NCBI GenBank assembly: GCA_021324735.1
Contig: JAJPIO010000019.1
Coordinates: forward strand, 1-60,574
Reading direction: 5' to 3'
Source: Bacteroidota bacterium
GTDB taxonomy: Bacteria > Bacteroidota > Ignavibacteria > Palsa-1295
DNA length: 60,574 nucleotides
The stretch's first letter is position 1. Each line of letters begins with the position of its first letter. This document shows, in pieces, positions 1 through 60,574 of the stretch. Both the position numbers and the translations under genes were made by a program. The notes below the pieces were generated by a model. It did no database searches and had not been told where the DNA came from. It saw only the letters and a program-made list of their open reading frames with translations.

Positions 1-324
1 ACCAGCCCGACCAACGCCTTTGCTTCCTGCATTGGAAGTCAGTTCAGCGGCGCAATTATTCATACCACCGATGCCGGTGTAACCTGGACTCCTGTGCGCA
101 GCACCGGATACGGATGTGGCGCGATCGCATTCAATGGATCGAGCGTGCTTACCGCTATGGGGTATAACGGCAACGTGAGTGAATCCACCGATAACGGAGT
201 AACATGGCGAGATGATACTGCCGGCGGCGGTCGAAGATGGATGGCCATTGCTTATCCTTCACAGGTGCGAGCAGTCGCTGCGGGCGAAGGCGGCCTCGTC
301 GCTACGAGGCATAGACAATACTAA
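1..324 (+). CDS. C-terminal end of a beta-propeller (YCF48/BNR-like) protein, 5' truncated by the window
   Basis: The reading frame is open from the first base and stops at 322-324. The visible 107 residues carry two Asp-box-like turns (TTDAGVTW near residue 22 and STDNGVTW near residue 65), spaced as in YCF48/BNR/sortilin-type propeller blades. This fold usually belongs to secreted or surface proteins. The chain ends in RHRQY with no T9SS sorting domain, unlike several other propeller proteins in this window. The N-terminus and any signal peptide lie outside. A strong bidirectional terminator follows 18 bp after the stop. The substrate or partner cannot be read from this fragment. Confidence 0.7.
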   Translation, partial: TSPTNAFASCIGSQFSGAIIHTTDAGVTWTPVRSTGYGCGAIAFNGSSVLTAMGYNGNVSESTDNGVTWRDDTAGGGRRWMAIAYPSQVRAVAAGEGGLVATRHRQY

Positions 325-342
325 TATCAACTTTTCAGAAAT

Positions 343-372
343 AAAAAAGGGACGGCTTATCGTCCCTTTTTT
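343..372. terminator. Bidirectional rho-independent terminator
   Basis: A perfect 12-bp inverted repeat (AAAAAAGGGACG, loop GCTTAT, CGTCCCTTTTTT) lies between two convergent genes. The T-run on each strand lets it end both transcripts. Confidence 0.9.
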
Positions 373-391
373 ATTTCTACTTTCGTTGCGG

Positions 392-1150
392 TCATTCTTT
401 GATCACGAACGTCGTTTCGGATTGCTTTTTAGTGTCCTTCTTCGTCATCTCATCAAATCCGAACACACGCTCCTGACCTCCGGCGATCTTCTTTATCTTC
501 TTGTCCTTCGGTTTTTCCAGTGACTCCGAAAAGACACGGCAGTGCATCTTAATACCCTGGAAGAGAGAGCCCATGCTGTTCATCATTGCTTGAATACCTA
601 ACGAGTCGTTGGCAGGGTCTTCCGGCTTGGCGATAGAGTAAAATTTCAGATTGACCTTGCCCTTCGCATGCGTGACTGTAAGCCGCATATCTTCCTGCTC
701 TGGCATCGTACCGGCCGAAGTAGATTGCATCGCTTGATTCTCGTTCTGCATCAAATGCAATGCACTCGGCAGTGAATCGACGTTGGAAACGCGAGCCTCC
801 ACAGTGAAGAGCACGAGGGAATCCACCGTGGTGTCGTAGAAGGATAAGGCGGTGATGCCGGCTTGTCCGTTAACCGGATTTACCTGCATGACCGAATCCC
901 GCTTCGATGCGATCTCGCGGCGCATGGAATCGACAATACTTTCGCGGGTAATAGTAGCGTTGGAGTCCTTTCCCATTTTTGAGAATGCGGCCATCATGTC
1001 GAAGAAGCTCGGTGCAAATGCCACCGATTGCCGGAGCGAGTACGTGCCATCGTGGTGCTGCACGACGTCGAAAAAGATCTCCATGCAGCCGCTAAACGTG
1101 AAGGATGTGAGGACGAGCGCGAGAATCGCGATTGTTGGACGGAGTTTCAT
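392..1150 (-). CDS. Lipoprotein of unknown function, 252 aa
   Basis: The protein starts with a short basic n-region and a hydrophobic stretch ending in the lipobox FSGC (Cys about residue 21), so it is predicted to be a lipoprotein. The mature part is mixed alpha/beta, with repeated FxDxxxxHDGTYS and TVDSLVLFTVEA-like strands, and a lysine-rich C-terminus. I do not recognise a family; it superficially resembles other membrane-tethered lipoproteins of about 250 aa in this phylum. It converges with the preceding gene across the terminator at 343-372. It sits 69 bp downstream of the small antitoxin-like gene on the same strand, so the two may be co-transcribed. Confidence 0.7.
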   Translation of the reverse strand: MKLRPTIAILALVLTSFTFSGCMEIFFDVVQHHDGTYSLRQSVAFAPSFFDMMAAFSKMGKDSNATITRESIVDSMRREIASKRDSVMQVNPVNGQAGITALSFYDTTVDSLVLFTVEARVSNVDSLPSALHLMQNENQAMQSTSAGTMPEQEDMRLTVTHAKGKVNLKFYSIAKPEDPANDSLGIQAMMNSMGSLFQGIKMHCRVFSESLEKPKDKKIKKIAGGQERVFGFDEMTKKDTKKQSETTFVIKE

Positions 1151-1218
1151 GATACAAAAGTACGCTGATTACATCCCAACTCCATTAAAAAGTCTCTGTG
1201 TAAAGTCACCCGAACAAA

Positions 1219-1410
1219 CTACTTCGAGCGCTTTTTATGTCCAAACAGCTCGCGTTCTACAGCATTGAGAGACGAACGCTGTTCCTTAAGGCGTTCTTTT
1301 GCCAACAAGGCATCTTCGAAATCTTCCCACAACTTCGCATACTTTTGCAAATCGATCTGGACGGCAATACGCTTGCCTTTCTCATCGATTAGATAGTGAA
1401 TTCCGGTCAT
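1219..1410 (-). CDS. Small antitoxin-like protein, 63 aa (Phd/RelB-type N-terminal pattern)
   Basis: The 63-residue protein starts MTGIHYLIDEKGKR and continues AVQIDLQKYAKLWEDFED. The pattern of a short strand with DEKGKR, followed by VxIDLxxYxxLWED, is familiar from small Phd/YefM/RelB-like antitoxins and from orphan relatives found widely in bacteria. The C-terminal half is a charged helix. No RelE/ParE or PIN toxin gene follows; the next gene downstream on this strand is a lipoprotein. It is therefore either an orphan antitoxin or a small regulatory protein. The assignment rests on pattern only. Confidence 0.55.
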   Translation of the reverse strand: MTGIHYLIDEKGKRIAVQIDLQKYAKLWEDFEDALLAKERLKEQRSSLNAVERELFGHKKRSK

Positions 1411-1532
1411 ATGACAAACAACGTTCTAGCTCTAAAACCTATTCATCCCGGATTGGCTGCGGGGCACCCACTTCTTTGCCCGGACGTTTTCGCCTCGTCC
1501 GCGAATTGTCTCAATTTTTAACCGATTGTGTT

Positions 1533-2489
1533 ATGCGCAAATATATTGTCGCTTCCCTAATTCTACTGACGGCCTGCTCGCGATCCCATGGTCCCCGCAC
1601 CGCTAGCGAGACCTTAGAGCAATACTACAAAGCGGTACAGTCGTCCGATACAGCGAAAACATACGCACTCTCTACTGCGGAGCGCTCCAAATATCTTAAA
1701 ATGGATGCTGCCAGTTATTTTGCTATGGCGTATCAAACGGTCGATTCTATTCATATTCTGAAAGAGCGACCGACCGGCGACAGCATCGCCGAAGTGCTCT
1801 ATACATCCGTTGCATACGATCGTGCAAGCGGTAAGAAACTCGATTCTGGGTTAGTGGAATGCACGATGATCCGTGAGAACGGCGAATGGAAGGTAAGCGA
1901 GTGTCATGAGCCGACTCAAGGACGCGGACCGATACCAGTCAACAATAAAATACCGACCCTTAACCTTGGATTCGACATCGCCGATAACAATAATAAGCCT
2001 GACGGCTGGTATGCGGGAGGCGGCGGAAGGTCAATGGCTGACACAAAGGATTACTCCGCCGATCTCGATCCTGCTATAAAACATGATGGCAAATATGCGC
2101 TTCATCTGAAGTATGTTAGTGGCGATGGATTTGGTGTTGCCACAAACTATCTTGGCGGCCTTTTGCCGCAAGTGCGGGGCAAACGTATTCGTTATACCGG
2201 CTGGCTCAAGACCAAAGACGTGGGAGGATACGCTGGACTTTGGTGGCGTGTCGACGGACCAAACGGTGAAATGCTTGCATTTAACAACATGCAAGACAGT
2301 ATGATACGTGGGACCAATGATTGGAAGAAATACTCGTTTGATATTTATGTGGACAAATCGGCTGCAAACGTAAATTTCGGAGTCCTGATGGACGGCCACG
2401 GCGAAGCCTGGTTCGATGACCTCTCGATCGACACAAACGGTACCTTGTGGCGCTCACCTACCCAAGCCGAGGTAGTAGCGGCGAAGTAA
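1533..2489 (+). CDS. Lipoprotein with NTF2-like N-terminal and carbohydrate-binding-like C-terminal domain, 318 aa
   Basis: I chose the ATG at 1533 because it opens a classical lipoprotein signal (MRKYIVASLILLTAC, Cys15). The frame is open further upstream, but that stretch does not look like protein. Residues about 20-130 (SETLEQYYKAVQSSD...) resemble the DUF4878/NTF2-like cone of bacterial lipoproteins. Residues about 150-300 (LNLGFDIADNNNKPDGWYAG..., LHLKYVSGDGFG, WYxxDxYVD...) look like a jelly-roll carbohydrate-binding-type module with strands ending in WFDDLSID. Both domain calls are by pattern. It diverges from the antitoxin-like gene. A REP array begins 15 bp after the stop and may act as its 3' hairpin. 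Confidence 0.65.
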   Translation: MRKYIVASLILLTACSRSHGPRTASETLEQYYKAVQSSDTAKTYALSTAERSKYLKMDAASYFAMAYQTVDSIHILKERPTGDSIAEVLYTSVAYDRASGKKLDSGLVECTMIRENGEWKVSECHEPTQGRGPIPVNNKIPTLNLGFDIADNNNKPDGWYAGGGGRSMADTKDYSADLDPAIKHDGKYALHLKYVSGDGFGVATNYLGGLLPQVRGKRIRYTGWLKTKDVGGYAGLWWRVDGPNGEMLAFNNMQDSMIRGTNDWKKYSFDIYVDKSAANVNFGVLMDGHGEAWFDDLSIDTNGTLWRSPTQAEVVAAK

Positions 2490-2503
2490 TTCGCGAATAC
2501 ATT

Positions 2504-2648
2504 CGTAGAGGCCGTAACCTTTAGGTTACGGCCTCCCAGCATTCGTAGCCGCAACCTTTAGGTTACGGCGGATCAAGAAGTTCGTAGCCGTAACCTTCAG
2601 GTTACGGCGTTCCCAGCAGTTCGTAGACGTAACCTTTAGGTTACGGCA
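2504..2648. repeat. REP family I array, four units at about 39-bp spacing
   Basis: Four near-identical palindromes start at 2504, 2544, 2583 and 2622. The core is CGTAGCCGT-AACC-TTTA-GGTT-ACGGC; the first copy extends to a 13-bp perfect stem (2508-2535). The units are separated by short unlike spacers. The last unit overlaps the 3' end of the RAYT gene and supplies its final three codons and stop. Together with the transposase next door, this is the arrangement expected of REP sequences. Confidence 0.9.
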
Positions 2649-3121
2649 TCACCAAACCAGGTTTTTAGATCGAACACTGTCGAGCCGACAAAAGGATAAT
2701 CCTGCCACTGATCGCACAATCCTGCTCGCACCGGATTATTGAGGATATAGAACATTTGCGTCCGCAAATCTTCATCGACCCGATGGATATGATCGTAAAA
2801 ATCCTCTTGCCATTGGACCTCATTGCCATGTCGCCCAAGCCAAAAGCCAGAATACTGTTTGAATTTCTTCATTGCTGTATAGGCATCTGCATTAGTTGAC
2901 ATACCGGTAATAATTACATGTACATGGTCAGGCATAAAGACATACAGATCCGATTCACATTCATGTTGTTTTAGCGCGCGCAATAAGTGATCGCGATGGA
3001 TTTCAAACCGGTCTTGAGAAATAAAGTATCTGGCTCGGCGAAGGATACATGCCGTAAAAGACACACGTGTATATCCCCTATACGCTTCCAGCGGCAGTCG
3101 ATGCTTCTTTTCAATTATCAT
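2636..3121 (-). CDS. REP-associated tyrosine transposase (RAYT, IS200-like Y1 family)
   Basis: This 161-residue protein is a single-domain HUH/Y1 enzyme. The HUH motif is DHVHVII (His66 and His68) and the likely catalytic tyrosine is Tyr109 in QEDFYDH. The C-terminal YILNNPVRAGL is typical of RAYT proteins. RAYTs cut and join single-stranded REP/REPIN hairpins. Unlike IS200 transposases they usually stay as single chromosomal copies that maintain dispersed REPs. The context fits: four REP units at the 3' end (2504-2648) and three REPIN units upstream (3176-3499). The stop codon (2636-2638) and the last residues AVT are read from REP unit 4. The C-terminus is shorter than in gammaproteobacterial RAYTs of about 165-220 aa. 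No IS ends or target duplications are visible, so it looks like a domesticated gene. Confidence 0.9.
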   Translation of the reverse strand: MIIEKKHRLPLEAYRGYTRVSFTACILRRARYFISQDRFEIHRDHLLRALKQHECESDLYVFMPDHVHVIITGMSTNADAYTAMKKFKQYSGFWLGRHGNEVQWQEDFYDHIHRVDEDLRTQMFYILNNPVRAGLCDQWQDYPFVGSTVFDLKTWFGDAVT

Positions 3122-3175
3122 GGGAGGACCCTAATACAAAAATAAGCATTGTTGCATGGAATTTCGCAGGAATTC

Positions 3176-3499
3176 CGTAGCCGTAACCTTTAGGTTACGA
3201 CGAATTCGAGCAACGTCATCCAACGACATGGACATTCTCAAACGGCGAGTTCGCCGTGACACAAATGTCACGGCTACCGTCGTAGCCGTAACCTTCAGGT
3301 TATGGCGAATCGAACCAATGTCATTCACACTACCCCACGCGACATTCTCGACCGGCAAGATCGCCGTGACATAAATGTCACGGCTACCGATCCGTAGCCG
3401 TAACCTTCAGGTTACGGCGAATCGAACCAATGTCATTCACACTACCCCACGCGACATTCTCGACCGGCAAGATCGCCGTGACATAAATGTCACGGCTAC
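3176..3499. repeat. Three REPIN-like units (inverted REP doublets), 102, 107 and 107 bp
   Basis: Units at 3176-3277, 3281-3387 and 3393-3499. Each opens with CGTAGCCGTAACC-TT(C/T)A-GGTTA and closes with GCCGTGACA-(C/T)AAA-TGTCACGGCTAC, which is the same REP family in the opposite orientation. The two differ in stem sequence but keep pairing (AACC/GGTT against GACA/TGTC). The second and third units are almost identical along all 107 bp, including a spacer of about 50 bp; the first is diverged. This matches the definition of REPINs, the units mobilised by RAYTs. Confidence 0.88.
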
Positions 3500-5166
<1,667 letters not shown>

Positions 5167-5180
5167 GCGATCGTAATCTG

Positions 5181-5549
5181 CTAATTCGATTTCCCCAACT
5201 TTGCTGTAGCCGGTACTGCAGGAGTGGCCGAACGGCGCTTCTTGACCGTTGGTATGGGGCGAGGGATCGAGAAAGCGCTCAGCCCTTGATCGAGGATCAG
5301 CGCTTCCCGCATCTTAATGCCGACCGCAGTATCCCGAGCAGCTTTCGTAAGCGCCTCCTGCAAGGTGCCTTTGCGAACCGCAAGGATAAGAGCATCGCAG
5401 AGCAATTGATCATCGTTGGCAACTTGCTCTATCGCAGCGCGAACCGCACGAGTATGCGCGGAGCGAGAGGTATCTACAGACCCAGGTAATGATCGTGGCT
5501 CTTCCGAGCATCCGAGAAAAAGTAGTGCGGCGAGTAAAGCGTACTTCAT
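5181..5549 (-). CDS. Small lipoprotein of unknown function, 122 aa
   Basis: Starts with a compact lipoprotein signal (MKYALLAALLFLGC, Cys14). The middle is helical and alanine-rich (VRAAIEQVANDDQLLCDAL), and the C-terminus is a basic, proline-rich tail with TPAVPATAKLGK. No known domain is recognisable. It converges with the phenol-lyase gene, leaving only 14 bp between the stops. A single-gene unit is likely: the next gene upstream on the strand ends 196 bp away, and that gap shows no feature. Confidence 0.6.
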   Translation of the reverse strand: MKYALLAALLFLGCSEEPRSLPGSVDTSRSAHTRAVRAAIEQVANDDQLLCDALILAVRKGTLQEALTKAARDTAVGIKMREALILDQGLSAFSIPRPIPTVKKRRSATPAVPATAKLGKSN

Positions 5550-5745
5550 GGCGACGCAATGGCAATTAGGTTGGCAGAGAGGGAAGGCTACCTGTTACTT
5601 ACGCCAATAGTGCGCCACGCCTAATAACGAGCGAATTATCGCCAATTTAGCGGACGGCAAAATGGCGAGGAGAAAAATTGCGGATAATCTTTTTACAGGC
5701 AAAAGATAGCTTTACTTTCGCCTGCGAAAAGATCGGATAATGAGA

Positions 5746-7764
5746 TTAGTGTACCGGCTTCTCGAGAACGATATTAACGGTTCGAGAATAGAACCGCCCT
5801 TCCGGCAGATTATTATCGAAGAGTAAGACCGATTTACCGACGCCCTTCGCCTCGACATTATCAGCGCCGAGCATCTTCGCTACAGCATTAGCGCGGTCCT
5901 CTGTGAGGTGGAGATTGAGAGCATCTTCACCGGTCCGATCGGCGTAACCTGTGATGTAGGCTTTAGTACCGGGCACAAGTTGGTTGCGAATGTACTCGAT
6001 AGCCCGCTGATTTTGCGGATCGATCTTCGACGCACCGAAGTCGAACAGTACCAGTGTATAGCGTTCGATGACTTTATCCGCCAGGTGCTCGAGCCGCTTC
6101 TTGCGGATCGTCGTTTGGTGCACGGGAATCGTTTTTACGGCCGTGACTTCCTGACCGGCATTGTCGTCGATGGTTAAGCCGTATTCGATCGTATCTTCAG
6201 TACGTGGAATTCTGGCCGCGACTTTCCGTAGATCCCAGTGCCAGCCTTTTGGCTGCGTTCCAACACCGGATTCGTGGTGCAGCGTCAGCACCGGCTGTGT
6301 GACGTAGAGATCCCAGAACTTGACGCCAGCATCGGCGACAACGGTTGGGACGAAGTCCATCGTCGGCGGATTTGACGTGAGTTGAGTATCCGGTAAAATG
6401 ACCGGACCGAGAATAGTGGGATCGGTAGCCGTTATTTCAACGCGACGATTCTCTTCCTTGCCCTCTTGCTGTGTTAGTGAGGATGGCTTTGCGGGAAGTC
6501 CTCGTGTTAGTAATGTTATACGATTGGACGCGATGCCCCACGTATTCTTTAAATAGTCCGCGACAGCATTAGCGCGCTCACTCGCGAGCTTTTTATCGGC
6601 AAGTTCTTCTGGCTCATTTGAGGTGCAGCCGGTTAGCGTGATCTTCGCTGTCGGCTTCTCACGTAACCGCTTTCCAATGATATTCAAAATATCATGATAG
6701 ACTCTCACGTTGTCAGTCGAATCCGTTTTGCGGAGATCGAATGACTTTGTCTCATCGGCGCTGATACCATGATAGCGTGTCGGTATTTGAGCATTGTCTT
6801 TCTCAAACAGCACGAACGGCAGGAGCGGCGTAAGTGTCATGGAATAGAATTCTTCTACCGATACGGAAAGATTGGTTGAGTCACGTTTTCCGTCCTCCGA
6901 GATACTGTAGGCCATGATATCGGCTGAAAGCTTTGGGGCTGGTGGCGGTGGTGGCACCGGGGGCGGCGGAGGTGGTGGTGGCGGAGGAATATGAAGCGGG
7001 GTATAACCAATACTAACACCGCCCCGTAAAGCACTAACGGTCCAACTCAGGCCACTGACCATTGGCGTGAGACCATAGTCGAACAGGACTTCCGGATACG
7101 CATGAAATGTTTGCGATTCGTTGAGTGGCACCTGATAGGCAACACCAGCTATCAATCCAAGTCGAAACGAGTTCGCTTGCGGTATATCGCCCGAATATAC
7201 ATTTCTCGTTCTTGAATTTCCGGGGTAAAATGTACCCTGGTCTGACGGCTGAACGATGGACTCCGACTGATTATAGGTATTGCGGTGAATGCTGCCTGCG
7301 TTTGCACCGAGCATCAGCCTAAGGCCATGTAGGTCGAAAGCATAATAAGGCTCTAGCATCCATGCAGTGAACTGGGTAGAAATAGAATGCTCGATCGTGC
7401 CCTGAGTGGCAGCGCCGTTCACCGCGATCGTCATTGGTTCATCGGCGGTAAGCTTACCATCGAGTAAATTCACACCAACGCGGACGCCGAGGTGGCCGTC
7501 GCCGAATGCATCGTAGTCCCAAAAGGCACCGAACGCGCCGCCCATTCCCGAACCGCTTTCGAACAGCGGGCAGCAATTGGGGACATCTGGCAACGACTGA
7601 AAATTTGCACGATGGATATTCCATGCAGCATCGCCGAAAAGACCGTAGGTCGATCTTGAAAATTGCGGCACATCCGAAGTATCTTTTATCTGCGCATGAC
7701 CGGTGATGGCTGCGCAGACAAACATGGTAAGAAAAGCGAGAAACCTACAGCGAATTCGGGTCAT
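5746..7764 (-). CDS. Outer-membrane protein with beta-barrel domain and two OmpA-like peptidoglycan-binding domains, 672 aa
   Basis: I start it at the ATG at 7764, giving MTRIRCRFLAFLTMFVCAA plus GHAQ as signal peptide. That ATG overlaps the TGA of the upstream gene (TGATG), a coupling signature; a start 19 codons earlier would bury the signal peptide. Layout: residues about 26-257 outer-membrane barrel-like strands, 260-277 a run of almost pure proline, about 316-447 a first OmpA-like domain (TLTGCTSNEPEE..., ENRRVEI), then a linker and a second OmpA-like domain at about 565-670 (FDFGASKID, ITGYADRTGEDALN, LTEDRANAVA). It probably anchors the outer membrane to peptidoglycan. Two OmpA modules in one chain are less common than one. 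It is probably co-translated with the giant T9SS protein before it. Confidence 0.85.
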   Translation of the reverse strand: MTRIRCRFLAFLTMFVCAAITGHAQIKDTSDVPQFSRSTYGLFGDAAWNIHRANFQSLPDVPNCCPLFESGSGMGGAFGAFWDYDAFGDGHLGVRVGVNLLDGKLTADEPMTIAVNGAATQGTIEHSISTQFTAWMLEPYYAFDLHGLRLMLGANAGSIHRNTYNQSESIVQPSDQGTFYPGNSRTRNVYSGDIPQANSFRLGLIAGVAYQVPLNESQTFHAYPEVLFDYGLTPMVSGLSWTVSALRGGVSIGYTPLHIPPPPPPPPPPVPPPPPAPKLSADIMAYSISEDGKRDSTNLSVSVEEFYSMTLTPLLPFVLFEKDNAQIPTRYHGISADETKSFDLRKTDSTDNVRVYHDILNIIGKRLREKPTAKITLTGCTSNEPEELADKKLASERANAVADYLKNTWGIASNRITLLTRGLPAKPSSLTQQEGKEENRRVEITATDPTILGPVILPDTQLTSNPPTMDFVPTVVADAGVKFWDLYVTQPVLTLHHESGVGTQPKGWHWDLRKVAARIPRTEDTIEYGLTIDDNAGQEVTAVKTIPVHQTTIRKKRLEHLADKVIERYTLVLFDFGASKIDPQNQRAIEYIRNQLVPGTKAYITGYADRTGEDALNLHLTEDRANAVAKMLGADNVEAKGVGKSVLLFDNNLPEGRFYSRTVNIVLEKPVH

Positions 7765-10700
7765 CAGCGGACGATCTGTAAGCGTTGCGATTTTACGATC
7801 GTGGGAGTATGTAGTGTACAAATATAGACACCAGGTGGAAGCGTACTGACATCGGCGCTTACAGCATAAGTGCCTCGCGTCTGTTCACCATCTACAACAC
7901 GAAGTGCTTCATGTCCGAGCATGTCATAGATGATGAGCGTCGTCTGACCTTGTTCGATCAGTTCATAATTCACTTCAATATTATTTTGAACAGGATTTGG
8001 CTTGGCACTGAGCGTCACTTTGCCTTCGGGATCGATAAGACGCGTTCCTCCTTGCTTGCAGAGATCAGACAAACAGAAATTACCATTCCGTCGCGTTACC
8101 GAAATATTCGGAGTGCTCCAGTAGAAAGTATCGATCGTTATCGTCGTACAGCTATCATCACCCAATGCAGCAATAAATGGAATATTTTGTATTACACCTT
8201 GAGAGATGTTGGTCTGACCGCTGTATTGCACGACAAGATCGCTACCTTGAACGACTGCGGACGAAGCGCCTCCATCGGGCACCAGCAGTGTTTTGTTAAA
8301 TCGCAGGCGAACCGTATAGGTACGAGAGGCTTGTGGTACACTTTGCGGATTCTCCAGATTCAGCGGAATTGTCACGTGATCGGACTCGCGAGCAAAAATG
8401 ATCGAGGGGACAGAAACGACGACAGAGCCAACATTCGAAAATGGATCCGATGTATTTGAACATCCATTGACATCGGTGATCGTCACAGTGTAGTTACCAC
8501 CACTGGAAGGAGTGTAGGTTTGTTGTGTCGCACCTGTAATAGGATTACCGTCCACCGACCACTGATAGGATGATGCGACCGTCGAACTTAATACACTATT
8601 ACTTAACGTAATGACCGGCTTTGGTGGTGTAGGATAAATAGTGACATTCACCGGAGCACTGATACCCATACAGCCGGCAGCATTAGTAGCTTGCACCGTA
8701 TAAGCGCCTGTTGTTGAAACCCAAAGTTTTTGCGACGTTGCCCCCGAGACGGGATTACCATCCTTCAACCACTGATAGGACGCAAAACCAGGACCTGCAT
8801 CGAGCTGCGCAGAATCGGGCTGACAGCGTTTGAGCGGACCAGGTGGTGCGATCTCAACGGTGACTGGTGAGAAACTAATCGTAACCGGATCGGAAGCCGC
8901 TCCGCATCCTTCGCCATCATCAACGGTAACAGTATAGGTACCAGCCTTTCGGACTATGATCTGTCGCGTCGTTTCACCGCTCGACCATAAATAGTTTGCG
9001 AACGGACCACCAGCATCGAGCACGATAGAATCCGTTGCCGTACAGAGCAACGTCTTACTGGCAGTAATAACCGGCTTGGCGCCTTTTGTAAACGTCAAGA
9101 GCAACGGAGCCGAAATATTACCGGCGCAATCTTTTGCTCTGATCGTTGCATGTGCACATTTTGTGGTATCAACAACGCGTACTGAAAAATCAAATGTATG
9201 TTTACAACCGACCGGATTTGGGAGTGGCGTGGGCACTGTGACCGTATTGCCATATTGTTCCATCCATACGGAATCAATGCCGCGATCCCACGCTTGCGTG
9301 TCAGTTACGTGGATCTGCCAGGTAGCCGTTGCTTGATCGAACGATCGTTTTATTGCAATTGGAGGAATCGTATCGTTTGTAGTGCAATACGTAATTGTAT
9401 CGAGTCGGAAATTATGTGCAGTGTCGGATGAACGTAGTACGATCTTGCCATCCCGCATAGAATCGACAACGCATACATGGAGTGTGGCAAGAGGCGTGTT
9501 CGCAGGATATTTCCCGCCTGTAGGCACATCATTAAGTGCCATATTGGTAGACGAAACAACCACAATGGAATCGACCCCTCGATCGATGCTCGTTGTACTC
9601 TTTGTCGTATCCGCTACTGTCCACTCGGTACATTGGGCATGACAATTTCGTACTGCGGAATCAAGATAAAATACAGGAGCAGTCTTATCCGGCAACGGTG
9701 GATGCGCTGTAAAACAGAGCGTATCTCTACTTATATTATTGGCACAGTCCGTAAGTGCAAGAATGACATGACCGCTGTGAAGTGTATCAAGCTGTTGCAC
9801 AGTAACTTGTACCGCTGAACGAGCGCACGAATACGGTGGAGGCGGATTGAATGTGACGCTATACTGACTCGCCTTTAAGTCTGGCGAGGAATACGTTATG
9901 GTATCCAATCCGAGATCGAACTGACGGTTATCCGCTACCGTGATCGTATTGCGAAAAGTAGAATCGCACCCACGAATTGAATTGGCATATGCCGGCGGTA
10001 ATGTATCGGGATTCGCGCAATCAACCGTAATAGAACAATCCCACGGAGTAGTAAATACTTGTGATGTATCGCCACCGATCTTTACATCGAAGCGTATATC
10101 GACGGGGAATGATGCAGCGCAACCTGTCGGTAGAACAACCGCCGAATCGACCCAACGAAGGTCGGAGAAACCACCGCCTTGAATAGAGCCAGCGCTTTGA
10201 ACTTGTGTAGTATCTTTGGAAAGGCCGGACGGTTTTGGACTCGTAATTCGGATCGGGTCACCAACGGTTTGACGGATCGTGGTATTACCAAGTGCTCCAT
10301 CCTCAACATTAAAGAGGAAAGTCTCGACCGGAAAAGGATTAGGCGTATAGGTTTGCGATCGCGGGTCCCAATACAGATGATGCGGATAGAGCGCAAAGCC
10401 AACGATCTTACCATGATCGTAGCACCATTCTGGCGTACCATACGCTGTGCGCATGATCTCGGTCACACTATCAGTCACTCCGGCCACAAAGGGCGTCGCA
10501 CCTGCGGGCTGGCCCATGAGAAGAGCCGCTTCATCTGTAAACTCATAGCGATCCCCGGGATTCGGCACTCCCCACGTATAATTGATCTGTGCGGGCCAGT
10601 TGCCAAACTCGATGAGGGAAAGCGGCTTTAAACCAAGAGGGCGAGGTGGAAAAGAATCGTTTGCGTAACCGATACCAACGGTGCCGAGCTTGAATTCTGT

Positions 10701-11291
10701 CGGTGGAAATTCGAAGGCAAGGTAAAAGCTCGGTAAGGGATTCGGTGGACAATCCTGCCAATTGCGAATGTAACCGTAGCGATGAATAAGATATGGATTA
10801 TCGTTTGCAGAATCGGAGCCGCCGCCAGGCTTCATGTTGCTGTTCATGTTATCGAGCAGGAACTGCGCCTGTGCATTCATCGAAAGAGCCGTATGATTGA
10901 CGATCTTGATACTAAGAACGATCACACCGCTATTCGTAAATGCCACCGGATAAGCATCCTGAATGATATCGAAGCCCGATTCCTTCCAAATCGTCCGCAA
11001 CGTGTCTCGTACTTTGAATGACGAACCGTTCGTTAGTGAAACATCGATAGGCTGGTTTGCACCGCTCGGCCCGAGTTTACCGCCCATCGGATTATTGCTA
11101 TAGAAGCGTCCATCGACCTGAACCGTCAGGTACGATTTGTCAATGTAGCTCAATAATTCTCCATTACGGGGATCACCATTGTAAAATGTCAGGTAACCTT
11201 CCGCCGATTTCGCACCCACGAATTTATTATTCGTGACCTGCGCAATGGCAATACATGGAATGGAAATAAGAACGATAAGAAGGAGACGCAT
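7764..11291 (-). CDS. Large T9SS-exported protein with Ig/PKD-like repeats, about 1175 aa
   Basis: The ATG at 11291 opens a signal peptide (MRLLLIVLISIPCIAIAQ); an upstream in-frame ATG would add 21 unlikely residues. The C-terminal 80 residues form a T9SS sorting domain: ANPVQNNIEVNY, YDMLGHEALRV, LPPGVYICTL and a final basic-ended strand. Between lie many Ig-like modules. Two or three read as gliding-type/Ig domains (GTYTVTVDDGEGCG, YQWLKDGNPVSGATSQ, YQWSVDGNPITGATQQ), plus several repeats with the phrase D(R/N)GxDSI and conserved Cys-His segments. It is a likely cell-surface or released adhesin or structural protein. The stop overlaps the start of the double-OmpA gene, suggesting the pair works together at the envelope. 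Confidence 0.85.
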   Translation of the reverse strand: MRLLLIVLISIPCIAIAQVTNNKFVGAKSAEGYLTFYNGDPRNGELLSYIDKSYLTVQVDGRFYSNNPMGGKLGPSGANQPIDVSLTNGSSFKVRDTLRTIWKESGFDIIQDAYPVAFTNSGVIVLSIKIVNHTALSMNAQAQFLLDNMNSNMKPGGGSDSANDNPYLIHRYGYIRNWQDCPPNPLPSFYLAFEFPPTEFKLGTVGIGYANDSFPPRPLGLKPLSLIEFGNWPAQINYTWGVPNPGDRYEFTDEAALLMGQPAGATPFVAGVTDSVTEIMRTAYGTPEWCYDHGKIVGFALYPHHLYWDPRSQTYTPNPFPVETFLFNVEDGALGNTTIRQTVGDPIRITSPKPSGLSKDTTQVQSAGSIQGGGFSDLRWVDSAVVLPTGCAASFPVDIRFDVKIGGDTSQVFTTPWDCSITVDCANPDTLPPAYANSIRGCDSTFRNTITVADNRQFDLGLDTITYSSPDLKASQYSVTFNPPPPYSCARSAVQVTVQQLDTLHSGHVILALTDCANNISRDTLCFTAHPPLPDKTAPVFYLDSAVRNCHAQCTEWTVADTTKSTTSIDRGVDSIVVVSSTNMALNDVPTGGKYPANTPLATLHVCVVDSMRDGKIVLRSSDTAHNFRLDTITYCTTNDTIPPIAIKRSFDQATATWQIHVTDTQAWDRGIDSVWMEQYGNTVTVPTPLPNPVGCKHTFDFSVRVVDTTKCAHATIRAKDCAGNISAPLLLTFTKGAKPVITASKTLLCTATDSIVLDAGGPFANYLWSSGETTRQIIVRKAGTYTVTVDDGEGCGAASDPVTISFSPVTVEIAPPGPLKRCQPDSAQLDAGPGFASYQWLKDGNPVSGATSQKLWVSTTGAYTVQATNAAGCMGISAPVNVTIYPTPPKPVITLSNSVLSSTVASSYQWSVDGNPITGATQQTYTPSSGGNYTVTITDVNGCSNTSDPFSNVGSVVVSVPSIIFARESDHVTIPLNLENPQSVPQASRTYTVRLRFNKTLLVPDGGASSAVVQGSDLVVQYSGQTNISQGVIQNIPFIAALGDDSCTTITIDTFYWSTPNISVTRRNGNFCLSDLCKQGGTRLIDPEGKVTLSAKPNPVQNNIEVNYELIEQGQTTLIIYDMLGHEALRVVDGEQTRGTYAVSADVSTLPPGVYICTLHTPTIVKSQRLQIVR

Positions 11292-11430
11292 CGTATTACG
11301 ATGCCGAAGAAGAGAATACAACCCGTTGTATGACTTCACAATATACGCGGACAAGCCGAGGACAGAGATTAGATTCTATCTAATAAGACTATTTTTTACG
11401 GGCGATAATTCCATTTACGCCTCATTATTG

Positions 11431-11453
11431 GCAGTTAAGTACAACTTAACTGC
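11431..11453. promoter_or_regulatory. Perfect 10-bp inverted repeat, candidate operator or leader hairpin
   Basis: GCAGTTAAGT, spacer ACA, ACTTAACTGC. It lies 140 bp upstream of the giant T9SS gene and 46 bp beyond the 3' end of tRNA-Leu on the same strand. There is no T-run, so it is less like a terminator than a protein-binding dyad. Confidence 0.4.
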
Positions 11454-11498
11454 GATGTCGGATTCATTACGGACGATCCCTCAACAGCTATGGCGGTG

Positions 11499-11582
11499 TG
11501 CCCGAGGCCGGACTCGAACCGGCACATCATCGCTGACGGCAGATTTTGAGTCTGCTGCGTCTACCAATTTCGCCACTCGGGC
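11499..11582 (-). tRNA. tRNA-Leu (anticodon CAA)
   Basis: Read on the minus strand, the acceptor stem GCCCGAG pairs with CTCGGGC. The D-loop has GGTAGACGC, the anticodon arm is GCAGA-CTCAAAA-TCTGC with anticodon CAA, there is a long variable arm, and the T-arm has GGTTCGAGTCC. The long variable arm and anticodon identify a leucine tRNA. CCA is not encoded; the discriminator is A. Confidence 0.95.
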
Positions 11583-11716
11583 AGAAGACAGAACCCACGA
11601 TCACGTGATTCGCGGATTGATTCTCAGCTCATTACAAAGCCGAGAATTCGGCGTACTAATCCGAAAAATCTTGAAAATCAATCCTTATCCAATTAGGAAA
11701 ATGCAGATTCTGACCG

Positions 11717-12196
11717 TTATTTCCCTATCTCTGTGATCTTTAGCTCCAATACACCCGCCGGCACTTTTACCTGCACCTGCTCGCCGACCTTCTTATTAAG
11801 CAACGCCTTACCGATCGGGGAAGACATGGAAATGCGCCCCTCGTCGAAGTTAGCATCTTCCTGAGACACGATCTGATACTTATTCTCTTTACCGGTCTTT
11901 TGATTAATGACTGTTACGCGACTCATGATGCCGACTTTATCTGTCGAAATATTATTCTCGTCGATAATAACGGACCGCGCTAGCACTTCCTCCATTTTAT
12001 GAATGCGAAGCTCCAGAAGTCCTTGCTCTTCGCGTGCAGCATCATATTCGGCATTCTCCGAAAGATCGCCTTGAGCGCGAGCTTCCGCGATACGCTGAGC
12101 AACCTCTTTGCGACCATGCACTTTCAGCTGCCGGACCTCTTCTTCGATCTCAGCAAGGCGCTGTTTCGTGACGTATATCTTCGATGTTTGATCCAT
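11717..12196 (-). CDS. greA: Transcription elongation factor GreA
   Basis: The 159 residues are the usual GreA length. The N-terminal coiled coil ends at the acidic tip GDLSENAEYDAA (Asp44, Glu47), which enters the RNA polymerase secondary channel and positions the metal that helps cleave backtracked RNA. The C-terminal FKBP-like domain carries the family signature RISMSSPIGKALL and ends with VLELKITEIGK. It rescues stalled polymerase. It lies 101 bp downstream of ribBA, with an inverted repeat between them (12234-12270), so it may have its own promoter or be attenuated from the rib transcript. Confidence 0.97.
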   Translation of the reverse strand: MDQTSKIYVTKQRLAEIEEEVRQLKVHGRKEVAQRIAEARAQGDLSENAEYDAAREEQGLLELRIHKMEEVLARSVIIDENNISTDKVGIMSRVTVINQKTGKENKYQIVSQEDANFDEGRISMSSPIGKALLNKKVGEQVQVKVPAGVLELKITEIGK

Positions 12197-12233
12197 TCCG
12201 GATAATTAGTGCAAGTGACAAGTGCTAAATTAA

Positions 12234-12270
12234 AGTGCTGAGTTTAGGCGCGTTGCCCACACTCAGCACT
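12234..12270 (-). terminator. Inverted repeat between ribBA and greA, possible terminator or attenuator
   Basis: AGTGCTGAGT and ACTCAGCACT form a perfect 10-bp stem around a 17-nt loop. On the minus strand the right arm is followed by TTAATTTAG, a weak T-rich tail, so termination after ribBA may be partial. Confidence 0.45.
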
Positions 12271-12296
12271 AAGCCCTTAGCGCTTTCCCGCGCAAT

Positions 12297-13565
12297 TTAG
12301 TTCAAATTATTCGTGCTTTTCTCTACTCCGTTCGTATGAGCAGCGCTGTGTATTCCGACGCCCGTGCCATGAGGATGAAGCAAATGGCCGAGCTTAACAC
12401 GCTTGGTCTCAAGATAAGCAGCATTTCGCATATTCGGCGGTATCTCGATCGGCACACGCTCTACGATCTCAAGACCATAGCTCGAAAGGCCGACCACCTT
12501 TTTCGGGTTGTTCGTCATAAGACGCATTTTCTTCACACCGAGGTCGACAAGAATTTGTGCACCTAATCCGTAATCGCGGAGGTCGGCTTTAAAGCCCAGT
12601 GCTTCGTTGGCTTCAACCGTATCCTTGCCTTCTTCCTGCAATTTATAGGCGCGAAGCTTATTCGCAAGGCCAATACCGCGGCCCTCCTGGCGCATATAAA
12701 CGACGATACCTCGACCGGCAGCTTCCACCATCATGAGTGCAGCATGAAGTTGATCCTGGCAATCGCAGCGCATGGAACCGAGTGTATCACCGGTAAAGCA
12801 TTCAGAGTGTACACGAACCAACACCGGCTCACCATTTCCAACATCGCCTTTGGTTAGTGCGATATGCTCCTTTTTATCGACTTTATTCTCATAGAGATGA
12901 AGTCGAAAATCTCCGTACTCGGTCGGCAGCGTGACTTCGACGATCTTACGCATGAGGTGCTCACGCCGCATGCGGTAGCCGATGAGATCTTGCACCGAGA
13001 TGATCTTAAGATCAAACTCCTTGGCCATCTCGAGTAGTGCTGGCATGCGCGCCATCGAACCATCCTCGTTGATAATCTCGCAGAGAATTCCAACCGGGCG
13101 AAAACCGGCGAGACGAGCGAGGTCCACGGCGGCCTCTGTATGGCCTGCACGACGCAATACTCCTTCGTCGACGGCGCGCAATGGGAAAATATGACCCGGT
13201 CGCGCAAAATCCGATGGTTTTGCTACCGGATCGGCAAGCGCAAGAACCGTTTTTGCACGATCGCTTGCCGAAACGCCCGTCGACGTACCATGCATATAAT
13301 CCACACTAACTGTGAATGGAGTACCGTGCCTTGCGGTATTGATCTCGACCATCATAGGGAGATCGAGTTCAGCAGCACGTGCTTCGGTAAGCGGTACACA
13401 GATAACACCACTTGTTCGACGTAGCATAAACGCGATCATCTCTGGCGTTACTGCTTCGGCAGCAGCAATGAAATCGCCTTCGTTCTCACGCTCTTCGTCA
13501 TCAACTACGATGACACCTCGTCCCTTGCGGATATCTTCTAATGCTTCATCGATCGTGTTTAACAT
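12297..13565 (-). CDS. ribBA: Bifunctional 3,4-dihydroxy-2-butanone-4-phosphate synthase / GTP cyclohydrolase II
   Basis: The 422-residue fusion matches RibBA. Residues 1-205 form the DHBP synthase, with the acidic loop [11 protein letters not shown] (22-32) that binds magnesium and ribulose 5-phosphate, and the RPGHIFPL segment (122-129). Residues 206-400 form GTP cyclohydrolase II, with zinc ligands Cys256, Cys267 and Cys269 ([14 protein letters not shown]) and the RQEGRGIGL loop. It makes both riboflavin precursors from ribulose 5-phosphate and GTP in the cytosol. It follows yajC by 29 bp. No FMN riboswitch is visible upstream, so the gene is probably expressed constitutively with its neighbours. 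Confidence 0.97.
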
Positions 13566-13594
13566 ACGTACTCGCCTTACCCTACTTTCAATCC

Positions 13595-13936
13595 TTATTC
13601 AGCTTTGGCACCATTTCTGGGGACCACCGAGCCTACAGCAGTCTTCTCGATACGGATCTTCGTATTATCCGATACCTGTAACAGAATGGTGGTATCCTCG
13701 ATCTGAGCGATCGTGCCATGAATGCCCGACGCGGTTATGATCTTATCGCCTTTTTCGATCTGGTTAACCTGCTGTTCACGAGCTTTTTGCCGCTTTTTCT
13801 GCGGACGGTAGATCATAAAATAAAAAATGAAGATGATTATGACCAACGGCAGGAAGGCCATAATAGGATCACTCTGCTGTCCCGGTTGTGCAGGAGCCAT
13901 TAAAATCGACCAGTGATGAAGCGTGAAAATCGACAT
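13595..13936 (-). CDS. yajC: Preprotein translocase subunit YajC
   Basis: The protein has 113 residues as called. A start at Met13 ([12 protein letters not shown]) would give about 101 and is equally plausible. One transmembrane helix ([20 protein letters not shown]) ends in RPQKKRQK, the diagnostic YajC junction, followed by a cytosolic domain with the [15 protein letters not shown] core. YajC sits beside SecDF in the holo-translocon. Here secD and secF are not adjacent; the neighbours are tgt upstream, a classical partner of yajC, and ribBA downstream. This keeps the widely conserved tgt-yajC order. Confidence 0.95.
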
Positions 13937-14131
13937 TTATGCTTGTAATAGTTAGAAATTTGCCTTTTCTTTGGCAGTTTAGGAAAACAGGGATTTAGAC
14001 TGAATCATTCGAAAACGGCTTTAACCTCAGGCTGCAAGACTGGTCTTAAAAAGACCGAGAATGTCATCGGGACGAAAGATCTTTTTTGAAGTCAAACAGT
14101 CGTTTAATGACCACCAGCGAACCGCGCCTGA

Positions 14132-15268
14132 TTACGAATTCTCATTGTTTTTGAGATAACGCTCCTTAAAAGCGGCTGCCCATTCCAGGTAGATCCCTTC
14201 CAGAATTTTAGCTCTCGCTTCTCGTACTAATTGCTCATAAAAAGCAACGTTGTGCATCGTCGCTAAGGTCAGTCCCAATATCTCACTCGAATTAAATAGA
14301 TGCGCGAGATAGGCTTTCGAAAAATTGCGGGAAGCATAGGAATCAGTTTCTTCGTCGATCGGAGAAAAGTCATTCTTCCATCTCGCGTTACTGATATTCA
14401 TTTTACCATCGTGGGTGAAGAGCTGCCCGTTGCGAGCATTACGGGTCGGAAGAACACAATCGAAAAGATCGACACCGCGAGCGATCGACTCCACCAGATC
14501 GAGCGGTGTACCAACTCCCATTAAGTAACGCGGTTTCTCGACCGGTAAAATGTCGGTCGTCCAATCGGTGACCATGTACATTACTTCATTGGGTTCACCG
14601 ACCGCGAGACCGCCGATCGCGTAGCCTTCGGCATTCATCGCAACGAGTTCGCGGGCACAGCGCTCTCTCAGATCGCGATGTACTCCACCCTGGACAATTA
14701 AAAAGAGCGATTGTTCATATCCATGGATCGGTGAAGTCGTTGCAAGCTTCTCCATCGAACGATGTGCCCAGGCGATCGTGCGGCGCACCGCCCGCTCGAT
14801 TACTTCGCGCTCGGCATTCGATGGCGGGCATTCATCGAACACCATCATAATATCTGGACCAATAGCCCGCTCAATTTCAATCACTTTCTCGGGCGTAAAA
14901 AAATGCGCCGAGCCATCGATGTGGCTCTTAAAGTGAACGCCTTCGTCGGTCGTCTTGCGTAGATCGGTTAGCGAGTAGACCTGATACCCGCCGGAATCGG
15001 TCAGAACGCTGGTCTCGATATTACCGAATTTGTGAATTCCTCCAGCCTTCGCTATTACTTCAGTACCTGGGCGCAAATAGAGATGATACGCATTGGCCAA
15101 GACCATTTGCGCGCCGGTTTCAACGACCTGCTTTGGAGTAAGGGCTTTTACGGTTGCAGCAGTACCGACCGGCATGAACGTCGGCGTTGAGATCACGCCA
15201 TGACCGGTTTGCAGCGTACCAGCACGTGCCTTGGAACGAGCGTCCGTTTTTTCAAGCGTAAATTTCAC
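14132..15268 (-). CDS. tgt: tRNA-guanine transglycosylase (queuine/preQ1 tRNA-ribosyltransferase) lacking the zinc cysteines
   Basis: The 378-residue Tgt exchanges guanine 34 of GUN-anticodon tRNAs for preQ1. The active-site aspartates are Asp91 (TDSGGYQ) and Asp270 (DLFDCVLPTRNARNG), and the base-binding GGLAVGE (219-225) is present. The structural zinc site CxCxxC plus His is not: the three cysteine positions read Thr308, Ser310 and Ser313 (ETDSYASR), and only His339 remains. The flanking KAYLAHLF and LTLATMHN are well kept, so this is a substitution rather than decay. Some Bacteroidota Tgt proteins are, from memory, similarly zinc-free. The gene starts 4 bp after the ABC ATPase gene. Confidence 0.95.
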   Translation of the reverse strand: MKFTLEKTDARSKARAGTLQTGHGVISTPTFMPVGTAATVKALTPKQVVETGAQMVLANAYHLYLRPGTEVIAKAGGIHKFGNIETSVLTDSGGYQVYSLTDLRKTTDEGVHFKSHIDGSAHFFTPEKVIEIERAIGPDIMMVFDECPPSNAEREVIERAVRRTIAWAHRSMEKLATTSPIHGYEQSLFLIVQGGVHRDLRERCARELVAMNAEGYAIGGLAVGEPNEVMYMVTDWTTDILPVEKPRYLMGVGTPLDLVESIARGVDLFDCVLPTRNARNGQLFTHDGKMNISNARWKNDFSPIDEETDSYASRNFSKAYLAHLFNSSEILGLTLATMHNVAFYEQLVREARAKILEGIYLEWAAAFKERYLKNNENS

Positions 15269-15271
15269 GGC

Positions 15272-15913
15272 TTATTTCGGCTCGATCCGTATTTCGCGGT
15301 GCGCGATTGCGCGCTCGCGGGTATCGTTAGTGGCAAGAAAGACAATGGAACCGCGTTCGGCAGCAAGCACCGCTTGACCGAGTACGGCTGCGGTCCCTAC
15401 ATCATCGAGTGTGGAAGTGGGTTCATCTAAAAGAAGTGCAGATGGTGCACATGCAAATGCCATTGCACAGCGTACCCGCTGTTTCATGCCGGAGCTATAG
15501 GCGCGTAGGTGGCGATCGCTTTTTGCAACGGCAGCATCCAGACCAAAACCTTCGAGAAGCTCAACGGCTTCTCCCTTTTTTAAAGCAATGCCTTTAAGCT
15601 TTCCGACCAACTCGACATGCTCTACTGCTGTGAGCTCATCATAGAGTTCAAGATACGGCGCGACATAACCGAGGCTTACGCGAATACCATCGTTATCCAT
15701 CTTCTTTCCCCCGCGCTCCCAAACGCATGTACCTTTGGTCGGGGAAAGTACGTTGCCGATCATTTTCAAAAGCGTACTCTTACCTGCTCCATTAAAACCC
15801 GTAATAGCAATGATTTCGGAAGGCTCAGCTTTGAACGAAACGGGTTTGAAGACCGGCTTATACGCAAACCGCTTCTGAATATTTTCAGCTGTGATCGTTA
15901 GGTCCACAGCCAT
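15272..15913 (-). CDS. ABC transporter ATP-binding protein, CcmA-like, 213 aa
   Basis: A single nucleotide-binding domain: Walker A GFNGAGKST (about residues 39-47), Q-loop region GYVAPYLELYDELT, signature YSSGMKQR (138-145), Walker B LLLDEPTSTLDD. The short length and the missing C-terminal extension resemble CcmA/heme-exporter or small ABC-2-type ATPases. No permease gene adjoins it, so the transported substrate is unknown. It overlaps the thioesterase gene by one base (stop and start sharing 15913) and precedes tgt by 4 bp, so it is part of a tight operon. A standalone ccmA-like ATPase in such an operon is common in this phylum. Confidence 0.85.
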   Translation of the reverse strand: MAVDLTITAENIQKRFAYKPVFKPVSFKAEPSEIIAITGFNGAGKSTLLKMIGNVLSPTKGTCVWERGGKKMDNDGIRVSLGYVAPYLELYDELTAVEHVELVGKLKGIALKKGEAVELLEGFGLDAAVAKSDRHLRAYSSGMKQRVRCAMAFACAPSALLLDEPTSTLDDVGTAAVLGQAVLAAERGSIVFLATNDTRERAIAHREIRIEPK

Positions 15914-16443
15914 TACTGATTATCACCACTTCGCCGGCGTTTTTCCATATCGATGAGTTCCTGACGACGTCGAAGACGTGACTCCCGCCGGTGACCGGCT
16001 GCTACAAAACGTCGCTTATCGTCCTCCGTGATCGGAGTTATTTCAGGGACCATGACGTGTTTCCGGTTATTATCCAGGGCCACGAATGTAAGATAGGCCG
16101 AGCTAACGTGGTGGAGTTCACCGGTGCGCATATCCTCGACATCCGCCCGCACGCCAACTTCCATCGAGGTATGGAATGCACGATTAACGGATGCTTTAAG
16201 CCGCACAACCTGCCCCAATTTCACTGGTCCTAAAAAGCTCAGTTCATCCACACTTGCGGTAACTGCGATGTGATGTGAATGCCGCTGTGCGCTCAATGCT
16301 GCCGCAATATCGACCCAATGCATAAGGCGACCACCAAGCAAATTCCCAAGTTGATTGGTATCATTCGGCAGGACGAGCTCGGTCATTTCTACTACCGATT
16401 CGGCTGGCGTTTTACAGGGTCGAGCGCTGGTGTGTTCAGCCAT
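15913..16443 (-). CDS. Acyl-CoA thioesterase, hotdog fold (YciA/BACH family), 176 aa
   Basis: A hotdog-fold enzyme with the family hallmark NDTNQLGNLLGGRLMHWVDI (27-46), where the Asn/Asp pair and the LGGRLMxWxD helix form the active site of YciA/BACH thioesterases. The second half has the strand VTASVDELSFLGPVKLGQ typical of this group. It hydrolyses acyl-CoA to free acid and CoA in the cytosol; chain length cannot be predicted. The C-terminus is a long basic helix (RRESRLRRRQELIDMEKRRR). It overlaps bamD and the ABC ATPase gene by one base on each side. Confidence 0.9.
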   Translation of the reverse strand: MAEHTSARPCKTPAESVVEMTELVLPNDTNQLGNLLGGRLMHWVDIAAALSAQRHSHHIAVTASVDELSFLGPVKLGQVVRLKASVNRAFHTSMEVGVRADVEDMRTGELHHVSSAYLTFVALDNNRKHVMVPEITPITEDDKRRFVAAGHRRESRLRRRQELIDMEKRRRSGDNQ

Positions 16444-17228
16444 TACGGTGAGGGAAGTTTGGAGCGCAGCTTCAACGCTCGATCACGCTGGCTATTAGTC
16501 GCATCGTGCAAATATTTGGCATCGAAGGCATCGAGCGCCTTCCGTGCATCATCCAGCTTATGGCGGTCGAAGTTAATTTCAGCAATACGAAGCTGTGACT
16601 CCGGTGCGACCGGAGAATCATAAAAATTATCGAGAACTCGCTGATAGTAAACTAATGACGATTTGGGGTCGTCCAGCTTATCGTATAGCTTCGCGGAAAG
16701 AAAATATTTTTGAGCTATTTTATTTCGCAGCTCAGCGATCCGCTTTTGCGCACTATCGGCAAGCGATGGGATCGTATTCGGATAATCGCGCAAGAAGGTC
16801 TGGTACTCCCCGATCGCGAGAACGGTATACGATTGATCGAGCTCCGGCCGTGGCGATATCTGATAGTAGCTCTCCCCGATCATGTACTGCGCTCGGGAGG
16901 CAAATGGAGAACTTGGATAATTTCGGCGAACGGCCCGGAAATCGACCGCTGCGCCGGCAAACATATCCTGATTGTAGCGCGACATGGCCTCGAGATAGGT
17001 CGCTTCAGCGGCAACCGGTGACGCCGGGGCTTCGATGCGGACCTGTTCGAACAATCGGATCGCTTCGGTCCAGTCTTGCTTTTCGTATGCCGCCTTACCT
17101 TGCGCGAATAGCTGATCCGCCGGACCCTGGGTGGAAGGTTTGGTCATCTCATCGCTACTGGAGCCGCAGCCCCAGGCGAAGATGGTAAGTAAGCCGAATA
17201 AAAAAAGAATGTGGCGGGTTGACGTCAC
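16443..17228 (-). CDS. bamD: Outer membrane assembly lipoprotein BamD
   Basis: The signal ends in the lipobox AWGC (Cys21). The mature protein is built of TPR-like repeats (AAYEKQDWTEAIRLFEQV, EAMSRYNQDMFAGAAVDF, IGEYQTFLRDYPNT), matching BamD/YfiO in length (261 aa) and order. BamD joins BamA in inserting beta-barrel proteins into the outer membrane, fitting the many outer-membrane and surface proteins encoded nearby. It overlaps the thioesterase gene by one base and lies 21 bp after an exported protein gene, so it seems to be near the head of the operon leading to tgt and perhaps yajC. Confidence 0.9.
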   Translation of the reverse strand: MTSTRHILFLFGLLTIFAWGCGSSSDEMTKPSTQGPADQLFAQGKAAYEKQDWTEAIRLFEQVRIEAPASPVAAEATYLEAMSRYNQDMFAGAAVDFRAVRRNYPSSPFASRAQYMIGESYYQISPRPELDQSYTVLAIGEYQTFLRDYPNTIPSLADSAQKRIAELRNKIAQKYFLSAKLYDKLDDPKSSLVYYQRVLDNFYDSPVAPESQLRIAEINFDRHKLDDARKALDAFDAKYLHDATNSQRDRALKLRSKLPSP

Positions 17229-17249
17229 GGTGTACTTGAAGTTGGGCTG

Positions 17250-17813
17250 TTAACTGCGAACGAGAAAAAAGAGTGCAACGATTGCGACGGCGCTAATAAC
17301 GACCAGCGCCGGCTCGACCGTGCTCGACCAAAATGATGTACCGGAAACATTGTCATTTGCTGAGGCTGACTGGCTTACGTAGGAGTCATAAATACGTTCC
17401 AAATAGTGAGACTCGTGTCGAGCGAGACTTGCATTATCGTCGGCTGACAGCCTAATATCCAGGGTTTTTGTAAAGATTGCCTTATGGGATACCGGCTGAT
17501 CGGCATTCAAAAATACACCTCGCATTTCGATATTTAGCTTCGCATTTGCCGCATCTCGGCTATTTATTGACGTCCCTAAATATTCGATATAAAACATCGG
17601 AAGAGATGTCCCGACTGGATTTGGTACTACTCCCAAAAGTGGAGCGAGATCCGAATCGCCGTGAATGATGATGGGACCGCTGTGGCCTGGTTGCAGGACC
17701 ATTATAGGCAGTGTTTGTGCAAGTATACTATCCAAGCGGGTAAGCTGAGCCTTTGCCGAAGCAGGGAAAACTGCTAACAAGGATAACAGCAAAAGCAAAC
17801 TACCCCGGCTCAT
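17250..17813 (-). CDS. Exported protein with C-terminal membrane anchor, 187 aa, unknown function
   Basis: The start at 17813 opens a strong signal peptide (MSRGSLLLLLSLLAVFPAS, then AKAQ). Upstream in-frame codons read through an AATCC-rich repeat and into gdhA, so they are rejected. The mature part has beta-like segments (IMVLQPGHSGPIIIHGDSD, MFYIEYLGTSINSR) and a C-terminal hydrophobic helix, PALVVISAVAIVALFFLVRS, that likely sits in a membrane. I recognise no family. It precedes bamD by 21 bp and so probably belongs to the envelope-assembly operon. Its start codon lies in the loop of a 9-bp hairpin (17801-17822), which could restrict translation. Confidence 0.65.
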   Translation of the reverse strand: MSRGSLLLLLSLLAVFPASAKAQLTRLDSILAQTLPIMVLQPGHSGPIIIHGDSDLAPLLGVVPNPVGTSLPMFYIEYLGTSINSRDAANAKLNIEMRGVFLNADQPVSHKAIFTKTLDIRLSADDNASLARHESHYLERIYDSYVSQSASANDNVSGTSFWSSTVEPALVVISAVAIVALFFLVRS

Positions 17814-17822
17814 GCCGGGGTA
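17801..17822 (-). promoter_or_regulatory. Hairpin with the start codon of the 17250-17813 gene in its loop
   Basis: TACCCCGGC pairs perfectly with GCCGGGGTA around the tetraloop that, on the minus strand, reads ATGA and contains the start codon. The 9-bp stem is GC-rich and strong. It could instead be a terminator for gdhA, but the downstream tail (GTTTGCTTTTGC) is a poor T-run. Confidence 0.55.
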
Positions 17823-17827
17823 GCCCC

Positions 17828-17895
17828 AAAGAATCTTGAAAATCCTGTTAATCAATCCAGATGATCCTTTTAATCCAGAAAATCCAGGTTCAGGA
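17828..17895. repeat. AATCC-rich dispersed repeat
   Basis: Contains AATCTTGAAAATCCTG, TTAATCAATCC, TTTTAATCCAG and AAAATCCAGG in series. This type of CCTGTTAATC / AATCC repeat is dispersed in many genomes of the Bacteroidota/Ignavibacteria side of the tree (recollection). It separates gdhA from the exported protein gene. Confidence 0.5.
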
Positions 17896-17901
17896 TTTCG
17901 A

Positions 17902-19254
17902 TTAACCGTAGATACCGCGGAGCCGGAGCACCCGAGCCACTTTATCGATGGCAAGAACGTACGCCGCAAGACGGAGTGATATCTTATGCTTCAACGATGT
18001 GTCGTAGACCCGGTCAAAGGCCGCATTCATTGTTGTTGCAAGACGCTCGTTCACAACGTCGAGCGTCCAGTGATAACCGCCACGGTTCTGTACCCACTCG
18101 AAGTAGCTAACGGTCACGCCACCCGCATTTGCGAGAATATCCGGAACGACAAGTACTCCTTTCGATTCGAGTATCGGATCGGCACCCGCCGTCGTCGGGC
18201 CATTCGCGCCCTCGACGATGAGCTTGGCTTGAATGTTATGAGCGTTACGCTTCGTAATGCGGTCTTCGCGGGCCGCAGGTACGAGCACATCACAGTTAAG
18301 CGTAAGAAGCTCTTCGTTCGTGATCTTTTCGCCGCCTGGAAATCCTTCGAGAAGGAAGTTATGCGTCTCCGACCACTTGATCGCCGCCGCGATATCGATA
18401 CCGTTCGGATTGTGATAAGCACCGCTAATATCCGAAATACCGATGATCTTCGCGCCTTGCTCGTGCAGTAGCTCGGCAGAGATCGAGCCTACATTGCCAA
18501 AACCTTCCACTGCAACAGTGGCATTCTTCGGCTTGAGACCGATCTTATCCATTCCTCGTAGTGCAGAATGCATTACACCACGACCGGTTGCTTCACGGCG
18601 CCCAAGGCTTCCACCGAGTACCAGCGGCTTGCCTGTTACTACGCCCGGCTCGGTCCGATGCGTGTGCATCGAATAGGTATCGAGGATCCACGCCATGATC
18701 TGCTCGTTCGTATTGACGTCCGGTGCAGGAATGTCACGGTTCGGTCCGAACACATCGAGCATGTTTGCTGTAAAGCGCCGCGTGATCTTTTCGATCTGCT
18801 GCATCGTGAGCTTGCGCGGGTCGCAACGGACACCGCCCTTTGCTCCACCAAAAGGAATATCTACAACAGCGCACTTCCAGGTCATCCACGCTGCGAGCGC
18901 TTTGACCTCATCTAAATTCACATCGGGAGCGTAGCGAATGCCGCCTTTGCTTGGTCCCAGGATATCATTATGAATAACGCGATATCCATCAAAGACCTGA
19001 ATCGAACCATCGTCCATTTGAATGGGGATGGAGACGATAACGGATTTGACCGGAGTCTTTAAGTATTGGTAAATGCCTGGTTCGAGTTGAAGGATTTCGG
19101 CCGCGCGGTCGAAACGCTGCATCATCGATTCGAGGGGATTGTCTTTGTCCACGATGGGGGCCGGTTCTTTATAGATCGACGGAGAGATCGTGGTACCGCC
19201 GTCACCATTTTTGATGCCGGGGCGGGAGGTTACAAGATCATTAGTAGTTGCCAT
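17902..19254 (-). CDS. gdhA: Glutamate dehydrogenase (Glu/Leu/Phe/Val dehydrogenase family), 450 aa
   Basis: Catalytic lysine segment PFGGAKGGV (about residues 134-142, Lys139), substrate lysine region GPSKGGIRY (100-108), Asp in DIPAPDVNT, and the NAD-binding Rossmann glycines VEGFGNVGS. The protein interconverts glutamate with 2-oxoglutarate and ammonia in the cytosol. The approximately 35-residue N-terminal extension before ESMMQRFDRAAE is longer than in most homologues of 410-430 aa and may be disordered; a later start is possible but none is marked by an obvious signal. It stands alone between a 322-bp gap and the AATCC repeat. Confidence 0.95.
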   Translation of the reverse strand: MATTNDLVTSRPGIKNGDGGTTISPSIYKEPAPIVDKDNPLESMMQRFDRAAEILQLEPGIYQYLKTPVKSVIVSIPIQMDDGSIQVFDGYRVIHNDILGPSKGGIRYAPDVNLDEVKALAAWMTWKCAVVDIPFGGAKGGVRCDPRKLTMQQIEKITRRFTANMLDVFGPNRDIPAPDVNTNEQIMAWILDTYSMHTHRTEPGVVTGKPLVLGGSLGRREATGRGVMHSALRGMDKIGLKPKNATVAVEGFGNVGSISAELLHEQGAKIIGISDISGAYHNPNGIDIAAAIKWSETHNFLLEGFPGGEKITNEELLTLNCDVLVPAAREDRITKRNAHNIQAKLIVEGANGPTTAGADPILESKGVLVVPDILANAGGVTVSYFEWVQNRGGYHWTLDVVNERLATTMNAAFDRVYDTSLKHKISLRLAAYVLAIDKVARVLRLRGIYG

Positions 19255-19576
19255 TCTTCTTAGTAATTCAGTTCATTTGTCCTACCTCCGGCCAAAAGAC
19301 GGAGGAAAAAGAGCAAGGCACGGGTGAGCAAGGAGCACCAATGGTACTTCCGTAAGCCACGAGGTCGTCTCTTTCTCTTCCCGGGAGGGAGAGGCTCCTA
19401 TAACAATAGCCTTTTTACTTTCTTTCCAGCAAAATTTCGACAAAAACCCGTGCTTTTCCGTAAACACGACGGCCCCCCAATGTGCTACTTATATCGCTTT
19501 CGTTTTAATTAAGAGGAAGGCTAAAACGGGATTCTATGGTGCCACCCGTAACGTAAGGGTCACTTACGGGATTTGA
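19255..19576. other. Gene-free stretch upstream of gdhA
   Basis: 322 bp with no credible coding frame. It holds an inverted repeat CCCGTAA / TTACGGG (19546-19571, 12-nt loop) just beyond the hydrolase gene, without a T-run. Otherwise it is presumably the gdhA promoter. Confidence 0.45.
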
Positions 19577-20485
19577 TCAATCTTCTATTCTTTTCTCTTC
19601 TGTCCCCAACATTTTCGAAAGCAAATGTCGCGTGAGCAGAGGGTCTTCATCTAAGAAATGACGAGAGAGTTGACGAGCCTGCCGCACATAGGATGGGTCT
19701 ATATCGACAACAATAAGATCTTCATCAAAAAATTTGGCTCGGCTGATCGTCTCGCCGGAAGGACCTACGACTTCAGAGCCGCCCCAAAAATTCACACCAT
19801 CCTCTACCCCCACACGATTGACAAATGCGATATAACAACCGAGCAATCGTGCATATGCAGCATGGTGCTCGCGGTTGATCGTGTAGATCTCGGGAGTGCT
19901 GGAATGAACCGCATCCTCGCCGCTATCGAGACGCGTTGGGCTAGCAGCGATCGTAATAATAAGCTGTGCCCCGCTCATCGCTTCGATATATGGCAATGAG
20001 GGATGCCACAGATCTTCGCATACAAGAAGCCCGATCGAACCTAATCGCTCGGAGTTGAACACCGCGGCGGCACGACCACTCGTAAAATATCGGCGTTCTT
20101 CAAAAATGCCATAGGTAGGCGGATATACTTTACGGTGTATGTGACGGACGTCGCCATTCTCGAATAGCAATGCAGTATTATAGACGGCCCCTCGATCATC
20201 TGCTTCCACTGCACCCGCTATAATGCTTATCTTTTTGCTTAACGTACGAAGTGGTTTAAGCACCTCTGAATCACGGTTTACGGCACACTCAAAATTAAGA
20301 TCACGAACTGTATACCCAGAAAGAGAAAGCTCAGGAAAAATAACAGCATCCGCCTTTTGTGACAAGGCCCGTTCTGCTATCTCGACATGTCGAGTAACAT
20401 TACGTTCGACGTCACCAAGAATGGATGTAGTTTGAGCGAGCGCGATGCGAGAACGGTAGAGAAGCATATTATTAGCGGTCGTCAC
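19577..20485 (-). CDS. Carbon-nitrogen hydrolase (nitrilase superfamily), 302 aa
   Basis: The catalytic triad is Glu52 (FPELSLSGY), Lys119 (HRKVYPPTYG) and Cys156 (LLVCEDLWHP), in the order and spacing of the nitrilase superfamily. The GVNFWGGSEVVGPSGE segment near the C-terminus is also typical. The enzyme hydrolyses an amide or a non-peptide C-N bond. The branch resembles the predicted amidohydrolases and the glutaminase-like domain of NAD synthetase, but the substrate is not predictable. As listed it starts at a GTG that overlaps the preceding stop (GTGA); an ATG six codons later (20467) gives 296 aa. It is coupled to a T9SS propeller gene, an odd functional pair. Confidence 0.9.
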   Translation of the reverse strand: MTTANNMLLYRSRIALAQTTSILGDVERNVTRHVEIAERALSQKADAVIFPELSLSGYTVRDLNFECAVNRDSEVLKPLRTLSKKISIIAGAVEADDRGAVYNTALLFENGDVRHIHRKVYPPTYGIFEERRYFTSGRAAAVFNSERLGSIGLLVCEDLWHPSLPYIEAMSGAQLIITIAASPTRLDSGEDAVHSSTPEIYTINREHHAAYARLLGCYIAFVNRVGVEDGVNFWGGSEVVGPSGETISRAKFFDEDLIVVDIDPSYVRQARQLSRHFLDEDPLLTRHLLSKMLGTEEKRIED

Positions 20486-21711
20486 GGCGTTTTTGCAAAC
20501 GCTCGAGAAACAGTAATCCCGCCCGACTGCAGCACATAATAATAAACTCCAGCAGATAAGGTGTTTGTCCGATAGACGATATCGTGTGTGCCGGGCGGTG
20601 TTGCTCCGTTAAATATAGTGCTTACCTCGTGTCCGCAAGCATCAAAGACCCGAAGTGTTACCCGGCCTTGCACCGCATTGCTAAATCGAATTGTTGCACT
20701 ATTCCCAACCGGATTTGGAAAGATCTGCTCGAGTATCAGCGAAGAAGGTGCCTCCTCTTTATCCACCGATGATGCCACTGTATTCTTAAACACGCCGCTA
20801 TCCGTTGCAACGTAGACGTAGCCATGCTCGATAGCAAAAGCATGAACGCGCATGCTTGTAAGTCCTATGGAAGCGGGTTGCCAGGACGAACCATTGTCCG
20901 TAGAGATGTTAAGACCTTTTACTGAGCTGAAATCCGAGTAGACTCCCTCATAAATATTTCCGTCCCCAGTGATGGATAAAGAGTAATTCGGATAATTAGA
21001 AACATCCGATGGCGCGATCTGCGCCCAACTCGTACCGGTATCTGTAGAACGGAATATTCCGTTGTAGCCGGCCGCCACTATTTCATCCATAGGACCAAAT
21101 GCAAATACCGGCGACGTTCCAAACGAACCGGATATTTCCTGCCATACTTGACCGATACCATTCGATCGAGCTGTCTTCCCTGCCGTCATCGCAAACAGTT
21201 CTCCTTTAGGGCTTGCGGCAACGTAGATCGGGAAACTGTACCCATCCTGAAATACTGCCTGCTCGTACCAACTATCGCCATCATTCGTTGATAGATATAA
21301 TCCGGTGCTGCCAGTAGCAACGAGAAGCATACCGGAAGGCGCTATTGCAAATCCCATGATCTGCGGGTCCGTGGGATTAAGCGGCGTGATCCTAAGCTGT
21401 TTCCACGTTGCGCCGTCATTATTCGATCGAAAAATCCCCTTACCGCCTCCTACAAATATGTAACCATGTGAAAATCCATAAACAGGACCAAGTGTAAGTG
21501 CATTTTGCGTCTTGTTCCAACTATTACCGTGGTCTGATGAGCGATAGACACCGGCATCTGTCACTGCATAGAGATCTCCGTTGCCATTTATTCCCAGGGA
21601 TGTAACCGTCCCTCCCGGTTTTGATGACAGAGACGCCCATGAACTTTGAGCATGGGCTGTAGTAGCTTTAATCACTACAACGATCGAACAGAGCAAAAGT
21701 AAACGGGTCAT
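20482..21711 (-). CDS. T9SS-exported beta-propeller (YCF48/BNR-like) protein, about 409 aa
   Basis: Signal peptide MTRLLLLCSIVVVIK, ending in AHAQ; the start at 21711 is preferred over an upstream ATG 6 codons earlier. The body has repeated blades with Asp-box motifs (SSDHGNSW, SNNDGATW, STNDGDSW, STDTGTSW, STDNGSSW), as in sialidase/sortilin/photosystem-assembly propellers, but no catalytic sialidase residues that I can place. The C-terminal about 75 residues form a T9SS sorting domain: FPNPVGNSATIRF, VFDACGHEVS, LSAGVYYYVL. Likely a secreted or surface binding protein. The stop overlaps the start of the nitrilase-family gene. Confidence 0.85.
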   Translation of the reverse strand: MTRLLLLCSIVVVIKATTAHAQSSWASLSSKPGGTVTSLGINGNGDLYAVTDAGVYRSSDHGNSWNKTQNALTLGPVYGFSHGYIFVGGGKGIFRSNNDGATWKQLRITPLNPTDPQIMGFAIAPSGMLLVATGSTGLYLSTNDGDSWYEQAVFQDGYSFPIYVAASPKGELFAMTAGKTARSNGIGQVWQEISGSFGTSPVFAFGPMDEIVAAGYNGIFRSTDTGTSWAQIAPSDVSNYPNYSLSITGDGNIYEGVYSDFSSVKGLNISTDNGSSWQPASIGLTSMRVHAFAIEHGYVYVATDSGVFKNTVASSVDKEEAPSSLILEQIFPNPVGNSATIRFSNAVQGRVTLRVFDACGHEVSTIFNGATPPGTHDIVYRTNTLSAGVYYYVLQSGGITVSRAFAKTP

Positions 21712-21827
21712 AACACACCTCCTATTCAATAATAAAGGGTAGCTGCGGACAGGATTAGAAAAAAACAGCAGCTAATCAGAATAAACAGTCAGCACATTAA
21801 GAACACTTTAGGCACTTCAAAGTAACA

Positions 21828-22289
21828 CTATCGGACCACCACTTCATCACTCAATCGCTCTGATCCAGCTTTACGTTTGGGAAGTTTACCCTTAAGATGG
21901 TGTTCCATTTTCTTTAATGCCTCTCGGAGACCACCTTCGTAATCACCTCTCGCAAAGTGCCATTTTAAGGTCGACGCAACATCCTCCCATGTTTCCGGAT
22001 GGACTTTGCTATGGACGCCCTCATCTCCATATACGTAAAACTTTCTCTCGTGATAAAGAACAAGAAGAAGAATACCAAGGCGCTCGCCGTGATGATGCAT
22101 ACCAAGTGTGGCAAACTCCTTTTCCGCCAAGTCTTTCAGGGAAAGATCGGCTTCACCGGCATCACGAAGGTCGCGGATCGATATACGGATTTCGGCGCCG
22201 GTCGATTCTTCGACATCAGCGATGGTGTGGGCTACACGTTCGAGGAGATCGGCAGGGAATGCCTGTTTCGCGTGTTCTGGATGATCCAT
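21828..22289 (-). CDS. TPM-domain protein, 153 aa
   Basis: The TPM (TLP18.3/Psb32/MOLO-1) fold is recognisable from TIADVEESTGAEIRISIRD (about 16-34), LAEKEFATLGMHHHGERLG and ILLLVLYHERKFYVYGDEG, followed by HPETWEDVASTLKWHF and a basic tail. Cytoplasmic or membrane-associated relatives include photosystem II repair factors and putative phosphatases, but the real activity in bacteria is unclear. It has no signal peptide or anchor, unlike typical TPM proteins, which usually carry one. The C-terminus is lysine-rich. It stands between the T9SS propeller gene and the efflux operon and shows no operonic link. Confidence 0.8.
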   Translation of the reverse strand: MDHPEHAKQAFPADLLERVAHTIADVEESTGAEIRISIRDLRDAGEADLSLKDLAEKEFATLGMHHHGERLGILLLVLYHERKFYVYGDEGVHSKVHPETWEDVASTLKWHFARGDYEGGLREALKKMEHHLKGKLPKRKAGSERLSDEVVVR

Positions 22290-22362
22290 AGTGGTCCGTT
22301 AGTGAGATACGTGACCAACGCGAACAAACCGTTCTTTAGTTTATAACACCCTCTAGGGCAAC

Positions 22363-23676
22363 TTACCAAATCGTCGTTCCGACCGCCTTATTGAGGTTAT
22401 ACTGGCTCAACTCGTACGAATACATTAGCTGCGCGCGCTGAAGGTTGGCTTGCTCTACCTGCTGTTGCGCAGTAAGCACATCGAGGTTCGTTGCTGCTCC
22501 ATTCCGGTAACGGACCAATGCAACGTCGTACGCCTGTTGGGCTTGCTCGATCTGGGTCGTCGTCAGTTCAAGCCGTGAACGGTTTGCCTGAACGTCTGCA
22601 AGGGCTTGCTCGATATCGCTGCGAACGCCGCGAATCGCGTCCTGCGTACGAGCTTGTGCCGCACGATAATTCGCCTCAGCCTGGTCCACCTGGCTGGATA
22701 CCCGTCCGCCATCGAAGAGCGGCCAATGGAATGCCACCGTCCCAGCCCAGTTGAGTTTCGGCTGGGTTAGGTCTGGCAAATATCCATCTTTTACTCCGCC
22801 CGTTACATTTGCAGACAGCGTCGGATTGTTGGTAAGACGAGCAGCATCGACCTGGAGCCGCGCTGTATTCTCGGCATCTTTTGCAACCTGTATCTCACTA
22901 CGGTGCAATTCCGCCAGCGACTCAAGAGTATCTTCCTGCTCTGGCAAGGTAACCCCTTGCACCGGTCGCTTAACCGTAATACGCTGCCCCGCCGGATAAC
23001 CAATAACTCTCCGCAATCCGGCCTCTTGCTTAATCCGCGTCGAATTCAGATCGGAGATCTGGCTTTCGATCGTCGAGATTCGAACGCTTATATTAAGTGT
23101 ATCCAAGGCGGTCACAGTCCCTTGCTGCAAGCGTTCTTTGGCGATCTTAAGATTATCCCGAAGCACTTTTAGCTGCGATTCTTCCACACGCAATCCTTCT
23201 TCGGTCGAAAGCAAAGCATAATATGCCTGCACCGTTTGGTATGCTACTGCCGATTGGTACAGTTGTAAATTGTCTTCGGCCGATTTTATTCCGCTTTCTG
23301 CAACGCGCTCGTTCGCTCCTTCTCTGCCGAATGCCGTAATAAGCTGCTGCACATTCAGATTGCCGTTGTAATTATCGTTCGGCATTGTGCTGAAGGACTC
23401 CGTGTGGCCGTTAATAGGAAAGTCGATCGTAATGACCGGATCGATCCGCGTGTAATTGGCATCGGCGTTAAGTTGAGGATAGATATAGGAATCTATTTCC
23501 TTCAAATGGGCTCTCGAGGCATCGACCGCTGCAGCCGCAGCCTGCATCGTGGGCGAAGTAGTAACAGCCATATGAATGGCCTGCGAGAGAGTCAGTGTGT
23601 CGGTGGTTTGAGCATTCACCGCCGGTGCAACGCCTGCACCAAGCACACACAGTAATAATTGGATCGTTTTCTTCAT
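22363..23676 (-). CDS. TolC-family outer membrane efflux protein, 437 aa
   Basis: Two tandem outer-membrane-efflux repeats with a signal peptide (MKKTIQLLLCVLGAGVAPA, then VNAQ). Typical TolC phrases are present: LTLSQAIHMAV near the N-terminus, long helices with LNVQQLITAFGREGANERVAE, FHWPLFDGGR in the second repeat and VALVRYRNGAATNLDVLTAQQ near the end. It forms the outer-membrane channel of the tripartite pump. It lies 13 bp after the MFS gene, which follows the membrane-fusion gene and a TetR regulator; all four are on the minus strand and make one transcription unit. Confidence 0.93.
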   Translation of the reverse strand: MKKTIQLLLCVLGAGVAPAVNAQTTDTLTLSQAIHMAVTTSPTMQAAAAAVDASRAHLKEIDSYIYPQLNADANYTRIDPVITIDFPINGHTESFSTMPNDNYNGNLNVQQLITAFGREGANERVAESGIKSAEDNLQLYQSAVAYQTVQAYYALLSTEEGLRVEESQLKVLRDNLKIAKERLQQGTVTALDTLNISVRISTIESQISDLNSTRIKQEAGLRRVIGYPAGQRITVKRPVQGVTLPEQEDTLESLAELHRSEIQVAKDAENTARLQVDAARLTNNPTLSANVTGGVKDGYLPDLTQPKLNWAGTVAFHWPLFDGGRVSSQVDQAEANYRAAQARTQDAIRGVRSDIEQALADVQANRSRLELTTTQIEQAQQAYDVALVRYRNGAATNLDVLTAQQQVEQANLQRAQLMYSYELSQYNLNKAVGTTIW

Positions 23677-23689
23677 GCTTCAAACGTTG

Positions 23690-25243
23690 TTAGTGAGCGG
23701 CGATAGGCTCGCTCGGAGTCGGTGCATTGCCGCGGCGGATCGTGAGAATAAGCGGCAGACAGACCACGAAAAAGATCGTTACAAAAACAAAGATATCGAG
23801 ATAGCTTCGCAGCATGGTCTGACGCATCACCATACCGTCCAATGCTGCATACGCCTGCTGTTTTGCAATCGCTAATGATGAACCCTTACTGACAAACCCC
23901 TGAACAAGCAGCGAAAGCCGTTGCTGGACTGCGGTCGCATACGGGGTGATATGGGCGATGAGTCCGACGCGATTGGCAGCAACGCGGTGACCGAGGTATG
24001 TATTAACGATCGCAATACCGAATGACCCACCAAGCTGGCGCATCATATTATTCATGGCTACGCCTTGTGGTATATCACGCGGATGCAATCCGGAAACAGC
24101 GAGCGTTGTAATGGGTACGAAGCACATTGGGAGCCCGATGCCACGTATCACCAGCGGTCCAAAGAATGTCCACCAATTCGCATCGAGGCTGATCCGCGAC
24201 AGTAGGTACGTATAAAGGGCGGTGAGCGTAAACCCAGCAAAGATCAACACCTGCGCGGGGACACCTTTCTGCTGTATTTTACCGACCCAGGGTAATACGA
24301 ACATTGTAACTAATGCTCCCGGCAATAGCAGCAGGCCAGTCTGCATCGCATCATATCCCATCAGGCGCTGTGCGAACACTGGAATAATAAATACGGACGA
24401 GAATAACCCAAAGCCTATAATAAACGTAAGGAATGCGCAAAATGCGAGCGTGCGACTTTTCAATACGTGCAATTCAACGACCGGATGTTCCGTCGTAAGC
24501 TCTCTCCATATGAACAGTACCAGAGCGATGATGGAAGTAACAGAAAGAACGACGATCGTCCGCGAATCGAACCAGTCATCGGTTTGTCCACGCTCCAGTA
24601 CATACTGCAACGAAGCAATTCCGACTATAAGCAGAATGATACCCGCCCAATCGATCTTTCCCACCTCGCGTTCGTGCTTTGGCTCCTTGACATAGGTCAT
24701 CGAAAGAATCGCAGCCGTCAGACCGATCGGCAAGTTAACGAAGAAGATCCACGGCCATGAAAAGTTGTCGACGATCCAGCCACCAAGCGTTGGCCCTATG
24801 GTCGGACCTATTACGACGCCAAGGCCAAAGATGGCGGCGGCAAGAGGCCGCTCTTCCACGCTAAAAGTGTCGAATAGAATCGACTGCGACGTCGAGAGTA
24901 ACGCGCCTCCACCCAGGCCTTGTAAGAATCGGAAAATGACAAGTTCGGTAAGGCTATGAGAATTACCGCAGAAAAATGAGGCCGCCGTAAACAGTAGGAT
25001 CGAGAACGTATAATAATTACGCCTGCCAAAAAGGCCGCCTAAAAAGCTAGTCATCGGAATAACGATGACGTTTGCAATGGCGTAGGACGTAATTACCCAT
25101 GCGATATCTTCGATCGTCGCACCTAAGGACGCGCTCATATCCGATAACGCCACATTTACGATAGACGTATCGATGAGCTCGATCACCGCCGCAGAAATGA
25201 CGGTGATAACGATGATCCACTTTCTAAATCCTTGTTCTGCCAT
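23690..25243 (-). CDS. emrB: MFS drug efflux transporter, DHA2/EmrB-QacA family, 14 TM
   Basis: 517 residues with about 14 hydrophobic helices, the family size. Motif C-like GVVIGPTIGPTLGGWIVD is at residues 140-157, and motif A-like FLGGLFGRRNY at 65-75, where the RR is kept. It exports drugs or toxic metabolites using the proton gradient, together with EmrA and a TolC-type channel. Its ATG at 25243 sits one base from a three-unit REP array, and two upstream units each carry an ATG followed by three codons and a stop. Differential expression against emrA is plausible. Confidence 0.93.
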   Translation of the reverse strand: MAEQGFRKWIIVITVISAAVIELIDTSIVNVALSDMSASLGATIEDIAWVITSYAIANVIVIPMTSFLGGLFGRRNYYTFSILLFTAASFFCGNSHSLTELVIFRFLQGLGGGALLSTSQSILFDTFSVEERPLAAAIFGLGVVIGPTIGPTLGGWIVDNFSWPWIFFVNLPIGLTAAILSMTYVKEPKHEREVGKIDWAGIILLIVGIASLQYVLERGQTDDWFDSRTIVVLSVTSIIALVLFIWRELTTEHPVVELHVLKSRTLAFCAFLTFIIGFGLFSSVFIIPVFAQRLMGYDAMQTGLLLLPGALVTMFVLPWVGKIQQKGVPAQVLIFAGFTLTALYTYLLSRISLDANWWTFFGPLVIRGIGLPMCFVPITTLAVSGLHPRDIPQGVAMNNMMRQLGGSFGIAIVNTYLGHRVAANRVGLIAHITPYATAVQQRLSLLVQGFVSKGSSLAIAKQQAYAALDGMVMRQTMLRSYLDIFVFVTIFFVVCLPLILTIRRGNAPTPSEPIAAH

Positions 25244-25244
25244 T

Positions 25245-25337
25245 CGTAGCCGTGACCGTTAGGTCACCTTGTTTGCATTCGTAGGCGTGACCGTTAGGTC
25301 ACCTTGTTTGCATTCGTAGGCGTGACCGTTAGGTCAC
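25245..25337. repeat. REP family I-related array, three 35-bp units, between emrA and emrB
   Basis: Units begin at 25245, 25280 and 25315, each CGTAG(C/G)CGTGACC-GTTA-GGTCAC. The stem differs from the 2.5-kb REPs but keeps the CGTAG head and pairing. Flanks are exact tandem copies (CCTTGTTTGCATT). On the minus strand the units contain ATG CAA ACA AGG TGA, a four-codon reading frame, twice before the emrB start. Confidence 0.85.
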
Positions 25338-25359
25338 GCATAGTCAAGTCCTGTCGAAC

Positions 25360-26460
25360 TTACTTCCCTGTCGTAATCGTCACGTCCACGCTCATACCGG
25401 GTCGAAGCGGGGTGTGTTCATAGTTACCGCGATCGACGAGTATTTTCACCGGTACACGTTGCGTAACCTTGACGAAGTTGCCGGAAGCGTTATCCGGCGG
25501 CAGGAGTGAAAACTTCGCGCCGGTAGCCGGCGAGATCGATTGCACCGTACCATGGAATGTTGCATCCGGGTAAGCATCGGCTGTAAATTCCACTCTCTGA
25601 CCTGGGCGAATATCTTCTAACTGCGTCTCCTTATAGTTAGCAGTGATCCAGATATCATCCTGAGTGATAGCCATGAGTGGCTGACCCGCTTGAATGAACT
25701 CACCGATCTCGACATTCTTCTTGGCAACGGTCCCTTTTACAGGCGAAACAACGGTTGCATACGATGACTGCAATTTTGCGTTCTCGAGATCCGACAAACG
25801 TTGTTTGACTGCAGCTTCAGCACTCGCGACCTGTGTTTCAGCAGCTGCAGCTTGATCGCTGGCCGCTTTGAATTGTGCTGCTGCTGCCTCGGCTGCAGCT
25901 TGCGCAGCATCCAACTGCTCTTTAGTGATCGCATTGCCTTTATAGAGTCCTTGAGCACGAGCAAGGTCTTCCGCCGTTTTTCGGCGATTTACATCTGCTG
26001 TTGCGGCATTCGCACGAGCGGCGGTAGCCCCCGCTTCCGCTGTTCGAACAGCTCCCTGCGCTGCATCCACAGCGGCTTGAGCGCCCTGGACTTTAAGGCG
26101 TAAGTCCTGCGCATCGAGCGTAACGAGGACAGCATTCGAATCGACGTGTTGGTTATCGATCACGTTGACCGCCGTAACATATCCGGCAATTCGCGGCAAG
26201 ATAGGACTGATATCCGCATCGATCTGGGCATCGTCCGTATTCTCATGGACTTTGTTATACTGTATAATATGCCAACCATAGATGGCACCCACAATGAGGA
26301 TAGCACCAAAGATAAAAGGCAACACGCGACGTACCGGCCCCTTTTTCTCAGTCTCCTTTTCCTTTACGACTGCGCCATTCATCTTAGGAGGTGCAGCATG
26401 CGCCTTACCATCCGCCGGAGGTGCTGTCGTTATTTCTCGTTCGATCTTGGTCTCAGCCAT
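25360..26460 (-). CDS. emrA: EmrA/HlyD-family membrane-fusion (periplasmic adaptor) protein, 366 aa
   Basis: One N-terminal membrane anchor (FIFGAILIVGAIYGW, about residues 50-64) follows a cytoplasmic proline-rich tail. Then comes a biotinyl-lipoyl half-motif (YVTAVNVIDNQHVDSNAVLV), a long alanine-rich coiled-coil hairpin (AAAQFKAASDQAAAAETQ), the second half-motif (SPVKGTVAKKNVEIGEFIQA) and beta-barrel segments ending in PGMSVDVTI. The order is that of EmrA. It bridges the MFS pump and the TolC channel. The very alanine- and glutamine-rich hairpin is a little unusual but within family range. It precedes emrB after a 116-bp gap holding a REP array and follows the tetR gene by 23 bp. Confidence 0.93.
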   Translation of the reverse strand: MAETKIEREITTAPPADGKAHAAPPKMNGAVVKEKETEKKGPVRRVLPFIFGAILIVGAIYGWHIIQYNKVHENTDDAQIDADISPILPRIAGYVTAVNVIDNQHVDSNAVLVTLDAQDLRLKVQGAQAAVDAAQGAVRTAEAGATAARANAATADVNRRKTAEDLARAQGLYKGNAITKEQLDAAQAAAEAAAAQFKAASDQAAAAETQVASAEAAVKQRLSDLENAKLQSSYATVVSPVKGTVAKKNVEIGEFIQAGQPLMAITQDDIWITANYKETQLEDIRPGQRVEFTADAYPDATFHGTVQSISPATGAKFSLLPPDNASGNFVKVTQRVPVKILVDRGNYEHTPLRPGMSVDVTITTGK

Positions 26461-26483
26461 TATCTATTCTCTTGACGGTAAAA

Positions 26484-27143
26484 TTATTGTTTATTTGCGA
26501 TCTTTTTCGCTCCTGCATGCTTACGCTCAAACGATTTTTTCTTTCCTTCGCGTAGGATGCCTTCAAACAAAACTTTTACGATTCCCTGAAAGACCTCTTG
26601 CGAGGTGCAGGGTAATTCGCCCAGCACCTGCGGCGTCATAAGTGATTCGACCGCCGCAGTATGCATTCGTATGATTATTTCCTGCGGTATATCCGAACGG
26701 AAATATCCATGAGCGATCCCTTGCTCGAGCAGTTTTTCGAATTTTTTTAATCGAGCCTTTTTATGCTCCTGAATTTCGCGCCAAACTTCGGGCGCATGCA
26801 CACAGAGATCACGGATGAGAATCGGTGTGGCACGCTGATGCTGAGTGGAAAAGATCGCCAGCACAGCTTCGAGCTTTTCAGGAAACGTCAGCCGTTCGTC
26901 GCTCAGAATAGAGTCAATTCGCTTGGATGATTCCTTGAGCTTTGGCAGAATAACAGCACGCAGAATATCTTCCTTTGTTTCGAACTCACGGTACAGCGTT
27001 TTTTTGCTAATGCCAAGCGCTTCCGCGATCTCGCTGGTGGAAACCTTGGAAAATCCATGGTCCAGAAAAAGCTCACGTGCCTGCTCTACAATACGAGCAC
27101 GAAGACCTTCATCTGATGTGGCGACTGGCCGATATTCTGGCAT
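26484..27143 (-). CDS. TetR/AcrR-family transcriptional regulator, 219 aa
   Basis: N-terminal helix-turn-helix: ARELFLDHGFSKVSTSEIAEALGISKKTLYREFETKEDIL (residues about 22-60), the TetR DNA-binding signature. The C-terminal domain is a variable ligand-binding region with AVLAIFSTQHQRATPIL and ends in a lysine-rich tail (REGKKKSFERKHAGAKK). As first gene of the tetR-emrA-emrB-tolC unit, it most likely represses its own pump operon and responds to pump substrates. The operator should lie upstream near 27150-27190; I see no obvious long dyad there. Confidence 0.92.
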   Translation of the reverse strand: MPEYRPVATSDEGLRARIVEQARELFLDHGFSKVSTSEIAEALGISKKTLYREFETKEDILRAVILPKLKESSKRIDSILSDERLTFPEKLEAVLAIFSTQHQRATPILIRDLCVHAPEVWREIQEHKKARLKKFEKLLEQGIAHGYFRSDIPQEIIIRMHTAAVESLMTPQVLGELPCTSQEVFQGIVKVLFEGILREGKKKSFERKHAGAKKIANKQ

Positions 27144-27194
27144 TGAGGGCTATGGAAACCCGAAGTGGTCAAATTGGTTTCCTCGTTAAAACAG

Positions 27195-27219
27195 AAAAAA
27201 TCCCCTTCGTTCGAAGGGG
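27195..27219 (-). terminator. Rho-independent terminator after the 27245-27658 gene
   Basis: On the minus strand CCCCTTCG-AA-CGAAGGGG is followed by ATTTTTTC. The eight-bp GC-rich stem with T-run ends the upstream small membrane protein gene before tetR. Confidence 0.85.
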
Positions 27220-27244
27220 TTGGGAAAAACATGGAATCAGCACG

Positions 27245-27658
27245 TTATGCTGTTGCTTTTCGCACGTTCGGTTTTCGAATTTTCCCTATCGTCATCGAAA
27301 AGAGACCGGATATCAATCCGAATAATGCGCCGGCGACCGGCCCCATCAGCATCATCGATGTTGCACTGGTCCCCCACCACATATCTTTATTACGCGCCAT
27401 TTCTTCAACATGGTTCATGGCGTAAGCATCATGCATAGCGCCATGGATGAGCCCGATCCATACGCCGCTCACAAGACTGACAAACCATGCATGAGCGAAA
27501 TATTTACCTTTCGGGACATTGCTCGTGATGATAAAGCCATTGATAACAAAAATGGCAAGCCAAAAGAATGGCTCGACATTCCATGGAATAGTTGAAACGG
27601 TCAAAAATCCCATGGCGGCACCGATCAGAGACAATAAAAAGATGAGCTTCCAGTTCAT
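27245..27658 (-). CDS. Small integral membrane protein, 137 aa, unknown function
   Basis: Four hydrophobic segments: residues about 4-22, 30-47, 60-78 and 104-127, with charged ends (KIRKPNVRKATA). GPVAGALFGLISGLFS is glycine-rich, as in packed helices. It resembles conserved hypothetical membrane proteins of Bacteroidota, but I do not recognise a named family. It lies 137 bp downstream of nuoD and upstream of a clear terminator, so it could be read through from nuo; the 137-bp gap shows no feature. Confidence 0.75.
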   Translation of the reverse strand: MNWKLIFLLSLIGAAMGFLTVSTIPWNVEPFFWLAIFVINGFIITSNVPKGKYFAHAWFVSLVSGVWIGLIHGAMHDAYAMNHVEEMARNKDMWWGTSATSMMLMGPVAGALFGLISGLFSMTIGKIRKPNVRKATA

Positions 27659-27795
27659 AAATTGATCGAGTTAAATATTAAAAGACACTTCCAGGCACAA
27701 ACGCAAAGCAACTATTCCCCTTTAGAATGGAGCTAACACATTCATAAAGGAAGACGAATTAGTACAACTCAGCCTGACAACACCACGAGGCGGAC

Positions 27796-29085
27796 TTACT
27801 TGTCCGCCTCGCCCATGATCGGATCGATCGAGCCAATGATGGCAACAATATCAGAGATCATGCTGCCTTCGAGGATGCGAGCAAGGCCCTGCAAGTTCAC
27901 AAAGCTTGGGGAGCGGATCTTACTGCGCCATGGGAAACCAGTACCGTTCGAAATAAGGTACCAGCCGAGTTCACCCTTTGCCGCCTCGATGCCGCTATAT
28001 ACTTCGCCAAGCGGTGCGGCCTGACCGAAGTTAACCAGCATGAAGTCGTTGATAAGCTCCTCCATGTTGCTGTAGATCTCGCCTTTGCGAGGCAACACCT
28101 TCTTCGCATCATGTGCCCAGACGTCGCCATTCGGCAAGTTATCGATACACTGGCGGACGATCTTTGCCGACTGCTTGATCTCCTCGAAGCGCACCATATA
28201 TCGCGCAAGAACGTCGCATTCCTGGCGCGTAATGACATCAAAATCAAGCTCGTTATATACGAGGTACGGATTATCCCGACGAAGATCGGCCGGAATACCA
28301 GAACCGCGAAGGTTCGGACCGGTCCAGCCCATATCGAGAGCTTCATCCGGCGGCATGATACCGATACTTGCCGTGCGCTCGATAAAAATGCGATTCTTAT
28401 GGAGCATCGCGGCAATTTCGCCGATCGCTTCCGGAAGACCATCCAGGAAAGCACGGATCATCTTGATGCCCTGCTCTTCCAGATCCTGCGCCATACCGCC
28501 AATTCGCATATAGCTAACGGTAAAGCGAACACCGGTTACGACATCAAAAATATCGTACAGCTTTTCACGTTCGCGAAGCGCCCACACGAATACGGTAAGA
28601 GCACCGACATCCATCGCAAGTGCTCCCATCGCCATGAGATGCGACGAAATACGGGCGAGCTCCGCACAGATCACGCGAATATATTGCGCGCGGCGCGGTA
28701 TCTCGAGCTTCAGAAGCTTCTCAACCGCCATTACATACGCAATATTATTTGCGACTGGAGAAATGTAATCGAGGCGGTCCGTATGGGGAATGAACTCATG
28801 ATAGGTCATATTCTCCGCAAGCTTTTCGTAGCCGCGGTGAAGATAACCAAGTTCGCACTCCGCATTGATAACCGTTTCGCCGTCCAGGCGCAAAAGCACA
28901 CGCAATACTCCGTGCGTTGCGGGATGTTGAGGGCCCATATTGAGCACCATCTCGTGCTCGAGTGCATCCTCATCTAAAGACACCGTGGTGTCTTTCGACA
29001 TCAAGGCATCGAGAATTTTCTGTCGTGGTGGTACTTCCTGAAAGGCCGGTCGATCGAGAATAACTTCTTCTTCGGTAAAGCTCAT
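27796..29085 (-). CDS. nuoD: NADH-quinone oxidoreductase subunit D
   Basis: A 49-kDa subunit (429 aa) of the complex I Q-module. MGPQHPATHGVLRV near residue 50 contributes the quinone-site His, with ELGYLHRGYEKL, IPHTDRLDY, SSHLMAMGALAMDVGA and IRSPSFVNLQG. The C-terminal DIVAIIGSIDPIMGEADK is close to the family ending, except Pro for Val. The extra N-terminal 40 residues (VILDRPAFQEVPPRQ...) are unlike the enterobacterial NuoCD fusion; NuoC is a separate gene here. It is the last gene of a nuoABCD block; nuoE-N are not in the window. Confidence 0.96.
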   Translation of the reverse strand: MSFTEEEVILDRPAFQEVPPRQKILDALMSKDTTVSLDEDALEHEMVLNMGPQHPATHGVLRVLLRLDGETVINAECELGYLHRGYEKLAENMTYHEFIPHTDRLDYISPVANNIAYVMAVEKLLKLEIPRRAQYIRVICAELARISSHLMAMGALAMDVGALTVFVWALREREKLYDIFDVVTGVRFTVSYMRIGGMAQDLEEQGIKMIRAFLDGLPEAIGEIAAMLHKNRIFIERTASIGIMPPDEALDMGWTGPNLRGSGIPADLRRDNPYLVYNELDFDVITRQECDVLARYMVRFEEIKQSAKIVRQCIDNLPNGDVWAHDAKKVLPRKGEIYSNMEELINDFMLVNFGQAAPLGEVYSGIEAAKGELGWYLISNGTGFPWRSKIRSPSFVNLQGLARILEGSMISDIVAIIGSIDPIMGEADK

Positions 29086-29106
29086 GATATTAAGAATAGT
29101 CTTTCG

Positions 29107-29619
29107 TTATTCACCTCGGTCTGCAACCGTAAAGCGCGGGTCGGCATCTTCATGATGCGGAAGCGGAATGGAGCCCGGCACGCCCATTAGTGGAAAATCT
29201 TTGCGGAGTGGATAGTATTCGAAATCCTCCGGCATATACATTCTGCGCATATCCGGATGACCATCGAACACGACGCCGATCATATCATAGGCTTCGCGCT
29301 CGTGCCAGTTGGCGCCACTCCAGATCGGAACGAGCGACGGAACGTGCGGATCGCGCTCATCGCAGCGTACCTTGATAAAAATACGCTCCTTCGTTCTATG
29401 ATTACGAAGGTTGTACGTGACCTCAAAGCGCTCCTTACGCTCCATACGGTCGTGCGCTAAAGCATCGATCATTTGAACGAAGCCAAACTCGTCCTTGAGG
29501 CGCCGCGCTACAGCGAATATCTGATCGCGGGAAAAGATGGCACCAGGATCATCGCCAACAGCGACCGGCTCGAACTGAAGCTCTGGCTGCCGCTCCTGAA
29601 GTTGTGAAAATGAGAACAT
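29107..29619 (-). CDS. nuoC: NADH-quinone oxidoreductase subunit C
   Basis: The 30-kDa subunit (170 aa). The C-terminal signature WHEREAYDMIGVVFDGHPDM followed by RRMYMPEDFEYYPLRKDFPL is diagnostic, and the preceding strands KVRCDERDPHVPSLVPIWSG match. It contributes to the peripheral arm next to NuoD and NuoB. The spacing is 21 bp to nuoD and 46 bp from nuoB, so the four genes are probably co-transcribed. Confidence 0.95.
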   Translation of the reverse strand: MFSFSQLQERQPELQFEPVAVGDDPGAIFSRDQIFAVARRLKDEFGFVQMIDALAHDRMERKERFEVTYNLRNHRTKERIFIKVRCDERDPHVPSLVPIWSGANWHEREAYDMIGVVFDGHPDMRRMYMPEDFEYYPLRKDFPLMGVPGSIPLPHHEDADPRFTVADRGE

Positions 29620-29665
29620 CTCGCGTATCTATGCAAAAAGGACGCGCATAGCACGTCCGTATTTC

Positions 29666-30238
29666 TTAAACTGTAATGATCCTGCTCGGTTGGGTTTTCG
29701 CCGGACCTTCAATAAGAGGAATCGGAATTTCGATCGGCTGCTGAGGGGTCGAGTCGATGATCGTACCTCTCTTGAAAGGCCGGTCGTGCCTGATCTGGTC
29801 CTGGATCATCATGAGTCCCTTAAGTAAGGAGTCCGGACGCGGCGGGCAACCGACTACATATAGGTCAACGGGTAAAAATTGGTTAATACCCTGCACCACC
29901 GAATAGGTACGATAGATACCACCCGATACCGTGCACACGCCCATCGCAATGACCCACTTCGGAGCGGGCATCTGATCGTAGATCTTCCGCACGACCTTCG
30001 ACATCTTATAGGTCACCGTGCCGGCAACGATAAGCAGGTCGGACTGGCGCGGCGAAAATCGGAATACCTCGCTGCCGAAACGCGAAACATCGTAACGCGG
30101 ACCCGCAAAGTGCATCATCTCGATAGCACAGCAGGAAATGCCGAGCGGCATGGGCCACACGGCGTTCGCTCGAGCCCAGTTTACCAGGTCATCGATCTTA
30201 CTTGTAATAAAACCTTCGGATTGCAGTTCGTCCATCAT
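29666..30238 (-). CDS. nuoB: NADH-quinone oxidoreductase subunit B (N2 cluster)
   Basis: The 20-kDa subunit (190 aa). The ligands of the terminal [4Fe-4S] cluster N2 are present: adjacent Cys36 and Cys37 (GISCCAIEM), Cys102 (VCTVSGGIY) and Cys131 (VGCPPRPD). The usual ACANSGG reads VCTVSGG, a mild variant. The C-terminal 40 residues are basic and proline-rich ([20 protein letters not shown]). It receives electrons that reduce quinone next to NuoD. A repeat-bearing 106-bp gap separates it from nuoA. Confidence 0.96.
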
Positions 30239-30251
30239 AATAAACTCCTGA

Positions 30252-30336
30252 GCCGGATTACGCAGATTTCGTCGATTGGTTCAATGAATATCTAAAAATC
30301 GATCCGAGAAATCCGCAAAATCCGCGTAATCCCGGT
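30252..30336. repeat. Imperfect inverted repeat with CCGGATTACGC / GCGTAATCCCGG arms, inside the nuo operon
   Basis: The left arm CCGGATTACGCAGATTT (from about 30252) and the right arm AAATCCGCGTAATCCCGG (to about 30336) face each other with about 40 bp between, making a possible mRNA hairpin between nuoA and nuoB. The AAATCCGCAAAATCCGC-type text resembles dispersed repeats known from related genomes (recollection). Confidence 0.6.
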
Positions 30337-30344
30337 TGAGGATC

Positions 30345-30701
30345 TTAGTCCCACTCGAGTGCGCCCTTCTTCAGGATATAGATATATCCGATGAAAAGCA
30401 ATACGATAAAGAGAAACATCTCGCCAATGGCAAATGCTCCGACCTTATCGAACGTGACCGCCCACGGATAGAGAAAAACAAGTTCGATATCAAAGATGAT
30501 AAAGAGCATGCCTACCACATAGTATTTCACAGAGACTCGCTCGCGCGTCGTACCGACCGGTATCATGCCGGACTCATACGTACTAAGCTTCTGGAAATTG
30601 GGTCGCTTCGGACCGAGCCACTTGCTGAGGTTTGCCATCAGGATACCGAACCCGATGGCGATGACCATCATGAGAACTATCGGAATATAGTTGCTAAGCA
30701 T
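30345..30701 (-). CDS. nuoA: NADH-quinone oxidoreductase subunit A
   Basis: A small membrane subunit (118 aa) with three helices: residues about 7-26, 64-82 and 88-106. The conserved loop YESGMIPVGTTRERVSVKYY (43-62) carries the family ESG/G pattern, but the family's usual CGFDPFG-type loop has no cysteine here (YESGMIPVG). The helix DIELVFLYPWAV matches. First gene of nuoABCD. Its promoter should lie in the 30702-30970 region, where I find no clear motif. Confidence 0.94.
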   Translation of the reverse strand: MLSNYIPIVLMMVIAIGFGILMANLSKWLGPKRPNFQKLSTYESGMIPVGTTRERVSVKYYVVGMLFIIFDIELVFLYPWAVTFDKVGAFAIGEMFLFIVLLFIGYIYILKKGALEWD

Positions 30702-30981
30702 GAACCACTTGAAATTAAATCGTACAAAAATACGACACTTTAGCCACGCAGCCGCGAACTCCGAGTCGAACGAGCCCGTCCTTATGCTCCGCTGTTTTGC
30801 CTAAAATTTTTGATTTTGTTTTTTGTTTACGATTCATTAATCGAATTCGTCCTCCGCAAAAAGCCGATGTTCAATTTTCAAGGTACGCGAAGGCCACTAC
30901 GGCCGGTCTGCGGTTCTCCGTCGACGCACCTTCTCCGTTGCCGCACCTACTCCGTTCATGCCACTACGCTGAAACTACTGA
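30702..30981. other. Region upstream of nuoA without an intact gene
   Basis: About 280 bp containing a T-rich patch (TTTTGATTTTGTTTTTTGTTTAC at about 30805-30830) likely to lie in the nuoA control region. A plus-strand reading frame here (30797-31069) looks accidental: proline- and histidine-rich with no recognisable motif. Confidence 0.35.
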
Positions 30982-31203
30982 ACAAATAGGCACCTATGGG
31001 CAAGTTCCAGGAATTCCTACCCGGCGGGTGGCTGTACTGGAATCAGTAAGGAAAAAGCCGAATCACTGAAAGGCCGCAACGTCCTCATTGCATTCGATCG
31101 CGATGAGGCCGGAATCAGTGGAGCAATGTTTTGTAAGGACCGGCTGACTACCAAACGCCTCATTGCCTCTGGCCGATCAGCACCCAGCTGGTGCCATTTT
31201 TGA
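30982..31203 (+). pseudogene. Fragment of a TOPRIM-like (primase/topoisomerase) gene
   Basis: One plus-strand frame without a start codon reads CTGISKEKAESLKGRNVLI and then AFDRDEAGISGAMF (about 31033-31140). The helix followed by a hydrophobic strand ending in D-x-DEAG is the acidic motif of TOPRIM domains in DnaG-like primases and plasmid or mobilome proteins. No N- or C-terminal remainder is present, the frame begins after a stop and soon runs into the lipoprotein gene on the other strand, so I call it a remnant. Only one half of the fold is visible, so the call is moderate. Confidence 0.5.
31145..31163 (-). pseudogene. 5' stub of a fourth lipoprotein paralogue
   Basis: Directly after the stop of the last lipoprotein gene an ATGA overlap opens MRRLVV, matching the MRRF(A/V)V start of the two neighbouring copies. 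The match with their DNA (for example ACGCCTCAT and 17 bases around it) ends at about 31145, where unrelated TOPRIM-like sequence takes over. The rest of the copy is missing. Confidence 0.6.
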
Positions 31204-32497
31204 GACCAACAATGCAAGCGGTTTTGCCATTATACGACGCGCTAAGAGCACCATAGCCAGGGACAGTCGGATTATAAAATTGATCGTAGCGCTTCCAACT
31301 CGCTCCGTTCCAATGAGCTACCACACCCCAGCCACCAGCCACCAGAAGATCATTCGGGGCATTCCCATTGATGCCTATACCGATATGGTCTCCGTTCGGT
31401 ACAGTGGTATCAATTCTCCACGGTGTATTATCTCTCCGGCTGAATACCTCAGACCCCGTTGCAGCTACAAATTTGTGTCCCGCGCTGTCGCAGGTGTAAA
31501 TGCACCCGACACCATACGCGTGCGCTGTACCCGAAGTTGCTAATACATCTTCTTTCCACGACGATCCGTCATAATGAAGGACTTCCGATTCCCCAGTGGA
31601 GCTATTATAGCCGACAGCCCAAACATCATTCGATGCTGTACCCCAAATATTTCCCAGATTTTTCGTCGTAGGCGTACTCATCCTCGTCCAATTCGTACCG
31701 TCGAAGTGAAGAATGGTGCCATAATTGCCCACAAAATACATGTCGCTGGAAGAGGTGCCCCATGCTGAGTGCAAGGGACTTACGCCACCTAAGATTTTAT
31801 TTACATTGTACGCTTGCGCGACACCATTCCCTACATAGTGAAACAATGTTTCCCAACCTGTCAGCCAATAGTCATTTGTATCAAAGGCGAAAATCGTCCA
31901 TCCGCTTAAAGAACCGTTGATCGTTTTACCAATATTGGGATCAGGACAGTATAGATTCAACGTTTCCCACGTACTTCCGTTGTACCGGTGCATGTACCCA
32001 TTGTTCGCAAGAATATTGTTGGAAGAGAATACCCAGCACCCCGTCATGTTATTCTCATTACCGACGTTCGTAAATTCTGTCCAAATAAAATTATGGCTTG
32101 TGGTATCAATATGCGGTGGAGGAGGTATGGTATCGTGATGTGACGTATCAATTATGTGAATCGTATCTGAAGAGGAGCAAAGAATTGCACTGTCCCCCCA
32201 ACGTAGAGCGTTGAGACGCAGCAGCCTCAATCCTGAATCAGAAAACACCCGTACAATAGTCGAATCAGAACTGAATATTGCGGTGTCCTGAAAATTCCAT
32301 TTGAAGATTACTTTTGGAGTATCGAAATTACGATGAGCAAAGAAGACTATAGGGTTATTCTTATAGCCCAGTTTTGGAGCAGTAATACTTACTGAATCCA
32401 CCACTTTGGTTGGTGTAGGCGGCGGCGGTCCATCGGGATGAGTGCAGGAGGAAAAACCTCCCGCACATAATAACCACAACACTGCGAAACGCCTCAT
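31160..32497 (-). CDS. Lipoprotein beta-propeller paralogue 1 (third in the tandem array)
   Basis: Starts at 32497, where ATG overlaps the previous TGA (ATGA). Lipoprotein signal MRRFAVLWLLCAGG-FSSC, then a proline-rich linker, a PKD/Ig-like N-terminal domain (residues about 30-125) and a propeller-like domain from SHNFIWTEFTNVG. The propeller carries the repeat WGxxxxDxxxVGxxGxxLHxDGxxW (WGTSSSDMYFVGNYGTILHF, WGTASNDVWAVGYN). It ends KNGTSWVLIGQRQ, as do its two neighbours. Likely exported to the outer membrane. The downstream edge is marked by a start-only fourth copy. Confidence 0.8.
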   Translation of the reverse strand: MRRFAVLWLLCAGGFSSCTHPDGPPPPTPTKVVDSVSITAPKLGYKNNPIVFFAHRNFDTPKVIFKWNFQDTAIFSSDSTIVRVFSDSGLRLLRLNALRWGDSAILCSSSDTIHIIDTSHHDTIPPPPHIDTTSHNFIWTEFTNVGNENNMTGCWVFSSNNILANNGYMHRYNGSTWETLNLYCPDPNIGKTINGSLSGWTIFAFDTNDYWLTGWETLFHYVGNGVAQAYNVNKILGGVSPLHSAWGTSSSDMYFVGNYGTILHFDGTNWTRMSTPTTKNLGNIWGTASNDVWAVGYNSSTGESEVLHYDGSSWKEDVLATSGTAHAYGVGCIYTCDSAGHKFVAATGSEVFSRRDNTPWRIDTTVPNGDHIGIGINGNAPNDLLVAGGWGVVAHWNGASWKRYDQFYNPTVPGYGALSASYNGKTACIVGLKNGTSWVLIGQRQ

Positions 32498-33825
32498 TGT
32501 CGCTGCCCGATCAGCACCCAACTCGTTCCGTTCTTAATTCCTATAACGCACGCCGTATTGCCCTTGATCGACGCATAATTGGCACCGTAGCCAGTAGCAC
32601 TAGGATCGTAGAACGGATCGTAGCGATGCCATCCGATTCCATTCCAATGAGCTACTACCCCCCAGCCGCCAACAATCAGTAAATCATTCGCCGCATTACC
32701 ATATACTCCGATTCCAATATGATCGCCATTTGGAACCGTAGTATCAATAGTCCATGCACCATTATCTCTCCGCTTAAAGACTTCTGAACCACTAACCGCG
32801 ATAAACTTGTGACCAGCACTATCACTTTCATACAATCCTCTTACCCCATAAGCACTGGCAGTTCCAGAGGTTGATAAGACGTCTTCTCTCCAAGCAGAGC
32901 CATCGTAGTGTAATAATGTCCCTTGTCCCGTAGAAGAATTGTATCCCGCTGCCCAAATATCATTGGAGGCAGTCCCCCAAACATTTTGTAAATCCTTCGT
33001 TGTCGGCGTTGACATCCTCGTCCAGTTCGTGCCGTCGAAATGGAGGATGGTGCCGGTATCTCCCACAAAGAACATATCGTTCGATGATGTACCCCATGCG
33101 GAGTGAAGAACATGCGGAGCTATCGTGTATGTGATCCGGTAGGATTGAATTATACCGCCTCCGGTATAGTGAAATGGAATTCCGTTTGTAAGCCAGTAAT
33201 CCGATGTATCGAAGGCAAACATCGACATTCCACTCATCGACCCGTTTATATTTTTACCAATCAGCGGGTCGGGACAATATAAATTGAGCGTCTCCCAATT
33301 GCTTCCATTCCACTTGTGCATCCAACCGTTATTAGCGTACACGCAACTCGGCCCAAAAACCCAACACCCAGTCATGTTATTCTCATTACCGACGTTCGTA
33401 AATTCTGTCCAAATAAAATTATGGCTTGTGGTATCGATATGCGGTGGAGGAGGTGTCGTATCGTGATGCGTAGTATCCACTACGTGAATAGTATCAAAGA
33501 CGTAACAAAGAACCGCACTGTCACTTGATCGCAACACGCTTAACCTTAGTGGTTTTAATCCTGAATCTGCGAAGGTTTTTGAAATCGATGAGTCGATCGT
33601 AATACGTGTAGTGTCTTGAAAGATCCACTTGAAGAGTACTTTCGGTGTGTCAAAGTTTAGATGTGCGTTAAATGCAAGGGGAACATGCGTATAACTCGTT
33701 TTTGCCCCAATAATAATTACCGAGTCCACTACCTTATTATTAGTAGGCGGCGGCGGTTCACCGGGATGTGAGCAGGAGGAAAAACCTCCTGCACATAATA
33801 ACCACAACACTACGAAACGCCTCAT
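32494..33825 (-). CDS. Lipoprotein beta-propeller paralogue 2 (middle of the tandem array)
   Basis: Same architecture as its neighbours: MRRFVVLWLLCAGG-FSSC signal, PKD/Ig-like domain, then SHNFIWTEFTNVGNENNMTG and the WGxxxxD propeller (WGTSSNDMFFVGDTGTILHF, WGTASNDIWAAGYN), ending GTSWVLIGQRQ. It is more similar to paralogue 1 than to paralogue 3. A stretch of about 85 bp around GTTATTCTCATTACC (about 33375-33460) is almost base-identical to paralogue 1 (32041-32125), far above the surrounding divergence. This suggests recent duplication or gene conversion. It overlaps both neighbours by ATGA. Confidence 0.82.
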   Translation of the reverse strand: MRRFVVLWLLCAGGFSSCSHPGEPPPPTNNKVVDSVIIIGAKTSYTHVPLAFNAHLNFDTPKVLFKWIFQDTTRITIDSSISKTFADSGLKPLRLSVLRSSDSAVLCYVFDTIHVVDTTHHDTTPPPPHIDTTSHNFIWTEFTNVGNENNMTGCWVFGPSCVYANNGWMHKWNGSNWETLNLYCPDPLIGKNINGSMSGMSMFAFDTSDYWLTNGIPFHYTGGGIIQSYRITYTIAPHVLHSAWGTSSNDMFFVGDTGTILHFDGTNWTRMSTPTTKDLQNVWGTASNDIWAAGYNSSTGQGTLLHYDGSAWREDVLSTSGTASAYGVRGLYESDSAGHKFIAVSGSEVFKRRDNGAWTIDTTVPNGDHIGIGVYGNAANDLLIVGGWGVVAHWNGIGWHRYDPFYDPSATGYGANYASIKGNTACVIGIKNGTSWVLIGQRQ

Positions 33826-35177
33826 TGCCTCTGACCGATCAGCACCCAGCTTGTGCCATTCTTAACCCCAACAGCACAGACCGTATTGCCTTTAATTGAA
33901 AGAGCATTAGCACCGTTGGCAGGAATCGACGCAGTGAGATATTGATCGTATCGCTTCCAGTTTGCACCATTCCAATGCACTATCAATCCGTAATCACCAG
34001 CGCAGAAAATATCGTTCGAAGCGTTTCCAGCGATGCTTGCCATAAAAATACGTCCCCCAATATCGTTGGGTACTTTGCCGCTATCGCTTCGCCAATTACC
34101 TTGATCGGTTCGTCGCCAAACGGTCCAGCCCAAAGCTGCAACGATATGATGGCCTGCGCTGTCACAGGCAAATACATTGTTGATCCCCCAATTCTTGGCA
34201 GTTCCTGAACTTGCCAAAACATCCTCTTTCCAAGAGGAGCCATCATAGTGCAATACCTCTGCCTCTCCCGTTTGAGGATTATACCCGACACTCCAAATAT
34301 CGTTATCGCTAGTTCCCCAAATCGAACCCAAGTCCTTTGTCGTCGGCGTACTCATCCGCGTCCAATTCGTACCGTCGAAATGAAGTATGGTGCCGGTATC
34401 TCCGACAAAGAACATATCATGCGACGAGGAACCCCAAGCGCTATGGAGAGCGTGATGACTCAAGTAATACACTCGATAAGTTTGGGCAATGCCATTTCCA
34501 GTATAATGGTATATAATGCTCCCATTAGTTAACCAATAATCGGTGGTGTCAAATCCGAATATTGTCCAGCCGCTTAAAGCACCATTGATGTTCTTGCCAA
34601 TATTCGGGTCGGGTGAGTAAAGATTGAGTGTCTCCCACAATGATCCGTTCCAACGGTGCATCCAGCCATTGTTTGCATAAATGCAATTCGGTCCAAAAAC
34701 CCAACAACCGGTCATGTTGCTTTCACTACCTACATTAGTAAACTCTTGCCAAGTAAAGTTATGCGATGTAGTGTCTGGAGCAGGTAAAGCTTTGATTACC
34801 GTATCAACCTGCGTTGCCCCGGCTTTTGCGAGAACTCCGCCCGCAGAGTCAAGCAATGTTGCATTAATCGTATGAACTCCGGCGGTAGCGAACGAGTAGG
34901 AAATTGTATCTTTGCTCTGTACAGTCCTTGCAATTGAATCAAATAACCACTTTACCATATACCGTTGTGGTAAAGTAAAGTTTTTCGGCACGATCTTAAA
35001 AAGCGTAATTGAATCAACAGCAACCTGTCCGAATGCTGGTATCACTGTAATAGTATCAGCACGCTGCGTAGAATGTCCACATGTGTCGCACTCGTTATTA
35101 GGACCTGTTGAGTGTGTACAGGAGGATACACCTCCTGTACACAGTAAGAATAATACGAAGATAGCAGTTGCCCTCAT
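33822..35177 (-). CDS. Lipoprotein beta-propeller paralogue 3 (first in the tandem array)
   Basis: Signal MRATAIFVLFLLCTGG-VSSC. The N-terminal domain has diverged from copies 1 and 2 and includes a Cys-rich start (NNECDTCGHSTQ) and PKD-like strands (YSFATAGVHTINATL). The propeller is shared (WGSSSHDMFFVGDTGTILHF, WGTSDNDIWSVGYN), ending GTSWVLIGQRQ. Ligand or partner is unknown. Its own ATG overlaps by one base the stop of a decayed T9SS gene (TAATG), so the whole cluster was probably once co-translated with an exported T9SS protein. Confidence 0.82.
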   Translation of the reverse strand: MRATAIFVLFLLCTGGVSSCTHSTGPNNECDTCGHSTQRADTITVIPAFGQVAVDSITLFKIVPKNFTLPQRYMVKWLFDSIARTVQSKDTISYSFATAGVHTINATLLDSAGGVLAKAGATQVDTVIKALPAPDTTSHNFTWQEFTNVGSESNMTGCWVFGPNCIYANNGWMHRWNGSLWETLNLYSPDPNIGKNINGALSGWTIFGFDTTDYWLTNGSIIYHYTGNGIAQTYRVYYLSHHALHSAWGSSSHDMFFVGDTGTILHFDGTNWTRMSTPTTKDLGSIWGTSDNDIWSVGYNPQTGEAEVLHYDGSSWKEDVLASSGTAKNWGINNVFACDSAGHHIVAALGWTVWRRTDQGNWRSDSGKVPNDIGGRIFMASIAGNASNDIFCAGDYGLIVHWNGANWKRYDQYLTASIPANGANALSIKGNTVCAVGVKNGTSWVLIGQRQ

Positions 35178-35595
35178 TACTTCATATAAATAACACGGGA
35201 AGTATAGGCAGAGTTACCATAGTGAAGCACGATGGTATAAACCCCGCTTGGAAGCCCCATTTTCGAAGGATGCCAGTTCAGCGTGTGCTCCCCGGCGTGC
35301 ATGAGCTCTCCTTGAGTTACCTGCGAGACCTGTTCACCCAAGGCGTCCAGCACGTCGATTGAGACCTCACCGGTTTCGGGGATGAGGAAATCGAAAACGC
35401 GGCCTGCGATTTCTTTTGCGCGGAAAGAATTTTCGGAGTAAGGATCTCCTGAACGCTCCCGGTACCGATCATGCTGCCCGTCGCACGTTCGAGCCGGAGC
35501 TTACCATAAAAATTATTCGGTAAGCTGATCGTGGTGGTTCTGCGTAGATCAAAACAGGTTATAGTAATTCGGAACCGCCCCCGCACTGAAGCCGT
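35177..35595 (-). pseudogene. Frameshifted remnant of a T9SS-exported protein gene (C-terminal part)
   Basis: Minus-strand translation reads RTTTISLPNNFYGKLRLERA and TGSMIGTGSVQ in one frame. Then, after a shift near 35450, another frame reads GDPYSENSFRAKEIAGRVF, FLIPETGEVSIDVLDALGEQ and finally LPSGVYTIVLHYGNSAYTSR with VIYMK. The latter is a typical T9SS sorting domain with the last strand. No start or N-terminal part is found. It abuts the first lipoprotein paralogue (TAATG). Confidence 0.7.
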
Positions 35596-35636
35596 TGAGG
35601 GGCCGCGCTAAGACCACCCATGATTAGCGAACACCA

Positions 35637-35723
35637 GGAGAGGTGGCAGAGTGGTCGAATGCGGCGGTCTCGAAAACCGTTATACCGCTTGCGGTATCGG
35701 GAGTTCGAATCTCCCCCTCTCCG
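35637..35723 (+). tRNA. tRNA-Ser (anticodon CGA)
   Basis: Acceptor GGAGAGG pairs with CCTCTCC. Anticodon arm GCGGT-CTCGAAA-ACCGT with anticodon CGA, long variable arm TATACCGCTTGCGGTAT, T-arm GGGAGTTCGAATCTCCC. CCA is not encoded; discriminator G. Confidence 0.95.
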
Positions 35724-35730
35724 CGCATGG

Positions 35731-35755
35731 AAGGCACACTCTGTGTGCCTTTTTT
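35731..35755 (+). terminator. Terminator of tRNA-Ser
   Basis: AAGGCACAC-TCT-GTGTGCCTT followed by a T-run, seven bases after the tRNA. Confidence 0.9.
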
Positions 35756-35846
35756 ATTGCCTTGAACCGGAAATACGTGGCTCGCATTGGCTCTCTCTCT
35801 ACATTGGCTCCCACTCATAGAAACGCTATTTATGGCGAGTCATAAG

Positions 35847-35882
35847 CAATAAAAATAAAATGGCAGGAGATTACTCCTGCCA
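35847..35882 (-). terminator. Terminator of the truncated hemoglobin gene
   Basis: Minus strand: TGGCAGGAG-TAAT-CTCCTGCCA followed by TTTTATTTTTATT. It lies 26 bp after the hemoglobin stop. Confidence 0.88.
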
Positions 35883-35907
35883 CAATTATTGACGACCAGA
35901 CCGACGA

Positions 35908-36405
35908 TCAGTTCTTTTCTACGATCTGCTCCTTGAGTGGAGCAACCACAGCAATAAGATCTTCGCGGTCTTTCCCCTGAACGTTGAACTTATCGAGCGT
36001 TTCGACGAAATGTTTAACAGCGGCATTCCAATCGGCTTCGGTGATACCAAGACCTTTGTGTGCGGTCTTCATATCACGTCCCGTGTAAGCACATGGTCCG
36101 CCGGTACCGACACAGAAGAAGTCGATAACATGCTGTCGCAGGCGTTTTTTCGAATCGTCGCTCGCGCCACCGAAAAAGCGAGCGAATTGTTGGTCGCTGA
36201 TGAGGCGCACGAGAAAATCGTCTGTAACAGCCGCAAGCGCATCATATCCACCGAGCCGTTGGTAGAGCGATGTCTTTTCTTTTGCCGGCGCCATCATCAT
36301 GCGGTCGTTCTTGGCCATCATTTGGGCAGAGGTCGTATCAGCAACAAGCGCTACCGCGATCGTTACCAACGTAATTACTCCGATGATCTTCGAAATCCGT
36401 TTCAT
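35908..36405 (-). CDS. Exported group 1-like truncated hemoglobin, 165 aa
   Basis: The 2/2 globin fold is clear: SLYQRLGGYDALAAVTDDFL opens helices A-B, RLISDQQFARFF and RQHVIDFFCVGTGGPCAYTG match the family, and TAHKGLGIT provides the proximal heme His116. Truncated hemoglobins bind O2, NO or CO and often detoxify NO. Unlike typical cytosolic members it begins with a signal peptide (MKRISKIIGVITLVTIAVAL, with TTSAQ at the cut), so the globin should sit in the periplasm or be secreted. A C-terminal helix continues for 35 residues. Next upstream, though with no sign of co-transcription, come genes for a cupin anti-sigma factor and an ECF sigma factor. Confidence 0.9.
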   Translation of the reverse strand: MKRISKIIGVITLVTIAVALVADTTSAQMMAKNDRMMMAPAKEKTSLYQRLGGYDALAAVTDDFLVRLISDQQFARFFGGASDDSKKRLRQHVIDFFCVGTGGPCAYTGRDMKTAHKGLGITEADWNAAVKHFVETLDKFNVQGKDREDLIAVVAPLKEQIVEKN

Positions 36406-36544
36406 AATATTGAAAAATTAGTGTATAAGGCGATCAAGATTTACTACGATCCAGAATGAATCGCTGTACGACTCTAATACAAGTAAACCGTTGAATCGGA
36501 TTTTGAAGAGAACGGAAGAGCGTCAGGAAACGGAAAGAAGGGCG

Positions 36545-37126
36545 TCAGGCAGAGAGCATCTCGTCCGCCATGAACGTCTTGAGGAGAACGATAGCGCCGT
36601 TGGGCGACCATGTATCTTCGTGCACCGTGTCGTCTTGCGTCACGATATAATCACCGGCGTGAAGGAGCACACCGTCCGTCCATAAACTACCCTCGAGAAC
36701 GAGACATTCTTCGATCCCTTTATGACGATGGGCAGGCATTCTTCCTCCCGCGCCAATGCGGCCAAGCACTGTCAGTTTTTTCGTATCAGGATCCTGAAAC
36801 AGCAATTTAAATTGAATGCCGGGTACACCGGATTCCAGCCATTCCCCACCGGAGGCACGAATAACCTGAGAGATAGGAAGCGTCTCGGCAATAGAGAGAA
36901 CTCGAGCGCGCGTAGAATCCGGAAGCTCTGGAGCAACTTCTTCTACACTATCCGCAATATGATCGAGCAATTTGGAATAAGCGAGCACGCTCTCGGCCTG
37001 TTCGGGAACAGAGAACGCCGAATTCTCGAACGCTTCCATTTCCGAAAGATCGAGTTCGCCCTGGAGATACTTCTGAAGTAACTCCTCGTTCTCGTTCAAT
37101 TCACCGTTCGTTCCGTGCTCGTTCAT
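36545..37126 (-). CDS. ChrR-like cupin anti-sigma factor, 193 aa
   Basis: N-terminal helical part (residues 1-80) ending in TRARVLSIAE and a C-terminal cupin (PAHRHKGIEECLVLEGSLWT, HAGDYIVTQDDTVHED) with four His/Glu metal-binding positions. The layout is that of ChrR-type anti-sigma factors, which hold an ECF sigma factor until singlet oxygen or another oxidant acts. The classical HxxxCxxC zinc motif in the N-terminal part is absent, so how it binds the sigma factor is unclear. The gene follows the sigma gene by 94 bp on the same strand, as expected of a sigma/anti-sigma pair. Confidence 0.85.
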   Translation of the reverse strand: MNEHGTNGELNENEELLQKYLQGELDLSEMEAFENSAFSVPEQAESVLAYSKLLDHIADSVEEVAPELPDSTRARVLSIAETLPISQVIRASGGEWLESGVPGIQFKLLFQDPDTKKLTVLGRIGAGGRMPAHRHKGIEECLVLEGSLWTDGVLLHAGDYIVTQDDTVHEDTWSPNGAIVLLKTFMADEMLSA

Positions 37127-37220
37127 TTCTTCTGTAGCAGCGCTCTTTTTAACGAAGCCCTACCATTTCTATAATACAGTTACCTATCTCTTATCGGATT
37201 CTCTTCTCGAAGTCTTTTTA

Positions 37221-37793
37221 CTAATTCTTCAAAAATTGCAACTCGGCTCTCAGCCGCTGAATGCCGTTACGTATGCGAGTCTTAACTGTTCCGAGTGGTA
37301 GTTGTTCGTTCTGTGCGATCTCGGAATGCGAAAATCCTTTGAAGAATGCTAATTCTATAAGTCTTCGCTGATCTTCCGGCAGCGATTTTAGCGCCGTTTG
37401 CACATAGCCTCCGATATCGAAATCAGAGGCAACCTCGACCGTATTTGCGGACTCTGCCTTCTTTATTTCGGCAAGTGTGCCGCCTGTCGCTGTGTCGGTG
37501 CTCTGTGTCATCCGCAGCGACCGTGCCTTCAGTAAATTGATCGACCGATTATGCGTGATGCGAAGGATCCAGTATTTCGCTTCGCCTAACTCACAACGAA
37601 AGGTATGACTCTTTTTCCAAACGCGTTCGAAAACTTCCTGTAGGACGTCTTCTGCATCATCCTTATTCTTCAAAATACCGTACGCGAGCGCGAACACTTT
37701 ACGTCCATATCGGTCGTAAAGTGCTCCTAATGCATTCCTGTCGGCGCGTTCCTGGATCGCCTGCAAGAGCTCGAGATCGGTCCGGTGGTCCAT
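37221..37793 (-). CDS. ECF-type RNA polymerase sigma factor, 190 aa
   Basis: Regions 2 and 4 of sigma-70 are present. Region 2: LYDRYGRKVFALAYGILKN followed by DDAEDVLQEVFERVWKKS; region 4: LPEDQRRLIELAFFKGFSHSE and then LPLGTVKTRIRNGIQRLRAE. No region 1 or 3.2 extension, so it is an ECF (group 4) factor. It directs a stress regulon and is probably held by the cupin protein encoded just downstream. Between regions 2 and 4 there is a linker with RMTQSTDTATGGTLAEIKKA. Its own targets are unknown; the exported hemoglobin nearby is a candidate. Confidence 0.94.
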   Translation of the reverse strand: MDHRTDLELLQAIQERADRNALGALYDRYGRKVFALAYGILKNKDDAEDVLQEVFERVWKKSHTFRCELGEAKYWILRITHNRSINLLKARSLRMTQSTDTATGGTLAEIKKAESANTVEVASDFDIGGYVQTALKSLPEDQRRLIELAFFKGFSHSEIAQNEQLPLGTVKTRIRNGIQRLRAELQFLKN

Positions 37794-37890
37794 CGTCAGG
37801 CTTTAAGAGTAGAAATCGAAGAAAATAGTTCGTGACTTATTCCGTGATTATCAGCAGTTGGGTCTGTTATTGGAAAAACAACGTGCCGCT

Positions 37891-39333
37891 ATGAGACAAC
37901 TTGTATTTGTGTCGATACTTCTCTGCCTCTCTGTTTTTTCCCTTTGCCTCTCTTTTTCTTCCCTTTTTGCCCAATGGGAAGCCGATCGCAAACTTTCGTC
38001 GATCGATACCGCTGCGAGGCTCAACGAAAATATGGGGCAGTGCCTGGCCGTCAATGGGGATAGTATTCACATTGTTTGGTGCAACAATCAACCGGGCCGT
38101 AATATCTTATATTATAAGCATTCGTTCGACGGCGGGACGACATGGAGTGATGATATTCCGTTAGTCTCCTCTTCCACCACAAGTCCTGACTTCCCTTCTA
38201 TTGCAGTTTCCGGTGCAACAGTGCATGTTGCGTATCGTGATACGCTCGGTGGCAATGGCGAAGGAGTAACGTATTACAAGCGTTCGCTGGACGGTGGTAA
38301 CACCTGGGAGACGAGTGTTTCACTCGGCATCTATCATTGGTGGCCCTCTATTGCATGCGTTGGCGAACGAGTGTTTATAGCCCTTAACGATTCACACCCC
38401 GGAAATACCGAAGTATATTTTCGCCGTTCGACCGATAATGGAACGACGTGGGACAGTGTAAAACAAATATCGAATGCTGCAGGACGTTCGGAAGATCCTT
38501 CTATCACTGCAAGCGATGGACACGTATACATGGCATGGAATGATAACCGTACGGGTATTATGCAAACCTGGTATCGTCATTCTTCCGATTGGGGCACAAC
38601 CTGGGGCGATGAAACGCAAATGACAAATGCAGCACAGTTCGCCTACTTCCCTTTTATTCATGCTGTAAACAACGATGTCGATCTCTTGTGGGGCAACCGT
38701 ACTGGTAGCAGCTATACGGTTATGTACAAGCACTCCTCGGATCATGGTGCTACATGGAGCGAGGAGCAAGCACTCTCCAATGAAGTCAACGCAACCTCTG
38801 CTTACCCTACCCTTGTGAGAAGGGACAAGAATGTTCACGTCACCTGGTTTGACTTTAATAGCGGGGTCTATTATCGACGATCGAATGACGGTGGTTCTAC
38901 ATGGATCCCAGCTTTACAGCTTGTCACCGCAGCATCCAATCCTGGTAGTCCCTTCATTGGCCTAAATAATACTGCACTTCACCTTATCTGGTTGGACCAC
39001 CGCGACGGTTATTCCGCTATATACTACACACGAAATCTCACGGGTAATTCAACGAACGCATCGGTATTTGAAAATCATGATCCAATGCCTGGTATATCCG
39101 TCGAAGCGATCCCGGGTAGCCCGAATAGAATTAAGGTTACCGGTACTATTTCCACTATAGCGCCGGCCGCTCTCAAGATATTCAATTCTCTAGGAGCACA
39201 GGTGTTCAGTGAATCGATATTATCTGTAGGCTACCCGGATATAGACTGCTCCAGCTTTACAGCAGGCCTTTACTTTGTATCTTTGGAATCAGGGAATAGC
39301 CGGGTCGTACAGAAGTTCGTAATTACTCAATAA
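37891..39333 (+). CDS. T9SS-exported sialidase-like (BNR) beta-propeller, about 480 aa
   Basis: The start at 37891 gives signal peptide MRQLVFVSILLCLSVFSLCL followed by SSLFAQ; an upstream ATG (37858) adds 11 residues before it. The body holds blades with Asp-boxes (SFDGGTTWSDD, SLDGGNTWET, STDNGTTWDS, SSDWGTTWGD, SSDHGATWSE, SNDGGSTWIP), as in six-bladed sialidases. I see no clear catalytic Arg triad or Tyr-Glu nucleophile, so activity is uncertain. The last about 80 residues (FNSLGAQVFSES, FTAGLYFVSLES, VQKFVITQ) are a T9SS sorting domain. It diverges from the sigma-factor gene by about 97 bp. Confidence 0.85.
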   Translation: MRQLVFVSILLCLSVFSLCLSFSSLFAQWEADRKLSSIDTAARLNENMGQCLAVNGDSIHIVWCNNQPGRNILYYKHSFDGGTTWSDDIPLVSSSTTSPDFPSIAVSGATVHVAYRDTLGGNGEGVTYYKRSLDGGNTWETSVSLGIYHWWPSIACVGERVFIALNDSHPGNTEVYFRRSTDNGTTWDSVKQISNAAGRSEDPSITASDGHVYMAWNDNRTGIMQTWYRHSSDWGTTWGDETQMTNAAQFAYFPFIHAVNNDVDLLWGNRTGSSYTVMYKHSSDHGATWSEEQALSNEVNATSAYPTLVRRDKNVHVTWFDFNSGVYYRRSNDGGSTWIPALQLVTAASNPGSPFIGLNNTALHLIWLDHRDGYSAIYYTRNLTGNSTNASVFENHDPMPGISVEAIPGSPNRIKVTGTISTIAPAALKIFNSLGAQVFSESILSVGYPDIDCSSFTAGLYFVSLESGNSRVVQKFVITQ

Positions 39334-39357
39334 TGACTGCAGTCGTTTACTCAACAA

Positions 39358-39981
39358 CTACTGCAGTCGCTTCAGGACTTTTTCGATCCGCACCTTCTTT
39401 GCTTTCTGATCTTCAACGTCCGGTAGCCGTTTCGTAATTGTTTTTATAAGAGCAACGCGGTTCTCAGCCTCCGCAACCTCGGCCGCTTTTTCGGCATACG
39501 AAGGAAATTGATTGACCGGACATGTGCGAACCAGGTCGAGTAAGATCGGAAAACACTCGCGACCGTATTTGTTCTGAATGAGTTTTGTGAGAATACTTAC
39601 TGCGTGGTCGCGGGCAATGACCGACTCTCCATCCGTGGCTTTAAGAATCGACTTGAGATGTGCATGCACGCGTTCCGGCTTCACCGATGCACAACCATCC
39701 AGCGCGCACATCGCGCCCCATACCAGCCGTTGATTCTTGCTCGTTAACAGGCCAGCAAATTCATCCGTGTACGGTGCAATGAGTTCGGGCAATCGTTCGC
39801 CCACTTCGTACAGTGTTTTAATACAGTCGGATTGCAGTCGGCGGTTCTTATCGCCGATATGCTCGACGAGTTCTTTAATTGCCGCTTTATTTTTAGTGCG
39901 TGCTATATCTTCGGCAAGTGCAATATCGGCTGCATTATCGCGTTCGCCACGAATGCTGGATAATCGATCGAGAATACTCAT
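39358..39981 (-). CDS. HEAT-repeat protein, about 207 aa
   Basis: I chose the ATG at 39981 (MSILDRLSSIRGERDNAADI); an upstream frame adds 33 residues rich in Cys and Arg without family character. The rest is alpha-helical in HEAT-like pairs (AIKELVEHIGDKNRRLQSDC, FAGLLTSKNQRLVWGAMCAL, AHLKSILKATDGESVIARDH, NKYGRECFPILLDLV). HEAT proteins are scaffolds; no enzyme is implied. It converges with the T9SS propeller gene. The last residues VEKVLKRLQ are lysine-rich. Confidence 0.75.
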   Translation of the reverse strand: MSILDRLSSIRGERDNAADIALAEDIARTKNKAAIKELVEHIGDKNRRLQSDCIKTLYEVGERLPELIAPYTDEFAGLLTSKNQRLVWGAMCALDGCASVKPERVHAHLKSILKATDGESVIARDHAVSILTKLIQNKYGRECFPILLDLVRTCPVNQFPSYAEKAAEVAEAENRVALIKTITKRLPDVEDQKAKKVRIEKVLKRLQ

Positions 39982-40144
39982 GGACGTGAGCAATACACGA
40001 GAAAATGGACACCTGTTATCATATTTGCAGTAAAGTAAAGAACTTTGACGATTTACACGACACTCGGAAGCGCAAGACACTCAAAACCGAATGTAAGAGC
40101 GATTGGCATAAATTCGTAACAGCTTTTAACCACTCGGATTCCGT

Positions 40145-40179
40145 CGTTCGAGCTGGCACACTATACTTTATCTCGAACG
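40145..40179. promoter_or_regulatory. 8-bp inverted repeat flanking a TATACTTT segment, candidate operator
   Basis: CGTTCGAG and CTCGAACG are perfect arms 19 bp apart, ending three bases before the start codon at 40183. The gap contains TATACTTT, reminiscent of a Bacteroidota -7 box (TAnnTTTG). The site could bind a dimeric regulator or fold over the start. Confidence 0.4.
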
Positions 40180-40182
40180 CCT

Positions 40183-40554
40183 ATGAAAAAGCTAGCCATC
40201 CCGCTCGTTTTATTAGCTTCATCGATCGCACTCAGTTCGTGCGGCGTTAATTCCGCGATGATCTCAAGTTACAATCTTAATAACACGCAGGTACAACTCG
40301 GCTCGAATAATTTTAAATTTGTCGAGCATATTTCGGGTAGCGCTGATGTCTCCTACGTTCTGATCTTTGGCGGACTCAGTGAGAAGCAACTCTTCGATAA
40401 CGCTTATGCTGCGATGATGAAGAAAGCAGATCTTGCGAACGGATCGCGGGCGATCACCAACGTTGTGACAGAAGAGCACGTTGGTGGCGTACCGCCATTC
40501 TATTATACTCGCACTGTTACGGTAAGCGGCAACGTGATCGAGTTTACTCGATAA
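40183..40554 (+). CDS. Small lipoprotein, DUF6567-like, 123 aa
   Basis: Signal with lipobox (MKKLAIPLVLLASSIALSSC, Cys20). The body has the phrase NNTQVQLGSNNFKFVEHISG and then LFDNAYAAMMKKADL, which resembles the DUF6567 family of Bacteroidota lipoproteins; function is unknown. It stands alone on the plus strand, with a striking inverted repeat right before the start codon (40145-40179). It converges with pepP (16 bp between stops). Confidence 0.7.
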   Translation: MKKLAIPLVLLASSIALSSCGVNSAMISSYNLNNTQVQLGSNNFKFVEHISGSADVSYVLIFGGLSEKQLFDNAYAAMMKKADLANGSRAITNVVTEEHVGGVPPFYYTRTVTVSGNVIEFTR

Positions 40555-40570
40555 ACATCGCGGCGTCCAC

Positions 40571-41839
40571 TCACTTCGGAATTTCCGAAGTGAGGTTGAC
40601 CGGGCCGTTCTTCGTTACGAGAATATTATCCTCGATCCGCACACCGAGGTTGCCGATCCACGGCTCGATCATTGCCCAATCGACGACATCTTTGAATTTC
40701 TCGCGGCGCTTCTCGTTGCGAAGAAGTGCGTTATTGAAATACAAACCGGGCTCAACGGTTACGATGTAGCCTTCATCGAGTATAAGATCCATGCGGAGTT
40801 TAATGCCGGCAAATTTGCGGTCGCCGGCACGGCCCGGATACGGCCCGCTGGCATCACGAACACCCAAACCGACCATATGACCGATGCCATGTGGGAAGAA
40901 CATCGTGATGATCCCGTTCTCGACTGCTTCCTCTGCGCCGACACGAATGACACCCATGTGATGAAGGGATTCGGCCATGCTGCGCGCCGCAAGCAGGTGA
41001 ACATCGCCCCACTCCGCACCGACCTTACAGGCATCGATCGCGAGTAGCTGCGCGCGAAGCACTGCATCATAGATCGCCTGTTGATCTGCATTGAATTTAC
41101 CGCTTGCGGCAAGCGTGCGTGTTACGTCGGCAGTATAACCGTTTACCTCTCCGCCAGCATCTAAGACAATAATGTCGCCATCCTGCATGCGGCGTGTGCC
41201 GGGCTCAGAGTGCAGTTGTGTAGAGTTGGGCCCTGAGCCAACGATCGTTCCATAGCCAACACCGTCCGCTCCGTTGCGATAGAAAGCGGCCTCGAGTTCG
41301 ATCTGGACCTGACGTTCCGTAACTCCTGGCCTAATATATTGAACTGCTGCTGCGTGTCCCGCCGCCGTTGCATGTACTGCGGCTCGCATAAACTCCAGTT
41401 CTGCCTCATCTTTCGGCCGGCGGGCGTGAAGCAACCGCTCGCTCAGTTCTTTATCTGACACCGCATCCTTTGCAACGCCCAGCCATTTAATGCCGCATCC
41501 CTCACGTGCCTTCAGCCACTCATCAAGTTCTGTAAGCGAGCGACCAACTGGGTGAGGTCCACCTCCCCACACTTGTTCCAATTCGGTGAGAGTGGGTTCA
41601 AAAAGAGTCCAGCCATCGTTGGGATCGAAAGCAAGTACACCACCCTCACGCGCGCGACCCGTTAGCCACGTGTATTCCGGGTGCGGACGAAATGGAAAGG
41701 TCTGATCGGCACCGCCAGGTATCGGGATCGGCTTTCCGGCGCCGATCAAAATAATATCCTCTATATTTCCAAAGGCATTTCGAGCCCGGTCCCGGCGGCG
41801 TTCGATGATATCCTGTTTTAACTCTCTCTGAATTTCCAT
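40571..41839 (-). CDS. pepP: Xaa-Pro aminopeptidase (aminopeptidase P, M24B)
   Basis: The start at 41839 gives MEIQRELKQDIIERRRD; 11 preceding residues are unlikely. N-terminal creatinase-like domain with GGADQTFPFRPHPEYTWLTG (binding of the X-Pro end), then the pita-bread fold with dinuclear metal ligands: Asp in VLDAGGEVNGY and TADVTRT, His in FPHGIGHMVGLG, Glu in VTVEPGLYF and Glu in GVRIEDNILVT. It removes N-terminal residues before proline in the cytosol. The preserved HGIGH and VEPGLY make an active enzyme likely. It lies 62 bp downstream of the DUF4199 gene on the same strand. Confidence 0.95.
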   Translation of the reverse strand: MEIQRELKQDIIERRRDRARNAFGNIEDIILIGAGKPIPIPGGADQTFPFRPHPEYTWLTGRAREGGVLAFDPNDGWTLFEPTLTELEQVWGGGPHPVGRSLTELDEWLKAREGCGIKWLGVAKDAVSDKELSERLLHARRPKDEAELEFMRAAVHATAAGHAAAVQYIRPGVTERQVQIELEAAFYRNGADGVGYGTIVGSGPNSTQLHSEPGTRRMQDGDIIVLDAGGEVNGYTADVTRTLAASGKFNADQQAIYDAVLRAQLLAIDACKVGAEWGDVHLLAARSMAESLHHMGVIRVGAEEAVENGIITMFFPHGIGHMVGLGVRDASGPYPGRAGDRKFAGIKLRMDLILDEGYIVTVEPGLYFNNALLRNEKRREKFKDVVDWAMIEPWIGNLGVRIEDNILVTKNGPVNLTSEIPK

Positions 41840-41900
41840 AAGGCAGAGGCCAACAGGATGCACCGGAAGCAAGTTGCAGCCAAAAAATTATCGTTAAGGA

Positions 41901-42434
41901 CTATGCAACTGCAGGCTGAACCGCTGGCTGTTTACGTCTTAGAATAAGAGCGCTAATGGCACTTATTACTATCCCTACCGGAAATATTTCGAGAAACACC
42001 ATTCCCCATTCCTTAAGCGGGCTCATGTGTTTGTACATATCCATCTGCTTTGTCGCCTCGAGTATTGCAGTTTGGGAGGCACCATTCTTCTTCATTGCCT
42101 CGATGGTATGCTTCGCATATTGATCCCAAAAATCGGGCATAGCGATCGAGGAAAAGATCTTCCACCCAATGACATAAAGGATCGAGGCAATGATCGATAC
42201 ATAGAAACCGACAAGGAATCCGCGACCCCAGGTGATCGTCCCGCCCAAATAATCATCCCGATACGTCTTTATCGCAAAAAAGACCATCGAAAGAGCGATG
42301 AGCATATTGGCGTACCCAAGCACATAGGAATGGGCAAGGTCACTATCCTGAGGGACTAACAAAAAGATAACGACCATTAATACGGAGACGATGACTCCCG
42401 CTCCAATACCGAACTTTAAGACAATGTTGCGCAT
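41901..42434 (-). CDS. DUF4199-family membrane protein, 177 aa
   Basis: Four hydrophobic helices: residues 6-27, 36-55, 71-90 and 147-165. The pattern RNIVLKFGIGAGVIVSVLMV and then TYRDDYLGGTITWGRGFLVG with a cytosolic loop of about 45 residues (AKHTIEAMKKNGASQ) matches DUF4199 of Bacteroidota. It is an inner-membrane protein; function is unknown. It is 62 bp from pepP. Confidence 0.75.
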   Translation of the reverse strand: MRNIVLKFGIGAGVIVSVLMVVIFLLVPQDSDLAHSYVLGYANMLIALSMVFFAIKTYRDDYLGGTITWGRGFLVGFYVSIIASILYVIGWKIFSSIAMPDFWDQYAKHTIEAMKKNGASQTAILEATKQMDMYKHMSPLKEWGMVFLEIFPVGIVISAISALILRRKQPAVQPAVA

Positions 42435-42578
42435 ATTGTGTAATAAGAAAGTATGAATGAGACTAAGTTAGGGACGCAAATATCGGTTAAATTCGCACGT
42501 TTGTCAATGGCCCGAAAGTGTATTTCGTCCAAAATCGGCGAACTACCACTTTAGTATATCCTCAATTCTGATAAATTT

Positions 42579-42995
42579 CTATTCTATGATCCCGAGCACT
42601 CTGGCTTTCTCGATCGCCTGGGTCCGCCGCTCGACCTCCAATTTCCGGAATAATGCCGAAGTATGCTTTTTGATCGTATTAAGAGAAAGGAACAGCGTAT
42701 CGGCAATCTCCTGGTTCGAATGCCCGGCTGCAATAAGTCGTAACACCTGGTCTTCTCGCTGGCTTAACCCGATCGTTGCGGGATCGACCGGAATACTTTT
42801 CTTCGTAAGCGGTACCTCCTTTTGTAGTACCCACTTTCTTCCTACCCACAGACCGAGCAATGTGAACAATAATGCAATCGACCCTATAGCATAATCCTCC
42901 TGAAGATCATAGACCCAATAGCGATACTCGATCGCTCTAAGCAAGAACATCAGCCCTGCCATTGCCAAGGCATATAGAAAGATCGAGCGTTTCAT
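42579..42995 (-). CDS. LuxR-type regulator with membrane anchor, 138 aa
   Basis: I start it at 42995 (MKRSIFLYALAMAGLMFLLRA); an upstream start adds 48 residues from an unlikely frame. Two membrane helices (residues about 5-20 and 32-50) precede a LuxR helix-turn-helix: LSQREDQVLRLIAAGHSNQE and LSLNTIKKHTSALFRKLEV. No receiver or ligand domain, so the sensor would be the membrane part itself. Similar short membrane LuxR proteins occur in Bacteroidota and may regulate neighbouring genes; here the adjacent DUF4199 gene is the best candidate. Confidence 0.85.
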   Translation of the reverse strand: MKRSIFLYALAMAGLMFLLRAIEYRYWVYDLQEDYAIGSIALLFTLLGLWVGRKWVLQKEVPLTKKSIPVDPATIGLSQREDQVLRLIAAGHSNQEIADTLFLSLNTIKKHTSALFRKLEVERRTQAIEKARVLGIIE

Positions 42996-43139
42996 GGGTG
43001 CAAAGATACTACTATACTGATCAGGCGTTGCAGCAGGAACATAAACGTCAAAAACTATAACGAGCACCAATTGCCCCATCGAGATCGAAGACATGTGAGA
43101 TCGCTGTCGAGACCGGTCGAAGTCTCTGGAAACACGCAA

Positions 43140-43358
43140 GGAAGCTCATCGATATAATAATATCGTCATCGGAAACGAATCATTATCGAATGCTATTAGT
43201 AAGCGCTCAATGGCAAAGCACACGAACAATTGGTTTAAGATGGACCGCTGCCCGAAGCATATTGACTTCGAGGCGAGGGTTGTTCTGTGCAGTTAGAATC
43301 AGGCTCAACGATTTTTTTGCAAGACCCTTCGCCGTAAGACGCGAAGGGTCTTTTGTTT
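43140..43358 (+). ncRNA. Candidate small RNA ending in a 12-bp terminator
   Basis: A strong plus-strand terminator (AAGACCCTTCGC, loop CGTAAGAC, GCGAAGGGTCTT, then TTGTTTTG; 43321-43358) follows about 180 bp with no credible coding frame and no gene upstream on that strand within 2.5 kb. The 5' end is uncertain; AT-rich text at about 43155-43170 could hold the promoter. I cannot assign a family. Confidence 0.35.
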
Positions 43359-43384
43359 TGATACAGTATTAGTCAGGGAATGCA

Positions 43385-43795
43385 ATGAAGATCATCAGTA
43401 AGAAAATATGCATGGCAAAGGACATCGGGATACACCGCAACATGTTCGGTGGCATCCTCATGGCCTGGATCGATGAAGCAGCCGTCGCCTTCGCAACCGA
43501 ATATTGCTCGACACCGAATATGGTTACGCTAAAGGTCGGCGAACTCTTATTTAAGAAGCCACTCAAAGTGGGCGATCACGTTCGACTCTATGGCGATGTC
43601 GAACACCTCGGCAATACGTCGATCACGATACGAGTTGAGGTCCGGCGGTATAGCGTATACAGCGGCGAAGAGACGATCGTCTGCACAACCTCGATCACGT
43701 TCGTTCGCATCGATGACGACGGCTCGCCGACGCCGATCGGCGAGTCGATCCGCAAACGGCATTTTCAACCGATCGAAGAATTGGTATCAGCCTGA
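43385..43795 (+). CDS. Acyl-CoA thioesterase-like hotdog protein, 136 aa
   Basis: The hotdog core has GIHRNMFGGILMAWIDEAAV (residues 15-34), where the GGILMAWxDE helix with Asp30-Glu31 is the YbgC/YciA-type catalytic helix, then LKVGELLFKKPLKVGDHVRL. The fold hydrolyses acyl-CoA or acyl-ACP; length and substrate are unknown. It is the second hotdog thioesterase of the window, distinct from the one next to bamD. It starts 26 bp after the terminator of the candidate small RNA. Confidence 0.85.
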   Translation: MKIISKKICMAKDIGIHRNMFGGILMAWIDEAAVAFATEYCSTPNMVTLKVGELLFKKPLKVGDHVRLYGDVEHLGNTSITIRVEVRRYSVYSGEETIVCTTSITFVRIDDDGSPTPIGESIRKRHFQPIEELVSA

Positions 43796-43861
43796 GCCTG
43801 GTCGAAGCTTAGTCGGCGGCTTTCATAGTTATATTTGCAATACTTCAGTTATCGTATTGCT

Positions 43862-45544
43862 ATGAAAAACGTCCTATTGTTTTTTCTATTTACGGTTGCC
43901 GGTTCTCAGGTTGTTCACGCACAATGTAGCGGCTTCGTACAAAATACGATGGGCCATAATGCTGCGTTTTCCGTCTCGAGCGACATTGACAATAATGATA
44001 ACGTTTATACGATTGGTTATTTTACAGGGACGATGACACTTGGTACGTTTGTGCTTACTCCCAAGCATCAAACAACCGGCATCTTTCTTTCTAAGATCGA
44101 CAGAAACGGCAATGTTGTGTATGCAAAGCTCATCGCCGAGGCTACCGCAGCCGATGTACAGTCGCCAAATATTACGGTGGGTACCGATGGATTACTGATC
44201 GAAGGAGTTGTGCATGACACTTTGGCCATTGATGCCAACAGTTATACGAAACAGGGAAATACGCACGTCTTTTTTGTGCTTAAGCTGTCATTCGATGGTG
44301 ACCTTATGTGGTCGCACGCCTATTTTTACAATGATCCACTCTACACGGGGGCATTCGGCAGCATTGTGAGCGATCGCAACGGCGGTGCTTTCGTTGCTAC
44401 CAGTTTTCGGGATACTCTTGATCTCGCCGGGACACGACTATCCAGCGGATCCCTCCCTGTCCTCATTATGCATGTTGATGCGTCCGGTAGCATCCTCTGG
44501 ACCAGATTAAGTGGAATGTATGGCGGACGAGTTCGCAAATTGGTATTCGATCATTTTGATAATCTTGATATTGCCGGTGAGTTTATCAATGGCATCTCAT
44601 TCGACAACAAGTCGGTCGGTGTTGCCAACCTCAATGCGCTCGATACTCGGCTTTTCGTTGCATCGTACACTGCCACCGGAAACATAAATTGGCTATGGGC
44701 GACTCGCGACAATTTTACTTATCCGACCGGCGCATATCCCATCGTTCTTGGTATGGCACTCGATGGCTCCGGCGATATTTATATATCCGGTTGGATACGT
44801 GATACCCTGGGCTTTGACAAAATTACTCTCATTGGCAAGAATGAAATGTATATTGCCAAGCTTGATCAAACCGGCGCGGTTCTATGGGCACAAACGAATG
44901 CCGGTCACGTGTCCGGACGTCCGGAAGGTGGACTCATTGCTATCGACTCCACACAGCATGTGTGGCTTGTCGGCAGTTTTGTCGACAGCATTTATTTAGG
45001 CGATCGAAAATATACGAGTCCTAAGGCCGGAGGTTGGTTTGCGGCGCGGTTTCTCGACAGTGCCCATTGGGACCACGTGATGGTCGCGCAGAATACTCTC
45101 ACGGCGTATCCTCAAAGCATTAACGTGACAAGCTTCGATAGTATCATAGTCACTACGCAGTTTATTGGCCGCTCAACAACATTTAAAGGACTTACTGCCA
45201 CAAATGGAAATGATACTAGTTCCTATGCTTACAACCTTGCATGGTTCGGACCATGCAATGAGAGTCTGGTATCCGGAGCGACTTCAGAACATAAAGTACG
45301 CTTGTATCCGAATCCTACAACTGACCGCCTCAATATTGCGATCGATGACTTAGCGGGAGGGGTCGCAACCTACCATATTATTAACGAAACAGGAATAGAA
45401 GTGCAGCACGGAAACGTCGCCGTCTGCGATCACTCATTACAAATTGCCGGCATACATTCGCTTCCTTCAGGAGCTTACGCTTTGCGAATTGATGCCGCAG
45501 GTCAAGCATACCGTACGACTTTCATCCTAAAAGAAGAAGAGTAA
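43862..45544 (+). CDS. T9SS-exported beta-propeller/SBBP-like protein, 560 aa
   Basis: The ATG at 43862 gives MKNVLLFFLFTVAGSQ-VVHAQ as signal peptide. The body has repeated units of the SBBP/WD40-like type (GTFVLTPKHQTTGIFLSKID, DLMWSHAYFYNDPLY, ILWTRLSGMYGG, VLWAQTNAG), with the phrase GxxFLSKIDxxGNVVYAK. The C-terminus is a T9SS sorting domain: LYPNPTTDRLNIAI, LPSGAYALRID, TTFILKEEE. It is probably a cell-surface protein; ligand unknown. A spacing of 66 bp separates it from the thioesterase gene. Confidence 0.85.
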   Translation: MKNVLLFFLFTVAGSQVVHAQCSGFVQNTMGHNAAFSVSSDIDNNDNVYTIGYFTGTMTLGTFVLTPKHQTTGIFLSKIDRNGNVVYAKLIAEATAADVQSPNITVGTDGLLIEGVVHDTLAIDANSYTKQGNTHVFFVLKLSFDGDLMWSHAYFYNDPLYTGAFGSIVSDRNGGAFVATSFRDTLDLAGTRLSSGSLPVLIMHVDASGSILWTRLSGMYGGRVRKLVFDHFDNLDIAGEFINGISFDNKSVGVANLNALDTRLFVASYTATGNINWLWATRDNFTYPTGAYPIVLGMALDGSGDIYISGWIRDTLGFDKITLIGKNEMYIAKLDQTGAVLWAQTNAGHVSGRPEGGLIAIDSTQHVWLVGSFVDSIYLGDRKYTSPKAGGWFAARFLDSAHWDHVMVAQNTLTAYPQSINVTSFDSIIVTTQFIGRSTTFKGLTATNGNDTSSYAYNLAWFGPCNESLVSGATSEHKVRLYPNPTTDRLNIAIDDLAGGVATYHIINETGIEVQHGNVAVCDHSLQIAGIHSLPSGAYALRIDAAGQAYRTTFILKEEE

Positions 45545-45729
45545 AATATTTCCGTCGGAGAAGAAAAATTACCGGTGGGGATGACCGGACATAGACCAGA
45601 TTGCCAGAAATCGAGAACTGGACCAGTAACTGGCAAGCAGGTGTTGCAGTAGTACTAAGCTCAATCTTCTTTACACCCAACCTAAATTAGCTCTTTGCCC
45701 AGCGAGGTGTCCGCACAATAGAAGAGCGC

Positions 45730-46095
45730 GTGGAGCAGCGTGTGACCGTTTGGAAAACCCAACTGGGACTTAATGCCGAGCAGGAAAAACAAGTCCGAGC
45801 CATTATGACCGAGCGTGAAGAGCAGTGGCAAAAGGATCATCAGAAAGTGATGCATGCTACCCAAGCGAACAAATCAGCCTTACGCGATGAGATGCAGAAG
45901 AACATGCAATCATACCGCGATCGCCTACACAACGTGCTTACTCCCGAACAGCAGCAAAAAGCATTGAAGCTTCGCGAGATGAAATCGACAAGAAAATTTG
46001 ACGAAAAGAGTAATCGCGGTCGTGGCAACGGGAAGCACGAACCAGGAATGCGCCCAGTGGACCGTCGTCATACTAGTAGACTTATTTTAAAATGA
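45730..46095 (+). pseudogene. Spy/CpxP-like LTxxQ chaperone gene with interrupted signal peptide
   Basis: Read from the GTG at 45730 it gives a 121-residue helical protein with the LGLNAEQEKQVRAIMTERE and LTPEQQQKALKLREM phrases of the Spy/CpxP (LTxxQ) periplasmic proteins, plus a basic C-terminal tail. These proteins are normally exported. In the same frame just upstream, after a TAG at 45688-45690, the codons read LFAQRGVRTIEE, a typical signal-peptide end; before the TAG the frame is open and hydrophobic (VAVVLSSIFFT). A nonsense mutation may have cut off the signal peptide. If so the product would stay in the cytosol. Confidence 0.5.
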
Positions 46096-46132
46096 AATCG
46101 GAGTTCACCTCCATTTGGAAGTGAACTCCGAT
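46087..46132 (-). terminator. Terminator-like hairpin, minus strand
   Basis: ATCGGAGTTCAC and GTGAACTCCGAT form a 12-bp stem with a 12-nt loop (46097-46132). On the minus strand it is followed by TTTCATTTT, ending the 46243-48867 gene; on the plus strand there is no T-run. Confidence 0.7.
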
Positions 46133-46242
46133 CTTGTCATCGATTAAAAACAATTAGTGGCGATCGTGATGCACGAAGCGGCGCAATTAATCAATGAGCC
46201 ACCCGAAGAGCTGGCAATAGCGGCTTAGCTCCAATAAGCGGC

Positions 46243-48867
46243 TCAATGACCTATCACGACCTTAGTGGCTGTTTTGTCGGAACGGAGAAAGTACACTCCA
46301 TTGGGCCAGTCGGTAGTTACAACATGAACGGCACCCAAACGGGGCGGGATGGTTGTCATCACCTGCCCTAAAGGATTGCGAACTTCAACAGGAGTACCAT
46401 CCGCCTCAATCGTAAAGCCGATCGATGATGGGTTGGGATATATCAATATAGAAGCACCCGACCGGGTCGAAGCTTGTACGCTAGCCGCGTTCAGTTTGCC
46501 GATATGAATGCCATTGCCGAACGTTGTTACCCACAACTGATTTTCATCGTATGGATCGAAGAGTGCTCGTAATGGATAGCCAAATTGGAAGTTCAGCACA
46601 GGCGAAAATATCGGCGCTTCCGATCGCGCATTTTTCGAAACGAGCAGACCATCACCGCTCGTCGTCACATAGAGCTCGTTTCGATCGTTCGGATTAAACG
46701 CGCACGAAAACACACCGCCTCCCGGAGAAAGAACGTCGCTCGTGCCAAAGAGCTTTGTCCAATGCACACCACGATCGGTCGTTCGAAATAATCCGCCCTG
46801 ATCGTTAGGGCCGACCTTCCCCGCCGCATCCGTGTATCCCCAGCCACTATTAACTCCGACATACCAGGTATTCTCCGTTGCATCGTTTGGATCGACTACG
46901 ATATCGTTGCAATACCACTCCATCGTATTCGTATCGGTGCGATCGCTCCACTGGTTCATTTGCGGATCGTAGAGGAAGACGCCGGAGCTTTCCGTGAATT
47001 TACCCGTCGGCTTGGCGGAATAATCGGTCATGCGCCCGCTAAAAGTGCAAACGATCTTGCCGTCCTTCAGCGGCACGATCATCGCCGGGTGCCCTTCCGT
47101 TCGAGGAGGTGCCGGCAGTTGTCTCCATTGTGATGCCGGGCCGTCCTGAAGGTTGTTCGTCACCCAAATTCCGCCAACTCCTTGTTTATGATTTACCACA
47201 CTGGCATACATCGTATTCGAATTATTGGGATCGAAAGCGATCCAATAGACGGGCCTGGTAAAATCATGGATGGCGCTCCAGGTAAAGCCTTTATCGGTCG
47301 AGATCAACACTTTGCCATCGGAGTAGGATGGATCATCAATGGATGCATCTTGCAGGGCAGTCGATGAATACATATCATGTTTGTCGCTGGAGGCACAATA
47401 GATCGCGTGGGTCGTTGGATGTTCTATGGCACAATACATCGTGTTGAACGGATATTGATCGAACGCCCAGGACGTACCGCCATCCGTTGAACGGATCGAG
47501 CCAATATCCGTAAGACATCCGAGCACATCATTCGCACTCGACCAGTGCACGAACCAATTCGTTGTATTCTCGATACCGATTCCATGGTACGACTTGTATC
47601 GGGGCGTTGGCTGGCCCATCGGATTCTGATCGGCTGAGAGTACATAGCCTTGCTCCCAGGTCGCGCCTCCGCTCGACGTTTTATAGATGGAACCCATATT
47701 CGAAAGCACAACTTTATTCGCATTGTTTTCCGCCACACTCATTCCGGAACATCCGAGCCACCATTCGAACGGATCGCCCTTATCGCCCATATAGCCGGTA
47801 TAAATATTCTCATTGTTGGCGATCTTGAATACATGCTCCCAACTCATGCCAGCATCGCTCGTCTTTAATACTTGTGGCTGTCCCTGATTATTCACTCCGT
47901 AGAGATAGACCGCATTGATATCATTATGGGCCATGCCGATCCACGTCATATGGTCGCAGGCACAATTCGGATCCGTTGGTATCGAGATGCCGCTCTCTTT
48001 CGGTTGCCAGATGGTGCCGGCATTATAATCGAGCGAGTAGACGCCCTTCAAAAGCGCGGGATATCCCGGTGCTGTCGTCACCACAGCATCGACATTCATC
48101 ACGCCATTCGTTGTGCCGGTGATACAGAAAAACCGCACACTACCATTCTGCTTCGCAGCAGCAAACCCAAAAATATTCTCTCCGCTCGGAATACCGGTAA
48201 GATTCAGCACCTTCCAATCGACTCCAGCATCGCGTGACATCAGGACCCCATAGTTCGTACCAATATATATAGTATCGTTATCGAAGAGGCATCCACAAGG
48301 ATATATTTCGACCCCTGCGGGCGCTTTGAAGGCATTACCAATATCCCTGAAGTTATTTCCACCGTCTGAAGAATAGAATAGCCCCGATTGGGTGCCAAAG
48401 ATCAGTCGATCGGGATTCTCAAAATCGGTCAGTACTTCCACACCGGTTGCATTAAGCGCCTGACTTGTCTGCCCTTTCAACCCATTCGGCAAGGACCATG
48501 TCACACCACGATCGGTCGATTTGTAGCAGGTAACACTCCATTTATTGATAGAGGGGACAGTCCCGATCGCATAGAGTATCTGTGGATCTTTCGTGAACCG
48601 AACCACTCCAAGCGAACCACCTATGATTTGTCGAAAGCTTAGCTCCGAATAACTGGCGCCAAAATCGAGCGTGTGAAAAAACGAACCCATATCGGTCGGG
48701 ACATAATACTCATTGTCGTTACCCGGATCGAGCGAGGGCCGAAAGAAGGCTCCTCCGCCGCCTATTCCGGCGACACGCCAATTGAGAGGCTGGGCGACAC
48801 TATTCTGGAAAAATAGAACAATAAAAAGGACTGCGCTAACAAAGACAGATCGGTTGGACATATTCAA
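46243..48867 (-). CDS. T9SS-exported two-propeller BNR/GH74-like protein, 874 aa
   Basis: Signal peptide MSNRSVFVSAVLFIVLFF then QNSVAQ. The opening GGGGAFFRPSLDPGNDNEYY and then VPTDMGSFFHTLDFGASYSE resembles the first blade of GH74 xyloglucanase-type tandem propellers. Asp-box blades follow (STDRGVTWSL, SSDGGNNFRD, TSSGGATWEQ, TDRGVHWTKL). I do not see a clear catalytic pair, so activity is open; sortilin-like binding is the alternative. The C-terminal about 70 residues (IYPNPSSIGFTIEA, PNGVYFLRSDKT, KVVIGH) form a T9SS sorting domain. It is the longest such cargo after the 1175-aa protein. Confidence 0.83.
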   Translation of the reverse strand: MNMSNRSVFVSAVLFIVLFFQNSVAQPLNWRVAGIGGGGAFFRPSLDPGNDNEYYVPTDMGSFFHTLDFGASYSELSFRQIIGGSLGVVRFTKDPQILYAIGTVPSINKWSVTCYKSTDRGVTWSLPNGLKGQTSQALNATGVEVLTDFENPDRLIFGTQSGLFYSSDGGNNFRDIGNAFKAPAGVEIYPCGCLFDNDTIYIGTNYGVLMSRDAGVDWKVLNLTGIPSGENIFGFAAAKQNGSVRFFCITGTTNGVMNVDAVVTTAPGYPALLKGVYSLDYNAGTIWQPKESGISIPTDPNCACDHMTWIGMAHNDINAVYLYGVNNQGQPQVLKTSDAGMSWEHVFKIANNENIYTGYMGDKGDPFEWWLGCSGMSVAENNANKVVLSNMGSIYKTSSGGATWEQGYVLSADQNPMGQPTPRYKSYHGIGIENTTNWFVHWSSANDVLGCLTDIGSIRSTDGGTSWAFDQYPFNTMYCAIEHPTTHAIYCASSDKHDMYSSTALQDASIDDPSYSDGKVLISTDKGFTWSAIHDFTRPVYWIAFDPNNSNTMYASVVNHKQGVGGIWVTNNLQDGPASQWRQLPAPPRTEGHPAMIVPLKDGKIVCTFSGRMTDYSAKPTGKFTESSGVFLYDPQMNQWSDRTDTNTMEWYCNDIVVDPNDATENTWYVGVNSGWGYTDAAGKVGPNDQGGLFRTTDRGVHWTKLFGTSDVLSPGGGVFSCAFNPNDRNELYVTTSGDGLLVSKNARSEAPIFSPVLNFQFGYPLRALFDPYDENQLWVTTFGNGIHIGKLNAASVQASTRSGASILIYPNPSSIGFTIEADGTPVEVRNPLGQVMTTIPPRLGAVHVVTTDWPNGVYFLRSDKTATKVVIGH

Positions 48868-48952
48868 TAAACAGCATTACCGCACTCATCATTCGCCCCA
48901 AGAATGATCGAGTGCGGTAATGGCAACAAATATATCTTATCCGGATTAACTC

Positions 48953-50866
48953 TTAACGATCGATTACCAACTTCTCAAAATGCATCGCATTGCCAGAATC
49001 TATTCGCATTAAATAGACGCCTGTCGCGAGCGCATGTGTATCGAGCATAACTGCGCCGGATGCGTTTGCTACGCAATCTGTGGAAGAAACCCGATGGCCC
49101 GCAATGTCAGAGATCTCGACGTGGATGATGCTGCCGGGTTGGCCTATAACTGTTGCGTGGTCGTTTGCAGGATTTGGATAAATACCATCATGAGTAGCGA
49201 CCGGTTCGTTCACCGCCAGTGCTGTACCGATCCTAATATTATCGAGCCAAATAAGTCCTCCAAGCCCGGAGATATAGTTGAACTTGATGGTGGCATCTGT
49301 TGCCGACGCGTAGTGGCTAAGGTCGATCGTATAATGTCGCCAGTTTGTATCATCGGGTGTAAAGAAGTCCGCCTGCAAACTAAGCGGATTCATCACCGGC
49401 TCCGCAAACGTCGCAAGATCGGCACCGGATTTCCTCCACACGCTCGTGAAGGTTGCCCCGCAATCGGTCGAGATGAGAATGTCGAGTGTATCGGTAAAAT
49501 TGACCGTATCCTTAACATACGGCGGCGTATATTGATCGTAATTGAACGACACGTCAAACGAAAGCTGAGGGCTCGAAGTCGTGGTCATATCCATCACTGG
49601 AGAAAGCAATCCTTCGGCTCGTCCTTGATTATCAAAAATCCAGATCGTATTGAACGCATTAAGCGAGTTCGTGCCGGATTTCGCCACAGTACTATCGATC
49701 GACCACGCTGAGTAAACATCACCCGCTTGCTCGAGTATCCACCCCTGAGGCAGATCTGTGCTGCTGCTTTCAAAATCAGCAACAACGGGCAACGATGTCC
49801 CATGAGCATCATACTCGATCATATTGCTTTTGGTGCTCGGGACTACCGGAGTAACACCATTAATGGTCGTTACTTGCACAGTAAACATATTGGAAGGACT
49901 AAGGCTCGTCAGAGTCGGCAAGGAAACGATCGCATGCTGGAATGGGAGTAACACACCATCCCAAGTGTAAGTGTTTGGCTGGCTGTTCGTATTCGTGGAA
50001 AATTTGATCTCCCGTATGGTATCGCTGCCAATATTATGGACAAGCATCGTCGGAGTGATAGGAAGAGCGCAGGTGCGGGTCGGTGCATCGAGTTCAAATA
50101 TTTCCAGTGCGCTACCCGTCCGTGCTGCTGTATCGAAGAATGAGATTGCATCCGACATACGGCTATAGGTAGGAATGGTATGGCCCATCTTGGGAATATC
50201 GTTGTAACGGACTTTACCGTCGCTCAGGATCATCAACTTAAGCGCTGTATCGATCGGCGGCTCATAGAGAATATCAGCTTCACCGTGCGTAATATAGATC
50301 GGAATATGCGCAGCATTCGCATAGGTGTACTGATACGTTGGCTGATCGTTGAGTGCGTTTTTCACCCCTTGAATTGCCGGCGTGTTTAAGAGGAGACCCT
50401 TGAACTGTGTGTAATGGTCCAACCCATATCGTAAGGCCGCGCGACCACCGAGCGAAAATCCTTGCAGAATAATATTCGCCGTATCGATATGATAGTTCGA
50501 CATTGCAAAGTCCATACATTTCTGTACGATCTGTTCGGATCCCACCGTATCGTAATAATCGGCAGTTGTGGTCGAGGCTTCCGGGCAAATAAAGATCGTC
50601 TTCGGAAAGTTTGTATTCCAGGCTAATGACGTGATCAGCGCATTACGATAATTTTGGCTGTTATCACCTAATCCGTGAAGGCAGACCATAAGGCGATACT
50701 TATTGGTATCCGCATAATTCGTAGGGACATAGCAGGAGAGCATTCTGCTCTTGCCCATAAATGTAATCGTAGTATCGAACGACCCTTGCTTTAGGGCTGC
50801 ATGGGATTGGAGCGAAGACGAAAGGATCATACAAGCGACCAAAGCCGCGTAACGAAGAGAGTTCAT
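48953..50866 (-). CDS. T9SS-exported alpha/beta-hydrolase esterase with C-terminal jelly-roll, 637 aa
   Basis: Signal peptide about residues 1-23. The alpha/beta-hydrolase domain (30-255) has MVCLHGLGDNSQNYRNAL (oxyanion region), nucleophile Ser138 in GFSLGGRAA, Asp in HGEADILYEPP and His in MGHTIPTYS, resembling dienelactone hydrolase/PHB depolymerase/feruloyl esterases. A beta-sandwich follows (about 380-540, ending WLDNIRIG), probably carbohydrate-binding. The final about 80 residues are a T9SS sorting domain (IYPNPANDHATVIG, ATGVYLMRID). Likely an exported polysaccharide or ester hydrolase. It is 86 bp from the GH74-like gene and on the same strand, so a shared surface-degradation role is possible. 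Confidence 0.87.
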   Translation of the reverse strand: MNSLRYAALVACMILSSSLQSHAALKQGSFDTTITFMGKSRMLSCYVPTNYADTNKYRLMVCLHGLGDNSQNYRNALITSLAWNTNFPKTIFICPEASTTTADYYDTVGSEQIVQKCMDFAMSNYHIDTANIILQGFSLGGRAALRYGLDHYTQFKGLLLNTPAIQGVKNALNDQPTYQYTYANAAHIPIYITHGEADILYEPPIDTALKLMILSDGKVRYNDIPKMGHTIPTYSRMSDAISFFDTAARTGSALEIFELDAPTRTCALPITPTMLVHNIGSDTIREIKFSTNTNSQPNTYTWDGVLLPFQHAIVSLPTLTSLSPSNMFTVQVTTINGVTPVVPSTKSNMIEYDAHGTSLPVVADFESSSTDLPQGWILEQAGDVYSAWSIDSTVAKSGTNSLNAFNTIWIFDNQGRAEGLLSPVMDMTTTSSPQLSFDVSFNYDQYTPPYVKDTVNFTDTLDILISTDCGATFTSVWRKSGADLATFAEPVMNPLSLQADFFTPDDTNWRHYTIDLSHYASATDATIKFNYISGLGGLIWLDNIRIGTALAVNEPVATHDGIYPNPANDHATVIGQPGSIIHVEISDIAGHRVSSTDCVANASGAVMLDTHALATGVYLMRIDSGNAMHFEKLVIDR

Positions 50867-50978
50867 AAAAATAAAGGATTAACTTCAGGATCAGGGTGCA
50901 AAGATAAGCAGAAAGTATCGTGTAGCGGCACAACGGTCTTGGGAGACCTATCTGCAATGAACGCGGTTAAGCACCCTG

Positions 50979-51761
50979 ATGAAAAACATAGTACCGAAAA
51001 TCCTATGCCTTTCTGTAGCCCTGAGCCTCGCTTCGTTAATTCCAACGCCGAGAGCAAAAGCGCAAAGCGTCGACAAGCAGGAGCTTCTCGGGCGTATTCG
51101 AGTCGCATACTATAATCCCCGCAACCACGGACTCAAATCGTTTCGTGCGATCGTGCATCCTCAGATCGTTTCGATGCCTGCTCCTCCAGGTATGCTCGAT
51201 TCCGTGAATGCAGCATTCAACAGGATCCGCTTTAGTGTTGTGGTCGATTCGAATAACAACGTTAACGTTGCTCACGCAGGGGATCCGCCGGCGGCGTATC
51301 AGCAGTTGTTTGCAAATTCCGAGAAAGGCTTGAGCGATCTTCTTCACTCATGGATCGGCTTTGTTCTTATGCCCGCGCTAGCCGGCATCGATTCTTCGAG
51401 CACCATAAATACGAAGGGTTTGAGCTACATAATCATCACGCCCAGACTCACCGACACAACGACGATCGTCGTTTCAAAGGATCTCGTCATTCATAAGATC
51501 ACTCACAGCGGAACGGGATTCTTAACCTCCGAGGTAACTCCACATTTCACAATGACCAAAGAGGGATTGCTCTTTAGCGGCAGCGATGCATCCTTTATTA
51601 CGTCGACCAATACGCAGGAAGTACCAGGTGCTCAAACATCATTCGAGTACGAGCAAGTACACGACCTGCAACTTCCAAAGGCCATCCACTTTAAGTCCTC
51701 CGTCGGCGATAAACACATCGAAATGATGTGGACCTTCAGCGATTACGATGTCAATAGCTGA
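50979..51761 (+). CDS. Exported protein of unknown function, 260 aa
   Basis: Signal peptide MKNIVPKILCLSVALSLASL then ending AKAQ. The mature part begins with a helix (KQELLGRIRVAYY) followed by beta-rich segments ending LQLPKAIHFKSSVGDKHIE and WTFSDYDVN. I recognise no family; the pattern of strands resembles outer-membrane lipoprotein-sorting (LolA-like) or YceI-like folds, but no motif supports either. Divergent from the esterase gene by about 112 bp, with an AT-rich centre that may hold two promoters. Confidence 0.6.
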   Translation: MKNIVPKILCLSVALSLASLIPTPRAKAQSVDKQELLGRIRVAYYNPRNHGLKSFRAIVHPQIVSMPAPPGMLDSVNAAFNRIRFSVVVDSNNNVNVAHAGDPPAAYQQLFANSEKGLSDLLHSWIGFVLMPALAGIDSSSTINTKGLSYIIITPRLTDTTTIVVSKDLVIHKITHSGTGFLTSEVTPHFTMTKEGLLFSGSDASFITSTNTQEVPGAQTSFEYEQVHDLQLPKAIHFKSSVGDKHIEMMWTFSDYDVNS

Positions 51762-51835
51762 AATCGGGTGTTAATTGCGACGCAAGTTCTCTCTCTGCTT
51801 GCGTCCTTTCTACAATTGCCCAGCGGCTATGGTAT

Positions 51836-52243
51836 TTAAAGTGATACTGAGCGGCGAGCATCTCCACTCATCACGATCGCAAAAACGATCAGCGTGATAC
51901 AGATACCGCTTTCAACAAGGTCGCACACACCTGCGGAGAAGTTCGCTGCTAATCTTGCAGAGATCGAGGCCGGCTCTACAAAAATTACGAAGAGAAGCAA
52001 AAACGTCATAACCGCCTGAAGAATACGGATGCCCTTTCCCTTCCGTATAAGATACGCGATCGAGAGGAAAAGAAGTGTGGTAAAGATCAGGATAATATTC
52101 CTGCCACCAAAATTAGTTGGACTTGCATCTAAAAAAGTTGATCCCTGCGGACTGAGAACGTCCCAGATAAAATGATCGACTATTTCAAGTGAAGCTATGG
52201 CATAAATGAAATTGGAGGCCCATTCGAGCTTTCGAGTGTCCAT
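51836..52243 (-). CDS. Four-helix inner-membrane protein, 135 aa
   Basis: Hydrophobic segments at residues about 9-28, 48-66, 72-92 and 104-126. DHFIWDVLSPQGSTFLDASP lies in an exterior loop. No family is recognisable; the size and four-helix plan recall DoxX/DUF4149-like proteins but no motif matches. It converges with the exported protein gene and is followed by a short tandem repeat (52305-52361) upstream on this strand. Confidence 0.65.
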   Translation of the reverse strand: MDTRKLEWASNFIYAIASLEIVDHFIWDVLSPQGSTFLDASPTNFGGRNIILIFTTLLFLSIAYLIRKGKGIRILQAVMTFLLLFVIFVEPASISARLAANFSAGVCDLVESGICITLIVFAIVMSGDARRSVSL

Positions 52244-52304
52244 GGCTGAACGATGTTAAGGTGAGAACCATAGTGCTTTGGGGGAGCCAATCCGAAAAAC
52301 GGCA

Positions 52305-52361
52305 TCTGACCAGCGATGGTTCGTCTGACCAGCGATGGTGCGTCTGACCAGCGATGGTTCG
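52305..52361. repeat. Three tandem copies of a 19-bp unit
   Basis: TCTGACCAGCGATGGTTCG at 52305-52323 and 52343-52361, with one change (GTGCG) at 52324-52342, followed by a partial copy. It lies just beyond the stop of the 52367-53089 gene (whose stop is at 52367-52369). Confidence 0.9.
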
Positions 52362-52366
52362 ACCAG

Positions 52367-53089
52367 CTATTTTTTGAGACGCAACGCTCGCCCTGAACGC
52401 TTTGAACTTACTGGATGCCAGTTTACTTGCTGCGTAGTACGCTCTAACAGCAGCGGATAATCCTTGCCTTGCTTGAATGTGCCATCGAGTACTTTGTGGT
52501 CCTCCGAAAAGACTCCATCATAGCCGGCTTGGACGTGAGCGAAGTCGAGTGAGAGGTGGCCGCCAATGTACATTACTTCGTTCGCAGGGATCTCATTCGG
52601 CGATTGCGATGGACTAACCATCGTGGCAAGCAGCATTCCTTCGGGCGAGCGTGCGATCTTAAAAACCATCGGGCGCTTCGTCGTACCCAGGTCTATCGTG
52701 CCTTCATATTTTTCGGCTTTGCGAAAAACAAGATCGACCGAGCTGGTACCAAGCGTGTATTTGCCGCGAAGTTCTTCCGTGTCACCACTGATAATGCGGG
52801 CATTATAGATCGCATTGTTTCCCCCAAAAACGATGTATACAGAATCCTTACTAACCGTGCAGGACTGAATGGCGATCGGCACGCCGCCCTGATTCGCGCT
52901 CGCTAATGTTCCGGAATAGCTCGTGTGATGCCCCTTAATACTAACCTTATTTAAGGTGAGCACCAGCCGAAAGTCTAATGTCGGATATTTCGCGAGCCAA
53001 TCGCCGAGAAGAATGGGTTGAGCAACGGAATGCGAAGCCGCGAGGCATCCAACAAGAATAACGATAAGACGAAGAAATTTCACGAGCAT
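52367..53089 (-). CDS. Exported protein with duplicated beta-domain, 240 aa
   Basis: Signal peptide about residues 1-23 (LIVILVGCLAASHSVAQ). Two similar beta-rich modules, about 28-125 and 129-225. The second (YEGTIDLGTTKRPMVFKIAR, LATMVSPSQSP, LDGTFKQGKDYPLLLERT) matches the small N-terminal domain that precedes alpha/beta-hydrolase or serine-hydrolase domains in many Bacteroidota proteins; here no hydrolase follows, only a lysine/arginine tail. It may be a stand-alone accessory. A 7-bp dyad lies 23 bp before the start (53112-53130). Confidence 0.65.
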   Translation of the reverse strand: MLVKFLRLIVILVGCLAASHSVAQPILLGDWLAKYPTLDFRLVLTLNKVSIKGHHTSYSGTLASANQGGVPIAIQSCTVSKDSVYIVFGGNNAIYNARIISGDTEELRGKYTLGTSSVDLVFRKAEKYEGTIDLGTTKRPMVFKIARSPEGMLLATMVSPSQSPNEIPANEVMYIGGHLSLDFAHVQAGYDGVFSEDHKVLDGTFKQGKDYPLLLERTTQQVNWHPVSSKRSGRALRLKK

Positions 53090-53111
53090 TTTTCTATTTT
53101 AAGCCAGCATT

Positions 53112-53130
53112 TGGTATGCATAACATACCA
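53112..53130. promoter_or_regulatory. Perfect 7-bp dyad upstream of the 52367-53089 gene
   Basis: TGGTATG, spacer CATAA, CATACCA. Symmetric and near the expected promoter, so a regulator-binding site is possible. Confidence 0.4.
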
Positions 53131-53354
53131 TAGTATGAAGAAGATGGTAGCTATGTCTGGCAGCGCATACAACCACCAATTTCTCAACTTCGTCCACAAG
53201 CGATAGACGGTTATTGCGAACATGCAATTGCTCGATGAGCGTGCAGATCATTCACAAAGGCAATCCCACAGCCGTCCTGCTTCACCGAACATAAAAATTT
53301 GTTTTGTATATTGCAAGTATCGGTTTACAGCTATGTCAGTGTGTTGTACTTCAC

Positions 53355-53362
53355 AAAGGAGG
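53355..53362 (+). promoter_or_regulatory. Strong Shine-Dalgarno AAAGGAGG
   Basis: Five bases before the ATG at 53368. It fixes the start there. Such a strong site is unusual in this window, where most starts lack one. Confidence 0.7.
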
Positions 53363-53367
53363 AAGCT

Positions 53368-53934
53368 ATGATTCGCCTTATTTCGTCCGTAGGACTTCTG
53401 GTTTTATTGGGAGTTATTAGCAGCGGGTGTCCAACAGCTATTCAGCAAGCTGCGTGTGGAACCCCTAAGACGGTACATCTCTCGAAGGTACTTACGCCCG
53501 CAGATCCCAATTTCAATTTGGCTACACCCACAACCGATTCGGCCCTGCTCGATCCAGGTTGCCAATTCACTGCCGAGATCGAATATGGGTTTTACAGTCA
53601 GGCAATGCAGGCGGATGCGTATGACGCCGCATTTGACAATAATGGAAATTTAAAAAACCGCTATGTGTACCTTCCTCTCCAAGGCTTAATACAACGGCAA
53701 TTCGTTTGGGTGGATGGAAGCTATGTCTTTAATAATTGGGATCCCACTTGGACGGTGAGAAACGGCACTAACATAAAGGACTTTTATGTGCGCATCCAGG
53801 ACCACGGGAGTCACCCAAACGAGAGTCCCAATGGCGTTGGTATTTATTCCATCATGACACACCTGAGTAGCGTCCACAGCCAGGATAGCTCTGTTTGGAT
53901 CGACGCAACTATCACCTACTACGACGGAAAATAG
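53368..53934 (+). CDS. Lipoprotein of unknown function, 188 aa, with strong ribosome-binding site
   Basis: The start at 53368 is chosen over an upstream ATG 23 codons earlier because of the AAAGGAGG site and the signal MIRLISSVGLLVLLGVIS ending in the lipobox SSGC (Cys21). The mature protein has Cys in TAIQQAACGTPKTVH and strands typical of a secreted beta-sandwich (FTAEIEYGFYSQAMQ, VYLPLQGLIQRQFVWVD, DATITYYDG). No family recognised. The translation signal differs from most neighbours, hinting at acquisition from elsewhere; base composition is not obviously different. Confidence 0.68.
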   Translation: MIRLISSVGLLVLLGVISSGCPTAIQQAACGTPKTVHLSKVLTPADPNFNLATPTTDSALLDPGCQFTAEIEYGFYSQAMQADAYDAAFDNNGNLKNRYVYLPLQGLIQRQFVWVDGSYVFNNWDPTWTVRNGTNIKDFYVRIQDHGSHPNESPNGVGIYSIMTHLSSVHSQDSSVWIDATITYYDGK

Positions 53935-53963
53935 ATCATTAGAACCGAAATAGTTATAGCTAA

Positions 53964-54509
53964 CTATTGCTTGATCAGCACATCGAACGTTCCGTTCGAT
54001 ATACGAATGTCCTTACCCTGCGTGTTCCGAGCGTCGAAGGAAAATGTGCCAGTTACGCGGTGTCCATCGGATTGTGAGATCACTGCCTGCCCCGATTGCT
54101 TCTCGTGAATGAAGTAGAGTTGCGATGTGTCGCTCCCAATACTATAGGTCGCGGTCTGCACGTGGTCGAAATCTGGAGCAAGTGTGTAGTTTCCTGGCTG
54201 CGAGGACTTTAGCGTGATCTCAATAACTTGAGGCTCGCTGGCTGCCGAAGCATTTGTACCCCGAATAGTAATAAATCCCGTTTTCGGATCGATACTTGCT
54301 ATCGCAGCATCATCGTCCTTGCTGGATGCGGGTGCTGATTGCCACGCTGTGCCGTCGATCGTCGCAGACACAGTGCCATGCCCGACTGTTGGAGCCGCAG
54401 CTGGAGAAGACTCAGCCGTTTCTTTGGTCGGCGCGCTTTCTTTCGTCGCGCAAGCCGAAATGAAAAGAAGTAATATGAAAGCGAAGAACGGTAATCTGAT
54501 TCGTGCCAT
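53964..54509 (-). CDS. Lipoprotein, DUF6252-like, 181 aa
   Basis: Signal MARIRLPFFAFILLLFIS with lipobox ISAC (Cys20), then an alanine/threonine/glutamate-rich linker. The folded part starts GTVSATIDGTAWQSAPAS and continues GFITIRGTNAS, NYTLAPDFDHVQTATYS and VTGTFSFDARN, in the order known from the calycin-like DUF6252 proteins of Bacteroidota. Function unknown. It converges with the preceding lipoprotein gene and lies 60 bp downstream of the 54570-56090 gene. Confidence 0.7.
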   Translation of the reverse strand: MARIRLPFFAFILLLFISACATKESAPTKETAESSPAAAPTVGHGTVSATIDGTAWQSAPASSKDDDAAIASIDPKTGFITIRGTNASAASEPQVIEITLKSSQPGNYTLAPDFDHVQTATYSIGSDTSQLYFIHEKQSGQAVISQSDGHRVTGTFSFDARNTQGKDIRISNGTFDVLIKQ

Positions 54510-54569
54510 TAAATGGCCTTACCGCATTATTCGTACCGACGTGATTGCAAGCATCCTGTGACGAAATTC

Positions 54570-56090
54570 CTATTCCATGACCTGAAATATTGTCGGGCCT
54601 TTGGCAAACACAATCAGATTTTTGGGGTCGAGCCAAACAGATTCATTCAGGAAGAGTATGGTTGATTCCGGATGCATGAACAGATGCTTCTCGGAAGATC
54701 GATTTCCAGTTGCAACGTCAAGGGTTAACGATCGGACCGTGTCTTCCCTATCATAAAGCACTTCAAATTGCCCGTTTCGAATGCCACCCGCATAATAGGG
54801 TTGCGCCGGCGAGTGCGTGGTATAGAGATAGGTAAGCCACTGTTGCTTGCCGGAATCATCATAACATCCTATGCTCATTCCGTGGCAATAATTTTCAGAA
54901 TGATATATGGGCATCCAGCTGGTTTGCCATTTCCCTCCAAAGAACACATTTCTTCCAAAATATCTTTGCGACGAAGACGATGTATAGTTAACGCGACTTT
55001 CATCGGCAACGATCGTTCGATGCCGTGATGAGTCATATAAAGAAGCGATCGGCATACCGGCAGTCCCAGCCTCAAATGCATATGCGCGATGCATTGTGAA
55101 ATCGACATTTACTTGCGTTGTTCCAGAAGGTGTCCCATAAATCGGAGCAAGATCATTGGCTTCCTCATATCCATAGCCGACGCTTTCGAAGTGCCCCCAA
55201 TTAAGCCGTGCAGCCGTAAGCAACATGAGCCCTTGACTGAATGTGATGAGTGGCTTTCCTAACTTATAGCCTGACGCCAGTGAGACATTATCCACGGTTG
55301 TAGTCAATCGATCGCTTGGGCTGTCATTTTTCCCAGTATATTTCAACACTTCGAGTGTTGCCGGCTGGTGAAACTCCACGAGGTATATATTACCATCATT
55401 ATCGACCGCCATAGAATTTGCCGTCAGCGCGATCTCGGCGAAGATCATAGTATCCTCAACCGCAATAGGAATGTCAAGCAATCGTCGCAACGTCCCATCA
55501 ATGTCAAACAATAATGCATGCACTGTTGGCGATTTATGGATCATCTGCCGTGCTGTAGCATAATCAATACTATAAAAGAGAACAAGATTCGAGTCTGGCG
55601 AGCTGGACCATTCGTAATTCGTTCGCGCAGGCTTCCCCTTATCAAATTTCCAATCCGATACCATGGCCTGTCCCGTTGGCAGGACATTCCTTATCAGCTC
55701 GCCACGCTTAGAACGCGTTGCAATATCAATAGACGTAAAGCGTAACCCTATACTATCACCGTCCGCAATCGACACGGGACCTGCTGCATATAGCACCCCG
55801 TCTCGATAGTTAATAATGGGCGACCATTGCTCATTTTTTTTGCTCGCGAAAGGGATCGACCAATCGAGCGTCAGGGAATCGGAGCGGTAATGCTCAACAG
55901 CCAATTCACTGCCGTTAATTCTTCGAAGCATGGCAAAGCCATCACTTACTCTCGTAAGAGCTGGTTCAAACGGTTCGTAGTTAATGTCATGAGACGCCAC
56001 AATCCGATTTAAACCCAAAGACGTCAAATGCGGTGAACTGCAAGCGACAAGCAGCGACAAAACAGAAATAGTAAACAAGGTTTTAATCAT
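54570..56090 (-). CDS. Propeller-like lipoprotein, 506 aa, unknown function
   Basis: Signal MIKTLFTISVLSLLVAC (lipobox LVAC, Cys17). The mature chain reads as repeated four-stranded units (ALTRVSDGFAMLRR, GVLYAAGPVSIADGDSIGLR, MAVDNDGNIYLVEFHQPATL), suggesting a beta-propeller. It has the NHL/6-bladed-like phrase VDNDGNIYLVE but no recognisable enzyme motif. It is probably a surface lipoprotein. Upstream on the strand lies a 324-bp gene-poor stretch. Confidence 0.65.
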   Translation of the reverse strand: MIKTLFTISVLSLLVACSSPHLTSLGLNRIVASHDINYEPFEPALTRVSDGFAMLRRINGSELAVEHYRSDSLTLDWSIPFASKKNEQWSPIINYRDGVLYAAGPVSIADGDSIGLRFTSIDIATRSKRGELIRNVLPTGQAMVSDWKFDKGKPARTNYEWSSSPDSNLVLFYSIDYATARQMIHKSPTVHALLFDIDGTLRRLLDIPIAVEDTMIFAEIALTANSMAVDNDGNIYLVEFHQPATLEVLKYTGKNDSPSDRLTTTVDNVSLASGYKLGKPLITFSQGLMLLTAARLNWGHFESVGYGYEEANDLAPIYGTPSGTTQVNVDFTMHRAYAFEAGTAGMPIASLYDSSRHRTIVADESRVNYTSSSSQRYFGRNVFFGGKWQTSWMPIYHSENYCHGMSIGCYDDSGKQQWLTYLYTTHSPAQPYYAGGIRNGQFEVLYDREDTVRSLTLDVATGNRSSEKHLFMHPESTILFLNESVWLDPKNLIVFAKGPTIFQVME

Positions 56091-56414
56091 CGACTCAGAT
56101 TATTTAACTCTTTCATAACGCCCGATGCCAAAATTTATATTTATATCGCTCTTTGCGAAAGATCGTTTTCACTTTTGAGTTCATATCGTTCTTATCAAAC
56201 GGGGATGATCCACGTTGCACGGCCAATATCGTAGCAATCTGTGCTGATTAGATCCAATTGATTTCTGGGCACCACAAAGTTAAGTGTTCGCTGCCACGAG
56301 TAGTAGGATATTCGTTCTCCTAATCGATAGTGACCGAAAATATCTCCCAGTCCAGGCCTTCAACGAACAACCCTACCGAAACCTGACTTGATTCATAAGT
56401 CGGTATGACTGTTC
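56091..56414. other. Gene-poor stretch with possible decayed coding sequence
   Basis: On the minus strand at about 56195-56357 two frames carry protein-like text without a start codon: one reads GLGDIFGHYRLGERISYYSW then VVPRNQLDLIS up to a TGA; the other reads SSQVSVGLFVEGLDWEIFS up to a stop. One may be the tail of a lost gene. Nothing else is visible. Confidence 0.3.
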
Positions 56415-56684
56415 TTACCCTCCGGGTTCCGGCGCAATTAGGATTATACATATAACGATCACAATAATATTAAGCAGCAATAGAAACGGCCATCCCTTTA
56501 GCCCTTTCCAAAAACGGTACGCGAAAAGGCAAAAAATGGGGAAAGCTACTATAGTTGACAACTCTGCTTCCGCTTGAGGATGGGATGGCTCGATCATAGG
56601 ATCGATATTTGGCGAAATGACCATCATCAAATTTAGATAACCGATGAAAGTGATAATCAAGACCTTGAAAATAATCCTTTTCAT
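56415..56684 (-). CDS. Small membrane protein, 89 aa
   Basis: Three hydrophobic segments: residues about 5-24, 44-56 and 65-83, with a loop rich in Pro and Glu (NIDPMIEPSHPQAEAELS). Resembles many orphan small membrane proteins; no family recognised. No signal or motif. It is 216 bp from the divergent helicase gene. Confidence 0.5.
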   Translation of the reverse strand: MKRIIFKVLIITFIGYLNLMMVISPNIDPMIEPSHPQAEAELSTIVAFPIFCLFAYRFWKGLKGWPFLLLLNIIVIVICIILIAPEPGG

Positions 56685-56900
56685 TGGTTTTATGCCTCAC
56701 TCTTCCGATTGAATAAACGATTCGAATGTTCAAAACCTGACAAAAAATGCCGTGGATTGCCCGTTGCCGAAATACCTAATTCATCGATGTTGTATCTGAC
56801 CCTTCCTTCCCATTATTTTGTTATGTTGGTGTTGCCTCCATTTCGGCACTGCCCACTTTTTTATTTCTCCACCATAACGTTTTAATTTTCCTTATCCTAG

Positions 56901-58466
56901 ATGTTATTTAGCGATCTCAGCATTATTGAGCCTATTCTTCGGGCATTACACGAAGAGGGATACCGCACTCCGACCCCAATTCAGCAGCGAGCTATTCCTG
57001 TCGTGCTGGAGGGCAACGATCTGCTCGGTATCGCACAGACCGGCACCGGCAAAACGGCGGCCTTTGCCATACCCATTCTTCAGATCCTATCCGAGCACAC
57101 GCAGCCTGCCGTACACAAAGAGCATGGCACGCATAAACAGCACGGCAATCACAAGCAGCATGGCAAGCAAAAGCATATTCGCTGCCTCATACTCACCCCA
57201 ACGCGTGAGCTGGCGGTACAAATACAGGAGAGCTTCCATGCTTATGGCCGTCATGTAAAGGTCTCTAATACCGTGATCTTTGGCGGCGTCGGGCAAGGCA
57301 AGCAAACCGATGCTCTGCGGCGTGGCATTGATATCGTCGTTGCTACCCCAGGCCGATTGCTCGATCTCATGGATCAGGGCCACGTCGATCTGCGGCATAT
57401 CGAGATCTTCGTGCTTGACGAGGCCGACCGCATGCTCGATATGGGATTCGTGCGGGATGTGCAGGATATTATTGCCAAACTTCCGAACGAGCGACAGTCG
57501 CTCTTCTTTTCCGCCACGATGCCGCCGGCGATCGTAAGGCTGTCGGAGGATATTTTGTATAAACCGGTTACCGTTGCGGTTACACCGCCAGCGACAACGG
57601 TCGATCTTATTCAGCAGAAGTTATACTATGTTGACAAATCCCAAAAGTTAGAACTGCTGATGGATTTGCTGAACGATCCACGCATTACTTCAGCGCTGGT
57701 ATTCACGCGTACGAAACGAGGAGCCGATGTTGTCGCGCGGACGCTGGAGCGCAATCATATTTCGGCTGAAGCGATCCATGGTAACAAAGCGCAGAACGCC
57801 AGACAGCGATCGCTCACGAATTTCAAGAGCGGCAAGATCCGCGTGCTCGTCGCGACCGACATCGCCGCACGAGGCATCGATATCGATAATCTCGAATACG
57901 TCTTCAACTACGAGATCCCGAATGTGCCGGAGACGTACGTGCATCGTATTGGTCGCACCGGTCGCGCCGGCGCGAATGGTATCGCGATCTCCTTTTGCGC
58001 GCCAGATGAGAAAACCTACGTTAAGGACATCGAAAAACTTACGGGCGTGAGGATTCCTGTCGAGCACCACAATCTTGGCAAGCCTGCGCCGCGCGAGACA
58101 GAGCAACCGAAACAGCAGCAAAGACAGGGACGCCGCGAGCATCCGAATCAACATCGCTCGAATGAGCGTCAGCAGCAACGCGGATCGCAAGAGCGTCGCG
58201 GTCAGCATAGTTCAACAGAACGGCGGGAACACCAGAGACAACGCGACTCACAAGAGCGTCGGGAGCATCGCGGAGAACATAGTTCGGATAAGCGTCGAGA
58301 GCATTCGCGCGGCGAGCACACCACAACCGATCGACAAAAACACAACGGTCGCAATAGCTCACCACGACCGCAACATACCAACGCAGCTCAAAGCGGCGCA
58401 CCGAAAAAGAAATCCGGACAGCGGAGATGGAATAAGCGGCGCGGCAGAGGCAATCCGAACCGATGA
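56901..58466 (+). CDS. rhlE: ATP-dependent RNA helicase, DEAD-box RhlE type, 521 aa
   Basis: All DEAD-box motifs are present: Q-motif region TPTPIQQRAIP (23-33), AQTGTGKT (45-52), PTREL, TPGR, DEAD in VLDEADRMLDMGF, SAT, TDIAARGIDI and HRIGRTGRAG. It unwinds RNA or remodels RNP in the cytosol, for example in ribosome assembly or at low temperature. Between motif I and Ia there is an unusual insert of HK(E/Q)HG repeats (residues 72-92, three 18-bp DNA units). The C-terminal 130 residues are a disordered Arg/Gln/His/Ser-rich tail that probably binds RNA. Family members have such tails, but the internal HKxHG insert is unusual. A REPIN family II array follows 5 bp after the stop. Confidence 0.93.
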   Translation: MLFSDLSIIEPILRALHEEGYRTPTPIQQRAIPVVLEGNDLLGIAQTGTGKTAAFAIPILQILSEHTQPAVHKEHGTHKQHGNHKQHGKQKHIRCLILTPTRELAVQIQESFHAYGRHVKVSNTVIFGGVGQGKQTDALRRGIDIVVATPGRLLDLMDQGHVDLRHIEIFVLDEADRMLDMGFVRDVQDIIAKLPNERQSLFFSATMPPAIVRLSEDILYKPVTVAVTPPATTVDLIQQKLYYVDKSQKLELLMDLLNDPRITSALVFTRTKRGADVVARTLERNHISAEAIHGNKAQNARQRSLTNFKSGKIRVLVATDIAARGIDIDNLEYVFNYEIPNVPETYVHRIGRTGRAGANGIAISFCAPDEKTYVKDIEKLTGVRIPVEHHNLGKPAPRETEQPKQQQRQGRREHPNQHRSNERQQQRGSQERRGQHSSTERREHQRQRDSQERREHRGEHSSDKRREHSRGEHTTTDRQKHNGRNSSPRPQHTNAAQSGAPKKKSGQRRWNKRRGRGNPNR

Positions 58467-58470
58467 GCAA

Positions 58471-58585
58471 TGTAGCTCATGCTTTAGCTTGAGCCAGCGC
58501 ATTGTAGCTCATGCTTTAGCTTGAGCCAGCGCATTGTAGCTCATGCTTTAGCTTGAGCTAAGCGCAAGCTGAAGCATACGCTACA
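58471..58585. repeat. REPIN family II: two direct units and one inverted doublet
   Basis: TGTAGCTCATGCTTTAGCTT plus GAGCCAGCGCAT at 58471-58502 and 58503-58534. A third copy from 58535 is closed by an inverted arm (GCAAGCTGAAGCAT...GCTACA, to 58585). The arms of the doublet pair at 21 of 25 positions. The last five bases and the adjacent stop codon overlap the next gene. Confidence 0.85.
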
Positions 58586-58949
58586 CCGCAGAGGTCTCGT
58601 TCATGGTCATCCATGGCGTGAAGAGCTTCGGCTGGTCGCCCGTCAGATTCTTCCGCATCTCCGCGTTGGGTGTTCCCAAAAGCTCGCCGGTGATAGTGGC
58701 GGTGGCCATAAGCGGCTCCATTAGATGACCGATATTGGCGAAATGTTCGAGTGCGGCATCAGCGTCGCGATAGCGCTCGAAGACGATCGCTTCGGTCTCA
58801 TCGGCGTTGAAGAAGATTTCGTATTGGAGCGTCCCTTTGTCCTTGGTCCGAACGATCTCCATGGCTTGGGCCGTCAGGCGCTTCCATTCTTCCACTTTGC
58901 CGAGACGAAACTTGACGCGGGCAATTCCTTTGATCTCTTCCATGGACAA
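58581..58949 (-). CDS. Antibiotic-biosynthesis-monooxygenase (ABM)-fold protein, 122 aa
   Basis: A ferredoxin-like dimer of the ABM/YgiN type: ARVKFRLGKVEEWKRLTAQ, then KGTLQYEIFFNADETEAIVF with FERYRDADAALEHFANI. Members include quinol monooxygenases and heme-degrading or unknown enzymes; the substrate is unknown. It starts at Met3 (MEEIKGIARVK) or Met1 (58949). The C-terminal tail (GDQPKLFTPWMTMNETSAV) follows the domain. Its stop TAG (58581-58583) lies inside the right arm of the REPIN doublet. Confidence 0.85.
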   Translation of the reverse strand: MSMEEIKGIARVKFRLGKVEEWKRLTAQAMEIVRTKDKGTLQYEIFFNADETEAIVFERYRDADAALEHFANIGHLMEPLMATATITGELLGTPNAEMRKNLTGDQPKLFTPWMTMNETSAV

Positions 58950-58993
58950 AAATTTGAATAAGAAAAACTGTATTATGAGGAGCGATAGCAGAG

Positions 58994-59422
58994 CTATGCA
59001 TTCTCGATCGGGTTATCAATGCAAGTGCCGGATGAGACTGTTAGGGTGCGCTTTAGTTTTATCCATGCAGTAATATATCCGGTGAGCGTCGTACTATTTG
59101 ATACCAGGTATCGCCTGAAGACCGAGACGCGATATCTCTCGACTACCGTTTGTGTATCGTCATAGTCGCAGACACAATCGCCGCTGCACTTGGAGGGATA
59201 GCTGATCGCCGACGGATGACTCTCAAGCCAATGTTTCTTATAAGCTTCAACTTCTTCTTTTGCCAGCTTATCCGATTCGGCATCATGAGGGTAATTATAC
59301 ATCCAATTCGGCTTGCTTTTACCATCTTCCCAAATTATCTCGCGCATTAGGAGCGAATAATCGCCATCCCACAATACCTCCCACACGACTTCTTCTTTTT
59401 CGCAAAACCCGCCACAGCTCAT
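58994..59422 (-). CDS. Small soluble protein of unknown function, 142 aa
   Basis: N-terminal MSCGGFCEKEEVVWEVLWDG with two Cys, then acidic helix DKLAKEEVEAYKKHWLESHP and a CSGDCVCDYDD cluster with three Cys. The five Cys could bind metal or form disulfides. No signal peptide, no known family. The gene lies between the ABM gene and a REPIN doublet. Its base composition is slightly more AT-rich than neighbours. It might be a short-lived orphan; expression evidence is needed. Confidence 0.5.
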   Translation of the reverse strand: MSCGGFCEKEEVVWEVLWDGDYSLLMREIIWEDGKSKPNWMYNYPHDAESDKLAKEEVEAYKKHWLESHPSAISYPSKCSGDCVCDYDDTQTVVERYRVSVFRRYLVSNSTTLTGYITAWIKLKRTLTVSSGTCIDNPIENA

Positions 59423-59474
59423 AGTGTATTCTCCCAGTCAAAGCACAAAAATACAAATCAAAACGGCTCACAGC

Positions 59475-59534
59475 GTAGCTCATGCTTTAGCTTGAGCCAG
59501 CTGGGGTTAGCACAAGCTGAAGCGCGCGCCACAC
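59475..59534. repeat. REPIN family II doublet upstream of arr
   Basis: Left arm GTAGCTCATGCTTTAGCTTG plus AGCC and right arm GCACAAGCTGAAGCGCGCGC plus CACA face each other. Same arms as at 58535-58585, with more divergence. Confidence 0.85.
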
Positions 59535-59594
59535 TGGCGGAGTTTATACATTCAGCAGTAGTGTTTGAGCGAATCCAAAAGTCAAAATAAATAA

Positions 59595-60338
59595 ATGGAA
59601 TTTAGCCCGAATAATCATGTCGTTAAGCTTTGTATTCAAGCTATGGCTTTGGAGGCAACAGGCAAACCAGAAGACGCTGGCAAACTGCTTGCTCAAGCCT
59701 GGACCGATGCAAGTGACGATCTTGAAAAATTTATCGCTGCTCACGCTTTGGCCCAACACAATACCAGTGTAGGCAGTAAATTACAATGGTTCGAAACCGC
59801 CTTGCAGTTTGCGATAAAGATGAATGACATCACCGTCGCGGCGGCCTTCCCTGCGCTCTATGATAATATTGCCAGATGCTATGAAGAGCTTAATGACCTC
59901 GAGCGCGCAGATCAGAATTACGAATTGGCAGTCTTCTCAAGGAATATTCCTGCGGACCCGGGGCCTTTTTACCACGGGACGAAAGCGGATCTACAAGTTG
60001 GTGACTTGCTGAGACCGGGAGGCAAGTCTAATTATAAGTCCGAAGTCATAATGAATCATATTTATTTCACAGCCTTGCTTCATGGCGCGGGACTGGCCGC
60101 AACGATGGCCAAAGGCGAAGGACGCGAGCGCGTTTATCTTGTTGAACCGACCGGCAGTTTTGAAAATGACCCCAACCTCACTGATAAGAAATTTCCGGGC
60201 AATCTGACGCGCTCTTATCGCAGTACAGCGCCGTTGAAAATAATCGGTGAAGTAACCGATTGGATGCGACAGACGCCTGAAGAACTACAAGCCTTTCGTG
60301 ATAGACTTGCAAAAAGCAAAGGAGAGATCATTAATTAG
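59595..60338 (+). CDS. arr: TPR-like domain fused to rifamycin ADP-ribosyltransferase (Arr), 247 aa
   Basis: Residues 1-115 form a helical TPR-like domain (KLLAQAWTDASDDLEKFIAA, FPALYDNIARCYEELNDLER). From about 123 the Arr fold follows: His127 (YHGTKADLQVGDLLRPG), Tyr157 (NHIYFTALL) and Asp192 (ENDPNLTDKKFPGN), which match the catalytic triad His19-Tyr49-Asp84 of the M. smegmatis enzyme (numbering from memory), then GEVTDWMRQTPEELQAF. Arr transfers ADP-ribose to the ansa-bridge hydroxyl of rifamycins and inactivates them. Standalone Arr is about 140 aa; the fused N-terminal domain may localise or regulate it. The gene is bracketed by REPIN doublets 60 bp before and 1 bp after. Confidence 0.88.
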   Translation: MEFSPNNHVVKLCIQAMALEATGKPEDAGKLLAQAWTDASDDLEKFIAAHALAQHNTSVGSKLQWFETALQFAIKMNDITVAAAFPALYDNIARCYEELNDLERADQNYELAVFSRNIPADPGPFYHGTKADLQVGDLLRPGGKSNYKSEVIMNHIYFTALLHGAGLAATMAKGEGRERVYLVEPTGSFENDPNLTDKKFPGNLTRSYRSTAPLKIIGEVTDWMRQTPEELQAFRDRLAKSKGEIIN

Positions 60339-60339
60339 C

Positions 60340-60390
60340 TGTGGCTCATGCTTTAGCTTGAGCCCGCGCAAGCTGAAGCATGCGCCACAC
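60340..60390. repeat. REPIN family II doublet right after arr
   Basis: Left arm TGTGGCTCATGCTTTAGCTT plus GAGC, right arm GCAAGCTGAAGCATGCGCCA plus CA; compact, only about 4 bp between arms. Begins one base after the arr stop (60336-60338). Confidence 0.88.
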
Positions 60391-60414
60391 TATGCTGGTT
60401 GACCTACTGCATGC

Positions 60415-60451
60415 AAATAAAAAACCCACCATTGCAAAGCAATAGTGGGTT
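60415..60451 (-). terminator. Terminator of the rRNA operon
   Basis: On the minus strand AACCCACTATTGC-TTT-GCAATGGTGGGTT with one A-C mismatch, followed by TTTTTTATTTG. It lies 24 bp past the 5S rRNA. Confidence 0.9.
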
Positions 60452-60474
60452 CGGACGATAGGTCCTATAAAAAA

Positions 60475-60574
<100 letters not shown>

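Follow-up and report, generated by a model that had tools for sequence, protein, structure and literature searches.

The window analysed here is one whole contig (C5; 60,574 bases) of a 3.55-Mb genome assembled in 19 contigs. A gene for a 161-residue REP-associated tyrosine transposase (RAYT) lies on its minus strand, between a putative lipoprotein gene and a tnaA-like gene, both named by inspection. On the 3′ side of the RAYT gene stand four GTAG-footed hairpins in tandem (2505-2647), and three inverted doublets lie on its 5′ side. The features of the locus are:

ends 2489: putative lipoprotein gene
2505..2535 (+): REP unit 1 of the tandem array; GTAG foot with an AG insertion, AACC/GGTT stem, TTTA loop, 12-bp stem
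2545..2569 (+): REP unit 2; one stem mismatch
2584..2608 (+): REP unit 3; perfect stem, TTCA loop
2623..2647 (+): REP unit 4; shares sequence with the 3′ end of the RAYT gene, stop codon included
2636..3121 (-): RAYT (TnpA_REP) gene, 161 aa, assigned by NF047646 match, structure and alignment; H66-x-H68, W104-Q105, D110, R114, Y125 (nucleophile), N129
3177..3277: REPIN-like doublet 1, 101 bp; left arm AACC type (+), right arm GACA type (-), GTAG feet outward
3282..3387: REPIN-like doublet 2, 106 bp; AACC / GACA arms
3394..3499: REPIN-like doublet 3, 106 bp; copy of doublet 2 in tandem, 99% identical
3781-5166: tnaA-like (beta-eliminating lyase) gene

A preliminary description of this DNA had placed a Y1 HUH protein between a four-unit REP array and three inverted doublets of 102-107 bp. 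The four tandem units are present, and the GTAGCCG head that was said to be shared is common to the units and the doublet arms. Unit 1 has a two-base insertion (GTAGAGGCCG) that lengthens its stem. The last RAYT codons and the stop come from unit 4 read on the minus strand (GCC GTA ACC TAA; A V T stop). All three doublets are also there, but they measure 101, 106 and 106 bp and only two are independent, because doublets 2 and 3 are products of tandem duplication (99% identity over 107 bp, spacing 112). The two arm types keep their pairing as described: left arms are AACC/GGTT, right arms are GACA/TGTC, and both are fully or nearly paired. Folded as single-stranded DNA, the doublets outperform shuffled sequences (z of -3.1, -4.3 and -5.1). 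Elsewhere in the window, positions 25246-25337 hold three 35-bp tandem units with a GTAG-footed hairpin and a GTTA loop; the full outer stem occurs in the last unit only.

The RAYT protein

The 161-residue protein matches the NF047646 model for REP-associated tyrosine transposases (E=1.9e-26; 92.7 bits compared to a cut-off of 80), which places it among the RAYTs, and it also matches Pfam PF01797 (Y1_Tnp). The only PDB relative detected by sequence was Escherichia coli TnpA_REP (4er8; E=3e-8). An AlphaFold model with a mean pLDDT of 88.6 superimposes on 4er8 with a Z score of 16.5 and an rmsd of 2.2 over 143 residues, a predicted TnpA_REP fold. IS608 TnpA scored lower against the model (Z 11.6 over 100 residues), and structure comparison shows that the fold is common to the IS608 and ISDra2 TnpA proteins as well. 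The gene is single-copy, and the other Y1 proteins of its genome are at most 40% identical to it, the low-copy state of a gene that does not behave as an insertion sequence. REPs with a GT[AG]G foot flank it and are dispersed elsewhere in the genome. A search for relatives in viral contigs confirmed none.

The HUH motif, the catalytic tyrosine of the Y...NP motif and the W-Q-(E/D)-R foot-contact residues are all present. H66, H68, W104, Q105, D110, R114, Y125 and N129 are invariant in nine aligned sequences, a set that omits L161, which has an in-frame stop. The roles of W, Q, D and R as GTAG-contact residues are those given in PMC6006769. The preliminary description correctly named His66 and His68 in this open reading frame (2636-3121, minus strand) and took Tyr109 for the nucleophile. 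Tyr109 was rejected: a Trp occupies its aligned place in 4er8 and an Arg does so in one relative. The nucleophile is Y125, which lies in the motif YILNNP and aligns with Y115 of 4er8. The motifs DHVH, WQ and YILNNP correspond to the set [ND]HVH, WQ and YI[LR][NQ]NP that a table in PMC6006769 lists for TnpA_Y1 subclass 2.7 with its long GT[AG]G REPs. Together with the E-to-D change at the foot-contact site, they fit that subclass, and we call the protein subclass-2.7-like by motif. The literature searched contained no biochemistry for subclass 2.7.

Dispersed REPs, REPINs and stem variation

Searching the host genome (G000) with the pattern GTAGCCGTNACNTNNNNGTNACGGC at up to 3 mismatches gave 51 + 53 matches, palindromic copies being partly counted on both strands, compared to 4 + 3 for the reversed control. 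These numbers exclude chance. The pattern GTAGCCGNNNNNTTYANNNNNCGG (GTAGCCGN5TTYAN5CGG) fixes the foot, outer stem and loop and leaves the inner five pairs free; it gave 49 exact matches and 1 with the reversed control. The REPs are mostly extragenic. At the fetched loci, 12 of 63 copies fall inside an open reading frame of at least 150 aa, compared to 69% of random positions in the same loci, and eight of the 12 are in one tandem-array frame that the 48-bp period keeps open. At L054 (G000:C16:216500-221500, positions 2282-2850), a frame of 190 codons runs through seven REPs with a 48-bp tandem period and is probably no gene.

Pairs of REPs within 150 bp were compared between the host genome and the congener G004. 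At the fetched G004 loci, most of them picked since the exact-pattern search showed pairs in them, 26 pairs were feet-outward and 0 had another arrangement; they mostly span 59-94 bp, and the linker pieces TCGCGGAGCG and CACA recur inside them. The host genome has 34 such pairs: 14 feet-outward (74-131 bp), 2 feet-inward and 18 tandem. Close, dispersed, inverted pairs with their feet outward, the organization of a REPIN, therefore make up 26/26 pairs in G004 and 14/34 in the host. The host set looks older than that of G004 because singlet REPs are usually decaying REPINs (PMC8049555). Stem types are often mixed within single doublets (for example AACC with GACA, AACA with GACC, GCCC with GGCT), and the sequences of such doublets are the best available hint that one enzyme may use both types. 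Both GACC and AACC stems stand beside the G004 RAYT orthologue.

The inner stem varies and stays paired. Over 149 exact GTAGCCGNNNNNTTYANNNNNCGG matches in seven congeneric genomes there are 37 distinct left/right combinations, including eighteen distinct perfect inner stems. Pairing holds at 165/185 positions compared to 89.8 ± 6.6 after shuffling (maximum 113 in 10,000 shuffles). This set is wider than the C5 family, since some of the matches, with CCGGT and TGGGT stems, come from hairpins that flank other Y1 genes. At the third loop base, 78 matches have C and 71 have T; loop conservation within the set reflects the design of the search, which allowed only C or T at this place and fixed the rest of the loop. 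Independently of that search, de novo hairpin detection next to more distant relatives of the protein (46% and 38% identity) gave other stems and again TTCA or TTYA loops. Cleavage of Marinomonas REPMb is lost or impaired when loop base T12, T13 or A15 (TTNA) is mutated, whereas base 14 can vary (PMC8266576). The TTYA loop agrees with these required bases, a suggestive analogy.

REP abundance and RAYT genes across genomes

The preliminary description proposed that REP copy number should be compared with the presence of the RAYT gene, and this comparison was run. A close relative of the C5 RAYT occurs only in G004 (65% identity); the next relatives, at 46% and 40%, are in other families. C5-family REP matches (at most 2 mismatches, both strands) number 79 in G000, 85 in G004, 21 in G006, 8 in G003 and 1 each in G001, G002 and G005, and the 54 other genomes searched in the same way gave 0. 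Exact GTAGCCG-headed GTAGCCGNNNNNTTYANNNNNCGG matches number 69 in G004, mostly REPINs, and 2-14 in congeners without a C5-type RAYT. REP abundance is associated with the C5-type RAYT: G000 and G004 carry both, and tracking is good but imperfect. This is an association and not a statistic because only two species are positive. The matches retained in G006 and G003, which have no detectable RAYT orthologue, count against a simple dependence of the REPs on this gene; they are compatible with REP decay once a RAYT is lost, with a draft-assembly gap, or with another RAYT acting on them. In Pseudomonas and Stenotrophomonas, REP abundance likewise follows the RAYT and leftovers are explained by RAYT loss (PMC3686654, Nunvar et al.).

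A second REP family, GCATGC-TTYA-GCTTGC, gave 24, 16 and 12 matches in genomes with a C15-type RAYT and 10, 8, 5 and 0 in those without, a weak association. Two copies of its TTCA form lie in the window at 58562-58584 and 60366-60388, and the RAYT of this family is on contig C15; with these copies, REPs occur near both ends of contig C5.

We looked for sites occupied in one genome but empty in another and found none, so mobility in this lineage was not directly seen. The congeners are about 75% identical in tnaA and hence too distant for site-by-site intergenic comparison. The fetched flanks of the tnaA orthologues of all six congeners contain no RAYT, and the other neighboring gene was not found there either, which leaves no clean empty site. 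The RAYT orthologue of G004 is located elsewhere, in a stretch that has no further gene in common with this end of the window.

The host genome has six RAYT-like genes scoring above 60 bits and further Y1 genes with weaker matches, and across the genus most Y1 genes are surrounded by their own hairpins. Across 25 RAYTs, protein identity correlates with REP similarity (Mantel r 0.565; 0 of 10,000 permutations as high, permutation maximum 0.311), with one REP per gene hand-picked from the hairpin lists and the last partial genes left out. Another RAYT of the host genome (L057, G000:C17:4000-12000, positions 3040-4490) sits amid many hairpins (GTACTGGCGATCTCCGGATCGCCAG) that form inverted pairs on both sides of the gene; their foot is GTAC, not GTAG.

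An unexpected observation concerns a distant Y1 branch, the Y...Q..HH (class 1) enzymes, which are not RAYTs. Five such genes of the genus are bracketed by GTAG hairpins (GTAGCCGCCGGTTTCAACCGGCGG) with their feet outward:

G000:C13:77503-77952 (loci L216, L037), and also L128, L129, L136 and L139: bracketed Y...Q..HH genes

In a wider test of class 1 genes, the bracket was found at 4/4 fetched loci of the genus and at 0/26 in the other genera among the relatives searched. The outcome was the same when any foot was allowed, and shuffled flanks were never bracketed. No bracket was seen around the MAQS-type Y...Q..HH genes of the genus. Y...Q..HH is the motif of subclass 1.2 in PMC6006769, and the accessible part of that paper reports no REPs for this subclass. 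These enzymes may possibly have gained GTAG brackets, either as RAYT cargo in trans or by acquiring REP recognition of their own, although we regard this as rather doubtful. If it is true, the bracketed genes would represent a transition between IS-type and REP-type enzymes, caught in one genus.

Interpretation and alternatives

The locus is very probably a REPtron, a single-copy subclass-2.7-like RAYT amid cognate REPs that its protein would cleave and mobilize in all their stem variants. The view of the preliminary description that the RAYT lies among its own REPs and REPINs has good support from the protein family and structure and from the dispersed copies, orientation and extragenic position of the repeats. 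The HUH/Tyr125 enzyme would bind a single-stranded REP (GTAGCCGT...TTYA... hairpin) through the GTAG foot, the outer stem and the TTYA loop and cleave beside it, and through this cleavage inverted pairs could spread as REPINs while the DNA replicates. Only pairing would be required of the middle of the stem, allowing one enzyme to take AACC, GACC, GACA, ACCC and other stems, even mixed within one REPIN. Copying of the hairpin repeats around the host genome by the C5 RAYT is most likely, and the RAYT probably serves several stem subfamilies because the inner stem varies yet stays paired. The preliminary description had suggested such sharing; mixed-arm doublets and compensatory stem changes support it indirectly, and the idea is not new in light of PMC3733652 and PMC6006769.

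The distribution of stem types could also be read as history. GACC is the commonest type in the host genome (15/49 exact matches) and is missing beside the RAYT gene, where the REPs are AACC and GACA, and GACA occurs only at C5 and in one C15 cluster. This mismatch counts against a single enzyme using every variant and would be expected if the C5 RAYT now moves only AACC and GACA, the GACC copies having been spread by an earlier state of the gene or by a lost RAYT. The host genome is also rich in the tandem and single REPs that the literature reads as decaying remnants, and PMC3686654 explains variant mixtures by an "orthoswitch" of the REPs flanking a RAYT and describes REPs that persist after RAYT loss. 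Against such a history, single doublets combine two stem types, and GACC and AACC both flank the G004 orthologue. We consider the historical account possible but unlikely.

Two further readings are far less probable than that. If the locus were a plain IS200/IS605-type insertion sequence ending in hairpins, this would account for the Y1_Tnp match and the fold common to IS608 and ISDra2 TnpA, but the match to the IS200 model NF033573 reaches 13.7 bits where the cut-off is 55, the gene has no close relative in its genome, and dozens of hairpins occur without the gene, often as feet-outward pairs; we give this reading almost no credence. Nearly as improbable is that the hairpins are transcription terminators or RNA elements whose closeness to the RAYT is incidental. 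Their extragenic position, stability and compensated stems would suit such elements. In contrast, the constant GTAG foot, the lack of a T-run, the feet-outward pairing, the restriction to a few congeners and the co-divergence of REPs with RAYT proteins do not. A secondary RNA role may exist beside the RAYT-linked one.

Relation to known REPtrons

The system resembles the E. coli REPtron (TnpA_REP, 4er8; Y, Z1 and Z2 REPs) in its HUH-Y1 fold, its GTAG foot, the presence of more than one REP subfamily around one gene and the three inverted pairs at the gene. It differs in that E. coli REPs have longer stems and a required bulge, whereas the REPs here have 8 (or 9) perfect pairs and a TTYA loop, and protein identity to E. 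coli TnpA_REP is 21% over the structural alignment. The Group 3 REPtron Mb of Marinomonas sp. MWYL1 (PMC8266576) belongs to another lineage and shares the GTAG foot, the perfect stem and the TTTA loop, of which bases 1, 2 and 4 matter there. Subclass 2.7, as described in PMC6006769, shares the three motifs, the change of E100 to D and long canonical GT[AG]G REPs; it is reported there from Cyanobacteria and a few other phyla, and the member here is short (161 aa). Stenotrophomonas and Pseudomonas (PMC3686654) offer a close parallel: a genome has several RAYTs with a separate REP for each, REPs are numerous where the cognate RAYT is present, some persist once it is lost, and REP variants switch beside orthologous RAYTs. 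Those RAYTs are monophyletic per group, whereas the other RAYTs of this genome are at most 40% identical to the C5 protein, and the host genus here is related to Ignavibacteria/Kapabacteria, the second name being a guess of the preliminary description.

All the main features have been described in principle for other bacteria, and the system is of a known kind, found here in a branch related to Bacteroidota that has been little studied. REP subfamilies with alternative complementary stem residues are described in PMC3733652, and nearly half of tnpA_REP genes have more than one REP subfamily around them according to PMC6006769. The view in the preliminary description that RAYTs and REPINs are a gammaproteobacterial system was too narrow: PMC6006769 and PMC3733652 place GTAG REPs or RAYTs in several phyla. 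A search of openly licensed papers found no report of a RAYT, REP or REPIN in this lineage.

RAYTs and REPINs illustrate clearly how bacteria can keep transposases as single-copy genes alongside a population of tiny repeats; the experiments on them that we found were done in gammaproteobacteria. The genus adds about 25 RAYT/REP pairs in seven genomes in which protein and hairpin divergence are correlated. Like a natural mutagenesis series, the repeats show an inner stem that is free to change provided it stays paired. The recognition code of foot, outer stem and loop thereby becomes directly testable beyond the two groups studied so far.
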